A stretch of 56,970 bases of DNA from a virus. A model generated the notes under the pieces. The model did no database searches. It was given only the letters and a program-made list of their open reading frames with translations, and was not told the origin of the DNA. Position numbers and translations under genes: made by a program. Below are positions 1 to 56,970 of the stretch, piece by piece. The stretch is from positions 1 through 56,970 of IMG/VR virus record IMGVR_UViG_3300042446_000561. One strand, written 5' to 3'. Position 1 is the first letter of the stretch. Each line of letters opens with the position of its first letter.

Positions 1-881
1 AAAGGTGTTTTTGTATTAACGCCAGCTGCCTGGGCTAAATGTGGCTTTGGAGCTGCTGCTAATTTAGCATTTGCGCCGCCTTTTGCTGGAACATTTTTGA
101 ATGAACCTGCGCCTGGTAAATCGCCACGACCTTTGTCAGCATAACTGTTTGGTGCTTTGTAAGCTGATGTACCGTCTGGATTTGCTTCAGAAGCTACATT
201 GCGTACTGGCTTACCTTGCATGCCGGCTGCGCCTGAATTAAATGTTGTTGGCGATTTAGCATTAGCACCGTTATCACCCATTTTAGCTGGAGCAACTTTT
301 TGTAAACTAATGTTTTCCATCACGCCCATATCAGCTTCTTCTTCATCAAATTCTGATGTATCGTCGTCAGCATAAGCATCACCACCAACTTCACCATCAA
401 CTGGATCCATGTCAAAATCGTCGCCGCCGTGTTCAGCTTCTTCGTCGCCCATTAACGCTTCAAATTCAGCCATTAATTCGTCGAGTTTGTCTTCTAAATC
501 AACTACGCGATCTTCGAGATCTTCTTCGCCTGCGTCGTCGTCATGATCATGTTCAATATCTTTGGTCATGTCTTCTCCGTCATCTTCAGCTTCGTCGTCA
601 AATTCAGCATCTGCATCATCTTCTTCGTTCATGCCGCCGTCTTGATCGGTTTGAACTTCGCGCATTACATCTTCTGTTGCAGAACCGGAAGTATCGTCCA
701 TTCCTTCTTCAATATCTTCTTCTTCGTCAAGCTCTTCGCTTTCTTCGCCGTCTTCTTCATTCATTAAATTTTCATAAATTTCGCGTGATTTCTCAACTAC
801 GATGTTATGGAAAAGCTCGCGGGCTTTTTGTTCGTCATCGTTAATCACATACTCGATTAACTGTTCAAATTTCGATGTCAT
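1..881 (-). CDS. acidic prohead-core/scaffold-type protein (gp68-like), 3' end beyond window
   Basis: Open from an ATG at 881 to the left edge with no stop, so the C-terminus is missing (293 residues visible). The start follows a strong AAGGAG ribosome site with 5-nt spacing. The N-terminal 50 residues look helical (KFEQLIEYVINDDEQKARELF), followed by a very acidic stretch with long D/E runs and a short coiled-coil-like segment (LEDRVVDLEDKLDELMAEFE). The rest is Ala/Gly/Lys/Pro-rich and low in hydrophobics. It lies two genes downstream of the portal gene, where T4-like phages encode prohead-core proteins (gp67/gp68, gp21, gp22). By place, acidity and the N-terminal pattern I infer an internal scaffold or core component; gp22-like is the alternative. 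Maturation-protease cleavage sites cannot be judged from sequence alone. Confidence 0.62.
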   Translation of the reverse strand, partial: MTSKFEQLIEYVINDDEQKARELFHNIVVEKSREIYENLMNEEDGEESEELDEEEDIEEGMDDTSGSATEDVMREVQTDQDGGMNEEDDADAEFDDEAEDDGEDMTKDIEHDHDDDAGEEDLEDRVVDLEDKLDELMAEFEALMGDEEAEHGGDDFDMDPVDGEVGGDAYADDDTSEFDEEEADMGVMENISLQKVAPAKMGDNGANAKSPTTFNSGAAGMQGKPVRNVASEANPDGTSAYKAPNSYADKGRGDLPGAGSFKNVPAKGGANAKLAAAPKPHLAQAAGVNTKTP

Positions 882-978
882 ATTATCTCCTTGGATGATG
901 GCTCGTGCTAATACTTAGTATTAAGTAATAATATTACTCGATTATCGGGGAGAAAGTGACTATTTTATGTAATTTGTA
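882..978 (-). other. intergenic leader with two palindromes
   Basis: Between the 75-residue gene and the prohead-core gene. It holds two adjacent inverted repeats: 909-923 (7-bp arms around one base) and 924-938 (arms AGTAAT/ATTACT, 3-nt loop). On the minus strand they lie about 30-55 nt upstream of the strong ribosome site. They could be an mRNA-processing or partial attenuation element. No U-run follows, so I do not call a terminator. Confidence 0.3.
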
Positions 979-1206
979 TTACACAGGTGCCCCTGCAGGT
1001 TCTGCAGGCGGAGCGTATTGAGCTTTGACATATTTTAATTTATTAGTATGTTCTATTTTACGCAAATCATTCATTTGCCGTAATTTACGAATTTGTGCCA
1101 AAGTTAAACGAGTCTTACGTAATTGTCCCATTTGTGGTTGGGTATTATCATTTTCTAAATCCTGATAAGATTCGGGACTTTTTTCGTAGAGTTCGTTTAG
1201 TATCAT
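979..1206 (-). CDS. small conserved protein downstream of portal
   Basis: A 75-residue protein. Its middle is Lys/Arg/Leu-rich and helical (LTLAQIRKLRQMNDLRKIEHTNKLKYVKAQY), with a short Pro/Ala tail. T4-like phages of aquatic hosts often carry a small basic protein of this pattern just after gp20; T4 itself has gp67 in this position, but gp67 is acidic, so I do not give that name. Its place between portal and prohead-core genes suggests a role in head assembly (inference). No Shine-Dalgarno sequence precedes the ATG; a CTAAATA box lies 7 nt upstream of it. Confidence 0.6.
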   Translation of the reverse strand: MILNELYEKSPESYQDLENDNTQPQMGQLRKTRLTLAQIRKLRQMNDLRKIEHTNKLKYVKAQYAPPAEPAGAPV

Positions 1207-1213
1207 AGTTTAT

Positions 1214-1220
1214 TATTTAG
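1214..1220 (-). promoter_or_regulatory. late-promoter-like box CTAAATA, 7 nt before start codon
   Basis: CTAAATA on the minus strand, then ATAAACT, then the ATG at 1206. It resembles the T4 late octamer TATAAATA and the CTAAATA late motif of marine T4-like phages. With T4 geometry the transcript would start about 2 nt before the ATG. The motif is short in AT-rich DNA; its support is that the same spacing recurs at other starts in the window. Confidence 0.4.
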
Positions 1221-1235
1221 TTTATATTGTTAAGT

Positions 1236-3074
1236 TTACGCCCCGGCAGTATTTCCAGCTGGACTACCTACGCTGCCTGCACCTGGTGCTGTTTGCGAAG
1301 CTGGAGCTGGTCCTGCCCCAGTATCAACATCAGCAGTTCCTACACCAGTATTCGCTAAATCATCACCCATATCTATATCTGCATCCATTCCAGCAGGAGT
1401 TACACCCACTGAACGCAAATCTTGGCCTGATACATTAACAAGTTCAGAAAGATCTCTTTCTTCTTTCCACAATTTTTCATTTTCGAGGATTTCTTCTTCA
1501 GTTAATCCTAAATATCTCTTTAATAAGAAACGTTTTGACAGATATGGCAACGGTTCAATTGCTGAAAATGTACTGACACGAGCTGTATCAAGCTCAGATT
1601 GACGATAACTAGCAAAGTTCTGTGGTTGAGTTAGACGTAAAGTAAAGATACTGCTATCAATACTAAACCCTCTCCAGTGTAAAAACATCTTAAATTCGTC
1701 ATCTAACTTCTGCATAATTAGTTTTTGTAAACGTTCGCAGTACTTGTTAAAACGGAATTCTTGTATTAATGCTGTACCAACACGGCCGTCATTCATTGGA
1801 GCTGAACTATCATCTGGCCCTGTTGGAAGATAACTACTAGGAACACGCAATCCTCGTGCCATTTTGTTGTTAAAATACTTTAAATCGTCAATTTCGCCTA
1901 GATTTTGCCCACCCGGCAATACTTCAACTGAACTACCACGTCCGTCTGTTGTTTGCGGAAAGAAGTAATCTTCATTAACGCTTAATGGATTGTAGCTAGC
2001 ATCCATCATGTTAGATCCGCCACCAGTTATAGTAGGAATACGGCGTTGATGCATTTCGTTTTTAACACGCTCAACGAATGCCATAGCCATGTGACTAGGC
2101 ATATTACCCACGTCAATTTTAAATAAACGGCGTTCCGGAGCACGTTGTACACGATAAATCAATACAGAATCTTCTAAAAGTTCTTTTTGTTTATAAACTT
2201 TGTAAATGTTTTCTAAAATACTTTGCCCAAATGGCCAAAAATAATCTAATCCTTCATTTAAACTTAGATGTACAACGTGTTTAGCGTCAATACATGATTC
2301 ATTCATAGCTTGTGTGAAGCGACTATTGCCTGTTCCCCCACCACCACCACCGCCGCCACCACCATTAGGTGCGTTATAATTACCGCCTGTTGTAACCGAC
2401 CCAGTTGAACGGCTTACATAATAATCAGATGTGGTCTTAGCCGCCATACTCATATTTTGGAAGTTAGGATTAATGTCACGAATAATATATTGTTCAGGGC
2501 GTTTGCCTTCCGACTCGTTAACAATAATACGAGCCACTTTAATCATGTCAATCCAATACATTTCAAATGTTTCTGGATCACGAACAAATACTTGATCACC
2601 GTATTTGATAGCGTTTCTAAACAATTTAAAAATACGCTGATCTAATTTGTTTAACTTAGTCCATTGCTGCAATTGTTTTTTAATAATTTCAATTTCATGA
2701 TCAGTTGGATTTTCAGCAAAATCAATATCAAAAGGAGTACCGTTGTCGCCATTGGCTTGTGTACTAAATTCAGCAATAATATCTAAGCAAGCGTTTACTT
2801 CGCTATCACAATCCATATTTTCATATTGATTATAACGTTCTAATCTATTTGGATGTCCTGAATAAACTTCAGGTAATCTACTTGCGTAATTACGAAATGC
2901 AAATTCGTTTCGTGTTCCACTTTCAAAATCAGAACCTGGTCTGTTATAACCTGGTAGTCCAAAATTATTCTTGCCTGAAATAGGGCTAAGTTGACCCATC
3001 TGATTTGTATCAGCGAGTTTAAAATATTTGCGCCAAGAGCCGTTGCGTCCGTTAGTACCGTTTGAAGTTGCCAT
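1236..3074 (-). CDS. 20: portal vertex protein gp20
   Basis: 612 residues, against 524 for T4 gp20. The N-terminal third has the gp20-family block around YNQYENMDCDSEVNACLDII, then IKYGDQVFVRDPETFEMYWID. Further typical blocks are EGLDYFWPFGQSILENIYKVYKQKELLEDS, VYRVQRAPERRLFKIDVGNM and MARGLRVPSSYLPTGPDDS. The portal forms the dodecameric ring at the head vertex through which DNA is packaged and to which the tail joins. Two oddities: a ten-glycine run near residues 236-245 inside an insertion, and a Pro/Ala/Gly-rich C-terminal tail of about 45 residues. There is no clear Shine-Dalgarno sequence; a CTAAATA box lies 7 nt upstream of the ATG. The preceding gene ends only 18 nt upstream. Confidence 0.95.
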   Translation of the reverse strand: MATSNGTNGRNGSWRKYFKLADTNQMGQLSPISGKNNFGLPGYNRPGSDFESGTRNEFAFRNYASRLPEVYSGHPNRLERYNQYENMDCDSEVNACLDIIAEFSTQANGDNGTPFDIDFAENPTDHEIEIIKKQLQQWTKLNKLDQRIFKLFRNAIKYGDQVFVRDPETFEMYWIDMIKVARIIVNESEGKRPEQYIIRDINPNFQNMSMAAKTTSDYYVSRSTGSVTTGGNYNAPNGGGGGGGGGGTGNSRFTQAMNESCIDAKHVVHLSLNEGLDYFWPFGQSILENIYKVYKQKELLEDSVLIYRVQRAPERRLFKIDVGNMPSHMAMAFVERVKNEMHQRRIPTITGGGSNMMDASYNPLSVNEDYFFPQTTDGRGSSVEVLPGGQNLGEIDDLKYFNNKMARGLRVPSSYLPTGPDDSSAPMNDGRVGTALIQEFRFNKYCERLQKLIMQKLDDEFKMFLHWRGFSIDSSIFTLRLTQPQNFASYRQSELDTARVSTFSAIEPLPYLSKRFLLKRYLGLTEEEILENEKLWKEERDLSELVNVSGQDLRSVGVTPAGMDADIDMGDDLANTGVGTADVDTGAGPAPASQTAPGAGSVGSPAGNTAGA

Positions 3075-3081
3075 AGTCTGT

Positions 3082-3088
3082 TATTTAG
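3082..3088 (-). promoter_or_regulatory. late-promoter-like box CTAAATA before portal gene
   Basis: CTAAATA on the minus strand followed by ACAGACT and then the portal ATG at 3074. It has the same 7-nt spacing as the box at 1214-1220, in the short gap after the preceding gene. Confidence 0.4.
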
Positions 3089-3092
3089 TTCA

Positions 3093-6000
3093 TTAACCTT
3101 GTAGTTGTAATAACTCTTTCGACATATTAGCGTGTTTTGTCATACCATCAACTAATAATCCTAATTTTTGTACCTTTTCTGCAAGTAATGATGCAATTAT
3201 TGTAGCCGATCCGTCATCTTGATTCGGCATATCTAATGGTATTGACTTGCCATCAGGTAAAGGTACAACAGCTTCGTCGCCGTGTAGCATTGCTTGATAC
3301 CCATCTTTAGGTCCAGTCAATACACCACCTAACTGAGCCGATTGCATTTTTTTACCTTCTGCACCTTCGATAGGCGCTGCTGCTACAGATGCAGCAGGAA
3401 TTTCAGCAGCGGCTGTTCCCACTGGTGCAGTTGCAGATGCCGTCTGAGTAGCTGCTCCCCCACCTTTTTTCATAAATGACAAATCAGCTACTTTTTCTGA
3501 GCCAAATTGACCTGTTTCCAAATTTCTTGCGTATGCGTCTTTCTTTCGTTGCTCTGTTACTGCATTTGAATTACCAATACTTCGTGCTACCTGTGTATAT
3601 GGATCTGCACCTGGATTTCGTTTCATTCCATCTAGCATCATCATAACCGCAATTTTAGCGGCAATTTTTGGATCATTGGCTAAATCTGGATTTCCAACTA
3701 GGTCTATGCCTAATTTTTCGCCGTATTTTTTATAATTTGTTTTAAAAGTAATACCAATAAATCCACGACCGCGATATTTGTATCCATCCCCAGGTTGGTC
3801 ATTGCCATAACCCTTAAACGCAGGATTTTTGTCACCATACACATAGTCAAAGAATTTTACAGGATCTGCTTTTAATGCAGTCAACTCATCATCTGGCATT
3901 TTACCAAAAATAGATCCTGCTCCAAATGATTTTCTAATATTTTCGTTACTAGTATTTTGGTAACCAATCTCTGATTGCATTTTAAAACCAGACTCTCCTT
4001 CGGCAGCAGCAGCCATAGAGGCTCTTATTTTAGGATCAGTAACTCCTAACTCGTTCATTGCTTGTAACAATAGTTGTTGATTCTGACCAACAGTAGTAGG
4101 GCCAGTGCCCTCTGCTAATCCGCCTGCTTTTTCTGTTTCTGCTGTACCGCCAGCTACACTACCAGTACCTCCTGCATTAAGTTTCATAGCATTAGCAGCA
4201 CTACCACCTGGGCTACCACTAGGAGTACCTTCTGCTGCACCTGGGCTACCGCCAGCACTACCACCGGCACTGCCACCTGGGCTACCGCCAGCACTGCCAC
4301 CACTACTACCGCTACTGCCACCAGCACTGCCACCGCTACTGCCGCTACTGCCACCGCTACTGCCGCTACTGCCACCAGCACTACTACCAACCATGTTATT
4401 CAACATAGCCTTACTTCTGTTTAATAAAGAATTTGTGCCAGTTAATTTGCCTGAAGAATCTGCACCACTGCTACCAGTAGAACGTAATTCTAACATAGCA
4501 CTCAATGTCTCGAAAGATTTTTGTGTAGGATTAATGCCTTTTGAAACTATTCTAGTAGTTAATTCAGTAATACTGTTTAATTTAGCAGAGTTTATTTCTA
4601 AACTTTTATCAGCATCACTTTTTGCTAACTGTTGATTGGCTAATTGTTCTTTGCTTGTTTTAGCAGTAGTAGTTGTATAATTATTTTGTAATATACCTGC
4701 TCTCGATAATTCATTCGATATTACCTTGAAAGGATTAACAAACCATACAGAGCCATTTTCTTTATTAGAGTTAGGTTTTTCTGTAGGTTGATTGGCAAAT
4801 GCGGATCTAGTAGTAGCCATACCAGAAGGAATTTCCGATAATGTTTGTGTTATTCCTGTATTTCTATCTCTGTTTGTAGTATTTGTAGTATTTGTAGTAT
4901 TTGTAGTATTTCTAGCAGCATTAGAGTTAGGTTTTTCTGTAGGTTGATTGGCAAATGCGGATCTAGTAGTAGCCATACCAGAAGGAATTTCCGATAGTGT
5001 TTGTGTTATTCCTGTATTTCTATCTCTGTTTGTAGTATTTGTAGTATTTCTAGCAGCGGTAGTAGCAGTAGCAGCAATAGCAGCAATAGGAACCGCAGCA
5101 GTAGCAGCAGTAGCAGCAATAGGAACCGCAGCGGTAGTAGCAGTAGTAGCAGCGGTAGTAGCAGCAGCGGTAGTAGCAGTAGCATTTCTACTCATACCTC
5201 TAGTATTAGTATCACTGCCCGTCGATCTACCAGGCATAACTCTAGCATTTTCATCTCCGGCACCGCTTGATTTTCCAAAACCAAATAATCCCCTGGCTTT
5301 ATCCCATAACGTAGTTCCGCCACCTGCCTGTCCTTCTTTACCTGCTGCTTGCCCTGCCACACCTGCTGTTTGTTGGGCTAACCCCGATATTAATTTAAGG
5401 GCTGATGTTGCAGGACCAATACCTTTATTAATCACTGCGTCTGCAGATTGTGTTGCATTGCGTTGAGCATTTTTTATCGCAGCCATTCTAGCAGCATTTG
5501 GATCTGCTGCACCTGTTTTTTGTGCTTCTTGGTCTGCTATAGCTTTAGCATTGGTTGCCACATAATCTTTTGTGCTAATAGCACTTAAAGCCATAATGCC
5601 TGTTACTGGCCCCATCAATCGTTCCATCTCACCAGCTTGTGCTGTTCCGAGATTGTTTTCCATTGTAGTAGTAGCTTCTTTACCTAAACTATCAAAAAGT
5701 ACATTGGCGTTCTTTTCCCCCGCTTGAATTTGTTTAACTAGATTAGGGAATGCTCGATTAAATTTAACAAATGCAGGGTCATTAACAGCATTTGATAATA
5801 CCATTGCCAATCCATCAGATTGTGATTCTGCACCAGCGGCTGTCATCATCGACATTAAATCTCGATTACGATTAAGTTCCGCTTCTGCTTCTTTTGAACC
5901 TACTCCACCAGCATCTACTTTTCGTTGCAATTCTACTTGATTGGCATTAAATTGCTCTAGACGCATAGCTTTTGCATAAGCTTCGTTTTGTCTTTCAGCA

Positions 6001-6764
6001 TTTAATCCAGTTAATTTAGCTAATCGATCTTGTTCAAAGATATATTTTGTAGTGCCAGCTGTAAGTTCTGCTGTGGTTTTTATTTTCGAAGAACCATTTA
6101 ATTGTTGGAATTTTAAATAATTTGCAGAACCTTCTGTAATGTCAGTTATAGACATACCCATATTTGAAAACTGGGTCATCAAACTTGTAGTCGTTAACGC
6201 ACGACTAACTTCAGTAAATCCTTTAAGTCCATCAGCAGCAGTGCCGCCTAATGCTACTAATGTAGTAGCATTTTTTTTCATTAATGATGTAAATTCACCA
6301 ATTTCAGATACAGTAAATCCAGCTGCTTGGAGATTTTTAAAAGTAGAATCCATACCAACTACAAGTCCCGAACGACTCATACTTTGATAATTTTTAAATA
6401 TTTCGTCGCCTTGTTTCATTGAGGCGGCAAAATATTTCCCTGTAAATTCTGCTACTCTTTTAGCAGCTCCTCCGAAAAATGGAAGTTTTGATGCCCATGC
6501 ACCTAAAGCATCAGCACCTTTTTCAACCACATCGGTATAAACACTAAGCCCTTCTTCGCCTTGCGATAACCTATCAGCTGTTTTAATAGTTGCATCTTTT
6601 AAATCATTAACTTTTTTATGCAATGAATCAGAATAATCTTTAATGCCAATTGCAGCATCGCGCATATCCTTTGCTAATGCCGCGGTTACTGGTTTGCCAC
6701 TGGCTAATGCAGCATTGTATCTATTGACAATAGCTTGTGCTTCTTCCGGAGTAAATTTTGCCAT
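3093..6764 (-). CDS. tape-measure-like tail protein with GH19-type lysozyme/chitinase domain
   Basis: 1223 residues and paralogous to the gene just upstream (6775-9879): the N-terminal 450 residues align (for example RSGL-V-GM, FKNLQAAG, MGMSITDI against MGMQIPQI). The middle is low complexity: Thr/Ala/Asn runs, a duplicated block of about 50 residues, and Ser/Gly/Ala repeats. Residues about 885-1060 form a GH19-like hydrolase domain. The segment AEGESGF places a candidate catalytic Glu near residue 924, and GDGYKYRGRGFIGIT is the typical GH19 core motif. The C-terminus carries LGGVLTGPKDGYQAMLHG-EAVVPLP, a motif common in tape-measure proteins. I infer an extended internal tail protein that delivers a glycan-cleaving activity to the cell wall. 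No Shine-Dalgarno sequence is visible; the preceding stop is 10 nt upstream. Confidence 0.72.
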   Translation of the reverse strand: MAKFTPEEAQAIVNRYNAALASGKPVTAALAKDMRDAAIGIKDYSDSLHKKVNDLKDATIKTADRLSQGEEGLSVYTDVVEKGADALGAWASKLPFFGGAAKRVAEFTGKYFAASMKQGDEIFKNYQSMSRSGLVVGMDSTFKNLQAAGFTVSEIGEFTSLMKKNATTLVALGGTAADGLKGFTEVSRALTTTSLMTQFSNMGMSITDITEGSANYLKFQQLNGSSKIKTTAELTAGTTKYIFEQDRLAKLTGLNAERQNEAYAKAMRLEQFNANQVELQRKVDAGGVGSKEAEAELNRNRDLMSMMTAAGAESQSDGLAMVLSNAVNDPAFVKFNRAFPNLVKQIQAGEKNANVLFDSLGKEATTTMENNLGTAQAGEMERLMGPVTGIMALSAISTKDYVATNAKAIADQEAQKTGAADPNAARMAAIKNAQRNATQSADAVINKGIGPATSALKLISGLAQQTAGVAGQAAGKEGQAGGGTTLWDKARGLFGFGKSSGAGDENARVMPGRSTGSDTNTRGMSRNATATTAAATTAATTATTAAVPIAATAATAAVPIAAIAATATTAARNTTNTTNRDRNTGITQTLSEIPSGMATTRSAFANQPTEKPNSNAARNTTNTTNTTNTTNRDRNTGITQTLSEIPSGMATTRSAFANQPTEKPNSNKENGSVWFVNPFKVISNELSRAGILQNNYTTTTAKTSKEQLANQQLAKSDADKSLEINSAKLNSITELTTRIVSKGINPTQKSFETLSAMLELRSTGSSGADSSGKLTGTNSLLNRSKAMLNNMVGSSAGGSSGSSGGSSGSSGGSAGGSSGSSGGSAGGSPGGSAGGSAGGSPGAAEGTPSGSPGGSAANAMKLNAGGTGSVAGGTAETEKAGGLAEGTGPTTVGQNQQLLLQAMNELGVTDPKIRASMAAAAEGESGFKMQSEIGYQNTSNENIRKSFGAGSIFGKMPDDELTALKADPVKFFDYVYGDKNPAFKGYGNDQPGDGYKYRGRGFIGITFKTNYKKYGEKLGIDLVGNPDLANDPKIAAKIAVMMMLDGMKRNPGADPYTQVARSIGNSNAVTEQRKKDAYARNLETGQFGSEKVADLSFMKKGGGAATQTASATAPVGTAAAEIPAASVAAAPIEGAEGKKMQSAQLGGVLTGPKDGYQAMLHGDEAVVPLPDGKSIPLDMPNQDDGSATIIASLLAEKVQKLGLLVDGMTKHANMSKELLQLQG
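4190..4390 (-). repeat. Ser/Gly/Ala-coding low-complexity run
   Basis: Within the GH19-bearing tail protein, imperfect tandem codon repeats encode GGSSGSSGGSAGGSPGGS-type sequence for about 65 residues just before the enzyme domain. It is probably a flexible linker. Short tandem units like this readily change length by slippage. Confidence 0.8.
4764..5060 (-). repeat. 156-nt-period direct duplication inside tail protein gene
   Basis: Two near-identical copies start at 4764 and 4920 and encode NRDRNTGITQTLSEIPSG followed by MATTRSAFANQPTEKPNSN. I noticed one substitution (gataatg/gatagtg), and the copies differ in the number of Asn-Thr-Thr triplets (four against two). In-frame and very similar, so a recent tandem duplication. 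Confidence 0.85.
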
Positions 6765-6774
6765 TTATAAAGTA

Positions 6775-9700
6775 TTAACCTTGATTTTGTAACATACGAT
6801 CAGTAATATTATTTTGTTTTGTCATAACACTTAGTAAAGAATCTAATTTAGATAATTCTTGTGTCAATAAAGAAATTTGTTCTTCTGCACCGGCGCTGCT
6901 GCCAGTACCGCCGCCTTTAGATTGCACAGGAATAGTTCTGCCATCAGGTAACGGTACAACAGCTTCGTTACCATGTAATAATGCTTGATAACCACTTGTT
7001 GGACCACTTAATATACCACCCATAGCAGCAGATGGCATCGGTGTATCTGTCTTGCCTGCTCTTCGATCAGTAATTAATTGTGTTAAAAACGGAGAATCTC
7101 CTGTAGGTGGCCATTTATAATCACTTCCCCACGCCATCAATCCTGAATGTGAAGTGTCCAAATGAATATGAGCGCCACCAGGAGCACGATATTCTGCTCC
7201 TATGCCATTAAATCCTAAATCAAGAGCTTTAACATATAGTTTATTTCTTTCTGGTTCACTTAATTGATTTGCTCCAAATCCTAAATCAATAGCATCTCCA
7301 GTACCATGATTAGCTGCACCTGGTCTAAATCCGCTAGTAACAGTTAATTTTTTACCAAGAACTGATTCTATCGCTGCTTTTTTAGCTAATACGTCAGGTT
7401 TAACACCCTCTTCTTTACCAGTACCACCGCCACTGCCAGCCGCCGGAGTAGCTGCACTTTTTGCTTCTGCTGCTGACGGAGGGGAACCTGACGGCACTTG
7501 CTCAGTAGGCGAAGTATCTTTTGGTTTTTGAGCTCCGTTTGGAGCACCTCCTGCTGCACCCCCTGCTGCACCCCCGCTAGTTCCTCCTGATGATGTAGTA
7601 GCAGTAGGACTAAATCCTAAAGTTTGTTTAATTTTATCTATAGTTGACAACACTAAAGTTTTAGTTTTATCAATTAATCCAACTGTATCTTCTGCTTTCC
7701 CTTCCCCAGTTCCACTTTCAAGCAATTCAGTTAATCTATCAGTAGTTTTAGTTAACAATGTAAAACTTTTAATTACAGGAGTAAACGATGTATTAAGAGT
7801 TTTTGCTAGTGCCTGTGTATTTTCTTTCTGACCTTCGGTTATATCAGAAAATGAATCTGTTAATTCAATTGTAGTACCTTTAGCACCAGTGACCTGTTTT
7901 GCCGACTGTTCCATTACTTTTTGGTAAGCAGCAAGACTTTCTGTTAACTTTGCTACACTAGTTTCACCGGTTTGTTCATATATTGCGTTCTCGGATAAAG
8001 TACGCAGTTGATCCTGTCGATTTCGTGTCTTCTGTGCTACCATACTTGGAGAATCTGTGGGTCTAATAGTTGATTTAACCATTGCGTGAAGTTGATTAAT
8101 TCTTGCATGTAGCTTTTCAATATCAATACCCGCTAATGCCGGATCATTTTTCGGATCTTTAACTAACCCACCATCGGCATACCCTGGTCCAGAACTAATA
8201 CTTCGGTTTAATCCCAATGCCGGATCATTTTTCGGATCTTTAACTAACCCACCATCGACATACCCTGGTCCAGAACTAATACTTCGGTTTAATCCCAATG
8301 CCTTTGTTGTTTCGGCATCTATTACATATTCGCCTTTGTGTACAATACCTGCTGGTTGATATTTGCCACCATCACCAGTATATCCACCTTCTGCAAACCA
8401 GGAAAATGGATTATACCATGAGGATTCAGATTTCCCTCCAATTTTACCTTCTTTGCCAGCTATTTTTCCTAACACTCCGGCTGCATCAGCAGCAACAGTA
8501 GATAATGCTTTGAGAGCAGAAGTCACTGGGCCCATTGCTTTATCAAGTACTTTTGTAGTTGATTGTTCTATATCGCGAGCATTCTGATTTATCTTAACCA
8601 TATCAGCTGTATTTTTATCTTTACCAGCTGCTTGTCCTTCTATTTGCTTACCTGCAGAATTTACAGCATCTACATAGTCTATTCCGCTACTAGATAAGGC
8701 TTTTGAATATTCTCCAAAATTGCCTAAGAATTTATTAAATACCCCGGCTCCTGCTAATCCTTTATAAGTTGTTGTGGTTCTTTGTACATCTTTCATTAAT
8801 GTATTGGTAAATTCACCAATATCAGTACCACCTTGATCTATAAATTGAGCTGTTTGTCCCAATCCTCTTTGAAATACTGCATACCCTTCAGTATTAGTAG
8901 CACCAGCCAAATACATCATGGCATTTTTCTTCATCTCAGGCCCCATCTTGCCTTCGACCATTGTAAGCATTGCTTGATTAGCATCTAGTTTTTTCTGTGC
9001 AGCCGCACCTTCGTCGCCGCCTCTTGCAGCTATTTGTTTTAATTCAAAGGTTTTAGCTGCATATTGCTCAGTAGCCAATGCTTGTTCTTGTATTTTATTT
9101 TGTGAATCTGCACTTAATCCAGTTAATTTGGTTAATTTATCCTGATTAACCATGTACTCCATAGCACCTTGCGTTACTGCCTTGGTATCATTTGAAACTG
9201 CTTGTCCACTTAATTGCTGTAGCCTTACATAATTTGCAATACCCTCATTAATTTGTGGTATTTGCATACCCATATTCAGCAGCTGAGTGCCTAACCCTGA
9301 CCCTACAATTTCCTTAGATATTTTAGAAAATCTAGTAAGCCCTTCTTGTGCAGTCCCACCCATATTGGCCAATACGGTGGAATTTTGTTTCATCAGGTCG
9401 CCATATGCCCCGATTTCCTTCATTGTATAACCAGCAGCCTGCAAATTCTTAAATGCGTCGTTCATGCCGGTAGCTAGTCCTGAACGACTTAAATCTTGAT
9501 AAAGTTTAAATTGTTGATCAGCTAATGTGGCTACTCTAGTTGCTACTTCAGCTAATACTTCAGCTGTTTTTCCCAGTACATTACTGCCACTTTTAGCGTC
9601 TTTATTCCAATCTGAAAATACTTTTGCACCGGATTTGATAGTATCGTTATAAACTGCGGCCCCAGATTCCCCATCTATTAGGCTTTTGACCAGTCCGCCC

Positions 9701-9879
9701 ATGCTGGCTGTTAATGCTGCTTTGCTAGCTCTTAACTGTGCTGAATACCCTTTGATACCTACAGAGGCGTCTTTTATCGAATCTCTAAGTTCTTCGGTGA
9801 TTGGTATTCCGCTAGCCAGTGCTTGATTGTATTCATCAGTTCGGGCCTGAATTTCTTCCGGTGTCATGTTTTGTGGCAT
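6775..9879 (-). CDS. tape-measure-like tail protein with C-terminal M15-type peptidase domain
   Basis: 1034 residues. The N-terminal half is helical and paralogous to the downstream gene. Around residues 490-520 is [24 protein letters not shown], a motif frequent in tail tape-measure proteins. Residues about 828-925 form an M15/D-Ala-D-Ala-carboxypeptidase-like zinc peptidase domain: [18 protein letters not shown] (candidate ligands His858 and Asp865) and HIHLD (His906). The C-terminus has [25 protein letters not shown]. I infer a tail-interior protein that sets or fills the tail and carries a peptide-cross-link-cleaving enzyme. A TATAAATA box lies only 6 nt before the first ATG; the second ATG (residue 5, MTPEE) could be the real start if a leader is needed. 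The gene is divergent from the gp26-like gene, 27 bp away. Confidence 0.75.
   Translation of the reverse strand: [1034 protein letters not shown]
8135..8296 (-). repeat. 81-bp tandem duplication in tape-measure-like gene
   Basis: Two adjacent 81-bp copies (8135-8215 and 8216-8296) differ at a single base, which changes GYVDGG to GYADGG. Each encodes 27 residues including [13 protein letters not shown] and [13 protein letters not shown]. The copies lie just after the Gly-rich tape-measure motif and keep the frame, so this is a very recent duplication. Confidence 0.92.
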
Positions 9880-9885
9880 AACTAA

Positions 9886-9893
9886 TATTTATA
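9886..9893 (-). promoter_or_regulatory. perfect late-promoter octamer TATAAATA before tape-measure-like gene
   Basis: TATAAATA on the minus strand, then TTAGTT, then the ATG at 9879. It is an exact match to the T4 late-promoter consensus, which gp55 recognises. T4 geometry would place +1 one base before the ATG. It sits in the 27-bp divergent gap. Confidence 0.65.
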
Positions 9894-9906
9894 CAAGGAA
9901 AAAACC

Positions 9907-10737
9907 ATGAATCCATTGACTCAATATTTTAGACAACCTTCAATTTATATTAAATTGCCTAGCCAAGGCAATTACTACCCTGCGGGAGCTATCGAAATGC
10001 CACAAAATGGCGAGCTTCCTGTATTGCCCATGACGGCAATAGATGAAATTACATATCGTACACCTGATGCATTATTCAGTGGACAAGCAGTTATTAATGT
10101 TATACAAAGCTGTATTCCCGCTATCAAAGATGCATGGGCAATCCCATCAATTGATATTGATACCATATTAGTAGCTATACGTATTGCCAGCTACGGTCAT
10201 GAAATGACTTTTGCCACAGTTTGCCCACATTGCCAAAATGATGACGAATATGCTGTTGATTTACGTACTGTACTTGAGCAAATGAAAACCCCTGATTATT
10301 CAGATCCAGTTAAACAAGGCGATATCGAAATTTACTTTAGACCAATGACTTATAAAAATTTGTCTGATAACAATAAAATTCAATTTGACGAACAACGTAT
10401 TTTTCAATCGTTGCCTGATGACAAAGCCGTAGATAATGTTCAATTATCAGCTATGTCAGCAGCATTACAGCGCATGACTGAGATGACTGTATCTGCACTA
10501 AGTCAAAGTATTTTAACCATTAAAACTCCTAGCGCCATGGTTACAGAACAAGAATATATTAGCGAATTTATGAAAAATTGTGATAGTGGATTGTTCAATC
10601 GTATTCAAACTTATGTAGTCGATCATAAATCTGAAGCAGAGATGAAACCTATTACAATTAAATGTAATAAATGTCAAACTAATTACTTACAATCTATTAC
10701 GTTGGATATGTCGAATTTTTTCGAGCGCGCCTCCTAA
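9907..10737 (+). CDS. 26: baseplate hub/tape-measure chaperone protein, gp26-like
   Basis: 276 residues (T4 gp26 has 208). It matches the T4-type base-plate protein family by its opening NPLTQYFRQPSIYIKLPSQGNYYP, by MTAIDEITYRTPDALFSGQAV, and by a central VCPHCQNDDEYAVDL with a second CNKCQTNY near the C-terminus; the four cysteines could form a zinc knuckle. The start has AAGGA 9 nt upstream. In T4, gp26 and gp51 are needed to assemble the hub. Here the gene lies back to back with the tape-measure-like genes, which fits a chaperone role. It ends at a TAA 13 nt after a T-TTT-TTC slippery heptamer, and the next frame (-1) stays open into a gp51-like sequence, so a 348-residue frameshift product is likely. 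Confidence 0.85.
   Translation: MNPLTQYFRQPSIYIKLPSQGNYYPAGAIEMPQNGELPVLPMTAIDEITYRTPDALFSGQAVINVIQSCIPAIKDAWAIPSIDIDTILVAIRIASYGHEMTFATVCPHCQNDDEYAVDLRTVLEQMKTPDYSDPVKQGDIEIYFRPMTYKNLSDNNKIQFDEQRIFQSLPDDKAVDNVQLSAMSAALQRMTEMTVSALSQSILTIKTPSAMVTEQEYISEFMKNCDSGLFNRIQTYVVDHKSEAEMKPITIKCNKCQTNYLQSITLDMSNFFERAS
10716..10722 (+). promoter_or_regulatory. candidate -1 programmed frameshift site (T TTT TTC)
   Basis: In the gp26 frame the codons read AAT TTT TTC, giving the canonical X-XXY-YYZ heptamer TTTTTTC. A -1 slip continues CGA GCG CGC CTC CTA into a frame open to the stop at 10950-10952, adding 76 residues. That frame has no ATG, GTG or TTG between its upstream stop (near 10678) and the ATG at 10776, and no ribosome site precedes that ATG. 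Only a short GC-rich patch is visible downstream, with no obvious pseudoknot. Confidence 0.6.
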
Positions 10738-10775
10738 TATTAGATCCTGAACGTGTTGCTACTTACATAGACAAC

Positions 10776-10952
10776 ATGGATAAAGAGATCAATGATATTA
10801 GACTTGAGGCGTTACGTATGTCTTGGTACATGAGAGGGGGATTACCTTATGATCAAGCCTTACAACTCAGTGTCGCTGAAAGAAAAATAATCAGTGATAT
10901 CATCAAAGATAATATGGAGACAACTAAGAAAAGTGGTTTGCCTTTCTTTTAA
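10776..10952 (+). CDS. gp51-like baseplate hub assembly reading frame (58 residues from ATG, probably expressed by frameshift)
   Basis: From its first ATG this encodes 58 residues containing LRMSWYMRGGLPYDQALQLS and ending DNMETTKKSGLPFF. The WYMRGG/TKK-G-PFF pattern is what I know from the short protein that follows gp26 in T4-like phages of aquatic hosts; the match to T4 gp51 itself (249 residues) is only positional. The same frame codes sensibly upstream of the ATG (LLILDPERVATYIDNM), which suggests it is the tail of a gp26 frameshift fusion and not a free-standing gene. No Shine-Dalgarno sequence precedes the ATG. Confidence 0.7.
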   Translation: MDKEINDIRLEALRMSWYMRGGLPYDQALQLSVAERKIISDIIKDNMETTKKSGLPFF

Positions 10953-11019
10953 GTTTTTTGTTTTTTCCATGACCCTCCTTAAGGTTCTGAATGATTACTT
11001 TATATTTCTTTTTGATTTA

Positions 11020-11505
11020 ACAGATTAGCTGCGCTAATCCAAGACTCGCATACTGCTCGTCTTATTGTTTTAAGTAGTTGCTTTTAAATACTATTCGTCT
11101 AGAACTAATGTCATAATTCACCGTAAGCACGGTGAAAAAAATGACCTCTTCGTCTGAGTCCGCAGTCATTTATTATAAAGAGATTGTGCTTTCACACTCG
11201 GAGGCGGTTGACCTGTACCCCCTACTCTAGCTTCACATATCAACGGAACCCTAGTAACCCCATAATAAATCAAAGTCCTATAAGCATGGGTCGTATCTTT
11301 TTCACGTTGCCCAAACCATTTGTTGCCTTAAGTTGGCTTTTGCCTTTGACACCCGAGTAGGCTTGCGCCTCTTCTATCCGAATTGGGTTTCTCACCAATC
11401 CTCAACGGGGATCGAGCAGCCTCGATCAAACGCTGTCAGTGTGATGCCTCCCAGAGTTTCACTGGTTCTGACTAATAGTGTCGGGCTTCCCCTAACTTAG
11501 TCTGT
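11020..11505. ncRNA. candidate structured non-coding RNA or ribozyme remnant
   Basis: The stretch 10953-11525 has no gene. Within it the DNA is visibly richer in G+C than its surroundings and dense in stem-loops: 11023-11039 (7 bp, 3-nt loop), 11117-11136 (8 bp, AAGC tetraloop, with an outer 5-bp stem 11110-11114/11141-11145), 11355-11374 (8 bp with one mismatch, TTGC loop), 11382-11399, 11410-11427 (7 bp, CAGC tetraloop), 11451-11465, and GACTAA/TTAGTC at 11470-11475/11497-11502. GACAC (11348-11352) can pair with GTGTC (11478-11482), which would make a pseudoknot with the last stem. All six frames are broken by stops. It lies between convergent operons next to a GIY-YIG gene. The strand is not settled and no known family is recognised. 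Confidence 0.5.
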
Positions 11506-11525
11506 CGATGCCTATCTAAGATGAT

Positions 11526-11954
11526 TTAAATTTTGTTTTTGATGTGACTACCATGTATACGGCAAACTATTTGTCCGTTATAGTAATCGTCACTTTCTAA
11601 TACACGATGCTTAAATTGTTCACGGGCTTCAATATAACTGCATTCCGATTTGGTGTTGCAATAATATAATATTTGCCTAGTGAAATTTTCGATGCCTAAC
11701 TGTTCGATGTCTTTATTTAATTCTATGCTGCTGCCGGTGTACTGTTGCCAGTCTGATTCCACTTTACTTTTGATTCTCTTACGTTTTTTGGTGCCGTTCT
11801 TAAGTTTTACTATTTTATATGTTGTTTTACTAAATTTTGATAGTTTTTTTCCGATATATTTTCTGCCGGATATGTTGTTTGTAATGCAATAAACAAATCC
11901 AGCACAATCTTCCGGTAGTATTTCAACATGAGTGTTTTCAAAAAGCCATGACAT
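11526..11954 (-). CDS. GIY-YIG endonuclease (Seg/homing type)
   Basis: 142 residues. The N-terminus has GFVYCI (residues 19-24) and KYIGKK (32-37), the two strands that name the GIY-YIG fold. A Lys/Arg-rich loop follows, and later YIEAREQFKHRVLESDDYYN, which fits the conserved Glu/Asn part of the domain. No separate DNA-binding domain is evident, as in T4 seg enzymes. Such enzymes cut DNA at a target and spread their own gene into related phages. It follows the gp46 gene in the same direction and lies next to the stem-loop-rich stretch 11020-11505, so it may mobilise that element (inference). No good ribosome site precedes the ATG. Confidence 0.78.
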   Translation of the reverse strand: MSWLFENTHVEILPEDCAGFVYCITNNISGRKYIGKKLSKFSKTTYKIVKLKNGTKKRKRIKSKVESDWQQYTGSSIELNKDIEQLGIENFTRQILYYCNTKSECSYIEAREQFKHRVLESDDYYNGQIVCRIHGSHIKNKI

Positions 11955-11990
11955 GTACTAGTTAGTGTCTTTTTGATAGTGCTCATATTT

Positions 11991-13754
11991 TTATGCTACC
12001 TCTACATCTGTATTATAACTGGTAAATCCGCCATCCTTGATTACTTTGAGTATATTTTCTACTCTTCCGGCTAACTCGTCTCTATGACTTACTAACCAAA
12101 TTGATTTTTGTCGCTCACGTGACATTTGTTTTAATAATCCCAACGCTGATTCCACACCTTGTGTGTCAAGCCCGTTGTCAATCATTTCATCAATGAATAA
12201 TACATTGATGGGAGTATATAAGGATTCAAACACATCTCTAAATGCCCATGCCATACTTAAAATAAGTCGATTACGCTCGCCTCTTGACAGATTATCAAAG
12301 TCAAGTTCACGTCCTAGCTCTTCGATACTAACCGAAAGATCATTTTGAAATACAACAGTATGTGGTAATCCAATACGATCTAAGTAATGTGTTAGTCTTG
12401 TGTTAAGATATGATAAGTTTTGTTCAATAATCTTCTTGCGTATGAAACTATCCTTACTGGTGAGTAATTTTAATAAAAATTCTTGATGTTCTTGTAAACG
12501 TGTTAAGTCGTTTAACCCATCGTAAGTAACCTCTGCTAATGCTTGTTCAGTCATTTCAGTAATCTGTTCAGCATAAGGATCAATTTCAGTACTTTTATTT
12601 TCTAATTGAGCTTGCAAGCCAGCAATCGTAGCACGATGCTGTATGGCGTCTTCTTCTTTATCGTAAAACATCTTAGGTGGTTTACCTAAAACTCCCAACG
12701 ATTTTTGCATTGACTCTAATTCCGACAACAACTCACTGTATTCTTTATTTGATACTTGTGAAGTTGTTAATTCTTTTTGTTTTGTCTCCAACACCTGTTT
12801 GTGTTTACTATCATGGAACGGTTGTCCACACGAATGGCACTCATGATTATCAAGCGTTTTAATCTCAGCTAACAGCCGATTGATTATTTTTTCTTCCCTG
12901 CTAATATCTAATTTAACTCTACTGATTTGTGTAGTTAGCTCATTGATATCTTTACGTTTTTGATCCCATGCTGTGTGATCTTTGTGTGCTTGTATTTCTA
13001 AATCGATATCAATTTCCTGGAGCGAAGCCAATGCTACTTCAAGTTTTGAAATATCGTCGGTGTTTTTAGTAGTCCAAAGTGTTTGTCTACGTTTTAGCGA
13101 TTCAATTTGCTCTAAAATCCTTTTATTAGCATCTTGTACGGCACGTATTCTAAATTCTTCTGCTTGTATAGCATCTTTTGTAGTGCGATTTAGCTCTTTA
13201 ATCTTATCAGCACGTTCACTAAGCATAGTAATGCCCAGTAATTGTTCAATGATTGTACGTTGATCATTGGCTTTTAATGATAAAAACGGTTCGGTATAAG
13301 TGTTAAGTGCCATAATATGTTTAAACATATCGTGACTCATACCTAGCATGTCTTCGATTGCTGTTTGAGTTTCTCTACTATCGCCTTGTGCATTATCTTC
13401 GGCTTCAGTTTCTTTGTTATTGACATAAAACTTTAGCAAATTAGGCTTACGTCCACGCTCAATACGATATTGTTGATCACTGATGACAAAATCCAGTGAT
13501 ACAATCATATTCTTGCCGTTAGTTTTGTTAACAAGATTATCTCGCCGTATATTACTAAGTGCTACTCCATACAACGCATATGAAAGTGCATTAATAATAG
13601 TAGTCTTGCCAGTGCCGTTTCTACTGCCATCACCGCCTAAGTCTAAGTTTTCGCCTAATACTAATGTTAAATCACGTCGATCAAAGTTAATAGCCTGGGT
13701 AGCATTGCCTACACTCATGAAATTCTTTACAGTTAAATTCTTAATCTGGATCAT
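11991..13754 (-). CDS. 46: recombination endonuclease large subunit gp46 (Rad50/SbcC-like)
   Basis: 587 residues (T4 gp46 is 560). The N-terminal ATPase half has the Walker A segment GENLDLGGDGSRNGTGKTT (about residues 32-51). Two coiled-coil arms flank a zinc hook CHSCGQPF near residue 305. The C-terminal half has LSRGERNRLILSMAWAF (ABC signature) and VLFIDEMIDNGLD (Walker B and D loop). With gp47 it forms the Mre11/Rad50-type nuclease that resects DNA ends for recombination-dependent replication and host DNA breakdown. The start overlaps the gp47 stop by 4 nt (ATGA), so the two are translationally coupled. Confidence 0.95.
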   Translation of the reverse strand: MIQIKNLTVKNFMSVGNATQAINFDRRDLTLVLGENLDLGGDGSRNGTGKTTIINALSYALYGVALSNIRRDNLVNKTNGKNMIVSLDFVISDQQYRIERGRKPNLLKFYVNNKETEAEDNAQGDSRETQTAIEDMLGMSHDMFKHIMALNTYTEPFLSLKANDQRTIIEQLLGITMLSERADKIKELNRTTKDAIQAEEFRIRAVQDANKRILEQIESLKRRQTLWTTKNTDDISKLEVALASLQEIDIDLEIQAHKDHTAWDQKRKDINELTTQISRVKLDISREEKIINRLLAEIKTLDNHECHSCGQPFHDSKHKQVLETKQKELTTSQVSNKEYSELLSELESMQKSLGVLGKPPKMFYDKEEDAIQHRATIAGLQAQLENKSTEIDPYAEQITEMTEQALAEVTYDGLNDLTRLQEHQEFLLKLLTSKDSFIRKKIIEQNLSYLNTRLTHYLDRIGLPHTVVFQNDLSVSIEELGRELDFDNLSRGERNRLILSMAWAFRDVFESLYTPINVLFIDEMIDNGLDTQGVESALGLLKQMSRERQKSIWLVSHRDELAGRVENILKVIKDGGFTSYNTDVEVA

Positions 13755-14767
13755 AGGCTCTGGTAAATTTTTAATAACAACTTGGGATCATAGAATTCTG
13801 ATTCAATATTTGTAATTTGATCAGTAACAATTTGATCCACAGACTCAAACTTTATTTCACCTGGGGCTAAATCAGTATCAACTGAGTTAGTCTTAACAGG
13901 GATCAACGCCATTTCGCGTAAATTGTAGTCTTTAATGAATGTTTCTTTAATAAATGTAGCTTCTTCATAACTAATGCCAATGTCTAGCTCAACACGCACA
14001 AGCATGTTAGGTTGGAAGATGTTTGCGCCATTATCAATTGCTTCACTTAGTTTTAGTACACGATATAATGGTTGTCCTGGCCAAGAAAAATACTTGTCTT
14101 CCATTCCCCATTCTTTAACCATCATGCCACGAGCACTATCTCCAGCATCAGCAAAGTTATGCGGAAAACAGTTACCTATGTAAGTAACATTTTCTTTCTT
14201 TTGTCTCAAGTGAAAGTGACCACTGTACACGCTTTCGAAGCCGTTAAAATGATCTACTTTGATTTCGCCATGATCAGGCATTTCTACCATAGCATTCATT
14301 TTAAAATGTGGTAGTTCAAAGTGACCAAACATATATTGTCCACTTAGTTTATGAATTTTTTTATGATCATCGCCTACTAGCCAAGGGGCAATAGTAACAT
14401 TGCCTTCAGTAAACCAATCGTTTACGATAATAATATTAGGAATGTGTTTAGCCCATTCGGCTCCGTGAATATCACGTTTATCACGATAATATAAATCATG
14501 GTTGCCGGGAATGAAATAAAACTTATCAAATGCTTTTGATAATTTTTCCAATGCTCGTACACTAAATTGTAGTGTTTGTAAGTTGATTGAAGCACGATGA
14601 TTATGCCAATCGCCAAGAAAAAGACCGGTTTCGCAACCTTCTTCTTTAGCTTTGGCAATAAACCAATCAATAAATGCTTCACAATCACGATTATGTACTA
14701 AACTATTGGATTTTAATCCCCAATGTATGTCAGTACATACCGCTGCCTTCTTGAATAAGTTAGTCAT
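13751..14767 (-). CDS. 47: recombination endonuclease small subunit gp47 (Mre11/SbcD-like)
   Basis: 338 residues, the same size as T4 gp47 (339). The metallophosphoesterase motifs appear in order: CTDIHWGLK (D-x-H, residues 11-19), FLGDWHNHR, IPGNHDLYYRD, then MFGHFELPHF and SGHFHLRQ. These bind the two metal ions of the nuclease site. It is the partner of gp46, encoded immediately downstream with a 4-nt overlap, and lies 44 bp downstream of the sigma-factor gene in the same transcription unit. Confidence 0.95.
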   Translation of the reverse strand: MTNLFKKAAVCTDIHWGLKSNSLVHNRDCEAFIDWFIAKAKEEGCETGLFLGDWHNHRASINLQTLQFSVRALEKLSKAFDKFYFIPGNHDLYYRDKRDIHGAEWAKHIPNIIIVNDWFTEGNVTIAPWLVGDDHKKIHKLSGQYMFGHFELPHFKMNAMVEMPDHGEIKVDHFNGFESVYSGHFHLRQKKENVTYIGNCFPHNFADAGDSARGMMVKEWGMEDKYFSWPGQPLYRVLKLSEAIDNGANIFQPNMLVRVELDIGISYEEATFIKETFIKDYNLREMALIPVKTNSVDTDLAPGEIKFESVDQIVTDQITNIESEFYDPKLLLKIYQSL

Positions 14768-14811
14768 AAGTCCAGTATAAACTATTGCTTAATACAATAC
14801 AACTAAAACGG

Positions 14812-15735
14812 CTAATCCTGGTTGTATTCGTCAACCGGAATACTAATTACCGGGCCGTGAGCATGTGCTTCGCGCCTACCTGAGTTTTGTCTTGACCAAG
14901 AAGGAGTTAATCCATGTTGTTCAAGCAAATCATCGCGTATATTTTGATTTTTCTTTTCAGAGTTTAGAATATGTGTAAACGAATTGGTAATGGCTGCTGT
15001 ATAATAAGCAAATGGATTTTGTGATTTACTTTCATCAAATCTTAATCCAATTTGTGACAATTGAACTAACGCTGACCCGCGCATTTCTTCGTTATATGTA
15101 TACCCACGCCAATTTGAACGTGTAGCATAGCGATCACACAGCTTAATGAACATTGTTGCTAGGGTATGTGTCATAGTACCGTGATCTTTACAAAACTCGC
15201 CTGTTTCTAAATCACCTTTCCAGTGGCTTTTGCCAACCAAATAAGGTTGTTTGTTTTCATCTAATCTGTAATGATAAAATGGAGGAAAAGGTAATCTAAT
15301 ATATTTGGTTGCAGCAGCATCAGGTTCGATGGGTAAAATTGCATCTAAAATTGCATCGTCGTCGATTAATTCAAGATCAAATATATCTTCAATTTTCTTC
15401 TTTTTAGTAGCACTCTTGGGTATTTTTTTAGGTGCCATGGGTATATGTTCCCATGAAGTTATACGAAATACTACATCAGTATTGGGTATTTTTTTAGGGT
15501 CAACAATTACTTTAGTTTCTTTTTTAATACGATCAGCACGATTGCGTCTGGCTTCTGCTACTGTACGTTGATTAATTTTACTTAAACTAGGCAAAATCAT
15601 ATCATATTGATGATCGTTTGCTGGATCTAAATATGTACAATATGTATTTTTACTTAAATGTATTTGTTTTAACAGATCTCTATTATTGAGATAAATGACT
15701 TTTTTTACTGGTGCTACTATGGGTTTTGTGGCCAC
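14812..15735 (-). CDS. 55: late-transcription sigma factor gp55
   Basis: 307 residues, longer than T4 gp55 (185) because of an N-terminal part of about 190 residues rich in Lys, Pro and Asp. The C-terminal part has the gp55/sigma region-2-like block: HTLATMFIKLCDRYA, then YNEEMRGSALVQLSQIGL, DESKSQNPFAYYTAAITNSFTHIL and NSEKKNQNIRDDLL. In T4, gp55 replaces the main sigma factor on host RNA polymerase and recognises TATAAATA late promoters, several of which occur in this window. The start is GTG at 15735, preceded by TAGGAG at about 9-nt spacing. A sigma70-type promoter lies just upstream. Confidence 0.88.
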   Translation of the reverse strand: MATKPIVAPVKKVIYLNNRDLLKQIHLSKNTYCTYLDPANDHQYDMILPSLSKINQRTVAEARRNRADRIKKETKVIVDPKKIPNTDVVFRITSWEHIPMAPKKIPKSATKKKKIEDIFDLELIDDDAILDAILPIEPDAAATKYIRLPFPPFYHYRLDENKQPYLVGKSHWKGDLETGEFCKDHGTMTHTLATMFIKLCDRYATRSNWRGYTYNEEMRGSALVQLSQIGLRFDESKSQNPFAYYTAAITNSFTHILNSEKKNQNIRDDLLEQHGLTPSWSRQNSGRREAHAHGPVISIPVDEYNQD

Positions 15736-15760
15736 TAGTTATGTCTCCTAACTAATATTT

Positions 15761-15788
15761 AGTATAACAGAAATCAATTAATTGTCAA
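15761..15788 (-). promoter_or_regulatory. sigma70-type promoter for gp55-gp47-gp46
   Basis: On the minus strand TTGACA (15788-15783), a 16-bp spacer and TATACT (15766-15761), close to the bacterial consensus. Early or middle expression by host polymerase fits a sigma factor and recombination genes. A CTAAATA box (15762-15756) overlaps the end of the -10, so late readout from the same place is possible. Confidence 0.72.
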
Positions 15789-15793
15789 CCTAT

Positions 15794-15822
15794 TTGACAT
15801 AATATGGATACATTAATATACA
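15794..15822 (+). promoter_or_regulatory. sigma70-type promoter for baseplate operon
   Basis: TTGACA (15794-15799), a 17-bp spacer and TATACA (15817-15822). Its -35 box is back to back with the divergent -35 box (TGTCAA-CCTAT-TTGACA, a perfect inverted repeat, 15783-15799). The late box CATAAATA begins at the next base. Confidence 0.55.
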
Positions 15823-15830
15823 CATAAATA
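15823..15830 (+). promoter_or_regulatory. late-promoter box CATAAATA for baseplate operon
   Basis: Seven of eight bases match TATAAATA. It lies 19 nt before the ATG at 15850, leaving room for a short leader with AGGAAAAA as ribosome site. The gp6 gene has the same octamer at the same distance. Confidence 0.55.
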
Positions 15831-15849
15831 TTAATATAGGAAAAATACA

Positions 15850-17133
15850 ATGGCAACAGCCTCGATACTACTAATAGGTGGACAACCGTGGACTCCCGGG
15901 TCACAGTTGACGTCTATTCAAATGACAGCAGTTTCTGTTGCGTTAGCGATGGGCAATACAGTTAATCCTGCGGTATTAGCACAGTTTTATGCACAAGGAG
16001 GGCAGGCACAACAACCCAATCCGTCGCCTACATCAGTAAATCCGGCAGTAGATCCAGCATCAACTAGAACTAATGCCAATACAAACAATGGTGGTCTTAG
16101 ATCACGTGCAACTACATTGCCTCCTACAGTAAACCCAAAGGTAGATCCTGAAGCTGCTTCGGCATCAAATCGAGAATTTGTTAATAATGAGGGCGGCGCA
16201 GCTACTGGAATTCGTCCTAAACAAGTTACTAGAGAAACAATAGACGCTAAGAAACATTTTGAAGAAGTACAACCAGAAAGTCCTTTAGCGGGTGAAATTC
16301 AATCAGGCATTGAAAATGCACAAAATCAACCGGCACAAACGGTAATATTAGGTAATGAAGCTAGTAATGGTGATTGGAGAGTTAGATTAAGTTTAGGACA
16401 AAATGCCAATTACCTTTATAATGATCCTCAGCCAGGAATATTGCAACCATTATTAGCTACTAACGGAGTTATATTTCCTTATACTCCAAAAATTGACACA
16501 TCCTATAAAACAAATTATTCACCCTACGATGTAACACATTCTAATTTTCGCGGTTATTATTATCAAAATAGTCAAGTGGGTGATATTAGTATTACAGCTC
16601 ATTTTACAGCACAGAATACATTTGAAGCAAATTATTTGTTGGCAGTTATACATTTTTTCCGTTCTGCTGGCAAAATGTTTTATGGGCAAGATGCACAACG
16701 CGGTACCCCTCCGCCATTGTTATTTTTAACAGGGTTAGGGCAATATCAATTCAATAAACATCCAGTGTTGCTTAGTAGTTTTACATATGGCTTGCCTGAA
16801 GATGTAGATTATATTCGTGCTCATGTTACTAATCAAATAGGAACTAATTTAACTCAACAAAATAACGTAAAAAAAAGCGTAGCAACATCATCAAATGCAG
16901 CAGCCGGTGATAGATTAAGCAATGCTGGACTAGATAAAGGTGCATTACCAAATACTCCCTTTGGATCTGCTCCATCTACTCCTGAGTTGGCATCAGGGGC
17001 ACCTACGTATGTACCAACTAAAATGGATATTACTATTACCTTATTGCCAGTCAATACTCGTCAACAAATCAGTAATCAATTTAGTCTTAAACAATTTGCC
17101 AATGGCAATTTACTCAGAGGAGGATTTTGGTAA
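15850..17133 (+). CDS. baseplate tail-tube junction protein (gp48/gp54-like)
   Basis: 427 residues. After a Pro/Asn/Thr-rich N-terminal linker of about 130 residues, the core contains DWRVRLSLGQNANYLYNDPQPG, NGVIFPYTPKID, then FEANYLLAVIHFFRSAGKMFYGQD and TPPPLLFLTGLGQYQFNKHP followed by DVDYIRA. This block is characteristic of the T4-like protein joining baseplate hub and tail tube, usually annotated gp48 or gp54; I cannot separate the two. It opens the baseplate operon. The linker contains NNGGLRSR and VNPAVDPA/VNPKVDPEA motifs that recur in the next hub proteins. The stop overlaps the next ATG by one base. Confidence 0.68.
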   Translation: MATASILLIGGQPWTPGSQLTSIQMTAVSVALAMGNTVNPAVLAQFYAQGGQAQQPNPSPTSVNPAVDPASTRTNANTNNGGLRSRATTLPPTVNPKVDPEAASASNREFVNNEGGAATGIRPKQVTRETIDAKKHFEEVQPESPLAGEIQSGIENAQNQPAQTVILGNEASNGDWRVRLSLGQNANYLYNDPQPGILQPLLATNGVIFPYTPKIDTSYKTNYSPYDVTHSNFRGYYYQNSQVGDISITAHFTAQNTFEANYLLAVIHFFRSAGKMFYGQDAQRGTPPPLLFLTGLGQYQFNKHPVLLSSFTYGLPEDVDYIRAHVTNQIGTNLTQQNNVKKSVATSSNAAAGDRLSNAGLDKGALPNTPFGSAPSTPELASGAPTYVPTKMDITITLLPVNTRQQISNQFSLKQFANGNLLRGGFW

Positions 17134-17435
17134 TGGCATCATCATACAATCAATCTAGTCCCTACTATGCAACAGGATATAGTCAATATTTCCTAGATGT
17201 AATGATTAATAGACCTATTCCGAAATTAAATGATGATCAATATTTTGCAATAAATTTAACATATCAGTATCGTCCAGATTTATTAGCATACGATTTATAT
17301 GATAATAGCAATTTATGGTGGGTGTTTTATCAACGTAATCCAAATACATTGTCTAAACCTCCATTAGATTTTATATCAGGGACACAAATTTATCTCCCAA
17401 AAATTACTACTCTTCAATCAGTATTAGGATTATAA
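17133..17435 (+). CDS. 53: baseplate wedge protein gp53-like
   Basis: 100 residues from the ATG at 17133, which overlaps the preceding stop (TAATG) and has AGAGGAGG 9 nt upstream. An upstream in-frame TTG at 17127 is less likely. The core RPDLLAYDLYDNSNLWWVFYQRNPNTL followed by DFISGTQIYLPK is the LysM-like fold of gp53-type wedge proteins. T4 gp53 is about twice as long (196), so this is a minimal form. It probably helps to join wedges around the hub. Confidence 0.75.
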   Translation: MASSYNQSSPYYATGYSQYFLDVMINRPIPKLNDDQYFAINLTYQYRPDLLAYDLYDNSNLWWVFYQRNPNTLSKPPLDFISGTQIYLPKITTLQSVLGL

Positions 17436-17436
17436 A

Positions 17437-18783
17437 ATGTCAGCAACAAATGGTGGATTAAGATCTCGAAGAATAATTGTATCTTCTGTAGATACAGGGA
17501 CATCTGCACCTAAACGTACCACAGAACAAACTCAAAGTACATCTACACAAACTCCAGCAGGGCCTAAGCCTTATGTACATCCAGTGGGATTTACTACTAA
17601 TGTTGAAAATGGCGCAGCATTTGGTGTGCCCAGCGCCACAGCTCGTGCTTTAAGACAAAATGAAAATCGTCTTGCTGTATCAGCAGATTCGGCAATTACT
17701 ACTATTGTACCAACACCAGCCACTCCAACCACACCCACTACTCCTACATCTGCTAATATTCCCATTATTTCACCACCTCCTACGGCGCCTACTAATGTCG
17801 AATCAACTTCGATAGCAACAACAAAAGATGATAATCCTAATAACCCACCAAATTCAATACAGCAAGAGATATTAATTAACACAGGTACTCAGCCAGGGTT
17901 ACCTATTCAGCCTCGACCTAACGTGCTAGATCAATTTGCTAGCTATACCTACAATCTTGCTTGGTACGGCCTTACTCCTGAACAATATAGCGCAGTAGTT
18001 TCTACATCAAGAATTAATGTAAATTCCTGGTCTTTATTAGTACAAAGTGGAGGTGCAGCACAACAGCAGCAAGGAGTGTCAAATCAGGGTGTTAATTTTG
18101 GGCAAGATACTCCAATCAATGGGCCGTTGACCAAAATAGTTACTCCTAACCGCAACAAATATTTTACTCTTGATTATTTTTTAGATGATTTGACTATAGA
18201 AACTTCGGTAACTGGAGTATCTGCTAGTCAATTTACCAAAATATCATTTAAAGTATCTGAGCCTAACGGTATAACATTAATTCCCAATCTTAATTATGCC
18301 GGCAGGGAGTTTAACTCTAGTCCTCTCAATGCTGACTATTGTATGGTTGTGAAATTTTATGGCTGGGATATTAATGGAAATTTAATAACTGATCCAACAA
18401 GAACTACAGGTACTCCAGGGGCAACTCCAAGTATTTCAAATGCAATTCTTACAAGGTATTACCCATTTACAATAATTGATGTAACATTTAAAATAGACGG
18501 AAAAAATATCATATATGAAGTGACGGGTCAGCCAAAAAATTATGCTAAAGCAGCATCAACTAGTCTTGGTAGTATACCGGCTAATTTTGAACTTAGTGGA
18601 GAAACGGTAAGTCAAGTATTGTCTGCAAGTCAGAATAGTGTCACATCTGCTCTTAACTCTTTAATTTCAGCTGCATCAGGCGGCAGAGAAAATACAAATT
18701 CTTCATCGCCTCCAACTAGCCAAACGGGAGAATCTACGAAAGCAGATTCTATGTCGTTTGATATTTCTAATAATATAATGTAA
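17437..18783 (+). CDS. baseplate hub-region virion protein, family not certain
   Basis: 448 residues. The first 170 are a disordered Thr/Pro/Asn-rich linker with NGGLRSRR and NGAAFGVPSA. The folded part starts near FASYTYNLAWYGLTPEQYSAVV and runs through LDDLTIETSVTG, ISFKVSEPNGITLIPNLNYAG, YCMVVKFYGWDINGNLI, YYPFTIIDVTFKIDGKNIIYEVTGQP. This alternating beta pattern and the place before gp5 fit a hub subunit; gp27 is a candidate by position, or this protein and the next may together do the gp27 job. The C-terminus is Ser/Thr-rich. It starts 2 nt after the gp53-like stop. Confidence 0.55.
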   Translation: MSATNGGLRSRRIIVSSVDTGTSAPKRTTEQTQSTSTQTPAGPKPYVHPVGFTTNVENGAAFGVPSATARALRQNENRLAVSADSAITTIVPTPATPTTPTTPTSANIPIISPPPTAPTNVESTSIATTKDDNPNNPPNSIQQEILINTGTQPGLPIQPRPNVLDQFASYTYNLAWYGLTPEQYSAVVSTSRINVNSWSLLVQSGGAAQQQQGVSNQGVNFGQDTPINGPLTKIVTPNRNKYFTLDYFLDDLTIETSVTGVSASQFTKISFKVSEPNGITLIPNLNYAGREFNSSPLNADYCMVVKFYGWDINGNLITDPTRTTGTPGATPSISNAILTRYYPFTIIDVTFKIDGKNIIYEVTGQPKNYAKAASTSLGSIPANFELSGETVSQVLSASQNSVTSALNSLISAASGGRENTNSSSPPTSQTGESTKADSMSFDISNNIM

Positions 18784-18793
18784 GGGAGTTAAC

Positions 18794-20623
18794 ATGGCAA
18801 CTAATGGTAATGCAACCTCTACTAGTGCTCCTCCCAAAGCTGATGCTGCTCCGGGAGGCACTACTAAGTTTGCCTACAATAGTTTATGCGATGCAATGAA
18901 TTCGCAAGAACAACAATATGTTAAAGATGGAAAATTTGAAATTGCCAATGTTTACGATATAGTATTTGCGCCAGCTTCTTTGGCTTCGGCAAAAGTTACA
19001 ACTAAAGGCCCAACAGATAAAACTCAAACTCCAATGCAACAAGAGAATACTGCGGTGGCAGCAATTTCTTCTGATAAGAATAGTGTTAATACACAAGCTA
19101 AAAATTTATCAGCGTCACAAGGTACTCAAATTATACAATTTATTGAAAGAACTATTCGTAATAGTTCTTATATTACCGATCAACAATTAGCCAGCCCTGA
19201 CCCATTAAACCCAATTGCGGCGTTGATACCAAATACTACTACAAAAGGTACTGGTCCTACCACTTGGTTTAAAATTTTAGTTACTGCAACACCAATAGGA
19301 AATAGAGTAGATACAAAAAGAAATGATTATGCTTATAATATAAAATATTTTGTAACTACATATGCCATCAATGATATGCAAAGTGATTATTTTCCAGAAG
19401 CACGATTTAGAGGCGCACACAAAGTTTATAATTATTGGTTTACCGGGTTGAATACACAAGTATTGCATTTTGAGCAACATTTCAATACTGTATATCGTGT
19501 TGTGGCTGGTGCTGGAAGTATAGCAGAAGGAATAAAAGCATTACAATCTCCATCTAACGCACAAACTGATAAAGTCGGAGATGTTTATACACTTGGTCCT
19601 CCAATTAAAACTCCTAACCCTCCAAATCAAACAGTACAATCAGCAACAAACGATGCTAATACTCCGGCAGCAACTGCGGCCGATTTTTTGTATAGTGCAA
19701 ATGATCAGAATCAAAGTACTATTAAAATTGTTGGCGATCCTGCGTGGCTTTTTCAAGGAGAACTTGTCGGAGTAACTGAAGAATCTTTAACTAATGCGAC
19801 AGGATGGTGGCCTGATGGCACCATATGTTCAGAAAAACAAGATGCAGTTTTTGTTATAAATTTCAATACTCCTGCAGATTATAACAATGGAGAAAATGGG
19901 CCATATAGCGGCACTGGATTGATGGATATCAACATAGGCGGTACAAAAGGTGATTCTAATAAATTATCAAAAACAGCTACTGAAGCAAGTGCAGCATATA
20001 AAGCAACTGCTGTAGTTTCTACTTTTAGCAGAGGTAAATTTGAACAATCGTTGACTGGGACTCGAATTAAAAATCTGGCAAAAACAGATCTCAATCAATA
20101 TAGACCTCCGGTTGTAACTAAAAAGGTAACTCCGACCTCATCTGCAACTCCTACTACACCTACAACTCCACGGAAACCATTAGCATTTGAAGAAGGTCCT
20201 AATGGTGCAGCATTTGGAAATCCATTAGCTTCTCGTCGTGGTCAAAAATATGGGGCAACACAAGTGACTCCTGCCGAAAAAAATTCTGCAACTTCAGTAA
20301 TAAATCCTTCAGTGGCGCCAGCTAAAGCTGCTGGTGCTCCTACGTCAGATGGTGTTCCAGTAGGGTCGGCAAAACCAGCAGCAACATCTCCAGCACCTAT
20401 CAGCAAAGCTGCCGGACAACGAATATCTCAGGCACAAAATGCTTATCAAAATGCAACGGAAGATCTTAGACAAGCACGTAAATATTATCCTAATCAAGTA
20501 GCTGAGGCACAGCAAGCAGTAAATACTGCTAGAAACGCATGGAAATCAGCAGTCGATGCAAGTCAAACGCCTGACATACAAACGGGTACAAGCACACAAA
20601 CAACAGCGCCAAAGGATCAATAA
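18794..20623 (+). CDS. baseplate hub-region virion protein, partner of the preceding gene
   Basis: 609 residues, start preceded by AAGGGAG. Middle blocks include GPTTWFKILVTATPIGNRVDTKRNDYAYNIKYFVTTYAIND, NYWFTGLNTQVLHFEQHFNTVYRVV, and STIKIVGDPAWLFQGELVGV with FVINFNTPADYN. A GDPAW-type segment like this recurs in hub proteins of aquatic T4-like phages as I know them. The last 200 residues are a Pro/Thr/Ala-rich linker with NGAAFGNPLASRRG followed by a helical Gln/Ala-rich segment. Its position directly before gp5 suggests it holds the spike (inference). The stop overlaps the gp5 ATG by one base. Confidence 0.55.
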   Translation: MATNGNATSTSAPPKADAAPGGTTKFAYNSLCDAMNSQEQQYVKDGKFEIANVYDIVFAPASLASAKVTTKGPTDKTQTPMQQENTAVAAISSDKNSVNTQAKNLSASQGTQIIQFIERTIRNSSYITDQQLASPDPLNPIAALIPNTTTKGTGPTTWFKILVTATPIGNRVDTKRNDYAYNIKYFVTTYAINDMQSDYFPEARFRGAHKVYNYWFTGLNTQVLHFEQHFNTVYRVVAGAGSIAEGIKALQSPSNAQTDKVGDVYTLGPPIKTPNPPNQTVQSATNDANTPAATAADFLYSANDQNQSTIKIVGDPAWLFQGELVGVTEESLTNATGWWPDGTICSEKQDAVFVINFNTPADYNNGENGPYSGTGLMDINIGGTKGDSNKLSKTATEASAAYKATAVVSTFSRGKFEQSLTGTRIKNLAKTDLNQYRPPVVTKKVTPTSSATPTTPTTPRKPLAFEEGPNGAAFGNPLASRRGQKYGATQVTPAEKNSATSVINPSVAPAKAAGAPTSDGVPVGSAKPAATSPAPISKAAGQRISQAQNAYQNATEDLRQARKYYPNQVAEAQQAVNTARNAWKSAVDASQTPDIQTGTSTQTTAPKDQ

Positions 20624-22137
20624 TGGCAAATAATATAGCAAGAATTACTGGCAGGTCGCAGTCATTTAAATTTGATAAAGGTAATACTCCTGCAGATGTA
20701 GGCACATTCATTGGTGAGGTAATGAATAATGTTGATCCAACACGCGGCGGGCGCCTTCAAGTTTACATTACACAATTTGCCGGTAACGATAAAGAAAATG
20801 ACAAATTATGGCGTACAGTACGTCCATTACAAACTCAAGGAGGATCTACGCCGCAAACAAGTTCGTCAACAGGGCCTGGATCATATGGATCAAATAGTAA
20901 TCAACAAAGTTATGGAGCAGCCGCAGGTTCTCCAGATCTCGGAACAAAATTATTATGTACTTTTGTTGCAGGAGATCCTGACGGAGGATATTATCTGGGA
21001 ATAGTTCCTGCACAAGGTGCTAATCATATGGTACCAGCACTAGGTGCAGCAAAGAATGCTGTTAAACAAAATGCAGATCAAGAGACATATTTAGAAAAAA
21101 GTCCTCAATTACCAACCACTGAAATTAATACCTCTTCGAGCAATACTGCCATTACAGAGGATCCGCAATTTTTTAATAAAGAAAAACCGGTACACAGTTA
21201 TGTAGCAGCTACTATGTTTCAGCAGGGTACTGTTAGTGATCCTATACGTGGCCCAATAGATTCGTCTAGTCAGCGTGAAAGTCCAAGTAATGTTACTGGA
21301 ACTAGCACACCTGGTAGACCAATTTATCAAGGTGGATTAAAAGATCCAACTATTACGCAAAAAGTAGCTTCTGGTGAAGTAACTGAAGAAGATGCTACTA
21401 TTGTTGGAAGAACTGGCGGGCATAGTGTAGTAATGGATGACGGTGCAACTGATGGCAAAACGGCAATTGTTCGTATTCGTACAGCCAAAGGTCATCAAGT
21501 TACAATGAGTGATGATGGTAACAATCTTTATATTGCTCATGCTAACGGTCAAGTATGGTTAGAGTTTGGTCAAGAAGGAACATTAGATGTGTACACTACA
21601 AATTCTATTAATTTACGCACAGAAGGCACTATAAATTTACATGCTGATAAAGATTTCAATGTGTGGGCCGGTGGAAATATCAATATGATGAGTAATGTAT
21701 CCACAACAATGCAAAGTGAGGGCAAATTTACTTGTGCCACCACCGAAGAATTGTTATTGTTTAGTCAATCTACGATAGGAGTTAAAAGTAACGGACAATT
21801 AACTCTTGATAGTAAATTAGGAGCATGGGCATCGGGTGGTAGTTTAGCATTGCAAGCAGGATTGATAGATTTGAATTCAGGTTCGGCAGCAAGTGTATCT
21901 GTGCCCACAGGGTTAATAAAATATACAATGCCAGCAAGTAGTTTTAATACCTCATCGGGATTTAAAGTTGAATCAGCAGGTACTGAAAGTATTGTTACTA
22001 GAGCACCGGCTCATGAACCATGGCCTTATCATAATCAAGGTGTTCAAGTTAGCGTTGATTTAGGTGATGGAACTAACTCAAGTCCGCCTAGTGCTCCGAC
22101 TATTCCATCAGGTACTTCTATAACTAAGACAAATTAA
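20623..22137 (+). CDS. 5: baseplate central spike protein gp5-like, without lysozyme domain
   Basis: 504 residues (T4 gp5 has 575). Residues about 20-160 form an OB-fold-like domain (IGEVMNNVDPTRGGRLQVYITQFAG, LLCTFVAGDPDGGYYLGIVP). From about residue 270 it has the beta-helical needle pattern: GGHSVVMDDG, IVRIRTAKGHQVTMSDDGNNLYIAHANGQVWLEFGQEGTLDVYTTNSINLRTEGTINLHADKDFNVWAGGNINM. The linker between them is Ser/Thr/Asn-rich and shows nothing like the T4 lysozyme domain, which in T4 sits there. It should pierce the outer membrane mechanically. AAGGA precedes the ATG. Confidence 0.85.
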   Translation: MANNIARITGRSQSFKFDKGNTPADVGTFIGEVMNNVDPTRGGRLQVYITQFAGNDKENDKLWRTVRPLQTQGGSTPQTSSSTGPGSYGSNSNQQSYGAAAGSPDLGTKLLCTFVAGDPDGGYYLGIVPAQGANHMVPALGAAKNAVKQNADQETYLEKSPQLPTTEINTSSSNTAITEDPQFFNKEKPVHSYVAATMFQQGTVSDPIRGPIDSSSQRESPSNVTGTSTPGRPIYQGGLKDPTITQKVASGEVTEEDATIVGRTGGHSVVMDDGATDGKTAIVRIRTAKGHQVTMSDDGNNLYIAHANGQVWLEFGQEGTLDVYTTNSINLRTEGTINLHADKDFNVWAGGNINMMSNVSTTMQSEGKFTCATTEELLLFSQSTIGVKSNGQLTLDSKLGAWASGGSLALQAGLIDLNSGSAASVSVPTGLIKYTMPASSFNTSSGFKVESAGTESIVTRAPAHEPWPYHNQGVQVSVDLGDGTNSSPPSAPTIPSGTSITKTN

Positions 22138-22138
22138 T

Positions 22139-23677
22139 ATGGCAATTTATAATTATACATTACCTTCTGGGGCAAAATATCAATTAAATGCACCTAATGG
22201 CACGACACAAGTAGAAGCAGATAATATTTTTTATTCACAAGTGGCCGCAGGAACATTTGTTGGATATACTAAGGGCGACACATTATTAAATCCGGTAGAA
22301 GTATTAACTAATTTTGGGTTATCACGTTTACAAAGGGGTACAGCAGGAGTTGATGATAAAACGTTAATGGCTGTTGTTGCGAATTTGCCTATAGTTGTTG
22401 AATTGCCCATATTAACATCTGTTCCTGTAAGTAATCCAATTAGTCAAGCTAGTTATATCAAAGTAACTAGTACTCCAGTAGGTAGAACTACTATAACTTT
22501 GCAAGCTGGACAGTTAACTTCGCAGGAAACTCAATCGCTAATGGCACAGCTATCAGCAATAGCAAACAATGATGTTAACACATTTACGCAAGCTGATGGA
22601 ATTGGAATTTATGGATTTAATTGTAATCAACTGGAACAAGCAGGATTAATTAAACCAGGTATGAGTGAATTGTATTGCCCACTTGATGAAACTACGGGTG
22701 ATAATCCTGCTAATTTTGTTGATTTTATGAGTTCACCGACCCCTTGGACAGGATTATTTGGTGTTACTAGTGTGTTTGATATATTAGGCGATGCTGCAAT
22801 ACAAAATCAAATAGAAGAAATATTATTAGATCGTAGCTACAATCAACTTGTAGCTAGTGGTGTGATTATTCCGCCGAAGCAAAGGGTAACAACTCCAAGT
22901 GTAAGCACTGGAAGAGTGTATACAGCCGGTGGTACACTAGCATCAGCATCATCATTGACATTACTTACATCAACTCCATCATTAACTAATGGAGCTCTTG
23001 ATGCTAGTTTAACTCCCGTTGGCATTGTGCCACAGGAAATAAAAAATCTCGGAGAAGAGTCCAGTGCAATTTATAGTTATGGATTATCATCATTGGCTAC
23101 TGGGGCAGTCGGATTTAATACTGGGCCAGGTCAATTGTCAGGATTATCCACAGGATTAGCAGCCGGCACCGCAGCAGGAGTATCTGCATTAATAGGATCA
23201 AGGATTAGCGGAGATGTAGGTGCATTAATGGCAATAGGAAGTAAGTATGGTGTTGCACTTGCTAGTAGCTGGGCATCAGGGTCAGCATCTGGAGTTATAT
23301 CATCTGCAGCCGGCATTGGAGCATTAGTAGGAAGTTTGGTTCCAATACCTCCGGGATTAGCAAAAATCAGTGCTAAAATTAATACAGCAGTTAATACTAT
23401 TGCAAAAGCAGCACAATTTGCTTCTAGTTTTAGTAATTTTTCACTAAGCGGGTTAATATCAGGTATACAACCAGCAGCTGGGTTTAATAATACAGTAAAT
23501 CGCTCTACGCTTGATGCAGCAGTATCTCGAGTGATAGGATCTCCTCTTATTAATCCTCCTATGTATGAAATACCATCTATTAAAAGTTTGGGTATTTTGG
23601 CAGATATTGGATCTGCTAAAAAAATATTAAATCTAGTACAATCAAACATAGGCAGTAGAATAGTTAACATTAGATAG
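22139..23677 (+). CDS. virion-associated protein of unknown function with Gly/Ala-rich segment
   Basis: 512 residues. The N-terminus (YNYTLPSGAKYQLNAPNGTTQVEADNIFYSQVAAGTFVGYTKGDTL) is a compact domain I associate with baseplate-region proteins of aquatic phages. Residues about 155-200 have YGFNCNQLEQAGLIKPGMSELYC and SPTPWTGLFGV, a helix-turn-type block also seen in phage tail proteins. Residues about 320-420 are small and hydrophobic (Gly, Ala, Ser, Ile), possibly membrane-active. Its place between gp5 and gp25 suggests a hub or spike-associated part. It starts 1 nt after the gp5 stop with no strong ribosome site, so it is probably coupled to gp5. Confidence 0.5.
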   Translation: MAIYNYTLPSGAKYQLNAPNGTTQVEADNIFYSQVAAGTFVGYTKGDTLLNPVEVLTNFGLSRLQRGTAGVDDKTLMAVVANLPIVVELPILTSVPVSNPISQASYIKVTSTPVGRTTITLQAGQLTSQETQSLMAQLSAIANNDVNTFTQADGIGIYGFNCNQLEQAGLIKPGMSELYCPLDETTGDNPANFVDFMSSPTPWTGLFGVTSVFDILGDAAIQNQIEEILLDRSYNQLVASGVIIPPKQRVTTPSVSTGRVYTAGGTLASASSLTLLTSTPSLTNGALDASLTPVGIVPQEIKNLGEESSAIYSYGLSSLATGAVGFNTGPGQLSGLSTGLAAGTAAGVSALIGSRISGDVGALMAIGSKYGVALASSWASGSASGVISSAAGIGALVGSLVPIPPGLAKISAKINTAVNTIAKAAQFASSFSNFSLSGLISGIQPAAGFNNTVNRSTLDAAVSRVIGSPLINPPMYEIPSIKSLGILADIGSAKKILNLVQSNIGSRIVNIR

Positions 23678-23678
23678 G

Positions 23679-23685
23679 GTAAATA
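23679..23685 (+). promoter_or_regulatory. late-promoter-like box GTAAATA, 6 nt before gp25 start
   Basis: GTAAATA followed by CATATT and the ATG at 23692. A weaker octamer match, but it has the 6-nt spacing seen at 9886-9893, and no Shine-Dalgarno sequence lies at normal distance. Confidence 0.3.
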
Positions 23686-23691
23686 CATATT

Positions 23692-24066
23692 ATGGCAACC
23701 TTTATTGGATTTTCTACAGTTAGACAAAACAAAAATTTTGTATTAGTTGACTACGAGTTAATCAAACAGGATTTACTTAACGCTTTTAATATTAGACAAG
23801 GCGAAGTAGTGGGTCGACCAGGATATGGCACATTGTTATGGACTTATTTGTTTGAAAACCAAACTCCTGAGTTGCAAACTGCCATTTATAATGAAGTACA
23901 GCGTGTAATTGCCGGAGATCCTAGATTATATCTTAATAATGTTACTATGTATCCACAAAACAACGGTATATTATTACAGCTTAATTTACAAACGGTGGCA
24001 ACAACATCGGCTCAAATATTATCTATTTTCTTTAATGAAAGCCAACGGTCTGCTAGTTACGTTTAA
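23692..24066 (+). CDS. 25: baseplate wedge protein gp25
   Basis: 124 residues (T4 gp25 is 132). The family core is clear: DYELIKQDLLNAFNIRQGEVVGRPGYGTLLWTYLFE, then IYNEVQRVIAGDPRLYLNNV. The segment EVVGRPGYGT corresponds to the conserved EGE/GYG block of the GPW/gp25 family. It forms part of the sheath-platform side of the wedge next to gp6 and gp53. The gap to gp6 (24067-24118) carries a late box. Confidence 0.93.
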   Translation: MATFIGFSTVRQNKNFVLVDYELIKQDLLNAFNIRQGEVVGRPGYGTLLWTYLFENQTPELQTAIYNEVQRVIAGDPRLYLNNVTMYPQNNGILLQLNLQTVATTSAQILSIFFNESQRSASYV

Positions 24067-24091
24067 CTTAAACACCCCAGATTATTAATAC

Positions 24092-24099
24092 CATAAATA
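24092..24099 (+). promoter_or_regulatory. late-promoter box CATAAATA for gp6 and downstream genes
   Basis: Seven of eight bases match TATAAATA. It lies 19 nt before the gp6 ATG at 24119, the same distance as the box before 15850. Confidence 0.55.
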
Positions 24100-24118
24100 C
24101 TGTAACATTGGAACGACC

Positions 24119-27100
24119 ATGGCTACATCTACAAGACAAACAGTATTATTTGGAGTTGAAGATTGGAAAAGAATCTATCAAACCTATAGTGAAGGCAATT
24201 TTCAAAGCTATGATTTTGAAACCTTACGTAAGAGTTTCATAGATTACCTACGTCAGTACTATCCAGAAACATTCAATGATTATATTGAATCATCAGAATT
24301 TATTGCATTGCTTGATGTTATGGCATTTATGGGTCAAGCATTGGCATTTCGTACAGATTTAAATACACGCGAAAACTATATTGACACAGCAGAACGTCGT
24401 GACAGCGTTATTAAACTTGCTAATTTAGTTTCTTATAATCCACAACGTAATACAGAAGCTAATGGATATCTTAAAGTATTTTCAGTACAAACTACTGAAA
24501 ATATAACAGATTATAACGGAATAAACTTAGCTAACCTTACAATTAACTGGGCTGATCCTAGTAATTTTGATTGGCAAGAACAATTTACAGCTATTATTAA
24601 TGCTTCTTTAGTTGATACACAAAATATAGGTTCTCCCGGCAATGATCAAGTTATATTAGGTATAGACACAAAAGAATATACTATCAATTTAGTTCCTGGA
24701 TATTTGCCAGTAGTGCCGTATACAGCAACTATTAATGGTGTTAGCATGCCATTCGAAGCAGTTAATGCCACTTCTCTTGGCGAAACTTATATATATGAAC
24801 CGCCTCCATTGCCAAATGGTCAGTTTAACATTTTATATCGAAACGATCAACTAGGGTTTCAGTCAGCTAATACCGGATTTTTCTTTTATTTTAAACAAGG
24901 ATCTTTACAAAATCAAGATTTTAACTTAGTAGAGCAAATTGCCAATCGTACGGTTGATATTAATATCGAAGGTATTAATAATACAGATGTTTGGTTATAT
25001 CAACTTGACAATGTAGGAAATGTTAGTGAAATTTGGTCAAAAGTTCCTTCAATTTACGCAGCAGCAGTAGAGCAAATGTCTCCTAATCTGCGTAACGCAT
25101 ATTCAGTAACAAGTCGTACCAATGATCAAATTACATTAGCTTTTGGTGATAATGTTTTTGCTGCTATTCCGGTTGGGCAATTCCGTAACTATGTTCGTGC
25201 ATCTAATGGATTACAATATGTTATTAATCCAGAAAATATGCAGTCAATACAGATTCCTATATCTTATGTTAGTCGAACTGGACAACTTGAAACTTTAACT
25301 TTTAATTGTGGTATTACTACTCCGGTAACTAACGCCGCGGCTCGCGAAACTATCGATCAAATTAAACAACGTGCTCCTGCTCGTTATTATACACAAAATC
25401 GTATGGTTAACGGTGAAGATTACACTAATTTTCCATTCACAACTTATAATTCTATCATTAAAAGTTCTGCACTTAATCGTAGTTCAATAGGAACTAGTCG
25501 ATACTTAGATTTAGTTGATCCCACAGGTAAGTATTCATCTACGAATGTATTTGGTGCCGATGGTGCATTATGGTATATTAATAATACTCCTGCGTTTACG
25601 TTTACATTCCAAACTAATAATGATATTAATAATGTTATCTTGAATGATATTACACCTATATTATCGAAAGTAACGTTTAAACAATTTTATTACGCATATT
25701 TCCCACGCCCAAGTTTAACGTATTTAAACTACACATGGAGTAAAAGCACAACTATAGTAAATGAAACTACTGGTTATTTTCAAAATAGTAGCGGTGTTCC
25801 TATGCCAGTTGGGCCAACAGTTAGTAATGATGCTTTTTTTATTAATGAAACGGCCCTAGTTAAATTTGTTCCACCTAGTGGATATCACTTTGATACTAAT
25901 AATGAATTAAAACCTGGTGTACCCACTGAAGCAGATGACCATTTAGTAATTTGGGCTAGTATAACTGCACTTTATGGAGATGGTACTAATAGTGGGGCAG
26001 GTAATTTAACAGATGGCACAGGGCCAGTAGTACTGAATACATATGTTCCAACAGGAGCTATTCCAACAGAAGTTATTCCTATTCTAACTACTATTTTTGA
26101 TTCAACATTACAAAGTTCTATACTTAATCAAATTTATTTGAAACAAAATTTTGGACTTGGATATGATAGTACTGGTGCAATTACTGGAACTGCTTACTCG
26201 TGGTACATTATAACTTCATCTAATCTTGATACAGGTGCGACTTGGAGTCAAACAAACGCTGGTAATACAGCAGGTGCAAATCTTGATGCCAGTTGGCTGG
26301 TACAAGCAACTTTTGATGGTTCGCAATACACAGTGATATCACGCAGTCTTAATTATTATTTTGGCAGTGTGTTAGAAGTGCGGTTTTTCTTTGACTCTGC
26401 TCAAGCGATTTATGATAGTCGTACTGGCACAGTTATATCAGATTTTGCTAAAGTTTTACGATCGAATAGTCAGCCAACAAACAATGCTCCGTTATTAACG
26501 GACATACCACTTAAAATTATTGGACAACCAGTGTTAAGTGATGGATTAGTTGATGATTATCAAGTATTAGTTGGTTACCAAGATTTTAACAATGATGGTA
26601 TTCCTGATGATCCAGATTTTTTCCAACAAATTGTCGGAGTATCTCCAGCAAGTACTACTATTCCGCAGCCATATGTTTATTTCCAACTGACTGTTGATTT
26701 TGACAATTTAGAACGTTATTTGTTACAACCAAACGGAATTGTAGACGATGATTATGCTACATTATCACAAATTCAACTGGTGAAAGAACAATACCCAACG
26801 GGACAGATATTTTATGCTTACCAAGAAAATAATTTTTATACGTTAACATTAACATTAACAGGCACTAGAACATTATCATTGACACAAGGATGGTTAGCAC
26901 AAGTTGGTCGTCAAGATTTATATTTTCAATATCGTCATAATTCATCATTGACTAATCTTATTGATCCAGGCAGTACAAATATCATTGATTTGTATGTAGT
27001 AACATTGGCTTATTATACAGCGTATTCACAATGGATACGCGATACAACAGGTACAGTTTCACAACCATTGCCTCCAACTATTAATGAATTGACAACAGCT

Positions 27101-27550
27101 TATGCTGGATTGCAAGATTATAAAATGATAAGCGATAATATGATTCTCAATAGCGTGGAATTTTTGCCGTTATTTGGTAGCAAAGCTCCAGAGGCATTGC
27201 GAGCTATTATTAGAGTTGTTCCGGCTGCAAATACCAATGCTAGCAATAATCAAATTCAAAATTTAGTATTATCGACTATGAATGCATATTTTGACATTGC
27301 TAATTGGAATTTTGGACAAACGTTTTATTTCTCTGAATTAGCGTCTTATATACATAATCAAATTGGAACTTACGTAGCATCTGTAGTATTAGTTCCGCTT
27401 AATCCGCAAAAATCATTCGGTGATTTATACGAAGTACAATGTGCTCCGTATCAAATTTTCGTCAATGGTGCTACTATTAACAATATTGAAATTATTCAAA
27501 CGTTAACTAGCACCAACTTACAAACTGCCCCTGGTAGTGGAGCAATTTAA
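24119..27550 (+). CDS. 6: baseplate wedge protein gp6
   Basis: 1143 residues, much longer than T4 gp6 (660). The N-terminus has the gp6 signature: YDFETLRKSFIDYLRQYYPETFNDYIESSEFIALLDVMAFMGQALAFRTDLNTRENYIDTAERRDSVIKLANLVSY. A mid block (ARETIDQIKQRAPARYYTQNRMVNGEDY) is typical of baseplate J-like proteins. The C-terminal part has FLPLFGSKAPEALRAIIRVVP and WNFGQTFYFSELASYIHNQIG. The extra length is beta-rich domains inserted in the middle. gp6 dimers form the inner ring that holds wedges together. The stop overlaps the next ATG by one base. Confidence 0.92.
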   Translation: MATSTRQTVLFGVEDWKRIYQTYSEGNFQSYDFETLRKSFIDYLRQYYPETFNDYIESSEFIALLDVMAFMGQALAFRTDLNTRENYIDTAERRDSVIKLANLVSYNPQRNTEANGYLKVFSVQTTENITDYNGINLANLTINWADPSNFDWQEQFTAIINASLVDTQNIGSPGNDQVILGIDTKEYTINLVPGYLPVVPYTATINGVSMPFEAVNATSLGETYIYEPPPLPNGQFNILYRNDQLGFQSANTGFFFYFKQGSLQNQDFNLVEQIANRTVDINIEGINNTDVWLYQLDNVGNVSEIWSKVPSIYAAAVEQMSPNLRNAYSVTSRTNDQITLAFGDNVFAAIPVGQFRNYVRASNGLQYVINPENMQSIQIPISYVSRTGQLETLTFNCGITTPVTNAAARETIDQIKQRAPARYYTQNRMVNGEDYTNFPFTTYNSIIKSSALNRSSIGTSRYLDLVDPTGKYSSTNVFGADGALWYINNTPAFTFTFQTNNDINNVILNDITPILSKVTFKQFYYAYFPRPSLTYLNYTWSKSTTIVNETTGYFQNSSGVPMPVGPTVSNDAFFINETALVKFVPPSGYHFDTNNELKPGVPTEADDHLVIWASITALYGDGTNSGAGNLTDGTGPVVLNTYVPTGAIPTEVIPILTTIFDSTLQSSILNQIYLKQNFGLGYDSTGAITGTAYSWYIITSSNLDTGATWSQTNAGNTAGANLDASWLVQATFDGSQYTVISRSLNYYFGSVLEVRFFFDSAQAIYDSRTGTVISDFAKVLRSNSQPTNNAPLLTDIPLKIIGQPVLSDGLVDDYQVLVGYQDFNNDGIPDDPDFFQQIVGVSPASTTIPQPYVYFQLTVDFDNLERYLLQPNGIVDDDYATLSQIQLVKEQYPTGQIFYAYQENNFYTLTLTLTGTRTLSLTQGWLAQVGRQDLYFQYRHNSSLTNLIDPGSTNIIDLYVVTLAYYTAYSQWIRDTTGTVSQPLPPTINELTTAYAGLQDYKMISDNMILNSVEFLPLFGSKAPEALRAIIRVVPAANTNASNNQIQNLVLSTMNAYFDIANWNFGQTFYFSELASYIHNQIGTYVASVVLVPLNPQKSFGDLYEVQCAPYQIFVNGATINNIEIIQTLTSTNLQTAPGSGAI

Positions 27551-30500
27551 TGGCCGCAAAAATTCGTTCTGTTGATTTTTTACCTGAGATATTTCAAACT
27601 CCGGTAAACACTCAGTTTTTAACAGCTACACTTGATCAATTAATTCAAGAACCTAAATATAAACAAACACAAGGGTTTATTGGTCAAAAAGTTGGACCCG
27701 GAGTCATACCGACTGATGGATATGTAGTCGAACCAACAGCAAATCGTAACAATTATCAATTAGAACCAGGTGTAGTGAGTTTAGACCCAACAACATCAAA
27801 AATTAAAGATGCCATTACATATCCGGGTATTATTAATGCATTAGCCATACAAGGCGGTATTACTAATCAAGCAGATAGATTGTTTGAAAGTGAATACTAT
27901 AGTTGGGATCCATTTGTAGATTTTGACAAATATAATAATTATGCTCAATATTATTGGATGCCTGACGGACCAGATTTAGTTACTGTTGCTCCTACATCAA
28001 TCCCAACCGAACAAACATTTAATGTTACACGCGGTAACGGGGCTTATTCATTTACTGATTATGCTGGCACTAATCCAACATTGACTTTAGTACGCAATGG
28101 TAGATACAAATTTGTTGTGGCACAAAATACGCCAGCGACTATAGAATATCGTGTTACTAACAACGGAACTAGTAGTTGGACTATCGATGCTACAGCTAAT
28201 CCTACCTTAACTCTTATTCGTGGCAACACATATGTTTTTAATTTAGTGCAAACTGTTGATCTTGCGTTTTATATCAAAACGCAGCCAAGTTTTGGCACTA
28301 CAAACTTATGGACCGACGGAGTTACGAATAATGGTGCTAGCCAAGGTTTAATTACATTTACAGTACCACAAAATGCTCCTAATACATTATACTATAGTAA
28401 TGATCTAGAATTCAATCTACGTGGACAATTTAATGTTGTCAGTGCAGAGCCTGGCACAGGGCCGGACTTTTGGATTCAGTCTGCCCCTGGCATTGATGGT
28501 AAGTTGCCTTGGTCAAAAAATATCAGTAGCCGTGATGTATTAGGTGTGTCAAACAATGGCACAGATTTAGGAACAGTTACATTCAATGTCCCTGATATTA
28601 GCGCACAGAATTTTTATTATTCTATGCCTTACATTGGTTATCCTACTGCCACAACAGGGGCGGTAGATTTAATTTCTAATGTATTGTATGACGAAATCAA
28701 TGGTATCACTGTAGATGAATTTTTAGCTGCTTACCCAGACGGTATTGATGGTATTACTAATCTTAATGGTAGAACTATTGTATTTCCTACTCAATCGTCT
28801 GATCCTGCGCCTGGCGGGTGGTATAACGTACAACCATTTGATCCACTACTGACTGGACAAGATTATCAAGTAGGATCTTATGATACTACTCAATTTTCGG
28901 AAACTATTCCAATTACTGATCCCGCTATACAAGCAAGTTTATGGCAAATTCAGTATGTAAACAAAAACGGTGTTGATTTTATTCAGCTTAATAGCATTTT
29001 ACCTATAGCCAATTTAACACAATTTATTGTTTCATTCGGTGCACAATACGTTAATACACAGTGGTACAAGAATTCATCTGGATTCTTTACACAAATGCCA
29101 TTACTTACTGCGGCATTACCACAGTTATATTACCAAGATAGTCAAGATCCAAGTATTTTTGGTGTGATTAATCTTATCGAAGGTAACATTAATCCAGATA
29201 TTCCGGCATTAGCTATTACTGGGCTTGCTTCAACAGGATCGCAAGTAACTTTATCTTTTGCACAACAAACATCTGCACCATATTCTATTGGTAGTACAAT
29301 TATTGTATCTGAGATTATTCCAACTGGATATAATGGCAATTACACAGTATTGGATTGTACCAGTACTTCAGTAACTTATGCAAGCACCTACACTGGCACA
29401 TATAGTAGCGGAGGGGTGATAAATTCTGTTAGTATCAATTCTTATATCAATGTTGAAACTGATATCTTAGGGCAACAAAATTATACTAGTCCAAACGGTA
29501 TAACATTTACTAATGGGCTTAAGATTGTATTGAAAGGAAATGTATTCCCTACATCATACATTAACAACACCTATTATGTACAAGGAGTTGGAACTAGTAT
29601 TACTTTAGTACCTGAATCTTTATTAGTAGTTGTAGAATCTTATGCAACTGATGTTAATGGTCAGCCAACTGTGCCTGATTATATTACTATTAATATGGCA
29701 AGTCTTGATCTTAATCCATGGACTCGTGGAAATCGTTGGTTTCACGTCGATGTTATCGATGCCGCAGCCGCTTATAATAATGTAACTCCCTCTTATACTG
29801 GGTTGCAACGAGCTAATCGTCCTATCTTAGAATTTCGTGCAGGTACAAAATTATTTAATTTTGGCACAGAAGGTGTGCCAGCAGTTAACATTATTGATTT
29901 TACGCAAACTAATGCATTATTAAATGTAAATGGGCAAATAGGGTATGGATCTAACGGATATGAATTTGAGCAAGGTAGTTTAGTTATATTTGCTGCTGAT
30001 TCTAATCCAGATGTGCGTAATCAAATTTTCACTGTGAACTTTATTGTTCCTGATCCTGAAACTACAACAGTTCCTATCATTGATTTGGTGCCTACAAGTT
30101 ATAGTCCAGTATTGCCTGATCAAACTACAGTATGTTTAAACGGGCTTACATTGCCGGTTACATTGGCATCAGGTACAGGCACTATAGTGACATTAAATTT
30201 CACTCCAAGATCAAGTGTACCTTATGTTGTAGGCCAATCTATTTCTGTAGCAGGAATAACACCTGCATCCTATAACGGCAATTATATTGTAACGGCATGT
30301 ACAACATCGTCAGTAAGTTTTACAAGTAATACTACAACCACTTATGTTTCAGGTGGTACAATTGGTGTGCAGGGTCAAAGTTTTTATTATAATGGTACAA
30401 CTTGGGTAGAGTCACAACAAAAAACGTCAGTTAATCAAGCTCCGCTATTTGATGTATTTGATAGTAGTGGATATAGCTTCAGTGATTCAACAATATATCC

Positions 30501-33500
30501 AAGTTCTAATTTTACAGGTTGTAAACTATTAAGTTATACAGAAAATTCAAATAACCCAGTCGATTCTGTATTAGGAATCCCATTAGCTTTCTTTAGTATT
30601 AATAACATTGGTGATATTTTATTCACTAATAACTTATATACTGATACGTTTGTGTACACTCCATCAGAAACAGCTGGTGTTACTGTTGATGTTAGTAATG
30701 GATTTGTATATCGATATCTTGATAGAATTTCGTTCACTCCTGAGATTGGATGGCAAACCGCGGCAATTCCGTCATTGCCTAGACAACAATTTCAATTTAC
30801 CTATGATGGGCAACCACTACAGTTAGATGTGGTAGTTGAAACAACACTCAATGTTCCTCCAGTACAAATTTTTATTAATGATGTGTACCAATTGCCATCA
30901 ACTTATACCTTATCAGTCGATAGTGCAACTAATGTATCATCTATCACGTTGACTGGTAATGGTTATATTATTGGAGATATTGTCGAAGTATTAGCGTACA
31001 GTCAACAAGTTAGTAATGTGGCATTTTATGAAGTTCCTATAAACTTAGAAAATAATCCGTTTAATGGTAATAGTAAACAATTTAGTCTTGGCACGGTACG
31101 ACAACATTATTCGACAATATGTGAAAATTTAGTTGATCTTAACGGTCCTATCAATGGACGTAATAATACTCGTGACTTAGGTAACATAGTTCCTTACGGT
31201 CAATTAATTTTACAGCAATCTTCTCCATTGACTTTAGCTGGGTTTTTCCTACGAAATATTAATTATGATATATTTGCTTCATTAGATTACAATAGCAGAG
31301 AATATACCAAGTACAAAAACAAATTATTAACGGAAGTTACTCGTTTGGATCTTACTGGATCCGAGACAGTGGCACAAATTTTTGATTTAGCAGTATCTAA
31401 TATTACAAAAAGTTTGACAAGTTCTGATTCATTTTATTGGTCAGATATGTTCCCAACCGGTACTAATTATACATCAAATACGACTATAGTTAACCCAATT
31501 ACAACTCAAACTTTTAACACAACACAAGTTTATGATTTTACATCAAGTAACTATCTTGGATTATTAGTTTATGTTAACAATGTATTATTAATACGCGGAA
31601 CTGAGTATACAGTATCATCTGATGCTGCTAAATTAACTATATTGGTTTCATTAAACATTGGTGATATAGTTACTATTAATGAATATCCTACTACAGTAGC
31701 TAACTGGTGTCCGAATACTCCTAGCAAAATGGGATTGTATCCAAAGTATACTCCTTCTGTTTATGTAGACGATACTTACTCAGAGCCGACTGTAGTAATC
31801 CAAGGACATGATGGGTCAATTACTATTGCATTCGGGGATATTCGTGATCAAATATTGTTTGAATTTGAAAAACGCATATACGATAATATCAAAGTTGATG
31901 AGAATCCAATACCATTATCCACGGATCAAGTAAATCCATATTTTTATCCAGTGGAAACTACTGCATTATTACCAGGTTACTTCCGTAAAACACCTTATAC
32001 TTACGACGAAGTTAACCAAATAATGAATGAAGATTTTTTAACTTGGGTCGGACAAAATAAAGTAGACTATACAGCACAAGATTATGTTGCTAGTAATCCA
32101 TTTACATACAATTATAGTCAAGCTGCTAATCGAATTGATCAAACAAAATTCCTACAAGGAAATTGGCGCGGCATCTATCGTTATTTTTACGATACAGAAA
32201 CTCCTAACACAACCCCATGGGAAATGGTTGGTTTTACTGAAGAGCCAGCATGGTGGATTATCAGATACGGCCCAGCACCATATACATCGGGTAATACTGT
32301 GCTATGGGATGATTTAGAAGCTGGGATTGTGGGAGATCCAGCGGGCCCATACATCTTACCTGAGTATATTCGTCCTGGCTTAGCAAGTATTATACCAGCA
32401 GGCCCAGAAGGTGAATTATTAGCTCCAATAGATTGTATAGTTGGATTGAATAATCCCTATGGATTCCAGCAATCATGGGCAGCAGGCGATGGCGGACCAG
32501 TTCAATCATCGTGGTGGAATAGTAGTTCTTACCCATATGCAATAATGCGTTTATTAGCTCTTACTAAGCCAGCTCAATTTTTCTCATTATTTGCTGACAG
32601 AGATTTATATCGTTATAATACTACTATAGGACAGTACTTACTAAACAATCGCTATCGTTTAGATGCAGCCGGTGTACAAGTATACGGTGATGGTGTAAGT
32701 AAGGCAAGTTATATTAACTGGATTGTTGATTATAATCAGCAAACCGGAGTTAATAGTACATCAGCGTTAACAGAATCATTGGCAAATTTAGATGTGCGAT
32801 TATGTTACCGCATGGCATCGTTTAGCGATCCTGCGTATGTACAGTTATTCACTGAACGTGGCGGTCCAAATTCCACTAATAATAGTTTAGAAATTCCGGC
32901 TTCAAGTTATGAATTGTTGTTTTATAAAAATCAACCGTTTAAACAAATCACATATAGTTCAGTAATTGTACAAGTAGAACAATTGGGAACTGGCGGTATT
33001 GGATATAGTGTTTTCGGGTATAGCAATGTACAACCTTATTTTAATATCTTAGTAAGCAGCCCAGTTGGAGCTTATCAAACTATTAGCGCCGGGAATACAA
33101 CGGTTCAAATTCCGTCTCAATATACTAAAAATATTAGACAAATTCCTTATGGGTATGTATTCACTAGTGCATCCAGTGTATGTGACTTTTTATTAAGTTA
33201 TGGGGCTTATTTAGAAAATCAAGGGTTAGTATTTGCTGATGTATATAATGGGTATACGTTAGATTGGAAACAGATGGCACAGGAATTCTTGTATTTTGGA
33301 GCCCAAGGATGGCAACCAAATACAATGATTAATTTAAACCCTAGTGCCACTACAATTTCAGCTAGTCAGCCGATATCTATTGTAGATACTATTGCCAGTG
33401 TAACTCCTGAAAACATGTTACTGGATCAAAATCGTTTTGCTTTAGATGTTAGCAAAATGATAGTTAATCGAAATGGCAATCGTTTTTCAGTTACAACTAC

Positions 33501-36500
33501 AACTGGGCAAACAATTAATTTTCTGACGTTGAAATTTACAAATTACGAAGATATGATTGTGTTGAACAATACAACACAGTTTAATGATTTAATTTATGAT
33601 CCAATTACTGCTGCTCGACAATATCGGTTAAGTTTAATTGCTTCTACTACTGCTGAATGGGACGGTCAACTTAACGCACAAGGGTTCATACTTAATTTAA
33701 ACAACGTAGAAGAATGGAAACCAAATACCAAGTATACCAAAGGTATGATTGTATTATATAAAAATACCTATTGGCAGTCATTGGTTATCAGTGACCCAGC
33801 AGAAAAATTTAATTTTAACAATTGGATCAAGAGCGATTATCAACTTATTGATAACGGATTATTACCTAATTTAGCTAACAAAGCAGATCAGTTAGTCAGT
33901 GCATATGATGTATATCAAGCAAATTTAACAAGCGACAATGATTTATTTGCATTTGGATTGATTGGATTCCGTCCTCGTCCTTACATGACTAATATGAACT
34001 TAAATGGGGTAACGCAAGTTCAGTTATATCAACAATTAATTGGAACAAAAGGCACATTACAAGCCGCTGAAATATTTAATTTAGCACAACTTAATAAGAA
34101 AGAAAGCGGGGATTACAATGTATACGAGAATTGGGGTATATTAGCAGGAACTTACGGGGCACAAGCTAACAGAAGTTCCTTTGAAATTCGGATGAATCAA
34201 GCATTGCTATCCTATAATCCTTCTACTATACAAATCATAGCACCAGGACAAACAAGTAAAGCTAATCAGTCATTATATGTAGATGATTTATGGAAAGAAA
34301 GTTTCAATATTACCAGCAATGAAATTTTGCCTACAGTTTACGAAACTAGTAGTTTACCTACGGCTTTGCCATCTGCAGGCTATGTATGTTTAGACGATGT
34401 CGATGTTACAGTATTCAGTCTTAAAGATCCAAGTTCAATTGATGCTGCTATTGGCGATATAGGCATTGGTACTTATATTTGGGCTGCTAAAATTAATACC
34501 TATGATTGGGGTGTGTATCGAGTAGCCGGTGTACCTGGACAAATTTTACAAATATCCGATAATCTTAATAACACTAGTATAGTAAGATTCACTGCTTATC
34601 ACGGATTGAACATATCTGATTTAATTATTATCAAGTATTTTGATGATACAGTAGACGGAGTATATCGTGTATTGGCAGTACCTACCCCAACTACAATTAT
34701 TATTGCGTATTCATTTCTTAATTATAATGTAACAACATTATCAGGAACAGGATTAGCATTTCATTTACAAAGTGCTCGGGTAAGTCAAGCCAGTGATATT
34801 GCAACATTGCCTTATGTAAATGATTTAGCACGTGGAGCAATCGCTTGGGTTGATAATGATGGATCTGGACATTGGGTAACGGTACAAAAACAAGATCCAT
34901 TTATTACAGATTCAATCATTACTCCAGGACTTTCTGCAGTTTCACAATACGGATCAAGTATTGCACAAGCAGAATCTAACTTTGCAGCTTTAGTAGGTGC
35001 ACCTGGAAGTAATAGAATATTAACTTATTTTAGAGGTGTACTGACTAATTATCAATACAATAATTCCTTAGAGTTAGGAGCAATAGACTCGAGTAATTTT
35101 GGTAATATGATATCCTTTGGTAATTCTGAGTGGGCAGTAGCAGGGGCTAACACTAGCTTATCAAATATGGGGTATGCCGCAGTAATTTATAGAAATCCTA
35201 ACATAAATGATTTTTCTATTACACAATTATTAGTTCCGCCTGATCAAAATTTTGATCCAATAAGATTTGGAACATCAGGGGCAATTAGTCAAGATGAGAA
35301 ATGGATGTACATTGGTGCACCTGGGAATAATGTAGTATATGCTTATGAGAAGGTAGAAGTAGTAGATCAGTCTATTACATATACAGCTTCTAGGGATATA
35401 TTAGCATATAACTATGCCACTACAATTCAAATTGATTATTTGAATCCAAATCAATTGTTGATCACTCTAGAAGGCAATACATTATCTAGCGGAATAGATT
35501 ATACATTAGATCAAAATAATGTGATTTTGGCGTTCCCTCCAGGCAATGGGCAAACACTGATAATATCACGTAATGTTTCAGAGCAATTAGATGTTCAAAC
35601 ATATCATGTAATACAACCAGATTCAGCCTCAGGATCGGGATATGGTGCGGTGTTTACAGTTACTAATACTCGAGGGTTATATACTGCATCATTGGTAACA
35701 GGCGGGCAAAACTATGCTGTTAATGATATACTTGTTATTAATGGTACGCAATTAGGTGGAACAACACCGGCTAATGATTTATCAATAACTGTAGGTAGTG
35801 TTATAAATGGCGGCACAATGGTTGGATTTTCATTAGCTGGCACAGGTGTGTATTCAGCTGACGAATTTATTCTTAGTGACTATTTGTATAATGCCACTTC
35901 CATTGAAAATTTCACAGTGACTGTAAATCAAGTAATGCAGCGTCCATATTTTGATTATACATTTGATGCAGAAACAACAACTTTAACATTTTTAACAATC
36001 CCGGCGCAGGGTGCAGTTATTATTGCAGCAACTCCGACTTATTGGCAATATGTAGCAAATATTACTGCTACTGATTCATTAGCAGGTGATAACTTTGGAG
36101 CTACTGTATCTACTACCACTGACGGACGGCAAGTATTTGTAGGTGCGCCTAATGCCACAAGTAATGATATAACAGATTCTGGAATTGTTTATACAATTGA
36201 CAGAAGTGTAATTCGTTATATAGTATCAACACCAACACAAATGGTATATACTATTCCTGGTGATATTAACGCTCCATTGGTAGTAACGGTAAACAATGTG
36301 GTATTATTAACTACTTCACAATCTGTCAACGGACAATATAGTCTAAGTGGTAATACTGTTACGTTTGCAAATATAACATTTAATTATGGCGATATTATTG
36401 AATTTGGTACAAATCAGTTCACACAAACACAAGAGTTAATTAGTTCGACACAAAATCAATCAGCTCAATATGGATCGGCAATTGATGCATGTCCATTAAG

Positions 36501-39500
36501 TTGTAGTTTATATGTTGGTGCACCATTTGATAGTACCTATTTAGACGAAGCTGGTTCAGTTGACCATCTAGTTAACCAATCACGTGTGTATGGTGTCATT
36601 ACATCTACTATAGCTAATCCTATTTTACCACCATATGGTACAATACGTATTAATAATAGCATTGTAACCGTTCCTTTGAACCCAAATAATACAATAGCTG
36701 GATTTGCAGCAGCAATTAACGCTGCAGGAATTCCAAATGTTGTAGCTTTGCCTACTACTGATTTAACTTTTACTGGCGACGGAACTACAAAAACATTTAA
36801 TATAGGTTCTTTATATACTAATGCTAGTTCATATAATACTGTGGTATATATAAATGAAGTATTACAACTGCCTGGTGTAGATTATTCTTATGATCCTTCG
36901 ACTGAAACTATTAATTTTGTGTATATTCCTTTGACAGGAGTATTAATAACGGTTGTTTCTGGCAGATTAACTATATCGGTACAAAACGCCAACGCTGGAG
37001 TTTTGAACGATTTAATTACAGTAACTCCGGGTGTAACATCTTCGATTTTTGATACACTGGGGTTCAATACCATGGTGGTTACTCAACAAATTTTAAGTCC
37101 AGCACCTGCGTTCAACGCCCAATTTGGTGCAAGTTTAAGTATTGATTCCAGTGCAGTTAATTTAATTGTTGGTGCACCAAACGGTAATGTATATGAACCA
37201 ACAACGTTTGATGCTGGGCAAACATATGTTGACGATCACAGTACTACATTTTATAATCCGATTAATAATGGAGGGGTGGCATATACGTATGATTTCTTCC
37301 CAAGCAGTACAAATAACATTAATAATCCAGGACAGTTTGCATTTGGACAACAAATTTATAATACTGTTATAGAACAAGGTGATTTTTTCGCTACGGCGGT
37401 TAATTATACCAATGGCAGATTAATGGTAGGTGCCCCGGGCGGCACTCCTAATAATACAACCAGTTTAGGCTATACTGTAGTATATAATAATCCTGATAAT
37501 ACACCAACTTGGAAGCCAATACGTGTTCAACAACCAGTAGTTGATGTATATGCTATTAATAATGTATTCAGTTATAACGGCACTCAAGCTGTAGGAATTA
37601 ACGATACCGTGAATGGGGGATATCAAACTTATTTTGATTTCTTTGATCCATTACAAGGTAAAATTCTTGGAATAGCACGTAAGAATATAGATTATATAGG
37701 AGCTGTTGATCCAGCACAATACAATCAGGGTACTGTACATAATAATGGGCAACGATGGGGTGCTGAACATCTTGGACAAGTTTGGTGGGATACTGATACT
37801 ATAAGATTTATTGATCCTAACCAGGATGACATAGTATATGCTAGTCGTCGTTGGGGAACAACTTTTCCTGGAAGCAGAGCAGATGTATATCAATGGGTTG
37901 AAAGTTCAACCCCGCCGTCTTCTTATTCCGGATCAGGTACACCTTTAAGTCCTACAAGTTATTCTATAGGATCAGTATTAGGTGCTAATAATGTTTTTAA
38001 TACACTTTATTATTTCTGGGTTAGAGGAATTACTACTATTGCTTCTGGGTCAGGAAAAACGTTAAGTGTTGATGGCATTGCAAGTTATATTCTCGATCCT
38101 CGTAGCAGCGGATTGCCATATATTGCCGGGCTTAATGCTTCTACTATTGCTATATATAATGCTCAAGGATTGTTAAATGGTAACAATACCATTTTAAGTA
38201 TTGGGTTTGATCAGCAATTAAATGATGATGTAGTACACCAAGAATATCAGATTATTACAGATGGTGTTGCTAATTCATTCCTTAATACTAATTTATACAG
38301 AAAATTTTTAGACAGCTTATGCGGTATAGACACAGTAGGCAATACAGTTCCTGATCCAAGATTAAGTTTGGGAATGAAATACGGAGTTCAATTCCGTCCA
38401 AGACAGACGATGTTTGCTGATAGATTTACAGCATTGGAAAACTATTTAGGTCGTGCTAATACTGTATTATCAAAATATCCTATTACTGAAACGTGTAGTT
38501 TTAATTTATTAACTGCATCACAACCAACTCCATCTGCAGATTCTGGAGCTTGGGATTTTGTAGTGCCAAATTTAGAAATTTTAGGTTATCAAAATCTTGC
38601 GGGAATACCAGTAGGATACAAATATCTTGTATTAAGTGACAGCACTCACCAAGGCACTTGGACAATCTATGCAGTTGGTGCAAATCGAACATTAACTTTA
38701 GTACAAGTACAAAGTTACGATACATCGTTATATTGGTATTATGTTAATTGGTATTTGCCCGGATATAATTCAAGTATTGCTCCGGTTGCTGCTGTACAGA
38801 ATTACGGGCAATTAGCTACATTAAGTTATGCGGCTGTTCCTATAGGTGCTTCGGTACGTGTTATTGCTAACGGATCTGGAAAATGGGAAATTTATTTACG
38901 TACAGGTACTAATCCTGCTACTGGATGGCAACGTGTTGGACTCGAAGATGGTACAATAGCTTTTAAAGAAGAATTATGGAATTATTCAGTTGGCAATTAT
39001 GGATTTGGCGCTCAAACCTTTGATTCGCAGCATTTTGATCAGGCTCCTCAAATTGAAACACGATTTGTTCTTCGAGCATTGAATGAAGAAATTTATGTCG
39101 AAGAGTTAGCACTTGAAAGAAATAGCAGTTTAATATTAATGTTTAACTATGTGTATAGTGAATTTACTAATCCATCTTGGTTAATCAAGACAAGTTATGT
39201 TGACGTTAATCATAACATTCGTGCATTGCAGCCATATCAGACTTATCTTGCTGATAATCAAGACTTTGTATTAGATTATTTCCAAGAAGTTAAGCCATAC
39301 CATGTGCAAGTGCGTCAGTTTAATTTAATTTATAATGGCGAAGATAATTTCCAAGGTGATATTACTGACTTTGATTTACCAGCATATTGGAATTCGGCAT
39401 TACCAGCTCCGCAATTTGTAAGTCCAATATTAACTCCGTATACTCAAGCGATAACTACAAACAATTCGTTGGCAAGCAATACAGCACCAAATGATCAGTT

Positions 39501-42500
39501 ATGGTTAACACCAAGTTTATATAGTCAATGGTTTAACAATTATGAATTAAATGTTCAAGGTGTAACACTTGTAAATTCTGGAGTAGGATACACAACAGTA
39601 CCTATAATAACTTTTGGTACAGTATGGCAAGCCAACACATCTTATTCACTTGGGCAACAAGTTTATTATGCCAATAACTTATATACTGTTACAGTTCCGG
39701 GTATTACTGGGTCAACTGCTCCGACATTTACTTTTGGTTCAGTATTAGATGGTAGTGCAACTCTTGCATATGCAGGGTACCCTGCAACTGGTACTTGTAT
39801 TATTAATACCTACGGTAGTATTATTTCTATTACAGTGACAAATCCAGGCAAAGGTTATATTACTGATGCTACTGTGAACATTACGGGTGGCGGATTGCCG
39901 GGTATTACTATACCCTGGGCTGCTAATTTAGCTGTGGTTTCAAATAGTTATATTATTACTCCTACTAACAACATATTTGAAGTAACAGTTGCTGGAATAT
40001 TAGATGGAGTGGCGCCAGTTGGGCAAACAAATCAAGTAAATGGCACAGCGACTCTGGCATTCGTGGGTCAAATTGCCAAAGCTGGTGTAGTAATGGGCAA
40101 TCCTTCTGGGCACTCATTGGCTCGTACATTTAATGCAACACTAAAATACGACAGATATGAGTATTCATCAAATATTGTTGAATGGACAGCTAATACAACA
40201 TATGCAGCTGGAACTCAAGTTCGGTTTGACAACATTGTTTGGAGTGCAGACAGTACAATAACTAATCCAGTGTTTGATCCAGAGCAATGGACTCAAGTTG
40301 AGGCTAGTACATTGAGCGGGGTTAATCGTACAATGGGTTACTATGTCAGCACAGTTAATACTCCAGGATTATCATTACCATTATTGATAGACGGAGTTGA
40401 ATACCCAGGAGTGCAAGTATCCGGATTAAACTTTAACCAAGACACTGGGTTTGATCGTGGTAACTTTGACATTAATCCGTTTGATAATTACTCATTAGAT
40501 GCTAATGGGTCACCAACATATGATTTAAATATACTTGATACTATTTTTGAAAGTAGCTATTTAGATCCATACTTAGGAACTCGCCCAAGTGATATTAATA
40601 TTGATGGCGGCAAGTATGTTGATGTGTTTGAAAGCCATGCTCCTGAAGAATTAGTACCAGGCATAGAGTTTGACACGTTAGATATGCGTGTTTACACAAC
40701 TCCGGGTGCTGATTGGAGAGGGTTAGGACATGGGTTCAATCAAGGATTAGTGCAAGTCATCTATAATATCAACAGTCCGACTATAAGTTTTGCTAATTTA
40801 GTAACTTATCCATTTAATTTAGAAATAACCAATGCGACTCAGAGATATAATTTAGTTGAAGGTACAGACTATACAATTGATTGGCCAAATTTAACATTCA
40901 CTATTATATCAAATTTTATAAGAGTGGTAGACGGCGATCAGCTTGGTGTTTATGTATATGATCTTGGTGGTGGTAATCAATTATTTAAAAATACATATCT
41001 CGGCAATGAATTTGGCGATGAGTTAACAGTTCCTGTTGATGATAATTTATTGTTGTCTAATGATAACGGGTTTGCTATATTTGTTAACGGCAGTTATTTG
41101 TCTAATGTCAATTATACATATACTGCTGGCACAGCATTTGGTACAACTACTATTACATTCGATGATACTTACACTTCGACTGATTTTATTAGTTTAGCGG
41201 CCTTTGGTCCTACTACTGTTAACTCTGTAATTACAGATTATGAATGGAGTCTGCCAGTAACACAAAGTTTTACAGTATCAACATCGGGGCAAACGGTATT
41301 CAATTTAGATCCAGCAATTAGTTTAGAATATACTAATCCTGTCACAGCAATTGTTACAGTAGGTGGAGTTACTGCAAGAGGGTCAGCAGGAATTCCTTAC
41401 ATTGGTGACGGTAGCACCTATACATACATATTGCCACAACGCATTTCAGCTAACCCAATTACTATTGTAAAAGCTAACGTAAGTGTTTATATTGATGGTA
41501 TATTACAAAATCCAACAACATACGAGTTAGAAGTATCTGACGGATTTAGCTCAGATAGTTCTGTTGATTATTTCTCAGCAGGTCCGTTTGATCTTGATGC
41601 TGGAATATTGTATGTATTATTAGATACTGCACCAGACGACGGAGCTCAAATTTATATTGCGGTTGATTCTACAGCACAGTATTTGATTGATGCAGATGCC
41701 ATGACGTTAACATTTATTGAAAATACAGGTATAAATCCATTTGTGGGTCAAGTAATTTCAGTAACTACGTTTAATGATACCCGTGAACAAAGATTATCAA
41801 CACAGATATTTGTTGGCCCTATAACAGAAGGTGCTGTTGTTACCGAAGGATTTGATACAACTGGATTTGGCAATATATTTGATGGTACTATTGGCACAGT
41901 AGTACAAAATAATAATTTTGTATTATATCAAACATATGCAGATATTTCTCGCCCATGGGTTTCATTGAATGGAAGAACATTAACAGCATATTTAGATTAT
42001 ACTATCGAAGGTAATTTGTTAATATTAAATTCTGGTACAATAAGAGTTACAGATACATTAATAGTAACCAATGTGACTAATTCAGTGGTTCCTGCTGCAA
42101 TGGCATTTAGAATATTCCAAGATATGCGAGGAGTGCAAGCAACTTATCGTATTACTCCTAATACTACAACTACTGTAGCACAGCAAGTAGCGCAAGATGA
42201 TGATACTATATATGTAGTTGATGCTAGTGCATTAAGTATTCCTAATTTTGCTGCTAATATATGGGGTGTGGCAACTATTAATGGCGAGCGTATTATGTAT
42301 CGAGAGATTGATTTTACAACAAACACTATTAGTAGTTTACTTCGTGGAACCGCAGGTACCGCAGCAGCAGCACACAATGTAGGTGAGTATGTTTATGATA
42401 TGGGACGTGGTAATTTATTATCTCCTGAATTCCAAGATTATGTTGAAAGCAGTTCGTTTATTTGTAATGGTACAACAAATACATTTACTACTACCATTAA

Positions 42501-42855
42501 TGTTAACTATGCTAATTTCTGGGAAAATACAGAGCCGTTTGACAGTACTACGTTTGATGAGGGTGATGTAACTGGTGAAACTTTATCTTTTGATTACGGA
42601 TTTGCTGGAACTCAAGAAGCAATTCAAGTGTATCTAGCAGGAGAATTGCAAACTAGTGGGTATGCGGTAACAAACACAGATCCTGTTGTAATATCGTTTA
42701 ATACTCCGCCAGCAGATGGAGTAGAAGTAACTGTATTGGTAAAATTCGGGTCAACTTGGTATGCACAGGGTATTAATCCTCCAACTGCATCAAACGGGGT
42801 GCCTTTACAAGAAACCAATACTATCCCAGCTCTATTTCTAAGGGGTATAAATTAA
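27550..42855 (+). CDS. giant baseplate wedge/virion protein in the gp7 position (5101 residues)
   Basis: The largest gene here, nearly five times T4 gp7 (1032 residues), and in the gp7 position after gp6. Visible parts in order: cupredoxin-like repeats NPTLTLVRNGRYKF and NPTLTLIRGNTYVF (about 175 and 217); paired YNGNY repeats (about 575 and 885); IFINDVYQLPSTY-type beta domains near 1100; a large unique part about 1150-2050 (EPAWWIIRYGPAPY, RLLALTKPAQFFSLFADRDLY); carbohydrate-binding-like W-x-N-T-x-Y-x-G segments near 2054, 4025 and 4211; seven FG-GAP-like repeats about 2466-3330; and a C-terminal MYREIDFTTNTISSLLRGTAGT-H-VG segment. No frameshift is seen. Probably a baseplate-periphery scaffold with receptor or glycan contacts. 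Confidence 0.75.
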   Translation: MAAKIRSVDFLPEIFQTPVNTQFLTATLDQLIQEPKYKQTQGFIGQKVGPGVIPTDGYVVEPTANRNNYQLEPGVVSLDPTTSKIKDAITYPGIINALAIQGGITNQADRLFESEYYSWDPFVDFDKYNNYAQYYWMPDGPDLVTVAPTSIPTEQTFNVTRGNGAYSFTDYAGTNPTLTLVRNGRYKFVVAQNTPATIEYRVTNNGTSSWTIDATANPTLTLIRGNTYVFNLVQTVDLAFYIKTQPSFGTTNLWTDGVTNNGASQGLITFTVPQNAPNTLYYSNDLEFNLRGQFNVVSAEPGTGPDFWIQSAPGIDGKLPWSKNISSRDVLGVSNNGTDLGTVTFNVPDISAQNFYYSMPYIGYPTATTGAVDLISNVLYDEINGITVDEFLAAYPDGIDGITNLNGRTIVFPTQSSDPAPGGWYNVQPFDPLLTGQDYQVGSYDTTQFSETIPITDPAIQASLWQIQYVNKNGVDFIQLNSILPIANLTQFIVSFGAQYVNTQWYKNSSGFFTQMPLLTAALPQLYYQDSQDPSIFGVINLIEGNINPDIPALAITGLASTGSQVTLSFAQQTSAPYSIGSTIIVSEIIPTGYNGNYTVLDCTSTSVTYASTYTGTYSSGGVINSVSINSYINVETDILGQQNYTSPNGITFTNGLKIVLKGNVFPTSYINNTYYVQGVGTSITLVPESLLVVVESYATDVNGQPTVPDYITINMASLDLNPWTRGNRWFHVDVIDAAAAYNNVTPSYTGLQRANRPILEFRAGTKLFNFGTEGVPAVNIIDFTQTNALLNVNGQIGYGSNGYEFEQGSLVIFAADSNPDVRNQIFTVNFIVPDPETTTVPIIDLVPTSYSPVLPDQTTVCLNGLTLPVTLASGTGTIVTLNFTPRSSVPYVVGQSISVAGITPASYNGNYIVTACTTSSVSFTSNTTTTYVSGGTIGVQGQSFYYNGTTWVESQQKTSVNQAPLFDVFDSSGYSFSDSTIYPSSNFTGCKLLSYTENSNNPVDSVLGIPLAFFSINNIGDILFTNNLYTDTFVYTPSETAGVTVDVSNGFVYRYLDRISFTPEIGWQTAAIPSLPRQQFQFTYDGQPLQLDVVVETTLNVPPVQIFINDVYQLPSTYTLSVDSATNVSSITLTGNGYIIGDIVEVLAYSQQVSNVAFYEVPINLENNPFNGNSKQFSLGTVRQHYSTICENLVDLNGPINGRNNTRDLGNIVPYGQLILQQSSPLTLAGFFLRNINYDIFASLDYNSREYTKYKNKLLTEVTRLDLTGSETVAQIFDLAVSNITKSLTSSDSFYWSDMFPTGTNYTSNTTIVNPITTQTFNTTQVYDFTSSNYLGLLVYVNNVLLIRGTEYTVSSDAAKLTILVSLNIGDIVTINEYPTTVANWCPNTPSKMGLYPKYTPSVYVDDTYSEPTVVIQGHDGSITIAFGDIRDQILFEFEKRIYDNIKVDENPIPLSTDQVNPYFYPVETTALLPGYFRKTPYTYDEVNQIMNEDFLTWVGQNKVDYTAQDYVASNPFTYNYSQAANRIDQTKFLQGNWRGIYRYFYDTETPNTTPWEMVGFTEEPAWWIIRYGPAPYTSGNTVLWDDLEAGIVGDPAGPYILPEYIRPGLASIIPAGPEGELLAPIDCIVGLNNPYGFQQSWAAGDGGPVQSSWWNSSSYPYAIMRLLALTKPAQFFSLFADRDLYRYNTTIGQYLLNNRYRLDAAGVQVYGDGVSKASYINWIVDYNQQTGVNSTSALTESLANLDVRLCYRMASFSDPAYVQLFTERGGPNSTNNSLEIPASSYELLFYKNQPFKQITYSSVIVQVEQLGTGGIGYSVFGYSNVQPYFNILVSSPVGAYQTISAGNTTVQIPSQYTKNIRQIPYGYVFTSASSVCDFLLSYGAYLENQGLVFADVYNGYTLDWKQMAQEFLYFGAQGWQPNTMINLNPSATTISASQPISIVDTIASVTPENMLLDQNRFALDVSKMIVNRNGNRFSVTTTTGQTINFLTLKFTNYEDMIVLNNTTQFNDLIYDPITAARQYRLSLIASTTAEWDGQLNAQGFILNLNNVEEWKPNTKYTKGMIVLYKNTYWQSLVISDPAEKFNFNNWIKSDYQLIDNGLLPNLANKADQLVSAYDVYQANLTSDNDLFAFGLIGFRPRPYMTNMNLNGVTQVQLYQQLIGTKGTLQAAEIFNLAQLNKKESGDYNVYENWGILAGTYGAQANRSSFEIRMNQALLSYNPSTIQIIAPGQTSKANQSLYVDDLWKESFNITSNEILPTVYETSSLPTALPSAGYVCLDDVDVTVFSLKDPSSIDAAIGDIGIGTYIWAAKINTYDWGVYRVAGVPGQILQISDNLNNTSIVRFTAYHGLNISDLIIIKYFDDTVDGVYRVLAVPTPTTIIIAYSFLNYNVTTLSGTGLAFHLQSARVSQASDIATLPYVNDLARGAIAWVDNDGSGHWVTVQKQDPFITDSIITPGLSAVSQYGSSIAQAESNFAALVGAPGSNRILTYFRGVLTNYQYNNSLELGAIDSSNFGNMISFGNSEWAVAGANTSLSNMGYAAVIYRNPNINDFSITQLLVPPDQNFDPIRFGTSGAISQDEKWMYIGAPGNNVVYAYEKVEVVDQSITYTASRDILAYNYATTIQIDYLNPNQLLITLEGNTLSSGIDYTLDQNNVILAFPPGNGQTLIISRNVSEQLDVQTYHVIQPDSASGSGYGAVFTVTNTRGLYTASLVTGGQNYAVNDILVINGTQLGGTTPANDLSITVGSVINGGTMVGFSLAGTGVYSADEFILSDYLYNATSIENFTVTVNQVMQRPYFDYTFDAETTTLTFLTIPAQGAVIIAATPTYWQYVANITATDSLAGDNFGATVSTTTDGRQVFVGAPNATSNDITDSGIVYTIDRSVIRYIVSTPTQMVYTIPGDINAPLVVTVNNVVLLTTSQSVNGQYSLSGNTVTFANITFNYGDIIEFGTNQFTQTQELISSTQNQSAQYGSAIDACPLSCSLYVGAPFDSTYLDEAGSVDHLVNQSRVYGVITSTIANPILPPYGTIRINNSIVTVPLNPNNTIAGFAAAINAAGIPNVVALPTTDLTFTGDGTTKTFNIGSLYTNASSYNTVVYINEVLQLPGVDYSYDPSTETINFVYIPLTGVLITVVSGRLTISVQNANAGVLNDLITVTPGVTSSIFDTLGFNTMVVTQQILSPAPAFNAQFGASLSIDSSAVNLIVGAPNGNVYEPTTFDAGQTYVDDHSTTFYNPINNGGVAYTYDFFPSSTNNINNPGQFAFGQQIYNTVIEQGDFFATAVNYTNGRLMVGAPGGTPNNTTSLGYTVVYNNPDNTPTWKPIRVQQPVVDVYAINNVFSYNGTQAVGINDTVNGGYQTYFDFFDPLQGKILGIARKNIDYIGAVDPAQYNQGTVHNNGQRWGAEHLGQVWWDTDTIRFIDPNQDDIVYASRRWGTTFPGSRADVYQWVESSTPPSSYSGSGTPLSPTSYSIGSVLGANNVFNTLYYFWVRGITTIASGSGKTLSVDGIASYILDPRSSGLPYIAGLNASTIAIYNAQGLLNGNNTILSIGFDQQLNDDVVHQEYQIITDGVANSFLNTNLYRKFLDSLCGIDTVGNTVPDPRLSLGMKYGVQFRPRQTMFADRFTALENYLGRANTVLSKYPITETCSFNLLTASQPTPSADSGAWDFVVPNLEILGYQNLAGIPVGYKYLVLSDSTHQGTWTIYAVGANRTLTLVQVQSYDTSLYWYYVNWYLPGYNSSIAPVAAVQNYGQLATLSYAAVPIGASVRVIANGSGKWEIYLRTGTNPATGWQRVGLEDGTIAFKEELWNYSVGNYGFGAQTFDSQHFDQAPQIETRFVLRALNEEIYVEELALERNSSLILMFNYVYSEFTNPSWLIKTSYVDVNHNIRALQPYQTYLADNQDFVLDYFQEVKPYHVQVRQFNLIYNGEDNFQGDITDFDLPAYWNSALPAPQFVSPILTPYTQAITTNNSLASNTAPNDQLWLTPSLYSQWFNNYELNVQGVTLVNSGVGYTTVPIITFGTVWQANTSYSLGQQVYYANNLYTVTVPGITGSTAPTFTFGSVLDGSATLAYAGYPATGTCIINTYGSIISITVTNPGKGYITDATVNITGGGLPGITIPWAANLAVVSNSYIITPTNNIFEVTVAGILDGVAPVGQTNQVNGTATLAFVGQIAKAGVVMGNPSGHSLARTFNATLKYDRYEYSSNIVEWTANTTYAAGTQVRFDNIVWSADSTITNPVFDPEQWTQVEASTLSGVNRTMGYYVSTVNTPGLSLPLLIDGVEYPGVQVSGLNFNQDTGFDRGNFDINPFDNYSLDANGSPTYDLNILDTIFESSYLDPYLGTRPSDINIDGGKYVDVFESHAPEELVPGIEFDTLDMRVYTTPGADWRGLGHGFNQGLVQVIYNINSPTISFANLVTYPFNLEITNATQRYNLVEGTDYTIDWPNLTFTIISNFIRVVDGDQLGVYVYDLGGGNQLFKNTYLGNEFGDELTVPVDDNLLLSNDNGFAIFVNGSYLSNVNYTYTAGTAFGTTTITFDDTYTSTDFISLAAFGPTTVNSVITDYEWSLPVTQSFTVSTSGQTVFNLDPAISLEYTNPVTAIVTVGGVTARGSAGIPYIGDGSTYTYILPQRISANPITIVKANVSVYIDGILQNPTTYELEVSDGFSSDSSVDYFSAGPFDLDAGILYVLLDTAPDDGAQIYIAVDSTAQYLIDADAMTLTFIENTGINPFVGQVISVTTFNDTREQRLSTQIFVGPITEGAVVTEGFDTTGFGNIFDGTIGTVVQNNNFVLYQTYADISRPWVSLNGRTLTAYLDYTIEGNLLILNSGTIRVTDTLIVTNVTNSVVPAAMAFRIFQDMRGVQATYRITPNTTTTVAQQVAQDDDTIYVVDASALSIPNFAANIWGVATINGERIMYREIDFTTNTISSLLRGTAGTAAAAHNVGEYVYDMGRGNLLSPEFQDYVESSSFICNGTTNTFTTTINVNYANFWENTEPFDSTTFDEGDVTGETLSFDYGFAGTQEAIQVYLAGELQTSGYAVTNTDPVVISFNTPPADGVEVTVLVKFGSTWYAQGINPPTASNGVPLQETNTIPALFLRGIN
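34945..37530 (+). other. seven FG-GAP-like beta-propeller repeats inside the giant protein
   Basis: Repeat starts at residues about 2466, 2516, 2572, 2848, 2973, 3191 and 3278 of the giant protein, each with a (Q/N/R/D)-(Y/F)-(G/F)-x-S/A start and most with a VGAP or IGAP centre: ALVGAPGSN, AVAGANTS, MYIGAPGNN, VFVGAPNATS, LYVGAPFDS, LIVGAPNGN, LMVGAPGGT. Seven such repeats make a complete integrin-alpha-type propeller. Unrelated beta domains are inserted after blades 3, 4 and 5. Confidence 0.7.
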
Positions 42856-42893
42856 AATAAATAACTGTAAGTTTTTACTTAGTTATAAATTAT

Positions 42894-42901
42894 AATAAAT
42901 A
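42894..42901 (+). promoter_or_regulatory. late-promoter-like box AATAAATA, 7 nt before a small gene
   Basis: AATAAATA, then AAGAACA, then the ATG at 42909. It lies in the 53-bp gap after the giant gene. There is no Shine-Dalgarno sequence at this start. Confidence 0.4.
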
Positions 42902-42908
42902 AAGAACA

Positions 42909-43046
42909 ATGGAAAATACAACATCTACTCAGCAACAATCTAATCCTACTAAACAGCCTAACGACACAGGATCTGTATCTGTGGATGCTTTTGTAAAGAT
43001 ATTTGATCCAAAAACACGTAAGGTATTTGTGGAGCAAAAAGCATGA
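42909..43046 (+). CDS. small protein of 45 residues upstream of virion protein
   Basis: The frame runs from ATG 42909 to the TGA at 43044-43046 and overlaps the next start by 4 nt (ATGA). The first half is Gln/Asn/Thr-rich; the second half is GSVSVDAFVKIFDPKTRKVFVEQKA, which resembles a short beta hairpin (FVKIFDPKTRKVFVE) that could pair with the similar opening of the next protein (FIKITDAVTGEVLVDKKNA). The coupling suggests a joint role. I do not recognise the family. Confidence 0.65.
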   Translation: MENTTSTQQQSNPTKQPNDTGSVSVDAFVKIFDPKTRKVFVEQKA

Positions 43047-43648
43047 TACAACCTGGTTTAGCAAAAATTGAAGGATTTATTAAAATTACTGATGCTGTAA
43101 CTGGCGAGGTTTTAGTTGATAAAAAGAACGCCATTAATTACGAAAATATATCAATTGCTATGGCAAATGCTCTTGCAGATCAAGGAAAAGGCTGGATTTA
43201 CACCATGGCTTTTGGTAATGGCGGATCAGCAGTAGATCCGACAGGAGTTATTACATATCTTCCCCCGAATGTAGTAGGGCAAAATGCTAGTTTGTACAAT
43301 GAAACTTATGCTCAAGTAGTAGATCAAAATTCAGCTAATAATTTAGATCCTGTCAATAATAACATGACAGTATTGCATACGTCAGGCAATCCGTACACAG
43401 ATATACTAGTATCATGTTTATTAGATTATGGGCAACCAGCTGGACAACAAGCATTTGATAATAGTACCAATTTTAATGGTGAATATGTATTTGATGAATT
43501 AGGATTACAATGCTGGGATGGTTCAGCTAATAATTTATTCTTAATTACTCATGTTATTTTTCACCCAGTACAAAAGAGTTTGAATCGTCAAATCCAAATA
43601 GATTATACGTTACGAATTCAGACTTTGACGAACCTAAGCGCCGCATAA
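43043..43648 (+). CDS. virion structural protein, probably baseplate or fibre-attachment
   Basis: 201 residues. It opens IEGFIKITDAVTGEVLVDKKNAINYENISIAMANALADQGKGWIYTMAFGNGGSAVDPTG, a block I know from baseplate-periphery proteins of aquatic myoviruses, and closes with FDELGLQCWDGSANNLFLITHVIFHPVQKSLNRQIQIDYTLRI, a beta-rich ending. Its position after the gp7-type gene corresponds to gp8/gp9/gp10 in T4, but I see no direct likeness to these. It is followed by two late boxes. Confidence 0.55.
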   Translation: MIQPGLAKIEGFIKITDAVTGEVLVDKKNAINYENISIAMANALADQGKGWIYTMAFGNGGSAVDPTGVITYLPPNVVGQNASLYNETYAQVVDQNSANNLDPVNNNMTVLHTSGNPYTDILVSCLLDYGQPAGQQAFDNSTNFNGEYVFDELGLQCWDGSANNLFLITHVIFHPVQKSLNRQIQIDYTLRIQTLTNLSAA

Positions 43649-43676
43649 ATATGTATATATTAAACGGCTATAAATA
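43644..43676 (+). promoter_or_regulatory. two late-promoter boxes before fibre gene
   Basis: CATAAATA at 43644-43651, overlapping the previous stop, and an exact TATAAATA at 43669-43676. The second is 23 nt before the ATG at 43700 and leaves a leader holding the AAGGACGGAG ribosome site. Confidence 0.7.
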
Positions 43677-43699
43677 CTATACAAGGACGGAGTAATAAT

Positions 43700-44902
43700 A
43701 TGAGTTATACAATCAATTTAACCAACGGTAATTTATTAGTTACTGTTCCAGACGGTACAATCGATACTACTACCTGCTCGCAGGCATTGATAGGCAAAAA
43801 TTATGCTGGATATGGACAATTTTTGGATGACAACTTCGTTCATTTGTTAGAATGCGGGGCTGATTCTACTCAACCAACTGCACCATTAACTGGTCAACTA
43901 TGGTTTGATACTACATTAGGTGTATTACAAGTATACAATGGCGCAGATTTTAAAACTCTTGGTAGCGCACAGGCCGCAGCTAGTGCTCCATTGAACAACG
44001 CTATAGGTGATTTGTGGTTTAATACAACTGCACAGCAATTAAATGTATATACTGGAACAGCTTGGTTATTAGTTGGTCCAATTTATAGTGCATCTACTGG
44101 TATTACAGGTGCGGTTCCGGCTGTAGTTACTGATAATACTGCTGCTTCTCATATTGTTGTTGAACTTTACGTAAATGATACAATTGTTGGATTTATTTCC
44201 GAAGATGCTGCATTTACTCCAAGTCCAAGTATTTCTGGATTTACAACAGTTCGTCCAGGTATTACTCTAGCTACAACAGTCGGCGGACAAGTTCCGTTAT
44301 TCCAAGGAACTGCTACTAACTCACAGGCTTTAGGTAACGTTACTGCTAGCTCATTCATGAGGTCAGATCAAAATACATCTACTAGTGGTAGTATTACTAT
44401 TAACTCGTCAGGTGCTGCTGTTGCTCTTATTAACGCAGCTGGGTCTGCTGTTGGCAACATTGGCAGTAGTTCGGTCCCATTCAATACAATATTTGCTACA
44501 GCTACTTCAGCACAATATGCTGACGTAGCAGAACGTTTTGCTTCTGACGAAGCATATACTCCAGGTACTGTTGTTGAGTTAGGTGGATCAGCAGAAATTA
44601 CAAGATCTAACACCGCATTAAGCGAATCTGTGTTTGGAGTCATAAGTACAAGAGCAGCCTATTTAATGAATGGTGGTGCAGGTAATGATTTAACCCACCC
44701 TCCAGTTGCTATGACAGGCCGTGTTCCAGTTCAGGTCACAGGTGTCGTACAGCGTGGAGATCGTTTAGTATCAGCAGGTAACGGCATAGCAAGAGCCGCA
44801 GCAGCTGGTGAAGCGACAGCATTCAATGTAATAGGGCGTTCACTCAATGACAAATTAGATTCAGGTTTAGGTACCGTTGAAGCTATTGTTACAATTAAAT
44901 AA
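43700..44902 (+). CDS. tail fibre-type protein
   Basis: 400 residues. The N-terminal third has two repeats of the form TGQLWFDTTLGVLQVYNGADFKTL and IGDLWFNTTAQQLNVYTGTAWLLV, frequent in fibre proteins of aquatic T4-like phages. The middle is beta-rich (TSGSITINSSGAAVALINAAGS). The C-terminal 130 residues begin ATSAQYADVAERFASDEAYTPGTVVELGG and continue VFGVISTRAAYLMNGG and VPVQVTGVVQRGDRLVSAGNG, a conserved fibre C-terminal domain that may form a trimer tip or be processed. It probably takes part in host recognition. Strong late promoter and ribosome site. Confidence 0.7.
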   Translation: MSYTINLTNGNLLVTVPDGTIDTTTCSQALIGKNYAGYGQFLDDNFVHLLECGADSTQPTAPLTGQLWFDTTLGVLQVYNGADFKTLGSAQAAASAPLNNAIGDLWFNTTAQQLNVYTGTAWLLVGPIYSASTGITGAVPAVVTDNTAASHIVVELYVNDTIVGFISEDAAFTPSPSISGFTTVRPGITLATTVGGQVPLFQGTATNSQALGNVTASSFMRSDQNTSTSGSITINSSGAAVALINAAGSAVGNIGSSSVPFNTIFATATSAQYADVAERFASDEAYTPGTVVELGGSAEITRSNTALSESVFGVISTRAAYLMNGGAGNDLTHPPVAMTGRVPVQVTGVVQRGDRLVSAGNGIARAAAAGEATAFNVIGRSLNDKLDSGLGTVEAIVTIK

Positions 44903-44924
44903 ACTATAACAGGAAAACACGGTA

Positions 44925-45878
44925 ATGACTTACTCTACAGGAAATTTAATACAGGCAACAGACTATAATGGTTTTGTTTCCACTACAGTTGGTGCTAATA
45001 TTAATGCTACTATGAATACTACATACGGACAAACAGCATTGTCTACTGTAGCAGCAGCTGGCACAGTAACAGCGACTCAATGGTCAACATTGAATGCAAA
45101 TATTAGTACTATGGGAAGCCATCAAGGTACTACTATTACATCAAGAACAAATCCAGTGGCGGGTAACGTAATTGCTGTATTAGCAAACGTTAATGCAGAC
45201 ATTACTAGTTGCTATACTAATCGTTTTAATGCTGCCACACAGGGTTCACAATATACAGCATGGACTGGTACTGCTAGTAAAACTACAGGAACCGGTTCTG
45301 GTACAGCAGCATGGACTATTACATTTACTAATACAGTTACTTTTGCCAATACAAACGCTGCTAGTAATTTCTTTAATTCTGGTGGATTAATTAAAACTCA
45401 ATTTAGCAAAACTTCAACTGGAACAGCCCAAGATACCCAATGGAACTCATTTATTGGGAATGTATGCGGCACAATTTTTCTATCTAGTACAGCAGCCAGC
45501 AAAACTCTTAGCGGTAACACGTATACAGGTACAACTAAAGTTGGCGGTAATGGTACTCCTACTACTTTAACAACAAGTACAGGATTTGCTCAATTAACAT
45601 CTTCGCCTGTTACAATTTATAAACAATTTGCTGTTGGCTCACCTTATTCTTCAAATTTTGTGCAAGTTAATGCCTCAGTTAGTGGTGCTGTGTTAACACT
45701 TACTACTCTGTGGTCTGATGCTGGCGATCCATTTGGAGCAGCTATTACAGGCGGTACAGCAACTACTGGTATTACTTTTGGCACAGCTCCGGCAACAGTA
45801 GTTACATATTTTCCTCCTGAAACAACATATCTTGCTAACGTCTGGGGAACACCAACTGTAGCAGCTTCTGTAGTTTAA
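44925..45878 (+). CDS. fibre/structural protein
   Basis: 317 residues, rich in Thr, Ala, Gly and Asn. The opening YSTGNLIQATDYNGFV and a long helical first third are followed by AWTITFTNTVTFANTNAASNFFNSGGLIKTQFSKT, a segment shared by many aquatic phage fibre or structural proteins. It then turns into Thr/Gly-rich beta repeats with LTLTTLWSDAGDPFGAAITGG near the end. Likely part of, or attached to, the fibre encoded just upstream. Ends 11 nt before a terminator hairpin, so it closes the virion operon. Confidence 0.6.
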   Translation: MTYSTGNLIQATDYNGFVSTTVGANINATMNTTYGQTALSTVAAAGTVTATQWSTLNANISTMGSHQGTTITSRTNPVAGNVIAVLANVNADITSCYTNRFNAATQGSQYTAWTGTASKTTGTGSGTAAWTITFTNTVTFANTNAASNFFNSGGLIKTQFSKTSTGTAQDTQWNSFIGNVCGTIFLSSTAASKTLSGNTYTGTTKVGGNGTPTTLTTSTGFAQLTSSPVTIYKQFAVGSPYSSNFVQVNASVSGAVLTLTTLWSDAGDPFGAAITGGTATTGITFGTAPATVVTYFPPETTYLANVWGTPTVAASVV

Positions 45879-45888
45879 TTGTTTTACC

Positions 45889-45917
45889 AAAGGGACTTTA
45901 GGTCCCTTTACTTTTAT
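45889..45917 (+). terminator. rho-independent-type terminator of the structural operon
   Basis: Hairpin AAAGGGAC (45889-45896), loop TTTAG, GTCCCTTT (45902-45909), followed by ACTTTTATT. Eight perfect pairs and a T-rich tail directly after the last fibre gene. Confidence 0.85.
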
Positions 45918-45935
45918 TCTTTTCTGTAGTATAAT
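45907..45935 (+). promoter_or_regulatory. sigma70-like promoter for glycosyltransferase cluster
   Basis: TTTACT (45907-45912), a 17-bp spacer and a perfect TATAAT (45930-45935), starting within the terminator's descending arm. The ATG at 45942 is 7 nt after the -10, so the transcript would begin at or next to the start codon; no Shine-Dalgarno sequence is present. Confidence 0.5.
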
Positions 45936-45941
45936 AATCAT

Positions 45942-46247
45942 ATGGATACTGATAAATTAGTCGCACACTCGCGGGCTAGGTTTGACCACGCCGCCGCAAA
46001 ACGAACTCTCAAAGAAAAATATCAAGCACGGCTAATTTTTGGCTGGAATGGAGGCATGTTTGAAACAACTCCTGAAATGATTACATTTTTTGCCCTGTGT
46101 GGTGATAAACTAGTTGTTGTGTTGGATATGTATGGAAATCCCATTAAAGTTCACGCAGCAACTCTATTAAGCCTTATGCGTGATAAATGGGAAGTATGTA
46201 TGCAAGACTGGCATACTGAATACGAAGAATTAAACAAAAAACGATGA
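45942..46247 (+). CDS. conserved hypothetical phage protein
   Basis: 101 residues. The sequence KRTLKEKYQARLIFGWNGGMFETTPEMITFF and LVVVLDMYGNPIKVHAATLL follows a pattern (aromatic/Gly-Gly turn, D-x-Y-x-NPI) found in small proteins of T4-like phages of aquatic hosts; I know no function. Its stop overlaps the next start by 4 nt. A near-consensus -10 box sits directly in front of the ATG. Confidence 0.65.
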   Translation: MDTDKLVAHSRARFDHAAAKRTLKEKYQARLIFGWNGGMFETTPEMITFFALCGDKLVVVLDMYGNPIKVHAATLLSLMRDKWEVCMQDWHTEYEELNKKR

Positions 46248-47047
46248 CTACCGGTGCACTTATATTCGCTTTTAATAATGAGCACATAGATTATCTCGCT
46301 ATGGCACGATGGACAGCTGCCAATATTCTGAGGCATTTAGATATCCCAACTGCTATTGTGACAGATACGCAATTTGATCCTAAAGAATATGAGCAATGTA
46401 TTTTTGCCAAACCAGAAGGAGCTCATTCAAGAAGGTTTGCTGATCAAGACAATGATGTAACCTGGTATAATGGTAACCGCGTTGACGCATATGGGTTAAC
46501 TCCATGGGAACAGACATTAGTAATAGATGCTGATTATGTCGTGGCAAGTGATCAACTAAAGACATTATTAGCTATGCCACATACTTTTGCGGCACATAAA
46601 ACAGCATATGATGTTGTAAATCTAGATAATTTTGATGAATTAAACAACTTTGGCAACTTTAACATGCCAATGTGGTGGGCTACAGTAATGATGTTTAGGC
46701 GAGATCCAGAAGTTGAGATGTTATTTAACGCAATGAATATGATTAAGCAAAATTGGCAGCATTATAGAAATTTGTATAAGATTTCAAAATCAACCTATCG
46801 CAATGATTTTGCTCTAAGTATTGCTTTAGGTATTATTCATGGGCATACACTTGATCATACCGACATTCCGTGGAACCTAGCATCAGTAACTCCTGACCAT
46901 GCGCTGAAAAAACTAGCAAACGACATATATCAAGTAGATTTTTTAACACAGGATCAAAAACCAAGATATATAACTTTATCTAATCAGGATTTTCATGCAA
47001 TGGGTAAGAGACATTTAGGAGATATTGTTGCCAGTGATATCGGATAG
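46244..47047 (+). CDS. glycosyltransferase-like protein (GT-A type, DxD)
   Basis: 267 residues. The opening ALIFAFNNEHIDYLAMARWTAANILRHLDIPTAIVTD and WEQTLVIDADYVVASD show the nucleotide-sugar fold with a DxD metal site (DAD). NFNMPMWWATVMMFRR and KSTYRNDFALSIAL match the acceptor-side blocks of small phage GT-A enzymes. It should add a sugar to an acceptor in the cell or on the virion; the substrate is unknown. First of three related genes in a coupled row. Confidence 0.7.
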   Translation: MTTGALIFAFNNEHIDYLAMARWTAANILRHLDIPTAIVTDTQFDPKEYEQCIFAKPEGAHSRRFADQDNDVTWYNGNRVDAYGLTPWEQTLVIDADYVVASDQLKTLLAMPHTFAAHKTAYDVVNLDNFDELNNFGNFNMPMWWATVMMFRRDPEVEMLFNAMNMIKQNWQHYRNLYKISKSTYRNDFALSIALGIIHGHTLDHTDIPWNLASVTPDHALKKLANDIYQVDFLTQDQKPRYITLSNQDFHAMGKRHLGDIVASDIG

Positions 47048-47759
47048 AGGATATTTGATCCCTGCTATCGGTGATCAATATATTGAGTGTGCTAATAAGT
47101 TAGTTTATAGTATACGTCAGTGGCATCCTAATGCTTATTACACTATTATCACTGAGGATATGTTACCATATGGAAATCTTGGAGGATATGCTAATGATTG
47201 GCAATGTTGTTTGCTTAGTCCATACAAACATACTATCAAATTAGAAGCTGATATGTGGTGTGCTAGTCCGATTGATCATTGGTGGGATTTATTCATGACC
47301 AAGGATCTAGTTATTAGTCAAGGATGTAGAGATTTTTACGATAAAGCTGGTAAATCAAGATATTATCGCAAGATATTTGATGATAACAACTTGCCTGATG
47401 TGTATAATGCCATTACATACTGGCAAACAAGTGATACAGCCACTGAATTTTTCAAATTAGTGCGTAGTATATTTGAAAATTGGGAAAAGTATAAGACTTT
47501 GTTAAAATTTCCCGATGAAAAAGCTACCACTGATGTAGTTTATGCTATGGCCGCTATTATAATGGGAGTTGAAGATGTAACCTTACCGAAAGGACTAGGC
47601 CCGACAATAGTACATATGAAGAAACATATGATACCTATTTTATCGGAAGATTGGAGTAAAGAGTTAGTATGTGAACATACAAATCCTGGCATTAGAATCA
47701 ATACAGTAGCACAATGGGGATTAGTTCATTATTATATCAAAGAGATGGCAAATGAATGA
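47028..47759 (+). CDS. glycosyltransferase-like protein
   Basis: 243 residues from TTG 47028, which is 6 nt after an AGGAG site; in-frame TTG 47025 and GTG 47034 are alternatives. It overlaps the upstream gene. The opening GYLIPAIGDQYIECANKLVYSIRQWHPNAYYTIIT and HTIKLEADMWCASPID correspond to the same GT-A framework, but the metal motif is ExD (EAD) instead of DxD. WCASPIDHWWDLF and DEKATTDVVYAMA are further family-like blocks. Substrate unknown. Confidence 0.6.
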   Translation: MPVISDRGYLIPAIGDQYIECANKLVYSIRQWHPNAYYTIITEDMLPYGNLGGYANDWQCCLLSPYKHTIKLEADMWCASPIDHWWDLFMTKDLVISQGCRDFYDKAGKSRYYRKIFDDNNLPDVYNAITYWQTSDTATEFFKLVRSIFENWEKYKTLLKFPDEKATTDVVYAMAAIIMGVEDVTLPKGLGPTIVHMKKHMIPILSEDWSKELVCEHTNPGIRINTVAQWGLVHYYIKEMANE

Positions 47760-48069
47760 AGAAGAATTTTGGGCAGCATTGCAGCCTATAGAGATAAAAC
47801 CTGTATTTTATAGGCTGTATCATGACGAACAAGGACTTCCATTATTTTTTAGTCAAGAAGATTTACCTGGTAATTATATAGATCTTGATCAGACTACATA
47901 CAATACACCTCATACTCACATTCGAGTAATTGATGGTAAACTAGTGACTCTTGATACAAATGTAATAACAAAAATAACTCCTACAACATATGGAGTACCA
48001 TGTCACCCACACGATGTAAGTATAGTGGTTGGCACAGCATTGCCTCATGTAAACTGGAATATAGTATGA
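47752..48069 (+). CDS. hypothetical protein in glycosyltransferase cluster
   Basis: 105 residues, overlapping the gene before it by 8 nt and the gene after it by 4 nt, so surely part of the same operon. It contains KPVFYRLYHDEQGLPLFFSQEDLPGNYIDLDQTTYNTPHTHIRVIDGKLV and THIRV/HPHDVSIVV segments, mostly beta with several histidines. I recognise no fold. Small proteins with this opening are often next to phage glycosyltransferases, which suggests an accessory role. Confidence 0.6.
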   Translation: MNEEEFWAALQPIEIKPVFYRLYHDEQGLPLFFSQEDLPGNYIDLDQTTYNTPHTHIRVIDGKLVTLDTNVITKITPTTYGVPCHPHDVSIVVGTALPHVNWNIV

Positions 48070-48998
48070 CGACAAGAGTAGATGTAGCAGATTTAGATGT
48101 AGTATATCTTTCGTATGACGAACCACAAAAAGAAAAGTTTTGGGTCAACATTAAAAACATAGTGCCCTGGGCAAAGCGGGTCGACGGAGTTGTTGGATCA
48201 GATGCGGCCCATAAAGCTGCTGCTGCTGCTAGTGAAACTGAAAGATTTATTTTAATTGACGGTGATAATCTTCCTGAAGATGATTTTTTTGATCTAATAC
48301 TTGAATTTCCAGATGAACAATGGGAACAAGCTGTATATCGATGGAGAGCACGTAATAATATTAATGGATTGATGTATGGCAATGGAGGAATTAGTTCATG
48401 GACTCGCACGTTTATCAATGACATGAAAACACATGAAAATACTGATGGCAAAGTTGAAACTCAAGTAGAATTTTGCTTTGATCCATTATACTGGGCTATG
48501 CATGACTGTTATTCAACAACATATCCAAATGGATCACCGTTTCAAGCATGGAGAGCTGGGTTTAGGGAAGGGGTTAAGATGTGTTTAGATCGCGGATCTA
48601 AACCTAGTATACAAGATTTTAGAAAACGTGTTCATCATCGTAATCTTGATCACTTAACTATATGGCATAATGTAGGCAGAGATGTTGAGAATGGTATTTG
48701 GGCTATATTGGGAGCTCGTATGGGCACCTACATGCTTATGATTAACTCAACTTGGGATTACACACAGGTACAAGATTTTAATGCGCTTAAACTGATATAT
48801 GATACTATCGATGGGCATAACCCAGAGCATGTTGCTGCTAGGATTGCGCCTGATTTGCATACACAATTAGATCTTCCGATAACAATGCTAGATGAAACTG
48901 CTAGTAAGTTTTTTAAGCGTCACTATCATAGTAACTGGCACAACCAAGGCATAATGGTTCGTGAAATTGATGTAATACGCAGACAAGAAGGTTGGTAA
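48066..48998 (+). CDS. glycosyltransferase-like protein (DGD motif)
   Basis: 310 residues from ATG 48066, which overlaps the upstream stop (ATGA); a longer frame from 48000 would run through the upstream gene and is unlikely. The block LDVVYLSYDEPQKEKFWVNIKNIVPWAKRVDGVVGSDAAHKAAAAASETERFILIDGDN is typical of a phage GT-A-like family, with DGD as the metal site. Later GMYGNGGISSWTRTF-like and FCFDPLYW segments line the pocket. Last gene of the plus-strand cluster; its stop abuts the stop of the convergent minus operon. Confidence 0.65.
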   Translation: MTTRVDVADLDVVYLSYDEPQKEKFWVNIKNIVPWAKRVDGVVGSDAAHKAAAAASETERFILIDGDNLPEDDFFDLILEFPDEQWEQAVYRWRARNNINGLMYGNGGISSWTRTFINDMKTHENTDGKVETQVEFCFDPLYWAMHDCYSTTYPNGSPFQAWRAGFREGVKMCLDRGSKPSIQDFRKRVHHRNLDHLTIWHNVGRDVENGIWAILGARMGTYMLMINSTWDYTQVQDFNALKLIYDTIDGHNPEHVAARIAPDLHTQLDLPITMLDETASKFFKRHYHSNWHNQGIMVREIDVIRRQEGW

Positions 48999-49967
48999 TT
49001 ACTTAATATTAAGTATTTTTATTGGGATTCTACGCTTATTAATGTTAACATCGCTTGAACAGTTACATATATTGTATGGACAGATAATAGATTCAGTTGG
49101 CCAGTGTATGAACTCAGGTGTATTAATGTTACCTATAATTCCTCCTGCCATACAGTTACCTCTTTTAACGTTACCTGTAGCTCCAATGAATAAGCTGCGT
49201 AATCCTACATCACACTCGTAGTCTTTAAAGTTTGTTTGTCCACGGTTAATATAATATACTTGATCTTTACTGTACCCTATTGTGCCATCATCAAATATGT
49301 ATTCAGCTCCTAAGTTGAACCAGGGTTTATGTCTGTGTGGATTGTCTGCTCGTGGAAAACGTGGTTTGGCTGTATCCATCCATTCAATCTGTTCCTGTGT
49401 ATATTTGTCGCTGCTGTTTTGTCGCCCCCACTCATACACTCGCACAACTTCTGCGCTATACCCATCATGTTCTAGTAGCTTGTTATATGCTTGGATACAC
49501 TTATCCCAGTGACTACTTAGCATCATTACACGGGCCGATACACGGGTTACCTCCGCTGTTGCTAGGACATTGTTGAAGTATTGATCTGTTGAGAATTCAG
49601 GATGATAGCTAAAGGATATCTGATTAATGTAAGGGCCGATTTCTTGCCAATACTCTTGACTTTTGTATGCGTTTGATGTTATAGTAATACTGTGCCCTGC
49701 GGTATGTATCAGTTTGACCAACTCTGGGAAGAATGGACTCATACTAGGTTCACCGCCCCCGATAGAGAAATGTAATTTAGGGTATCGTTGGAATAATAAG
49801 TCTAAGAATCTTCTGGCATTGTCCCAATCGTAATTGTGATTAGAGCCATTGTGTGTTGAGGGTGGACAGTAAACACAACTGTTTGGGCAAATGTTGTTGA
49901 CAATCCAAGTAATATGAGTTACACTTTCACTATGCTGTCTTACTACGTTTATTTTAGGTAATGCCAT
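48999..49967 (-). CDS. radical SAM protein with C-terminal cysteine cluster
   Basis: 322 residues from ATG 49967 (a GTG one codon upstream is possible). The CPNSCVYC motif (C-x3-C-x2-C, about residues 27-34) binds the radical SAM 4Fe-4S cluster, and SIGGGEPSMSPFF is the SAM-binding GGE motif. The C-terminus has DVGLRSLFIGATGNVKRGNC and ICPYNICNC, a SPASM-like auxiliary cluster site. Such enzymes modify peptides, sugars or other small molecules by radical chemistry; the substrate is unknown. Closely similar in plan to the partial gene at 56220. Last gene of the minus operon. Confidence 0.82.
   Translation of the reverse strand: MALPKINVVRQHSESVTHITWIVNNICPNSCVYCPPSTHNGSNHNYDWDNARRFLDLLFQRYPKLHFSIGGGEPSMSPFFPELVKLIHTAGHSITITSNAYKSQEYWQEIGPYINQISFSYHPEFSTDQYFNNVLATAEVTRVSARVMMLSSHWDKCIQAYNKLLEHDGYSAEVVRVYEWGRQNSSDKYTQEQIEWMDTAKPRFPRADNPHRHKPWFNLGAEYIFDDGTIGYSKDQVYYINRGQTNFKDYECDVGLRSLFIGATGNVKRGNCMAGGIIGNINTPEFIHWPTESIICPYNICNCSSDVNINKRRIPIKILNIK
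49000..49015. other. 16-bp perfect palindrome at convergent operon ends
   Basis: TACTTAATATTAAGTA, followed on the plus strand by TTTTTATT. As RNA it folds into a 6-bp stem with a 4-nt loop, so it may be a weak terminator for the plus-strand cluster. All A/T pairs but two, so weak; it also encodes the end of the minus-strand gene. Confidence 0.35.
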
Positions 49968-50509
49968 CACTTAACTCCAATTATCATATAACGTGTAAAC
50001 TGTGAATCAGGATACACAAAGTCTAAACTATCGTAATAATCAATACTTGTTAGCGGATATTGGTCAATGAAATCATCCAATGTAGCAGAATGCACCACAT
50101 GATCGTCATGCGGCATATCATTGCCTTGAAGTATAACTCTAGTTCCCTTAGGAATGTTATCAAACCAATCCATAGAGTCAAAATGCTCTGTGCTAGTGTT
50201 AATTATTAAATCTGGGTTTCCAGGCAATTCTATATTACAATCTTTTGTATATGCTTTAAACTTCCATTCCTTAATAACCCAATTTTCATTTATCATGTCA
50301 GCGATTGATTCACAAGTAGGATCTAAATCATAGCTTTCAATACGATCAACCATAAACTTTTCTCTACTTAACAGTAAGAATCCAGTTATACCATACCATC
50401 CGGCATATATACGGGTAAGTTTACTATCCCATCCTAAATTTTCAAGTTCACGACATAGCCATAGCTTGCTATCCATTTGCCCATTTGAAAATGCGTCTTT
50501 GTTTATCAT
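49967..50509 (-). CDS. class I methyltransferase-like protein
   Basis: 180 residues. The order is NLGWDSKLTRIYAGWYGITGFLLL, VDRIESYDLDPTCESIADMIN (acidic residue after a beta strand, as in SAM-binding motif II), then DLIINTSTEHFDSMDWFDNIPKGTRVILQGNDM (motif IV/V-like). The glycine loop of motif I (YAGWYGITG) is unusual. Together these point to a Rossmann-type methyltransferase, though catalysis is not proven. The start overlaps the SGNH gene stop (ATGA) and the stop overlaps the radical SAM start. A decayed stub of a second copy lies at 51340-51417. Confidence 0.6.
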   Translation of the reverse strand: MINKDAFSNGQMDSKLWLCRELENLGWDSKLTRIYAGWYGITGFLLLSREKFMVDRIESYDLDPTCESIADMINENWVIKEWKFKAYTKDCNIELPGNPDLIINTSTEHFDSMDWFDNIPKGTRVILQGNDMPHDDHVVHSATLDDFIDQYPLTSIDYYDSLDFVYPDSQFTRYMIIGVK

Positions 50510-51324
50510 AGATTTATTAAATTTTTATGTATGTAATGGCTATAATCCAAATACCCTTGGTTAACATATTCTAAATATTGCTCTTTAGAAGTTATTTTTT
50601 TAATCACATTAGTTTTAAATTTATCCATTGTAAAATGTTCTACAGATTGTGTGGTAATGGTTTCGTATATTAACTCAGCTAATATTTTTAAATTGGGAAT
50701 AGTTAAATGATTAGCTCTAGGATCAAATTTAGTAAATTCCACAAAGTCCATATATTTATACCCTCCGATAATTTCTCTTGTTGTAATATCAGTAAAAAGT
50801 ATTGGAGGTATTAGAAAATTGGCAGGGTGAACTATATTAGGAATATGGTGTTTCCATGGTTGATGTTTTAACATTATAAATGTAGCATTGGGTTTTGATC
50901 TTGCTACATTGCTTATTACATGTACATAACTTTCGAAGTTCATGGAAATTATATCAGGTGACGCATTAACCATCCACCATTCAATATGCTCTTTACTTTT
51001 GTAGTACCAACTATTGTCAATATGTGGTCTTGTGTCGGGACCATGGCAATAACCTGCCGCTGTTTCTGGATGATTTGAAATTTGAAAATCAAAATGTAAT
51101 CTCCCCTTAGTGCTAGGTATGTAAACCACAATATCATCATCTCCGATAACATTATTTTGAGCATCATTTACGAATTGTAGTGCAGCATATTCGGTACTAC
51201 CCCCTCCTACTGCTTTATTGATTAGTGGAATTTGTAACTTTTCTTTGAGCAGTACTGCCCATGTCTGCATTCCTGGATCATTGCTGACACCAAAACTATC
51301 GCCATATATTCTTAATGTTTTCAT
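50506..51324 (-). CDS. SGNH/GDSL hydrolase-like protein, copy A
   Basis: 272 residues from ATG 51324, preceded by AGGTGATAAC; the frame's first ATG, 15 nt upstream, lacks that support. MKTLRIYGDSFG carries the GDSF catalytic-serine motif (Ser10). GGGSTEYAALQF and DIVVYIPSTKGR occupy block II/III positions, and FDPRANHLTIPN provides the Asp-His pair (D-x3-N-H). SGNH enzymes cut or transfer acyl groups, commonly O-acetyl groups on sugars. It is highly similar to copy B at 51414-52217, with a 92-nt perfect DNA match, and more distantly to copy C at 54249. Confidence 0.72.
   Translation of the reverse strand: MKTLRIYGDSFGVSNDPGMQTWAVLLKEKLQIPLINKAVGGGSTEYAALQFVNDAQNNVIGDDDIVVYIPSTKGRLHFDFQISNHPETAAGYCHGPDTRPHIDNSWYYKSKEHIEWWMVNASPDIISMNFESYVHVISNVARSKPNATFIMLKHQPWKHHIPNIVHPANFLIPPILFTDITTREIIGGYKYMDFVEFTKFDPRANHLTIPNLKILAELIYETITTQSVEHFTMDKFKTNVIKKITSKEQYLEYVNQGYLDYSHYIHKNLINL
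50562..50653 (-). repeat. 92-nt perfect direct repeat, copy in SGNH-A gene
   Basis: Identical to 51470-51561 and encodes the shared C-terminal segment FTMDKFKTNVIKKITSKEQY. It shows recent duplication or gene conversion between the two SGNH genes. Confidence 0.9.
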
Positions 51325-51339
51325 GTTATCACCTATCAA

Positions 51340-51417
51340 TCACTGTATATTTAACCTAGAGTTGTAGTATAGTTTACTATCCGTTTGCTCGTTTGAAAAT
51401 GCATACTTTGGTATCAT
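51340..51417 (-). pseudogene. 25-codon stub of a duplicated methyltransferase-like gene
   Basis: The stub starts at ATG 51417 and overlaps the SGNH-B stop by ATGA, exactly as the intact methyltransferase-like gene does with SGNH-A. It reads MIPKYAFSNEQTDSKLYYN and then stops at 51340. The intact protein begins MINKDAFSNGQMDSKLWLC, so the first 17 codons are homologous. The remainder was deleted, which brought SGNH-A next to the stub. Confidence 0.88.
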
Positions 51418-52217
51418 AACTGTGGCAAATTGTTTAATATTGCGTGTCTATAATACACATACTCTTGTGTAACATATTCTAAATATTGCTCTTTAGAAGT
51501 TATTTTTTTAATCACATTAGTTTTAAATTTATCCATTGTAAAATGTTCTACAGATTGTGTGATAATAGTTTCGTGTACTAGCTCAGTTAATATTTTTAAA
51601 TTGGGAATAGTTAAATGATTGGACCTAGGGTCAGTTTTAGTAAATTCTACAAAGTCCGTATAATTATACCCTCCGATAATTTCATTAGAAGTTATGTTAG
51701 TAAATGATATAGGAGGAATTAAAAAATTGGCAGGGTGAACTATATTAGGAATATGATCCCATGGTTGGTGTTTTAACATTATAAACGTAGCATTGGGTTT
51801 TGATCTTGCTACATTGCTTATTACATGTACATAACTTTCAAAGTTCATAGAAATTACATCATGTGATGCATTAACCATCCACCATTCTATATGTTCTTTA
51901 TTTTTATAGTACCAACTATTGTCATAATCTGGTCGTACATTGGGTTCATGACAGTAGTCTGCTGCTGTATCTGGCCGATTTGAAATTTGGAAATCAAAGT
52001 GCAATCTTCCTTTAGTACTGGGAATATAAATGACGATATCATCATCGCCGATAACATTCACATCGTTGACAAATTGTAACGAAGCATATTCTGTGCTGCC
52101 GCCATGTATAGCTTTATTGACTAGTGGGATTTGTAATTTTTCTTTAAGCATAGTAGGCCATGTCATAACCTGCATATTAGCACCGAAACTATCACCATAT
52201 ACTCTTAATGTTTTCAT
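51414..52217 (-). CDS. SGNH/GDSL hydrolase-like protein, copy B
   Basis: 267 residues, starting MKTLRVYGDSFG with the catalytic-serine motif. TDPRSNHLTIPN gives the Asp-His motif. It aligns with copy A over the full length, including DIVIYIPSTKGRLHFDFQIS, KNKEHIEWWMVNAS and NFESYVHVISNVARSKPNATFIMLKHQPW. The 4-nt overlap with the gene upstream and with the stub downstream places it in the coupled operon. A second copy with diverged central residues may act on a different acyl acceptor, or be a duplicate in decay; both copies keep the motifs. Confidence 0.72.
   Translation of the reverse strand: MKTLRVYGDSFGANMQVMTWPTMLKEKLQIPLVNKAIHGGSTEYASLQFVNDVNVIGDDDIVIYIPSTKGRLHFDFQISNRPDTAADYCHEPNVRPDYDNSWYYKNKEHIEWWMVNASHDVISMNFESYVHVISNVARSKPNATFIMLKHQPWDHIPNIVHPANFLIPPISFTNITSNEIIGGYNYTDFVEFTKTDPRSNHLTIPNLKILTELVHETIITQSVEHFTMDKFKTNVIKKITSKEQYLEYVTQEYVYYRHAILNNLPQL
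51470..51561 (-). repeat. 92-nt perfect direct repeat, copy in SGNH-B gene
   Basis: Partner of 50562-50653, with 908 nt between corresponding bases. Two such repeats could recombine and delete one SGNH copy. Confidence 0.9.
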
Positions 52218-53581
52218 TGCCTATCCGTTACTGTATATTCTACCCAATCGCCTAGTTGAGTGCTGCCATTTGTAATAGCAGTCGGGTATGCTGCAAATAT
52301 CGCATCTAAAAAGTCATTATATTTTTTGGTTATTTCTTCTAGTGTAAAATTTATCATAGTATAGTCAGTGGCAAATATGTTACTATAAAAAAAGAACGGA
52401 GTGCCTCCTATAGTCTTAGACAACAAACTTTTAACTTCGTCAAGTTCAAATAAGTTGCATTTTACATACTCAACTTCACAGGTTTTAAATCTATTCCATA
52501 GTTCTTTGAATTTTTCTTCACTGCCAAAGTCAGAAAACAAAAGTTTTTGATTTTCTTCAATGCTGCCATTGATGTATTTGTAATATTGCTTAAAGTCATC
52601 TGACTGTTTTGCTAGATACTTTGGAAAATCATTGCCATCCCAAGTTTCTTTAAGTTTTTTGATCCAGTCAAGTGATTTTTCATGAAAGTCATAAAACACA
52701 AATTTCACAGTATCATTTCCATTTAGTATATCAAGATATTTAAACCCTGATGCTGTGCCAAAGTACGTATCACACTTTTTATTACCATGAAAGTAATATC
52801 GTTCACTGTTATATACCCAAATAGTAGGCGCAAGTTTGAATGTTTTTATCCATTTCTTTTGATTAGAGTTGGATACTAACTTTGTATTACGTTTTATAAA
52901 TGCTTCATATAGGTTATCTGTATCTGATTCAGGATAGATAAACAATCTACATTTACGCATTTCATCAGTAAAGTTGTCTATCTTAATACCATTGGCAAAC
53001 GCAGCTTTTAGAAATCCATATCCTTGGCTAGTTCTAGTGCCTACTGTTGTGCCTTCAGAACCTTGCATCCAATATGGTGTATATCGATCATGAAAGTTCT
53101 CTTTTGAACGTATATAGTTAGGAAGTTCTTCTGTTACTGTATCCCACCCGCCAAATTTAGGAGATCCTATCTCTTTCCATTTGTTGATGTTAACAAACAT
53201 CATCTGATGATGTATTTCAACCCACCCGGAACCATTCTCACTTTGCCAATCCAATGTAAATGCCAACGTAAAAAAGTCTGGATTGTCTATACTATACTGT
53301 TCAATTTGTTCCAGTAATACATTGCTTTTGATTAGATTACCAACTGATTGAATAAAGATTAAATCAAAATCTAAACTATCATTCATTGCATCATCAATGT
53401 TGTTATAAAACATAACTTTACCTTCGACGATAGGAGTTATCATTCTTGAAGTCAGTGAGAAAGTTAAGTCACGAACTTTATTAAACAGTTCAGTGTGTTT
53501 TTCGGCCACTCTTGCTTCATCAACAACAGCAAATTTTACTTTTTTACCTTCAAAAAATCGTCTTGTGTATACTACATTCAT
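52214..53581 (-). CDS. unknown accessory protein, 455 residues
   Basis: Visible segments are DLIFIQSVGNLIKSNVLLEQIEQY, LAFTLDWQSENGSGWVEIHHQMMFVNINKWKEIGSPKFGGWD, a middle LFIYPESDTDNLYEAF, then VKFVFYDFHEKSLDWIKKLKETWDG and a C-terminal KTIGGTPFFFYSNIFATDY. The N-terminal half has a nucleotide-binding-like strand/loop pattern, and the C-terminal half (FYDF-x-E, FYSN) recalls a Rossmann or methyltransferase-type domain, but no decisive motif is present, so I give no function. It overlaps both neighbours by 4 nt in the accessory operon. Confidence 0.6.
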   Translation of the reverse strand: MNVVYTRRFFEGKKVKFAVVDEARVAEKHTELFNKVRDLTFSLTSRMITPIVEGKVMFYNNIDDAMNDSLDFDLIFIQSVGNLIKSNVLLEQIEQYSIDNPDFFTLAFTLDWQSENGSGWVEIHHQMMFVNINKWKEIGSPKFGGWDTVTEELPNYIRSKENFHDRYTPYWMQGSEGTTVGTRTSQGYGFLKAAFANGIKIDNFTDEMRKCRLFIYPESDTDNLYEAFIKRNTKLVSNSNQKKWIKTFKLAPTIWVYNSERYYFHGNKKCDTYFGTASGFKYLDILNGNDTVKFVFYDFHEKSLDWIKKLKETWDGNDFPKYLAKQSDDFKQYYKYINGSIEENQKLLFSDFGSEEKFKELWNRFKTCEVEYVKCNLFELDEVKSLLSKTIGGTPFFFYSNIFATDYTMINFTLEEITKKYNDFLDAIFAAYPTAITNGSTQLGDWVEYTVTDRQ

Positions 53582-54252
53582 AAACTGTAAAACCCTTTAT
53601 CGTAATTTCCATGTACAATGACATGGTATCTAACTTCATTGCTGTTATTAATGACAATATGTTCAGTGCCAACATCTAACACTAATCCAGTACCAGGTTT
53701 AAATGGTACTATACCTTTATTCTTAAAAACAAAATGACATCCCTCTGGATTATTAATAGCAATATTTAATGGACTAAATGCTCTTTCAAATTTATTATCA
53801 CTATGTGGCATAATGTATCCACCTGGCGCAAGTCGCATAATACGTACACGATCAAATTCTGTAAATGGTAAACTACTTAAAAATTTGTATAAGTTAGGTA
53901 CACGCTCACACGCATCGGTCCAATGATATCCAGCTTCTGTAGCATTTGTGAACCCATACTTAGTATAATGCTCGGTCTTGTGTTTGTCAATACCATGTAG
54001 TGTCAAACTTTGCCACCCTTCGTGTCCGTACCCTTTTTTCTTGTCTTGTCCTCGATGATTGAAGTACAAGTCATCTACTGACTTACACTCGGTTAGTAAT
54101 AATTCAGTATCAAAGTCAAACTTGATAGGATAATACACACATTCTGGATCATCATGTGATTCTTGAAAGTTAGTATATGTTGGATTTGCGAAGTCTTTGT
54201 TTTGATTATAAAACTCAAGTAGATCTGGCGGAAAATTTGGTTGTGTGTTCAT
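53578..54252 (-). CDS. 2-oxoglutarate/Fe(II)-dependent oxygenase (Asp/Asn beta-hydroxylase-like)
   Basis: 224 residues. RIMRLAPGGYIMPHSDNKFERAFSPLNIAINNPEGCHFVFKN holds the metal-binding H-x-D pair (PHSD), and GTGLVLDVGTEHIVINNSNEVRYHVIVHG holds the distal His and the Arg that binds 2-oxoglutarate. This is the double-stranded beta-helix core of aspartyl/asparaginyl hydroxylases. It would hydroxylate a peptide, sugar or small molecule; the substrate is unknown. Coupled by ATGA overlaps to the 455-residue gene and to SGNH copy C. Confidence 0.8.
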   Translation of the reverse strand: MNTQPNFPPDLLEFYNQNKDFANPTYTNFQESHDDPECVYYPIKFDFDTELLLTECKSVDDLYFNHRGQDKKKGYGHEGWQSLTLHGIDKHKTEHYTKYGFTNATEAGYHWTDACERVPNLYKFLSSLPFTEFDRVRIMRLAPGGYIMPHSDNKFERAFSPLNIAINNPEGCHFVFKNKGIVPFKPGTGLVLDVGTEHIVINNSNEVRYHVIVHGNYDKGFYSL

Positions 54253-55085
54253 TTAAGATTATTTAATATATCATATCTATTTGGTATTAGCCCATTCGCT
54301 ACATATTTTAAATATTGTTCTTTGGATGTAATTTTTTCAATAACATTAGTTTTAAATTTATCATATGTAATATTGTCGATTGATGAATTTTGAATTGATT
54401 CTACCAACAAATTAGCTAGTATAGTTAAATTAGGAATAGTTAAATGATTGGACCTAGGATCAATTTTAGTAAATTCAGTCCACCATTTATAATCAAAATT
54501 TTCTTCGTGTTTTATTCCTACTTCGGATTGATTAATATTCATAAGAAAGATATTGGCTCTTAAAAAATTTGTAGAAGTTATATTATCAAAAATGTTTTTT
54601 TTATACTTTCCGGGAAAAGTAGGCAAAACTATAACGGTACACGAAGGATTGCTAACAGCAAAATTTTTTAAAAGTTGTATATATGATTCATGTGTAATTT
54701 CTTGCATACGTCGATTATGATTGACCATCCACCATTCAATATGATCTTTGTTTTTCCAATACCATTCTTGCGGAACATAGTGTTGTGGGACATGTAAATA
54801 AAGACTAGCTGTTTCTGGAGCTTCTGTTAATTGATAGGTGAAATACAATCTACCAGTCGAACTTGGTAAAAATATGATAATATCATTATCATCTATGATA
54901 TTATTTTCAACATCGTCTACAAATAATTTGATGGCATATTCTGTGCTACTACCAGATATAGCCTTATTTTTTACAGGAAGTCCTAATAAATTTCCAAGCA
55001 TTACACCCCAACCTGAAGCAAGCGGAGGACGTCCAACATCTTCTCTTGCGGCAAAACTATCGCCGTATATTCTTAATGTTTTCAT
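54249..55085 (-). CDS. SGNH/GDSL hydrolase-like protein, copy C
   Basis: 278 residues from ATG 55085, which overlaps the radical SAM stop (ATGA); the 18-nt longer frame is less likely. MKTLRIYGDSFAA (catalytic Ser10), SGSSTEYAIKLF, DIIIFLPSSTGR and KIDPRSNHLTIPNLTILANLLVES give the SGNH blocks. The ending YDKFKTNVIEKITSKEQYLKYV is shared with copies A and B. The middle has diverged (QEITHESYIQLLKNFAVSNPSC), so this is an older member of the triplication and could act on a different substrate. Confidence 0.72.
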   Translation of the reverse strand: MKTLRIYGDSFAAREDVGRPPLASGWGVMLGNLLGLPVKNKAISGSSTEYAIKLFVDDVENNIIDDNDIIIFLPSSTGRLYFTYQLTEAPETASLYLHVPQHYVPQEWYWKNKDHIEWWMVNHNRRMQEITHESYIQLLKNFAVSNPSCTVIVLPTFPGKYKKNIFDNITSTNFLRANIFLMNINQSEVGIKHEENFDYKWWTEFTKIDPRSNHLTIPNLTILANLLVESIQNSSIDNITYDKFKTNVIEKITSKEQYLKYVANGLIPNRYDILNNLK

Positions 55086-56230
55086 ATACTTTTTATTTCC
55101 CAAACTTTGTATTTTGGTACTGGTGATAGTTTATCCATATCAAAATAATCTACAATTTCTGGAAATACTTCTTTCCAATTTGATTTTCTATGTCTATCGT
55201 GATAGTTAATATAATTGAGCATGTATTGGCACTTCTGTACATCAAATGGGCTCATTATTTTAGAAATTCTACTATCTTCACCATATTTTTGTTTAATAAC
55301 TTCTTGTAAGGCAGGGGGTATAGAGTTCATATTCATTTCTAGACCAACGACTGGATGCGGGTTAAGAAACCATTTTTCTATCTTAGTAGTATTATGTTTT
55401 CCAATAGCAAATTTCTTTGCCCATTCGGTATAGGTATCTATGTAAAACATGTTAAAAGGAGTGGCAGTAAAACTAAGATTTATCACTAAATTAGAATGTT
55501 TTAATAAAAAATATTTTTCTAAATTAGCTTCGACTTGATGCCATTGTAATGGCCACCTTAAATAATTAAATTGTTCACCAATGGCATCAATACTAACTGC
55601 TACATTTACATCTCCAAATTTTTTCCATAATTCTAGTGTTTCTTCACATGGAAACAAACTTCCATTTGTCACATATACAAGGTTTACATCCTTTGGATTT
55701 TTAACTAATTTTAACATTCTTAGTTGTGTATTAGTTTTGAATGGTTCGCCACCAAAGAAATGTATTTGTTTTACTTTAGAAAAATCAATTATTTCAGTGA
55801 CAGTATTAATACGGTCTTCGACAGTTGTATTCCATCTATAGGTTGGACTTTTAAGTTTGAGTGTTTTTGTTTCGTATTGCTGCCATGTAGTACTATTCCA
55901 AGTCCCACACATTAAACAAGCGGCATTACAATCATCATCTAATTGCAATTCAATTTTAATAGGATCACCAATTGGATCGTTATTAGTGTATACTGACGTA
56001 TTAGTATTGGATATAGTTCTAGGAGAATCAGTTCCAGCTTTTTCTAAATCATAGCAATAGCTACACTCTGGAAGCCAGTCATCAACTTTGTTTAAATTTA
56101 AAAAAGTTTCTTTAATTTTATCTATGTCAAGTATATTAACTTGCGTTTGTGGAGTATGCTTAATCCAGCAACATGGTTTTACATTATCATAGGTAAAATG
56201 ATAGGTATTAGTTAAAAATTTACAAAACAT
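55082..56230 (-). CDS. radical SAM protein with N-terminal cysteines (twitch/SPASM-like)
   Basis: 382 residues from ATG 56230, preceded by AAAGGA at 7-nt spacing; the longer frame from 56266 is unlikely. Early cysteines (VKPCCWIKH, CSYCYDL) precede the radical SAM motif CNAACLMC (C-x3-C-x2-C) in KIELQLDDDCNAACLMCGTWN. HFFGGEPFKT is the SAM-binding GGE motif. VTNGSLFPCEETLELWKKFGDVNVAVSIDAIGEQFNYLR follows the usual radical SAM barrel order. This is the twitch-type family known from aquatic phage and bacterial gene clusters. Substrate unknown. It overlaps the upstream radical SAM gene by 11 nt. Confidence 0.8.
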   Translation of the reverse strand: MFCKFLTNTYHFTYDNVKPCCWIKHTPQTQVNILDIDKIKETFLNLNKVDDWLPECSYCYDLEKAGTDSPRTISNTNTSVYTNNDPIGDPIKIELQLDDDCNAACLMCGTWNSTTWQQYETKTLKLKSPTYRWNTTVEDRINTVTEIIDFSKVKQIHFFGGEPFKTNTQLRMLKLVKNPKDVNLVYVTNGSLFPCEETLELWKKFGDVNVAVSIDAIGEQFNYLRWPLQWHQVEANLEKYFLLKHSNLVINLSFTATPFNMFYIDTYTEWAKKFAIGKHNTTKIEKWFLNPHPVVGLEMNMNSIPPALQEVIKQKYGEDSRISKIMSPFDVQKCQYMLNYINYHDRHRKSNWKEVFPEIVDYFDMDKLSPVPKYKVWEIKSI

Positions 56231-56970
56231 TATCAATCCTTTTATTGATAGAAACATCAGTGTCACAATGGCATAAATTTACATTACATTTAACAGGTTG
56301 TGTTACCCATGTGATATTTTCTGGATCATTAATAGATCCCAATGGACCTCCGACACAACAGTTACCGGCGAATACTACTCCATTGTAATCAATGTAAAGT
56401 GATTTTAATCCGATTTCGCAATCATATCCTTTAAAATGAGTTAACCCGCTATTAACTAAGTCTGTGGTATTGGCATTTTCTATACTTGTACCATCTTGGA
56501 AAAAATATGTAGCACCTAGTCCGGGTACATCTCTACGATTCAAATGCAACATCTTGCCTGTGTTGTCAGGTCTATTTTGTTCAAACCACATTTGTTGGGG
56601 AACATTATATACATGAGCACTTGAATCCATCCCACGTTTGTCCTGTATCATTACTGGTTCTATTGTAAATTTATCTATTTTAGATAACTTATTGTATGCC
56701 GCCACACATTGTTCCCATTGTCCAGGCAGCATTAATATACGGACATTAGTTGGAATTAATTCTGCTACTGCTAATGTTTTTTCTAAAAAGTTTATATCAA
56801 CAAATTGCGAATGCCACGAAATTGATGCGTAATTTAGATACGGTGCTAACTCTTTCCAATACCTAACAGGTTTTGCTAGATTAGTTGTTACCCCGATAGT
56901 ATGCCCACGATCGTAAAACAGTTTACAAATTTCAGGAAAGAATGGACTGACGCTAGGCTCGCCTCCGCTG
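56220..56970 (-). CDS. second radical SAM protein of the 48999 type, 5' end beyond window
   Basis: The frame stays open to the right edge; the ATG at 56732 is internal. The visible part begins GGEPSVSPFFPEICKLFYDRGHTIGVTTN, which lines up with GGGEPSMSPFFPELVKLIHTAGHSITITSN of the gene at 48999, and the C-termini match too (CEIGLKSLYIDYNGVVFAGNCCVGG; NLCHCDTDVSINKR). The C-x3-C-x2-C motif must lie beyond the window. It heads the accessory operon as seen here and is followed by the twitch-type enzyme with an 11-nt overlap. Confidence 0.82.
   Translation of the reverse strand, partial: SGGEPSVSPFFPEICKLFYDRGHTIGVTTNLAKPVRYWKELAPYLNYASISWHSQFVDINFLEKTLAVAELIPTNVRILMLPGQWEQCVAAYNKLSKIDKFTIEPVMIQDKRGMDSSAHVYNVPQQMWFEQNRPDNTGKMLHLNRRDVPGLGATYFFQDGTSIENANTTDLVNSGLTHFKGYDCEIGLKSLYIDYNGVVFAGNCCVGGPLGSINDPENITWVTQPVKCNVNLCHCDTDVSINKRIDNVL

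Follow-up and report, generated by a model that had tools for sequence, protein, structure and literature searches.

The question raised by this locus is whether a single phage gene supplies two tail assembly chaperones, the longer of which would be made by a ribosomal shift into the -1 frame. The DNA analysed (the window, a stretch of 56,970 nucleotides from the IMG/VR virus record IMGVR_UViG_3300042446_000561, a large phage of the T4 type) contains a gp26-type gene whose 276-aa ORF runs from the ATG at 9907 to the TAA at 10735-10737. The codons before this stop read AAT TTT TTC GAG CGC GCC TCC TAA, so that a slippery heptamer, T TTT TTC, stands in the correct phase with 12 nt between it and the stop. 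In the initial annotation, gp26-like and gp51-like products were proposed to be joined here by a -1 programmed frameshift, and the heptamer in the right frame and the -1 frame open to the TAA at 10950-10952 were both found so in the sequence; the length of the fusion, recomputed, is likewise 272 + 76 = 348 residues. It is considered highly probable that this one gene gives two tail assembly chaperones by a -1 ribosomal slip on T TTT TTC, aided by a stem. The features are collected in Table 1.

Table 1. Positions of the features in the window, with strand and basis of assignment.
Feature	Position	Strand	Basis
Second large tail protein, similar N-terminus, GH19 lysozyme-like domain	3093-6764	-	
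Tape-measure-like gene, presumed client of the chaperones	6775-9879	-	Matches to PHROG 339/1506/21845/24 (tail length tape measure) at E between 1e-8 and 1e-11
gp26-type gene, coding for the 276-aa short form (TAC-N)	9907-10737	+	PF12322, PHROG 150, AlphaFold model
Slippery heptamer T TTT TTC	10716-10722	+	In frame; 113/115 distinct loci; 70/70 independently found loci
-1 frame extension (76 aa after slip, then stop), C-terminal domain of the predicted long form TAC-NC (348 aa)	10722-10952	+	dN/dS, homology, helical model
Spacer between slippery site and stem, 4 nt	10723-10726	+	Window fold
Stem-loop (candidate stimulator)	10727-10812	+	Fold energy, cross-lineage enrichment, pair counts
Outer helix of the stem-loop	10727-10733/10806-10812	+	
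Inner helix of the stem-loop, with apical hairpin	10734-10742/10793-10801	+	
SegE-type GIY-YIG homing endonuclease	11526-11954	-	PF19835, 8e-33; between the chaperone gene and gp46

The gp26-type protein matches PF12322 (T4_baseplate) at E 1.6e-14, with 54.5 bits against a curated cut-off of 24.5, and PHROG 150 (baseplate hub) at 1.9e-16. Its short form is modelled confidently by AlphaFold (pLDDT 85.5), and in a Foldseek search against BFVD the matches were phage baseplate hub proteins; Foldseek against PDB gave no significant match, and a PDB sequence search found no relatives of the protein. HK97 gp13 (2ob9_A), a chaperone of the G/GT kind with a solved structure, aligns with the model at Z 5.6 over 100 of 107 residues with an rmsd of 4.4, in a comparison where many unrelated structures reach a similar Z, and the likeness of fold is only suggestive. 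The gp26-type gene is also carried by relatives, among them IMG/VR contigs that reach 357 kb in length and jumbo phages. One of the latter, PA5oct, has a record with ESI-MS/MS notes on neighbouring genes and none on the gp26 gene.

The gap of 27 bp between the gp26 ATG and the tape-measure-like gene on the other strand, reported in the initial annotation, was confirmed by measurement, and the gene itself matches PHROG tape-measure families (best E ~1e-11). It forms a tandem with the second large tail protein, the two having like N-termini. One of the pair carries a GH19 (chitinase/lysozyme-type) domain and the other an M15-peptidase-like HxxxxxD...HxH region, so that the tape-measure-like proteins seem to contain cell-wall enzymes. 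On the other side, the ~570 bp from the chaperone gene to the endonuclease (10953-11525) hold no convincing ORF, and an Rfam search that included them gave no match. The segE gene of T4 likewise lies a few kb from genes 25/26.

It was found that the junction is conserved far beyond the window. A search of IMG/VR with the gp26 protein returned 67 loci at 34-100% identity, in all of which TTTTTTC is in frame, 10-19 nt ahead of the gp26 stop, with the -1 frame open for 70-75 codons beyond that stop wherever the contig was long enough. The same heptamer is present in Atu_ph07, Phosso, PA5oct, RaK2, 121Q, Sf-FS3, Rhizobium IC12, Aeromonas phiAS5, SNUABM_19, XaC1, CBB, Munch, GAP32, Vibrio 2.275.O, SCTP-2 and XbC2, and a second search recovered it in all distinct loci of the cyanophage type. 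Pooling gave 115 distinct loci, which fall into 34 clusters at 70% identity; 113 of the loci have exactly TTTTTTC, the other two being Rhizobium RL38J1 with TTTTTTG and XacN1 with TTTTTTT; the codon preceding the heptamer is NNT in every one. Since these loci had been chosen by gp26, a second ascertainment was made by the extension only, through the motif W-Y-M-R-G-G 36 codons downstream. All 70 distinct loci found in this way have TTTTTTC at the junction and gp26 in the other frame, and none has an in-frame fusion. Conservation of the heptamer and of the open -1 frame in related phages, which the initial annotation had proposed as a check, is thus borne out.

The heptamer is at the junction far beyond chance. 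From codon usage, T-TTT-TTC would be expected in ~8% of lineages (0.40 x 0.71 x 0.29), against 32 of 34 clusters observed, and none of the 78 Phe-Phe pairs elsewhere in the same genes is coded in this way. A relative without TTTTTTC and without a recognisable -1 extension occurs at 1201-1962 of LR756508, a 484-kb uncultured phage.

The extension is coding and under purifying selection. Its dN/dS is 0.097 for the window clade and 0.045 for the cyanophage type, the substitutions mostly affect the third base of -1-frame codons, and both other frames contain stops. The AlphaFold model of the extension is all-helical (pLDDT 85.6). By homology, the window-type extension is related to those of RaK2, 121Q and others (hhalign E 9e-19) and to that of Atu_ph07 (tblastn 1e-9). 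The label 'gp51-like' given to these 76 residues in the initial annotation finds no significant support in sequence: against the C-terminus of gp51 (residues about 180-249, PHROG 634) the window-type extension gives a non-significant hhalign E of 0.02-0.2, and a search with the window protein gave no PHROG match for the extension, so that the label holds only by position and through chains of relatives.

A coding extension could also be a small gene in its own right, never fused to gp26, on which ribosomes start internally or re-initiate at an ATG or TTG of the -1 frame. The initial annotation had stated that the first ATG of this frame lacks a ribosome site, which is true of the ATG at 10776; it had missed the second, at 10818, with an SD-like GAGG 8 nt upstream (GAGGCGTTACGT-ATG at 10806-10820), which could also start a 44-aa C-terminal fragment of the extension. 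These bases double as the 3' arm of the stem. In cyanophage types an ATG comes early, a few codons from the gp26 stop, and the extension is annotated as a separate 'gp51'. In Cygsa01, where the heptamer is absent, a gp51-like ORF overlaps the gp26 stop as TAATG. Against this, the part of the -1 frame that precedes any start codon is itself conserved as protein: the first residues past the slip read FFRxRLL, with FFRARLL lying ahead of every possible start. The whole -1 ORF of PA5oct contains no ATG, GTG or TTG, and an NTG codon is absent from the first 20 -1 codons in 29 of the 70 extension-first loci, so that a start near the beginning of the -1 ORF is missing in a large share of the loci, not in all. 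Conservation of FFRxRLL despite missing start codons is hard to explain without a change of frame, and a separate gene would leave the invariant nucleotide heptamer and the stem unexplained; this reading is regarded as improbable.

Among the sampled relatives of the window's lineage, there is no fused gene, and none has an ATG with a ribosome site instead of the slippery site. Such a replacement was seen only in the distant Pseudomonas phage Cygsa01 (2572-3482), whose chaperone gene has no slippery site and whose TAATG overlap points to re-initiation, a third way of supplying the extension domain.

A second element of the frameshift signal, unseen in the initial annotation, is a downstream stem-loop, within which the gp26 stop falls in the window. 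The region 10723-10820 folds at -32.5 kcal/mol (z -5.98; 0 of 200 shuffles). Across lineages, one representative per cluster was examined for the best perfect helix with its 5' arm starting 4-9 nt past the heptamer, with dinucleotide shuffles and also synonymous-codon shuffles that keep the -1 protein as nulls. A stem at p < 0.1 was obtained in 24 of 34 lineages (combined p ~1e-21), the remaining ~10 having no significant stem, and no enrichment was obtained when eight other positions, upstream as well as downstream, were tested alike. The 3' partner and the loop length vary by lineage, for instance with 11 bp in the L046 lineage and 10 bp in Atu_ph07. Pair counting in 22 close relatives gave mixed covariation support for the window stem: the outer helix is mostly invariant, the inner helix has 7 pairs changed on both sides, yet numerous broken cells, and the covariation score of one of the slid controls (-3) comes close to that of the stem itself. 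Support for the structure in the window thus comes from fold energy and position, not from covariation. Consensus folding of the window clade together with its neighbours was weak (-2 kcal/mol), because the 3' partner is GGAGGCC in the neighbouring lineages L027-L029 as against GAGGCG in the window clade. As for an SD-like stimulator upstream of the heptamer, no enrichment was found across lineages (Stouffer p 1.0); in cyanophage types GAGGG is frequent 9 nt upstream, where it stands as Glu-Gly codons.

The six-T run common to all loci would also suit transcriptional slippage, in which RNA polymerase gains or loses a U so that a share of the mRNAs joins the two frames. Six T are short for efficient slippage of this kind, and transcription would need neither the C that nearly always ends the run nor the X XXY YYZ codon phase, nor would it need a stem at ribosome-stalling distance; the explanation is judged slightly less probable still than a separate gene. 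Finally, homopolymer runs are error prone, but the idea that the split frames are a sequencing or assembly error, or the decay of one continuous gene, is refuted by conservation and is as good as dismissed, since 115 distinct loci, and 18 named genomes of isolate phages, share the junction, with purifying selection on both sides of it.

The conserved site, the selected -1 ORF and the stem together make -1 programmed frameshifting, with products predicted at 276 and 348 aa, very likely. In the proposed mechanism, most ribosomes would stop at 10735 and release the 276-aa short form, the putative counterpart of gp26 in T4 and of gpG in lambda. A minority, stalled by the stem-loop 4 nt past the heptamer, would slip one base back as tRNA-Phe re-pairs from TTT TTC to TTT TTT. 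These ribosomes would read on to 10952 and add a small helical domain, giving the 348-aa long form, which by position would be the equivalent of T4 gp51 and lambda gpGT. By analogy, the two forms probably act jointly, coating the tape-measure protein and bringing in tail-tube subunits; the rate of slippage may set the ratio of short to long form. Both the chaperone function and this ratio are inferred from T4 and lambda.

T4 itself has both forms as genes. The T4 proteins gp26 and gp51 both belong to PF12322/PHROG 150 and match one another by BLASTP at E 2e-6. T4 gp26 terminates just past the residues equivalent to the slip site (GLKEFFELL), and gp51 runs on into a C-terminal part. The cyanophage -1 extension is assigned to PHROG 634 'baseplate hub assembly catalyst' in 15 of 15 cases and aligns with the C-terminus of gp51 (hhalign E 2e-6). 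T4 gp51 is thus made up of the gp26 domain followed by a C-terminal part with homology to the cyanophage extension, and what T4 encodes as two genes is elsewhere encoded as one gene with a frameshift. Correspondingly, one PF12322 copy was counted in each of 12 site-bearing records (10 isolate phage records and 2 large IMG/VR contigs) and in Cygsa01, and two in T4 (gp26 short, gp51 long). In a tree of 33 proteins whose deep branches are without strong support, a branch (91/85) sets the proteins of two-gene phages apart as a group, and their neighbour is phiAS5, a frameshifting phage of the Straboviridae; this is consistent with one change only, from frameshift to duplication. It is moderately probable that frameshifting is ancestral for the two tail chaperones of the whole T4 superfamily, that the same heptamer is still used in the sampled cyanophage, rhizobial and jumbo groups, and that it was replaced once, on the T4 branch, by a duplication that made gp51 a hard-wired frameshift product; the stem would have stayed 4-9 nt past the heptamer, with its pairing partner re-evolved in each lineage. 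One frameshifted gene against two genes offers a natural comparison for why tail assembly needs a fixed ratio, and the independently evolved stems form a set for studying how -1 slippage is stimulated in bacteria.

The kind of system described here is already known. The parallel with lambda G/GT drawn in the initial annotation is apt. In the lambda model, as given in a 2016 review, the tape measure is bound by both forms, and the T part serves to bring in the tail tube; according to the review, the lambda-type frameshift is widely conserved in phages with long tails, 'except T4' (PMC5009743). The window differs from lambda in protein family (PF12322 with Cys-rich sites), in its T TTT TTC heptamer followed by a strong stem, and in having the tape-measure-like gene upstream on the opposite strand. 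One paper lists gp26 and gp51 of T4 as chaperones of hub assembly, with gp51 absent from the particle (PMC3004832), and the two are treated as tail assembly chaperones in more recent texts (PMC12846349, PMC10885494). According to citing papers, they were identified as TAC-N/TAC-NC by Vladimirov, Gautam and Davidson (2022, Virology 566:9-15), who, as one of these relates, reported that TAC-N genes in T4-like phages carry slippery poly-T signals (PMC12846349), so that a frameshift has already been proposed for some T4-like phages; another states that some T4-like phages instead carry a short gene and a separate, fused long gene (PMC10885494). The T4 proteins share the Pfam/PHROG family of the window protein. 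However, the two genes of T4 are divergently placed and lack the heptamer, there is a single gene in the window, and the C-terminus of T4 gp51 gives no significant alignment to the window extension. Similarly, phages of the Vandenendeviridae/Andersonviridae, such as Pseudomonas phage Adele, are described as having a conserved poly-T -1 site and, ahead of the tape measure gene, a -1 extension that is not annotated; these belong to a different phage family and have an invariant GTTTTT motif as against TTTTTTC in the window (PMC12846349). The jumbo phages RaK2, 121Q, CBB, PA5oct, Atu_ph07 and Phosso have the same gene, heptamer and -1 extension in a shared neighbourhood, with a structural or tape-measure-like gene on one side (in most) and gp46 on the other. 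In the stretches of their records compared, the extension is either given as a short ORF of its own or unlisted, and the joined product is not annotated. What may be new is the breadth of exact heptamer conservation, the lineage-specific stem and a joined product absent from the phage records compared. For most of the large phages of the T4 type compared here, in which the long chaperone is missing or split, the finding corrects how a core tail gene is annotated.
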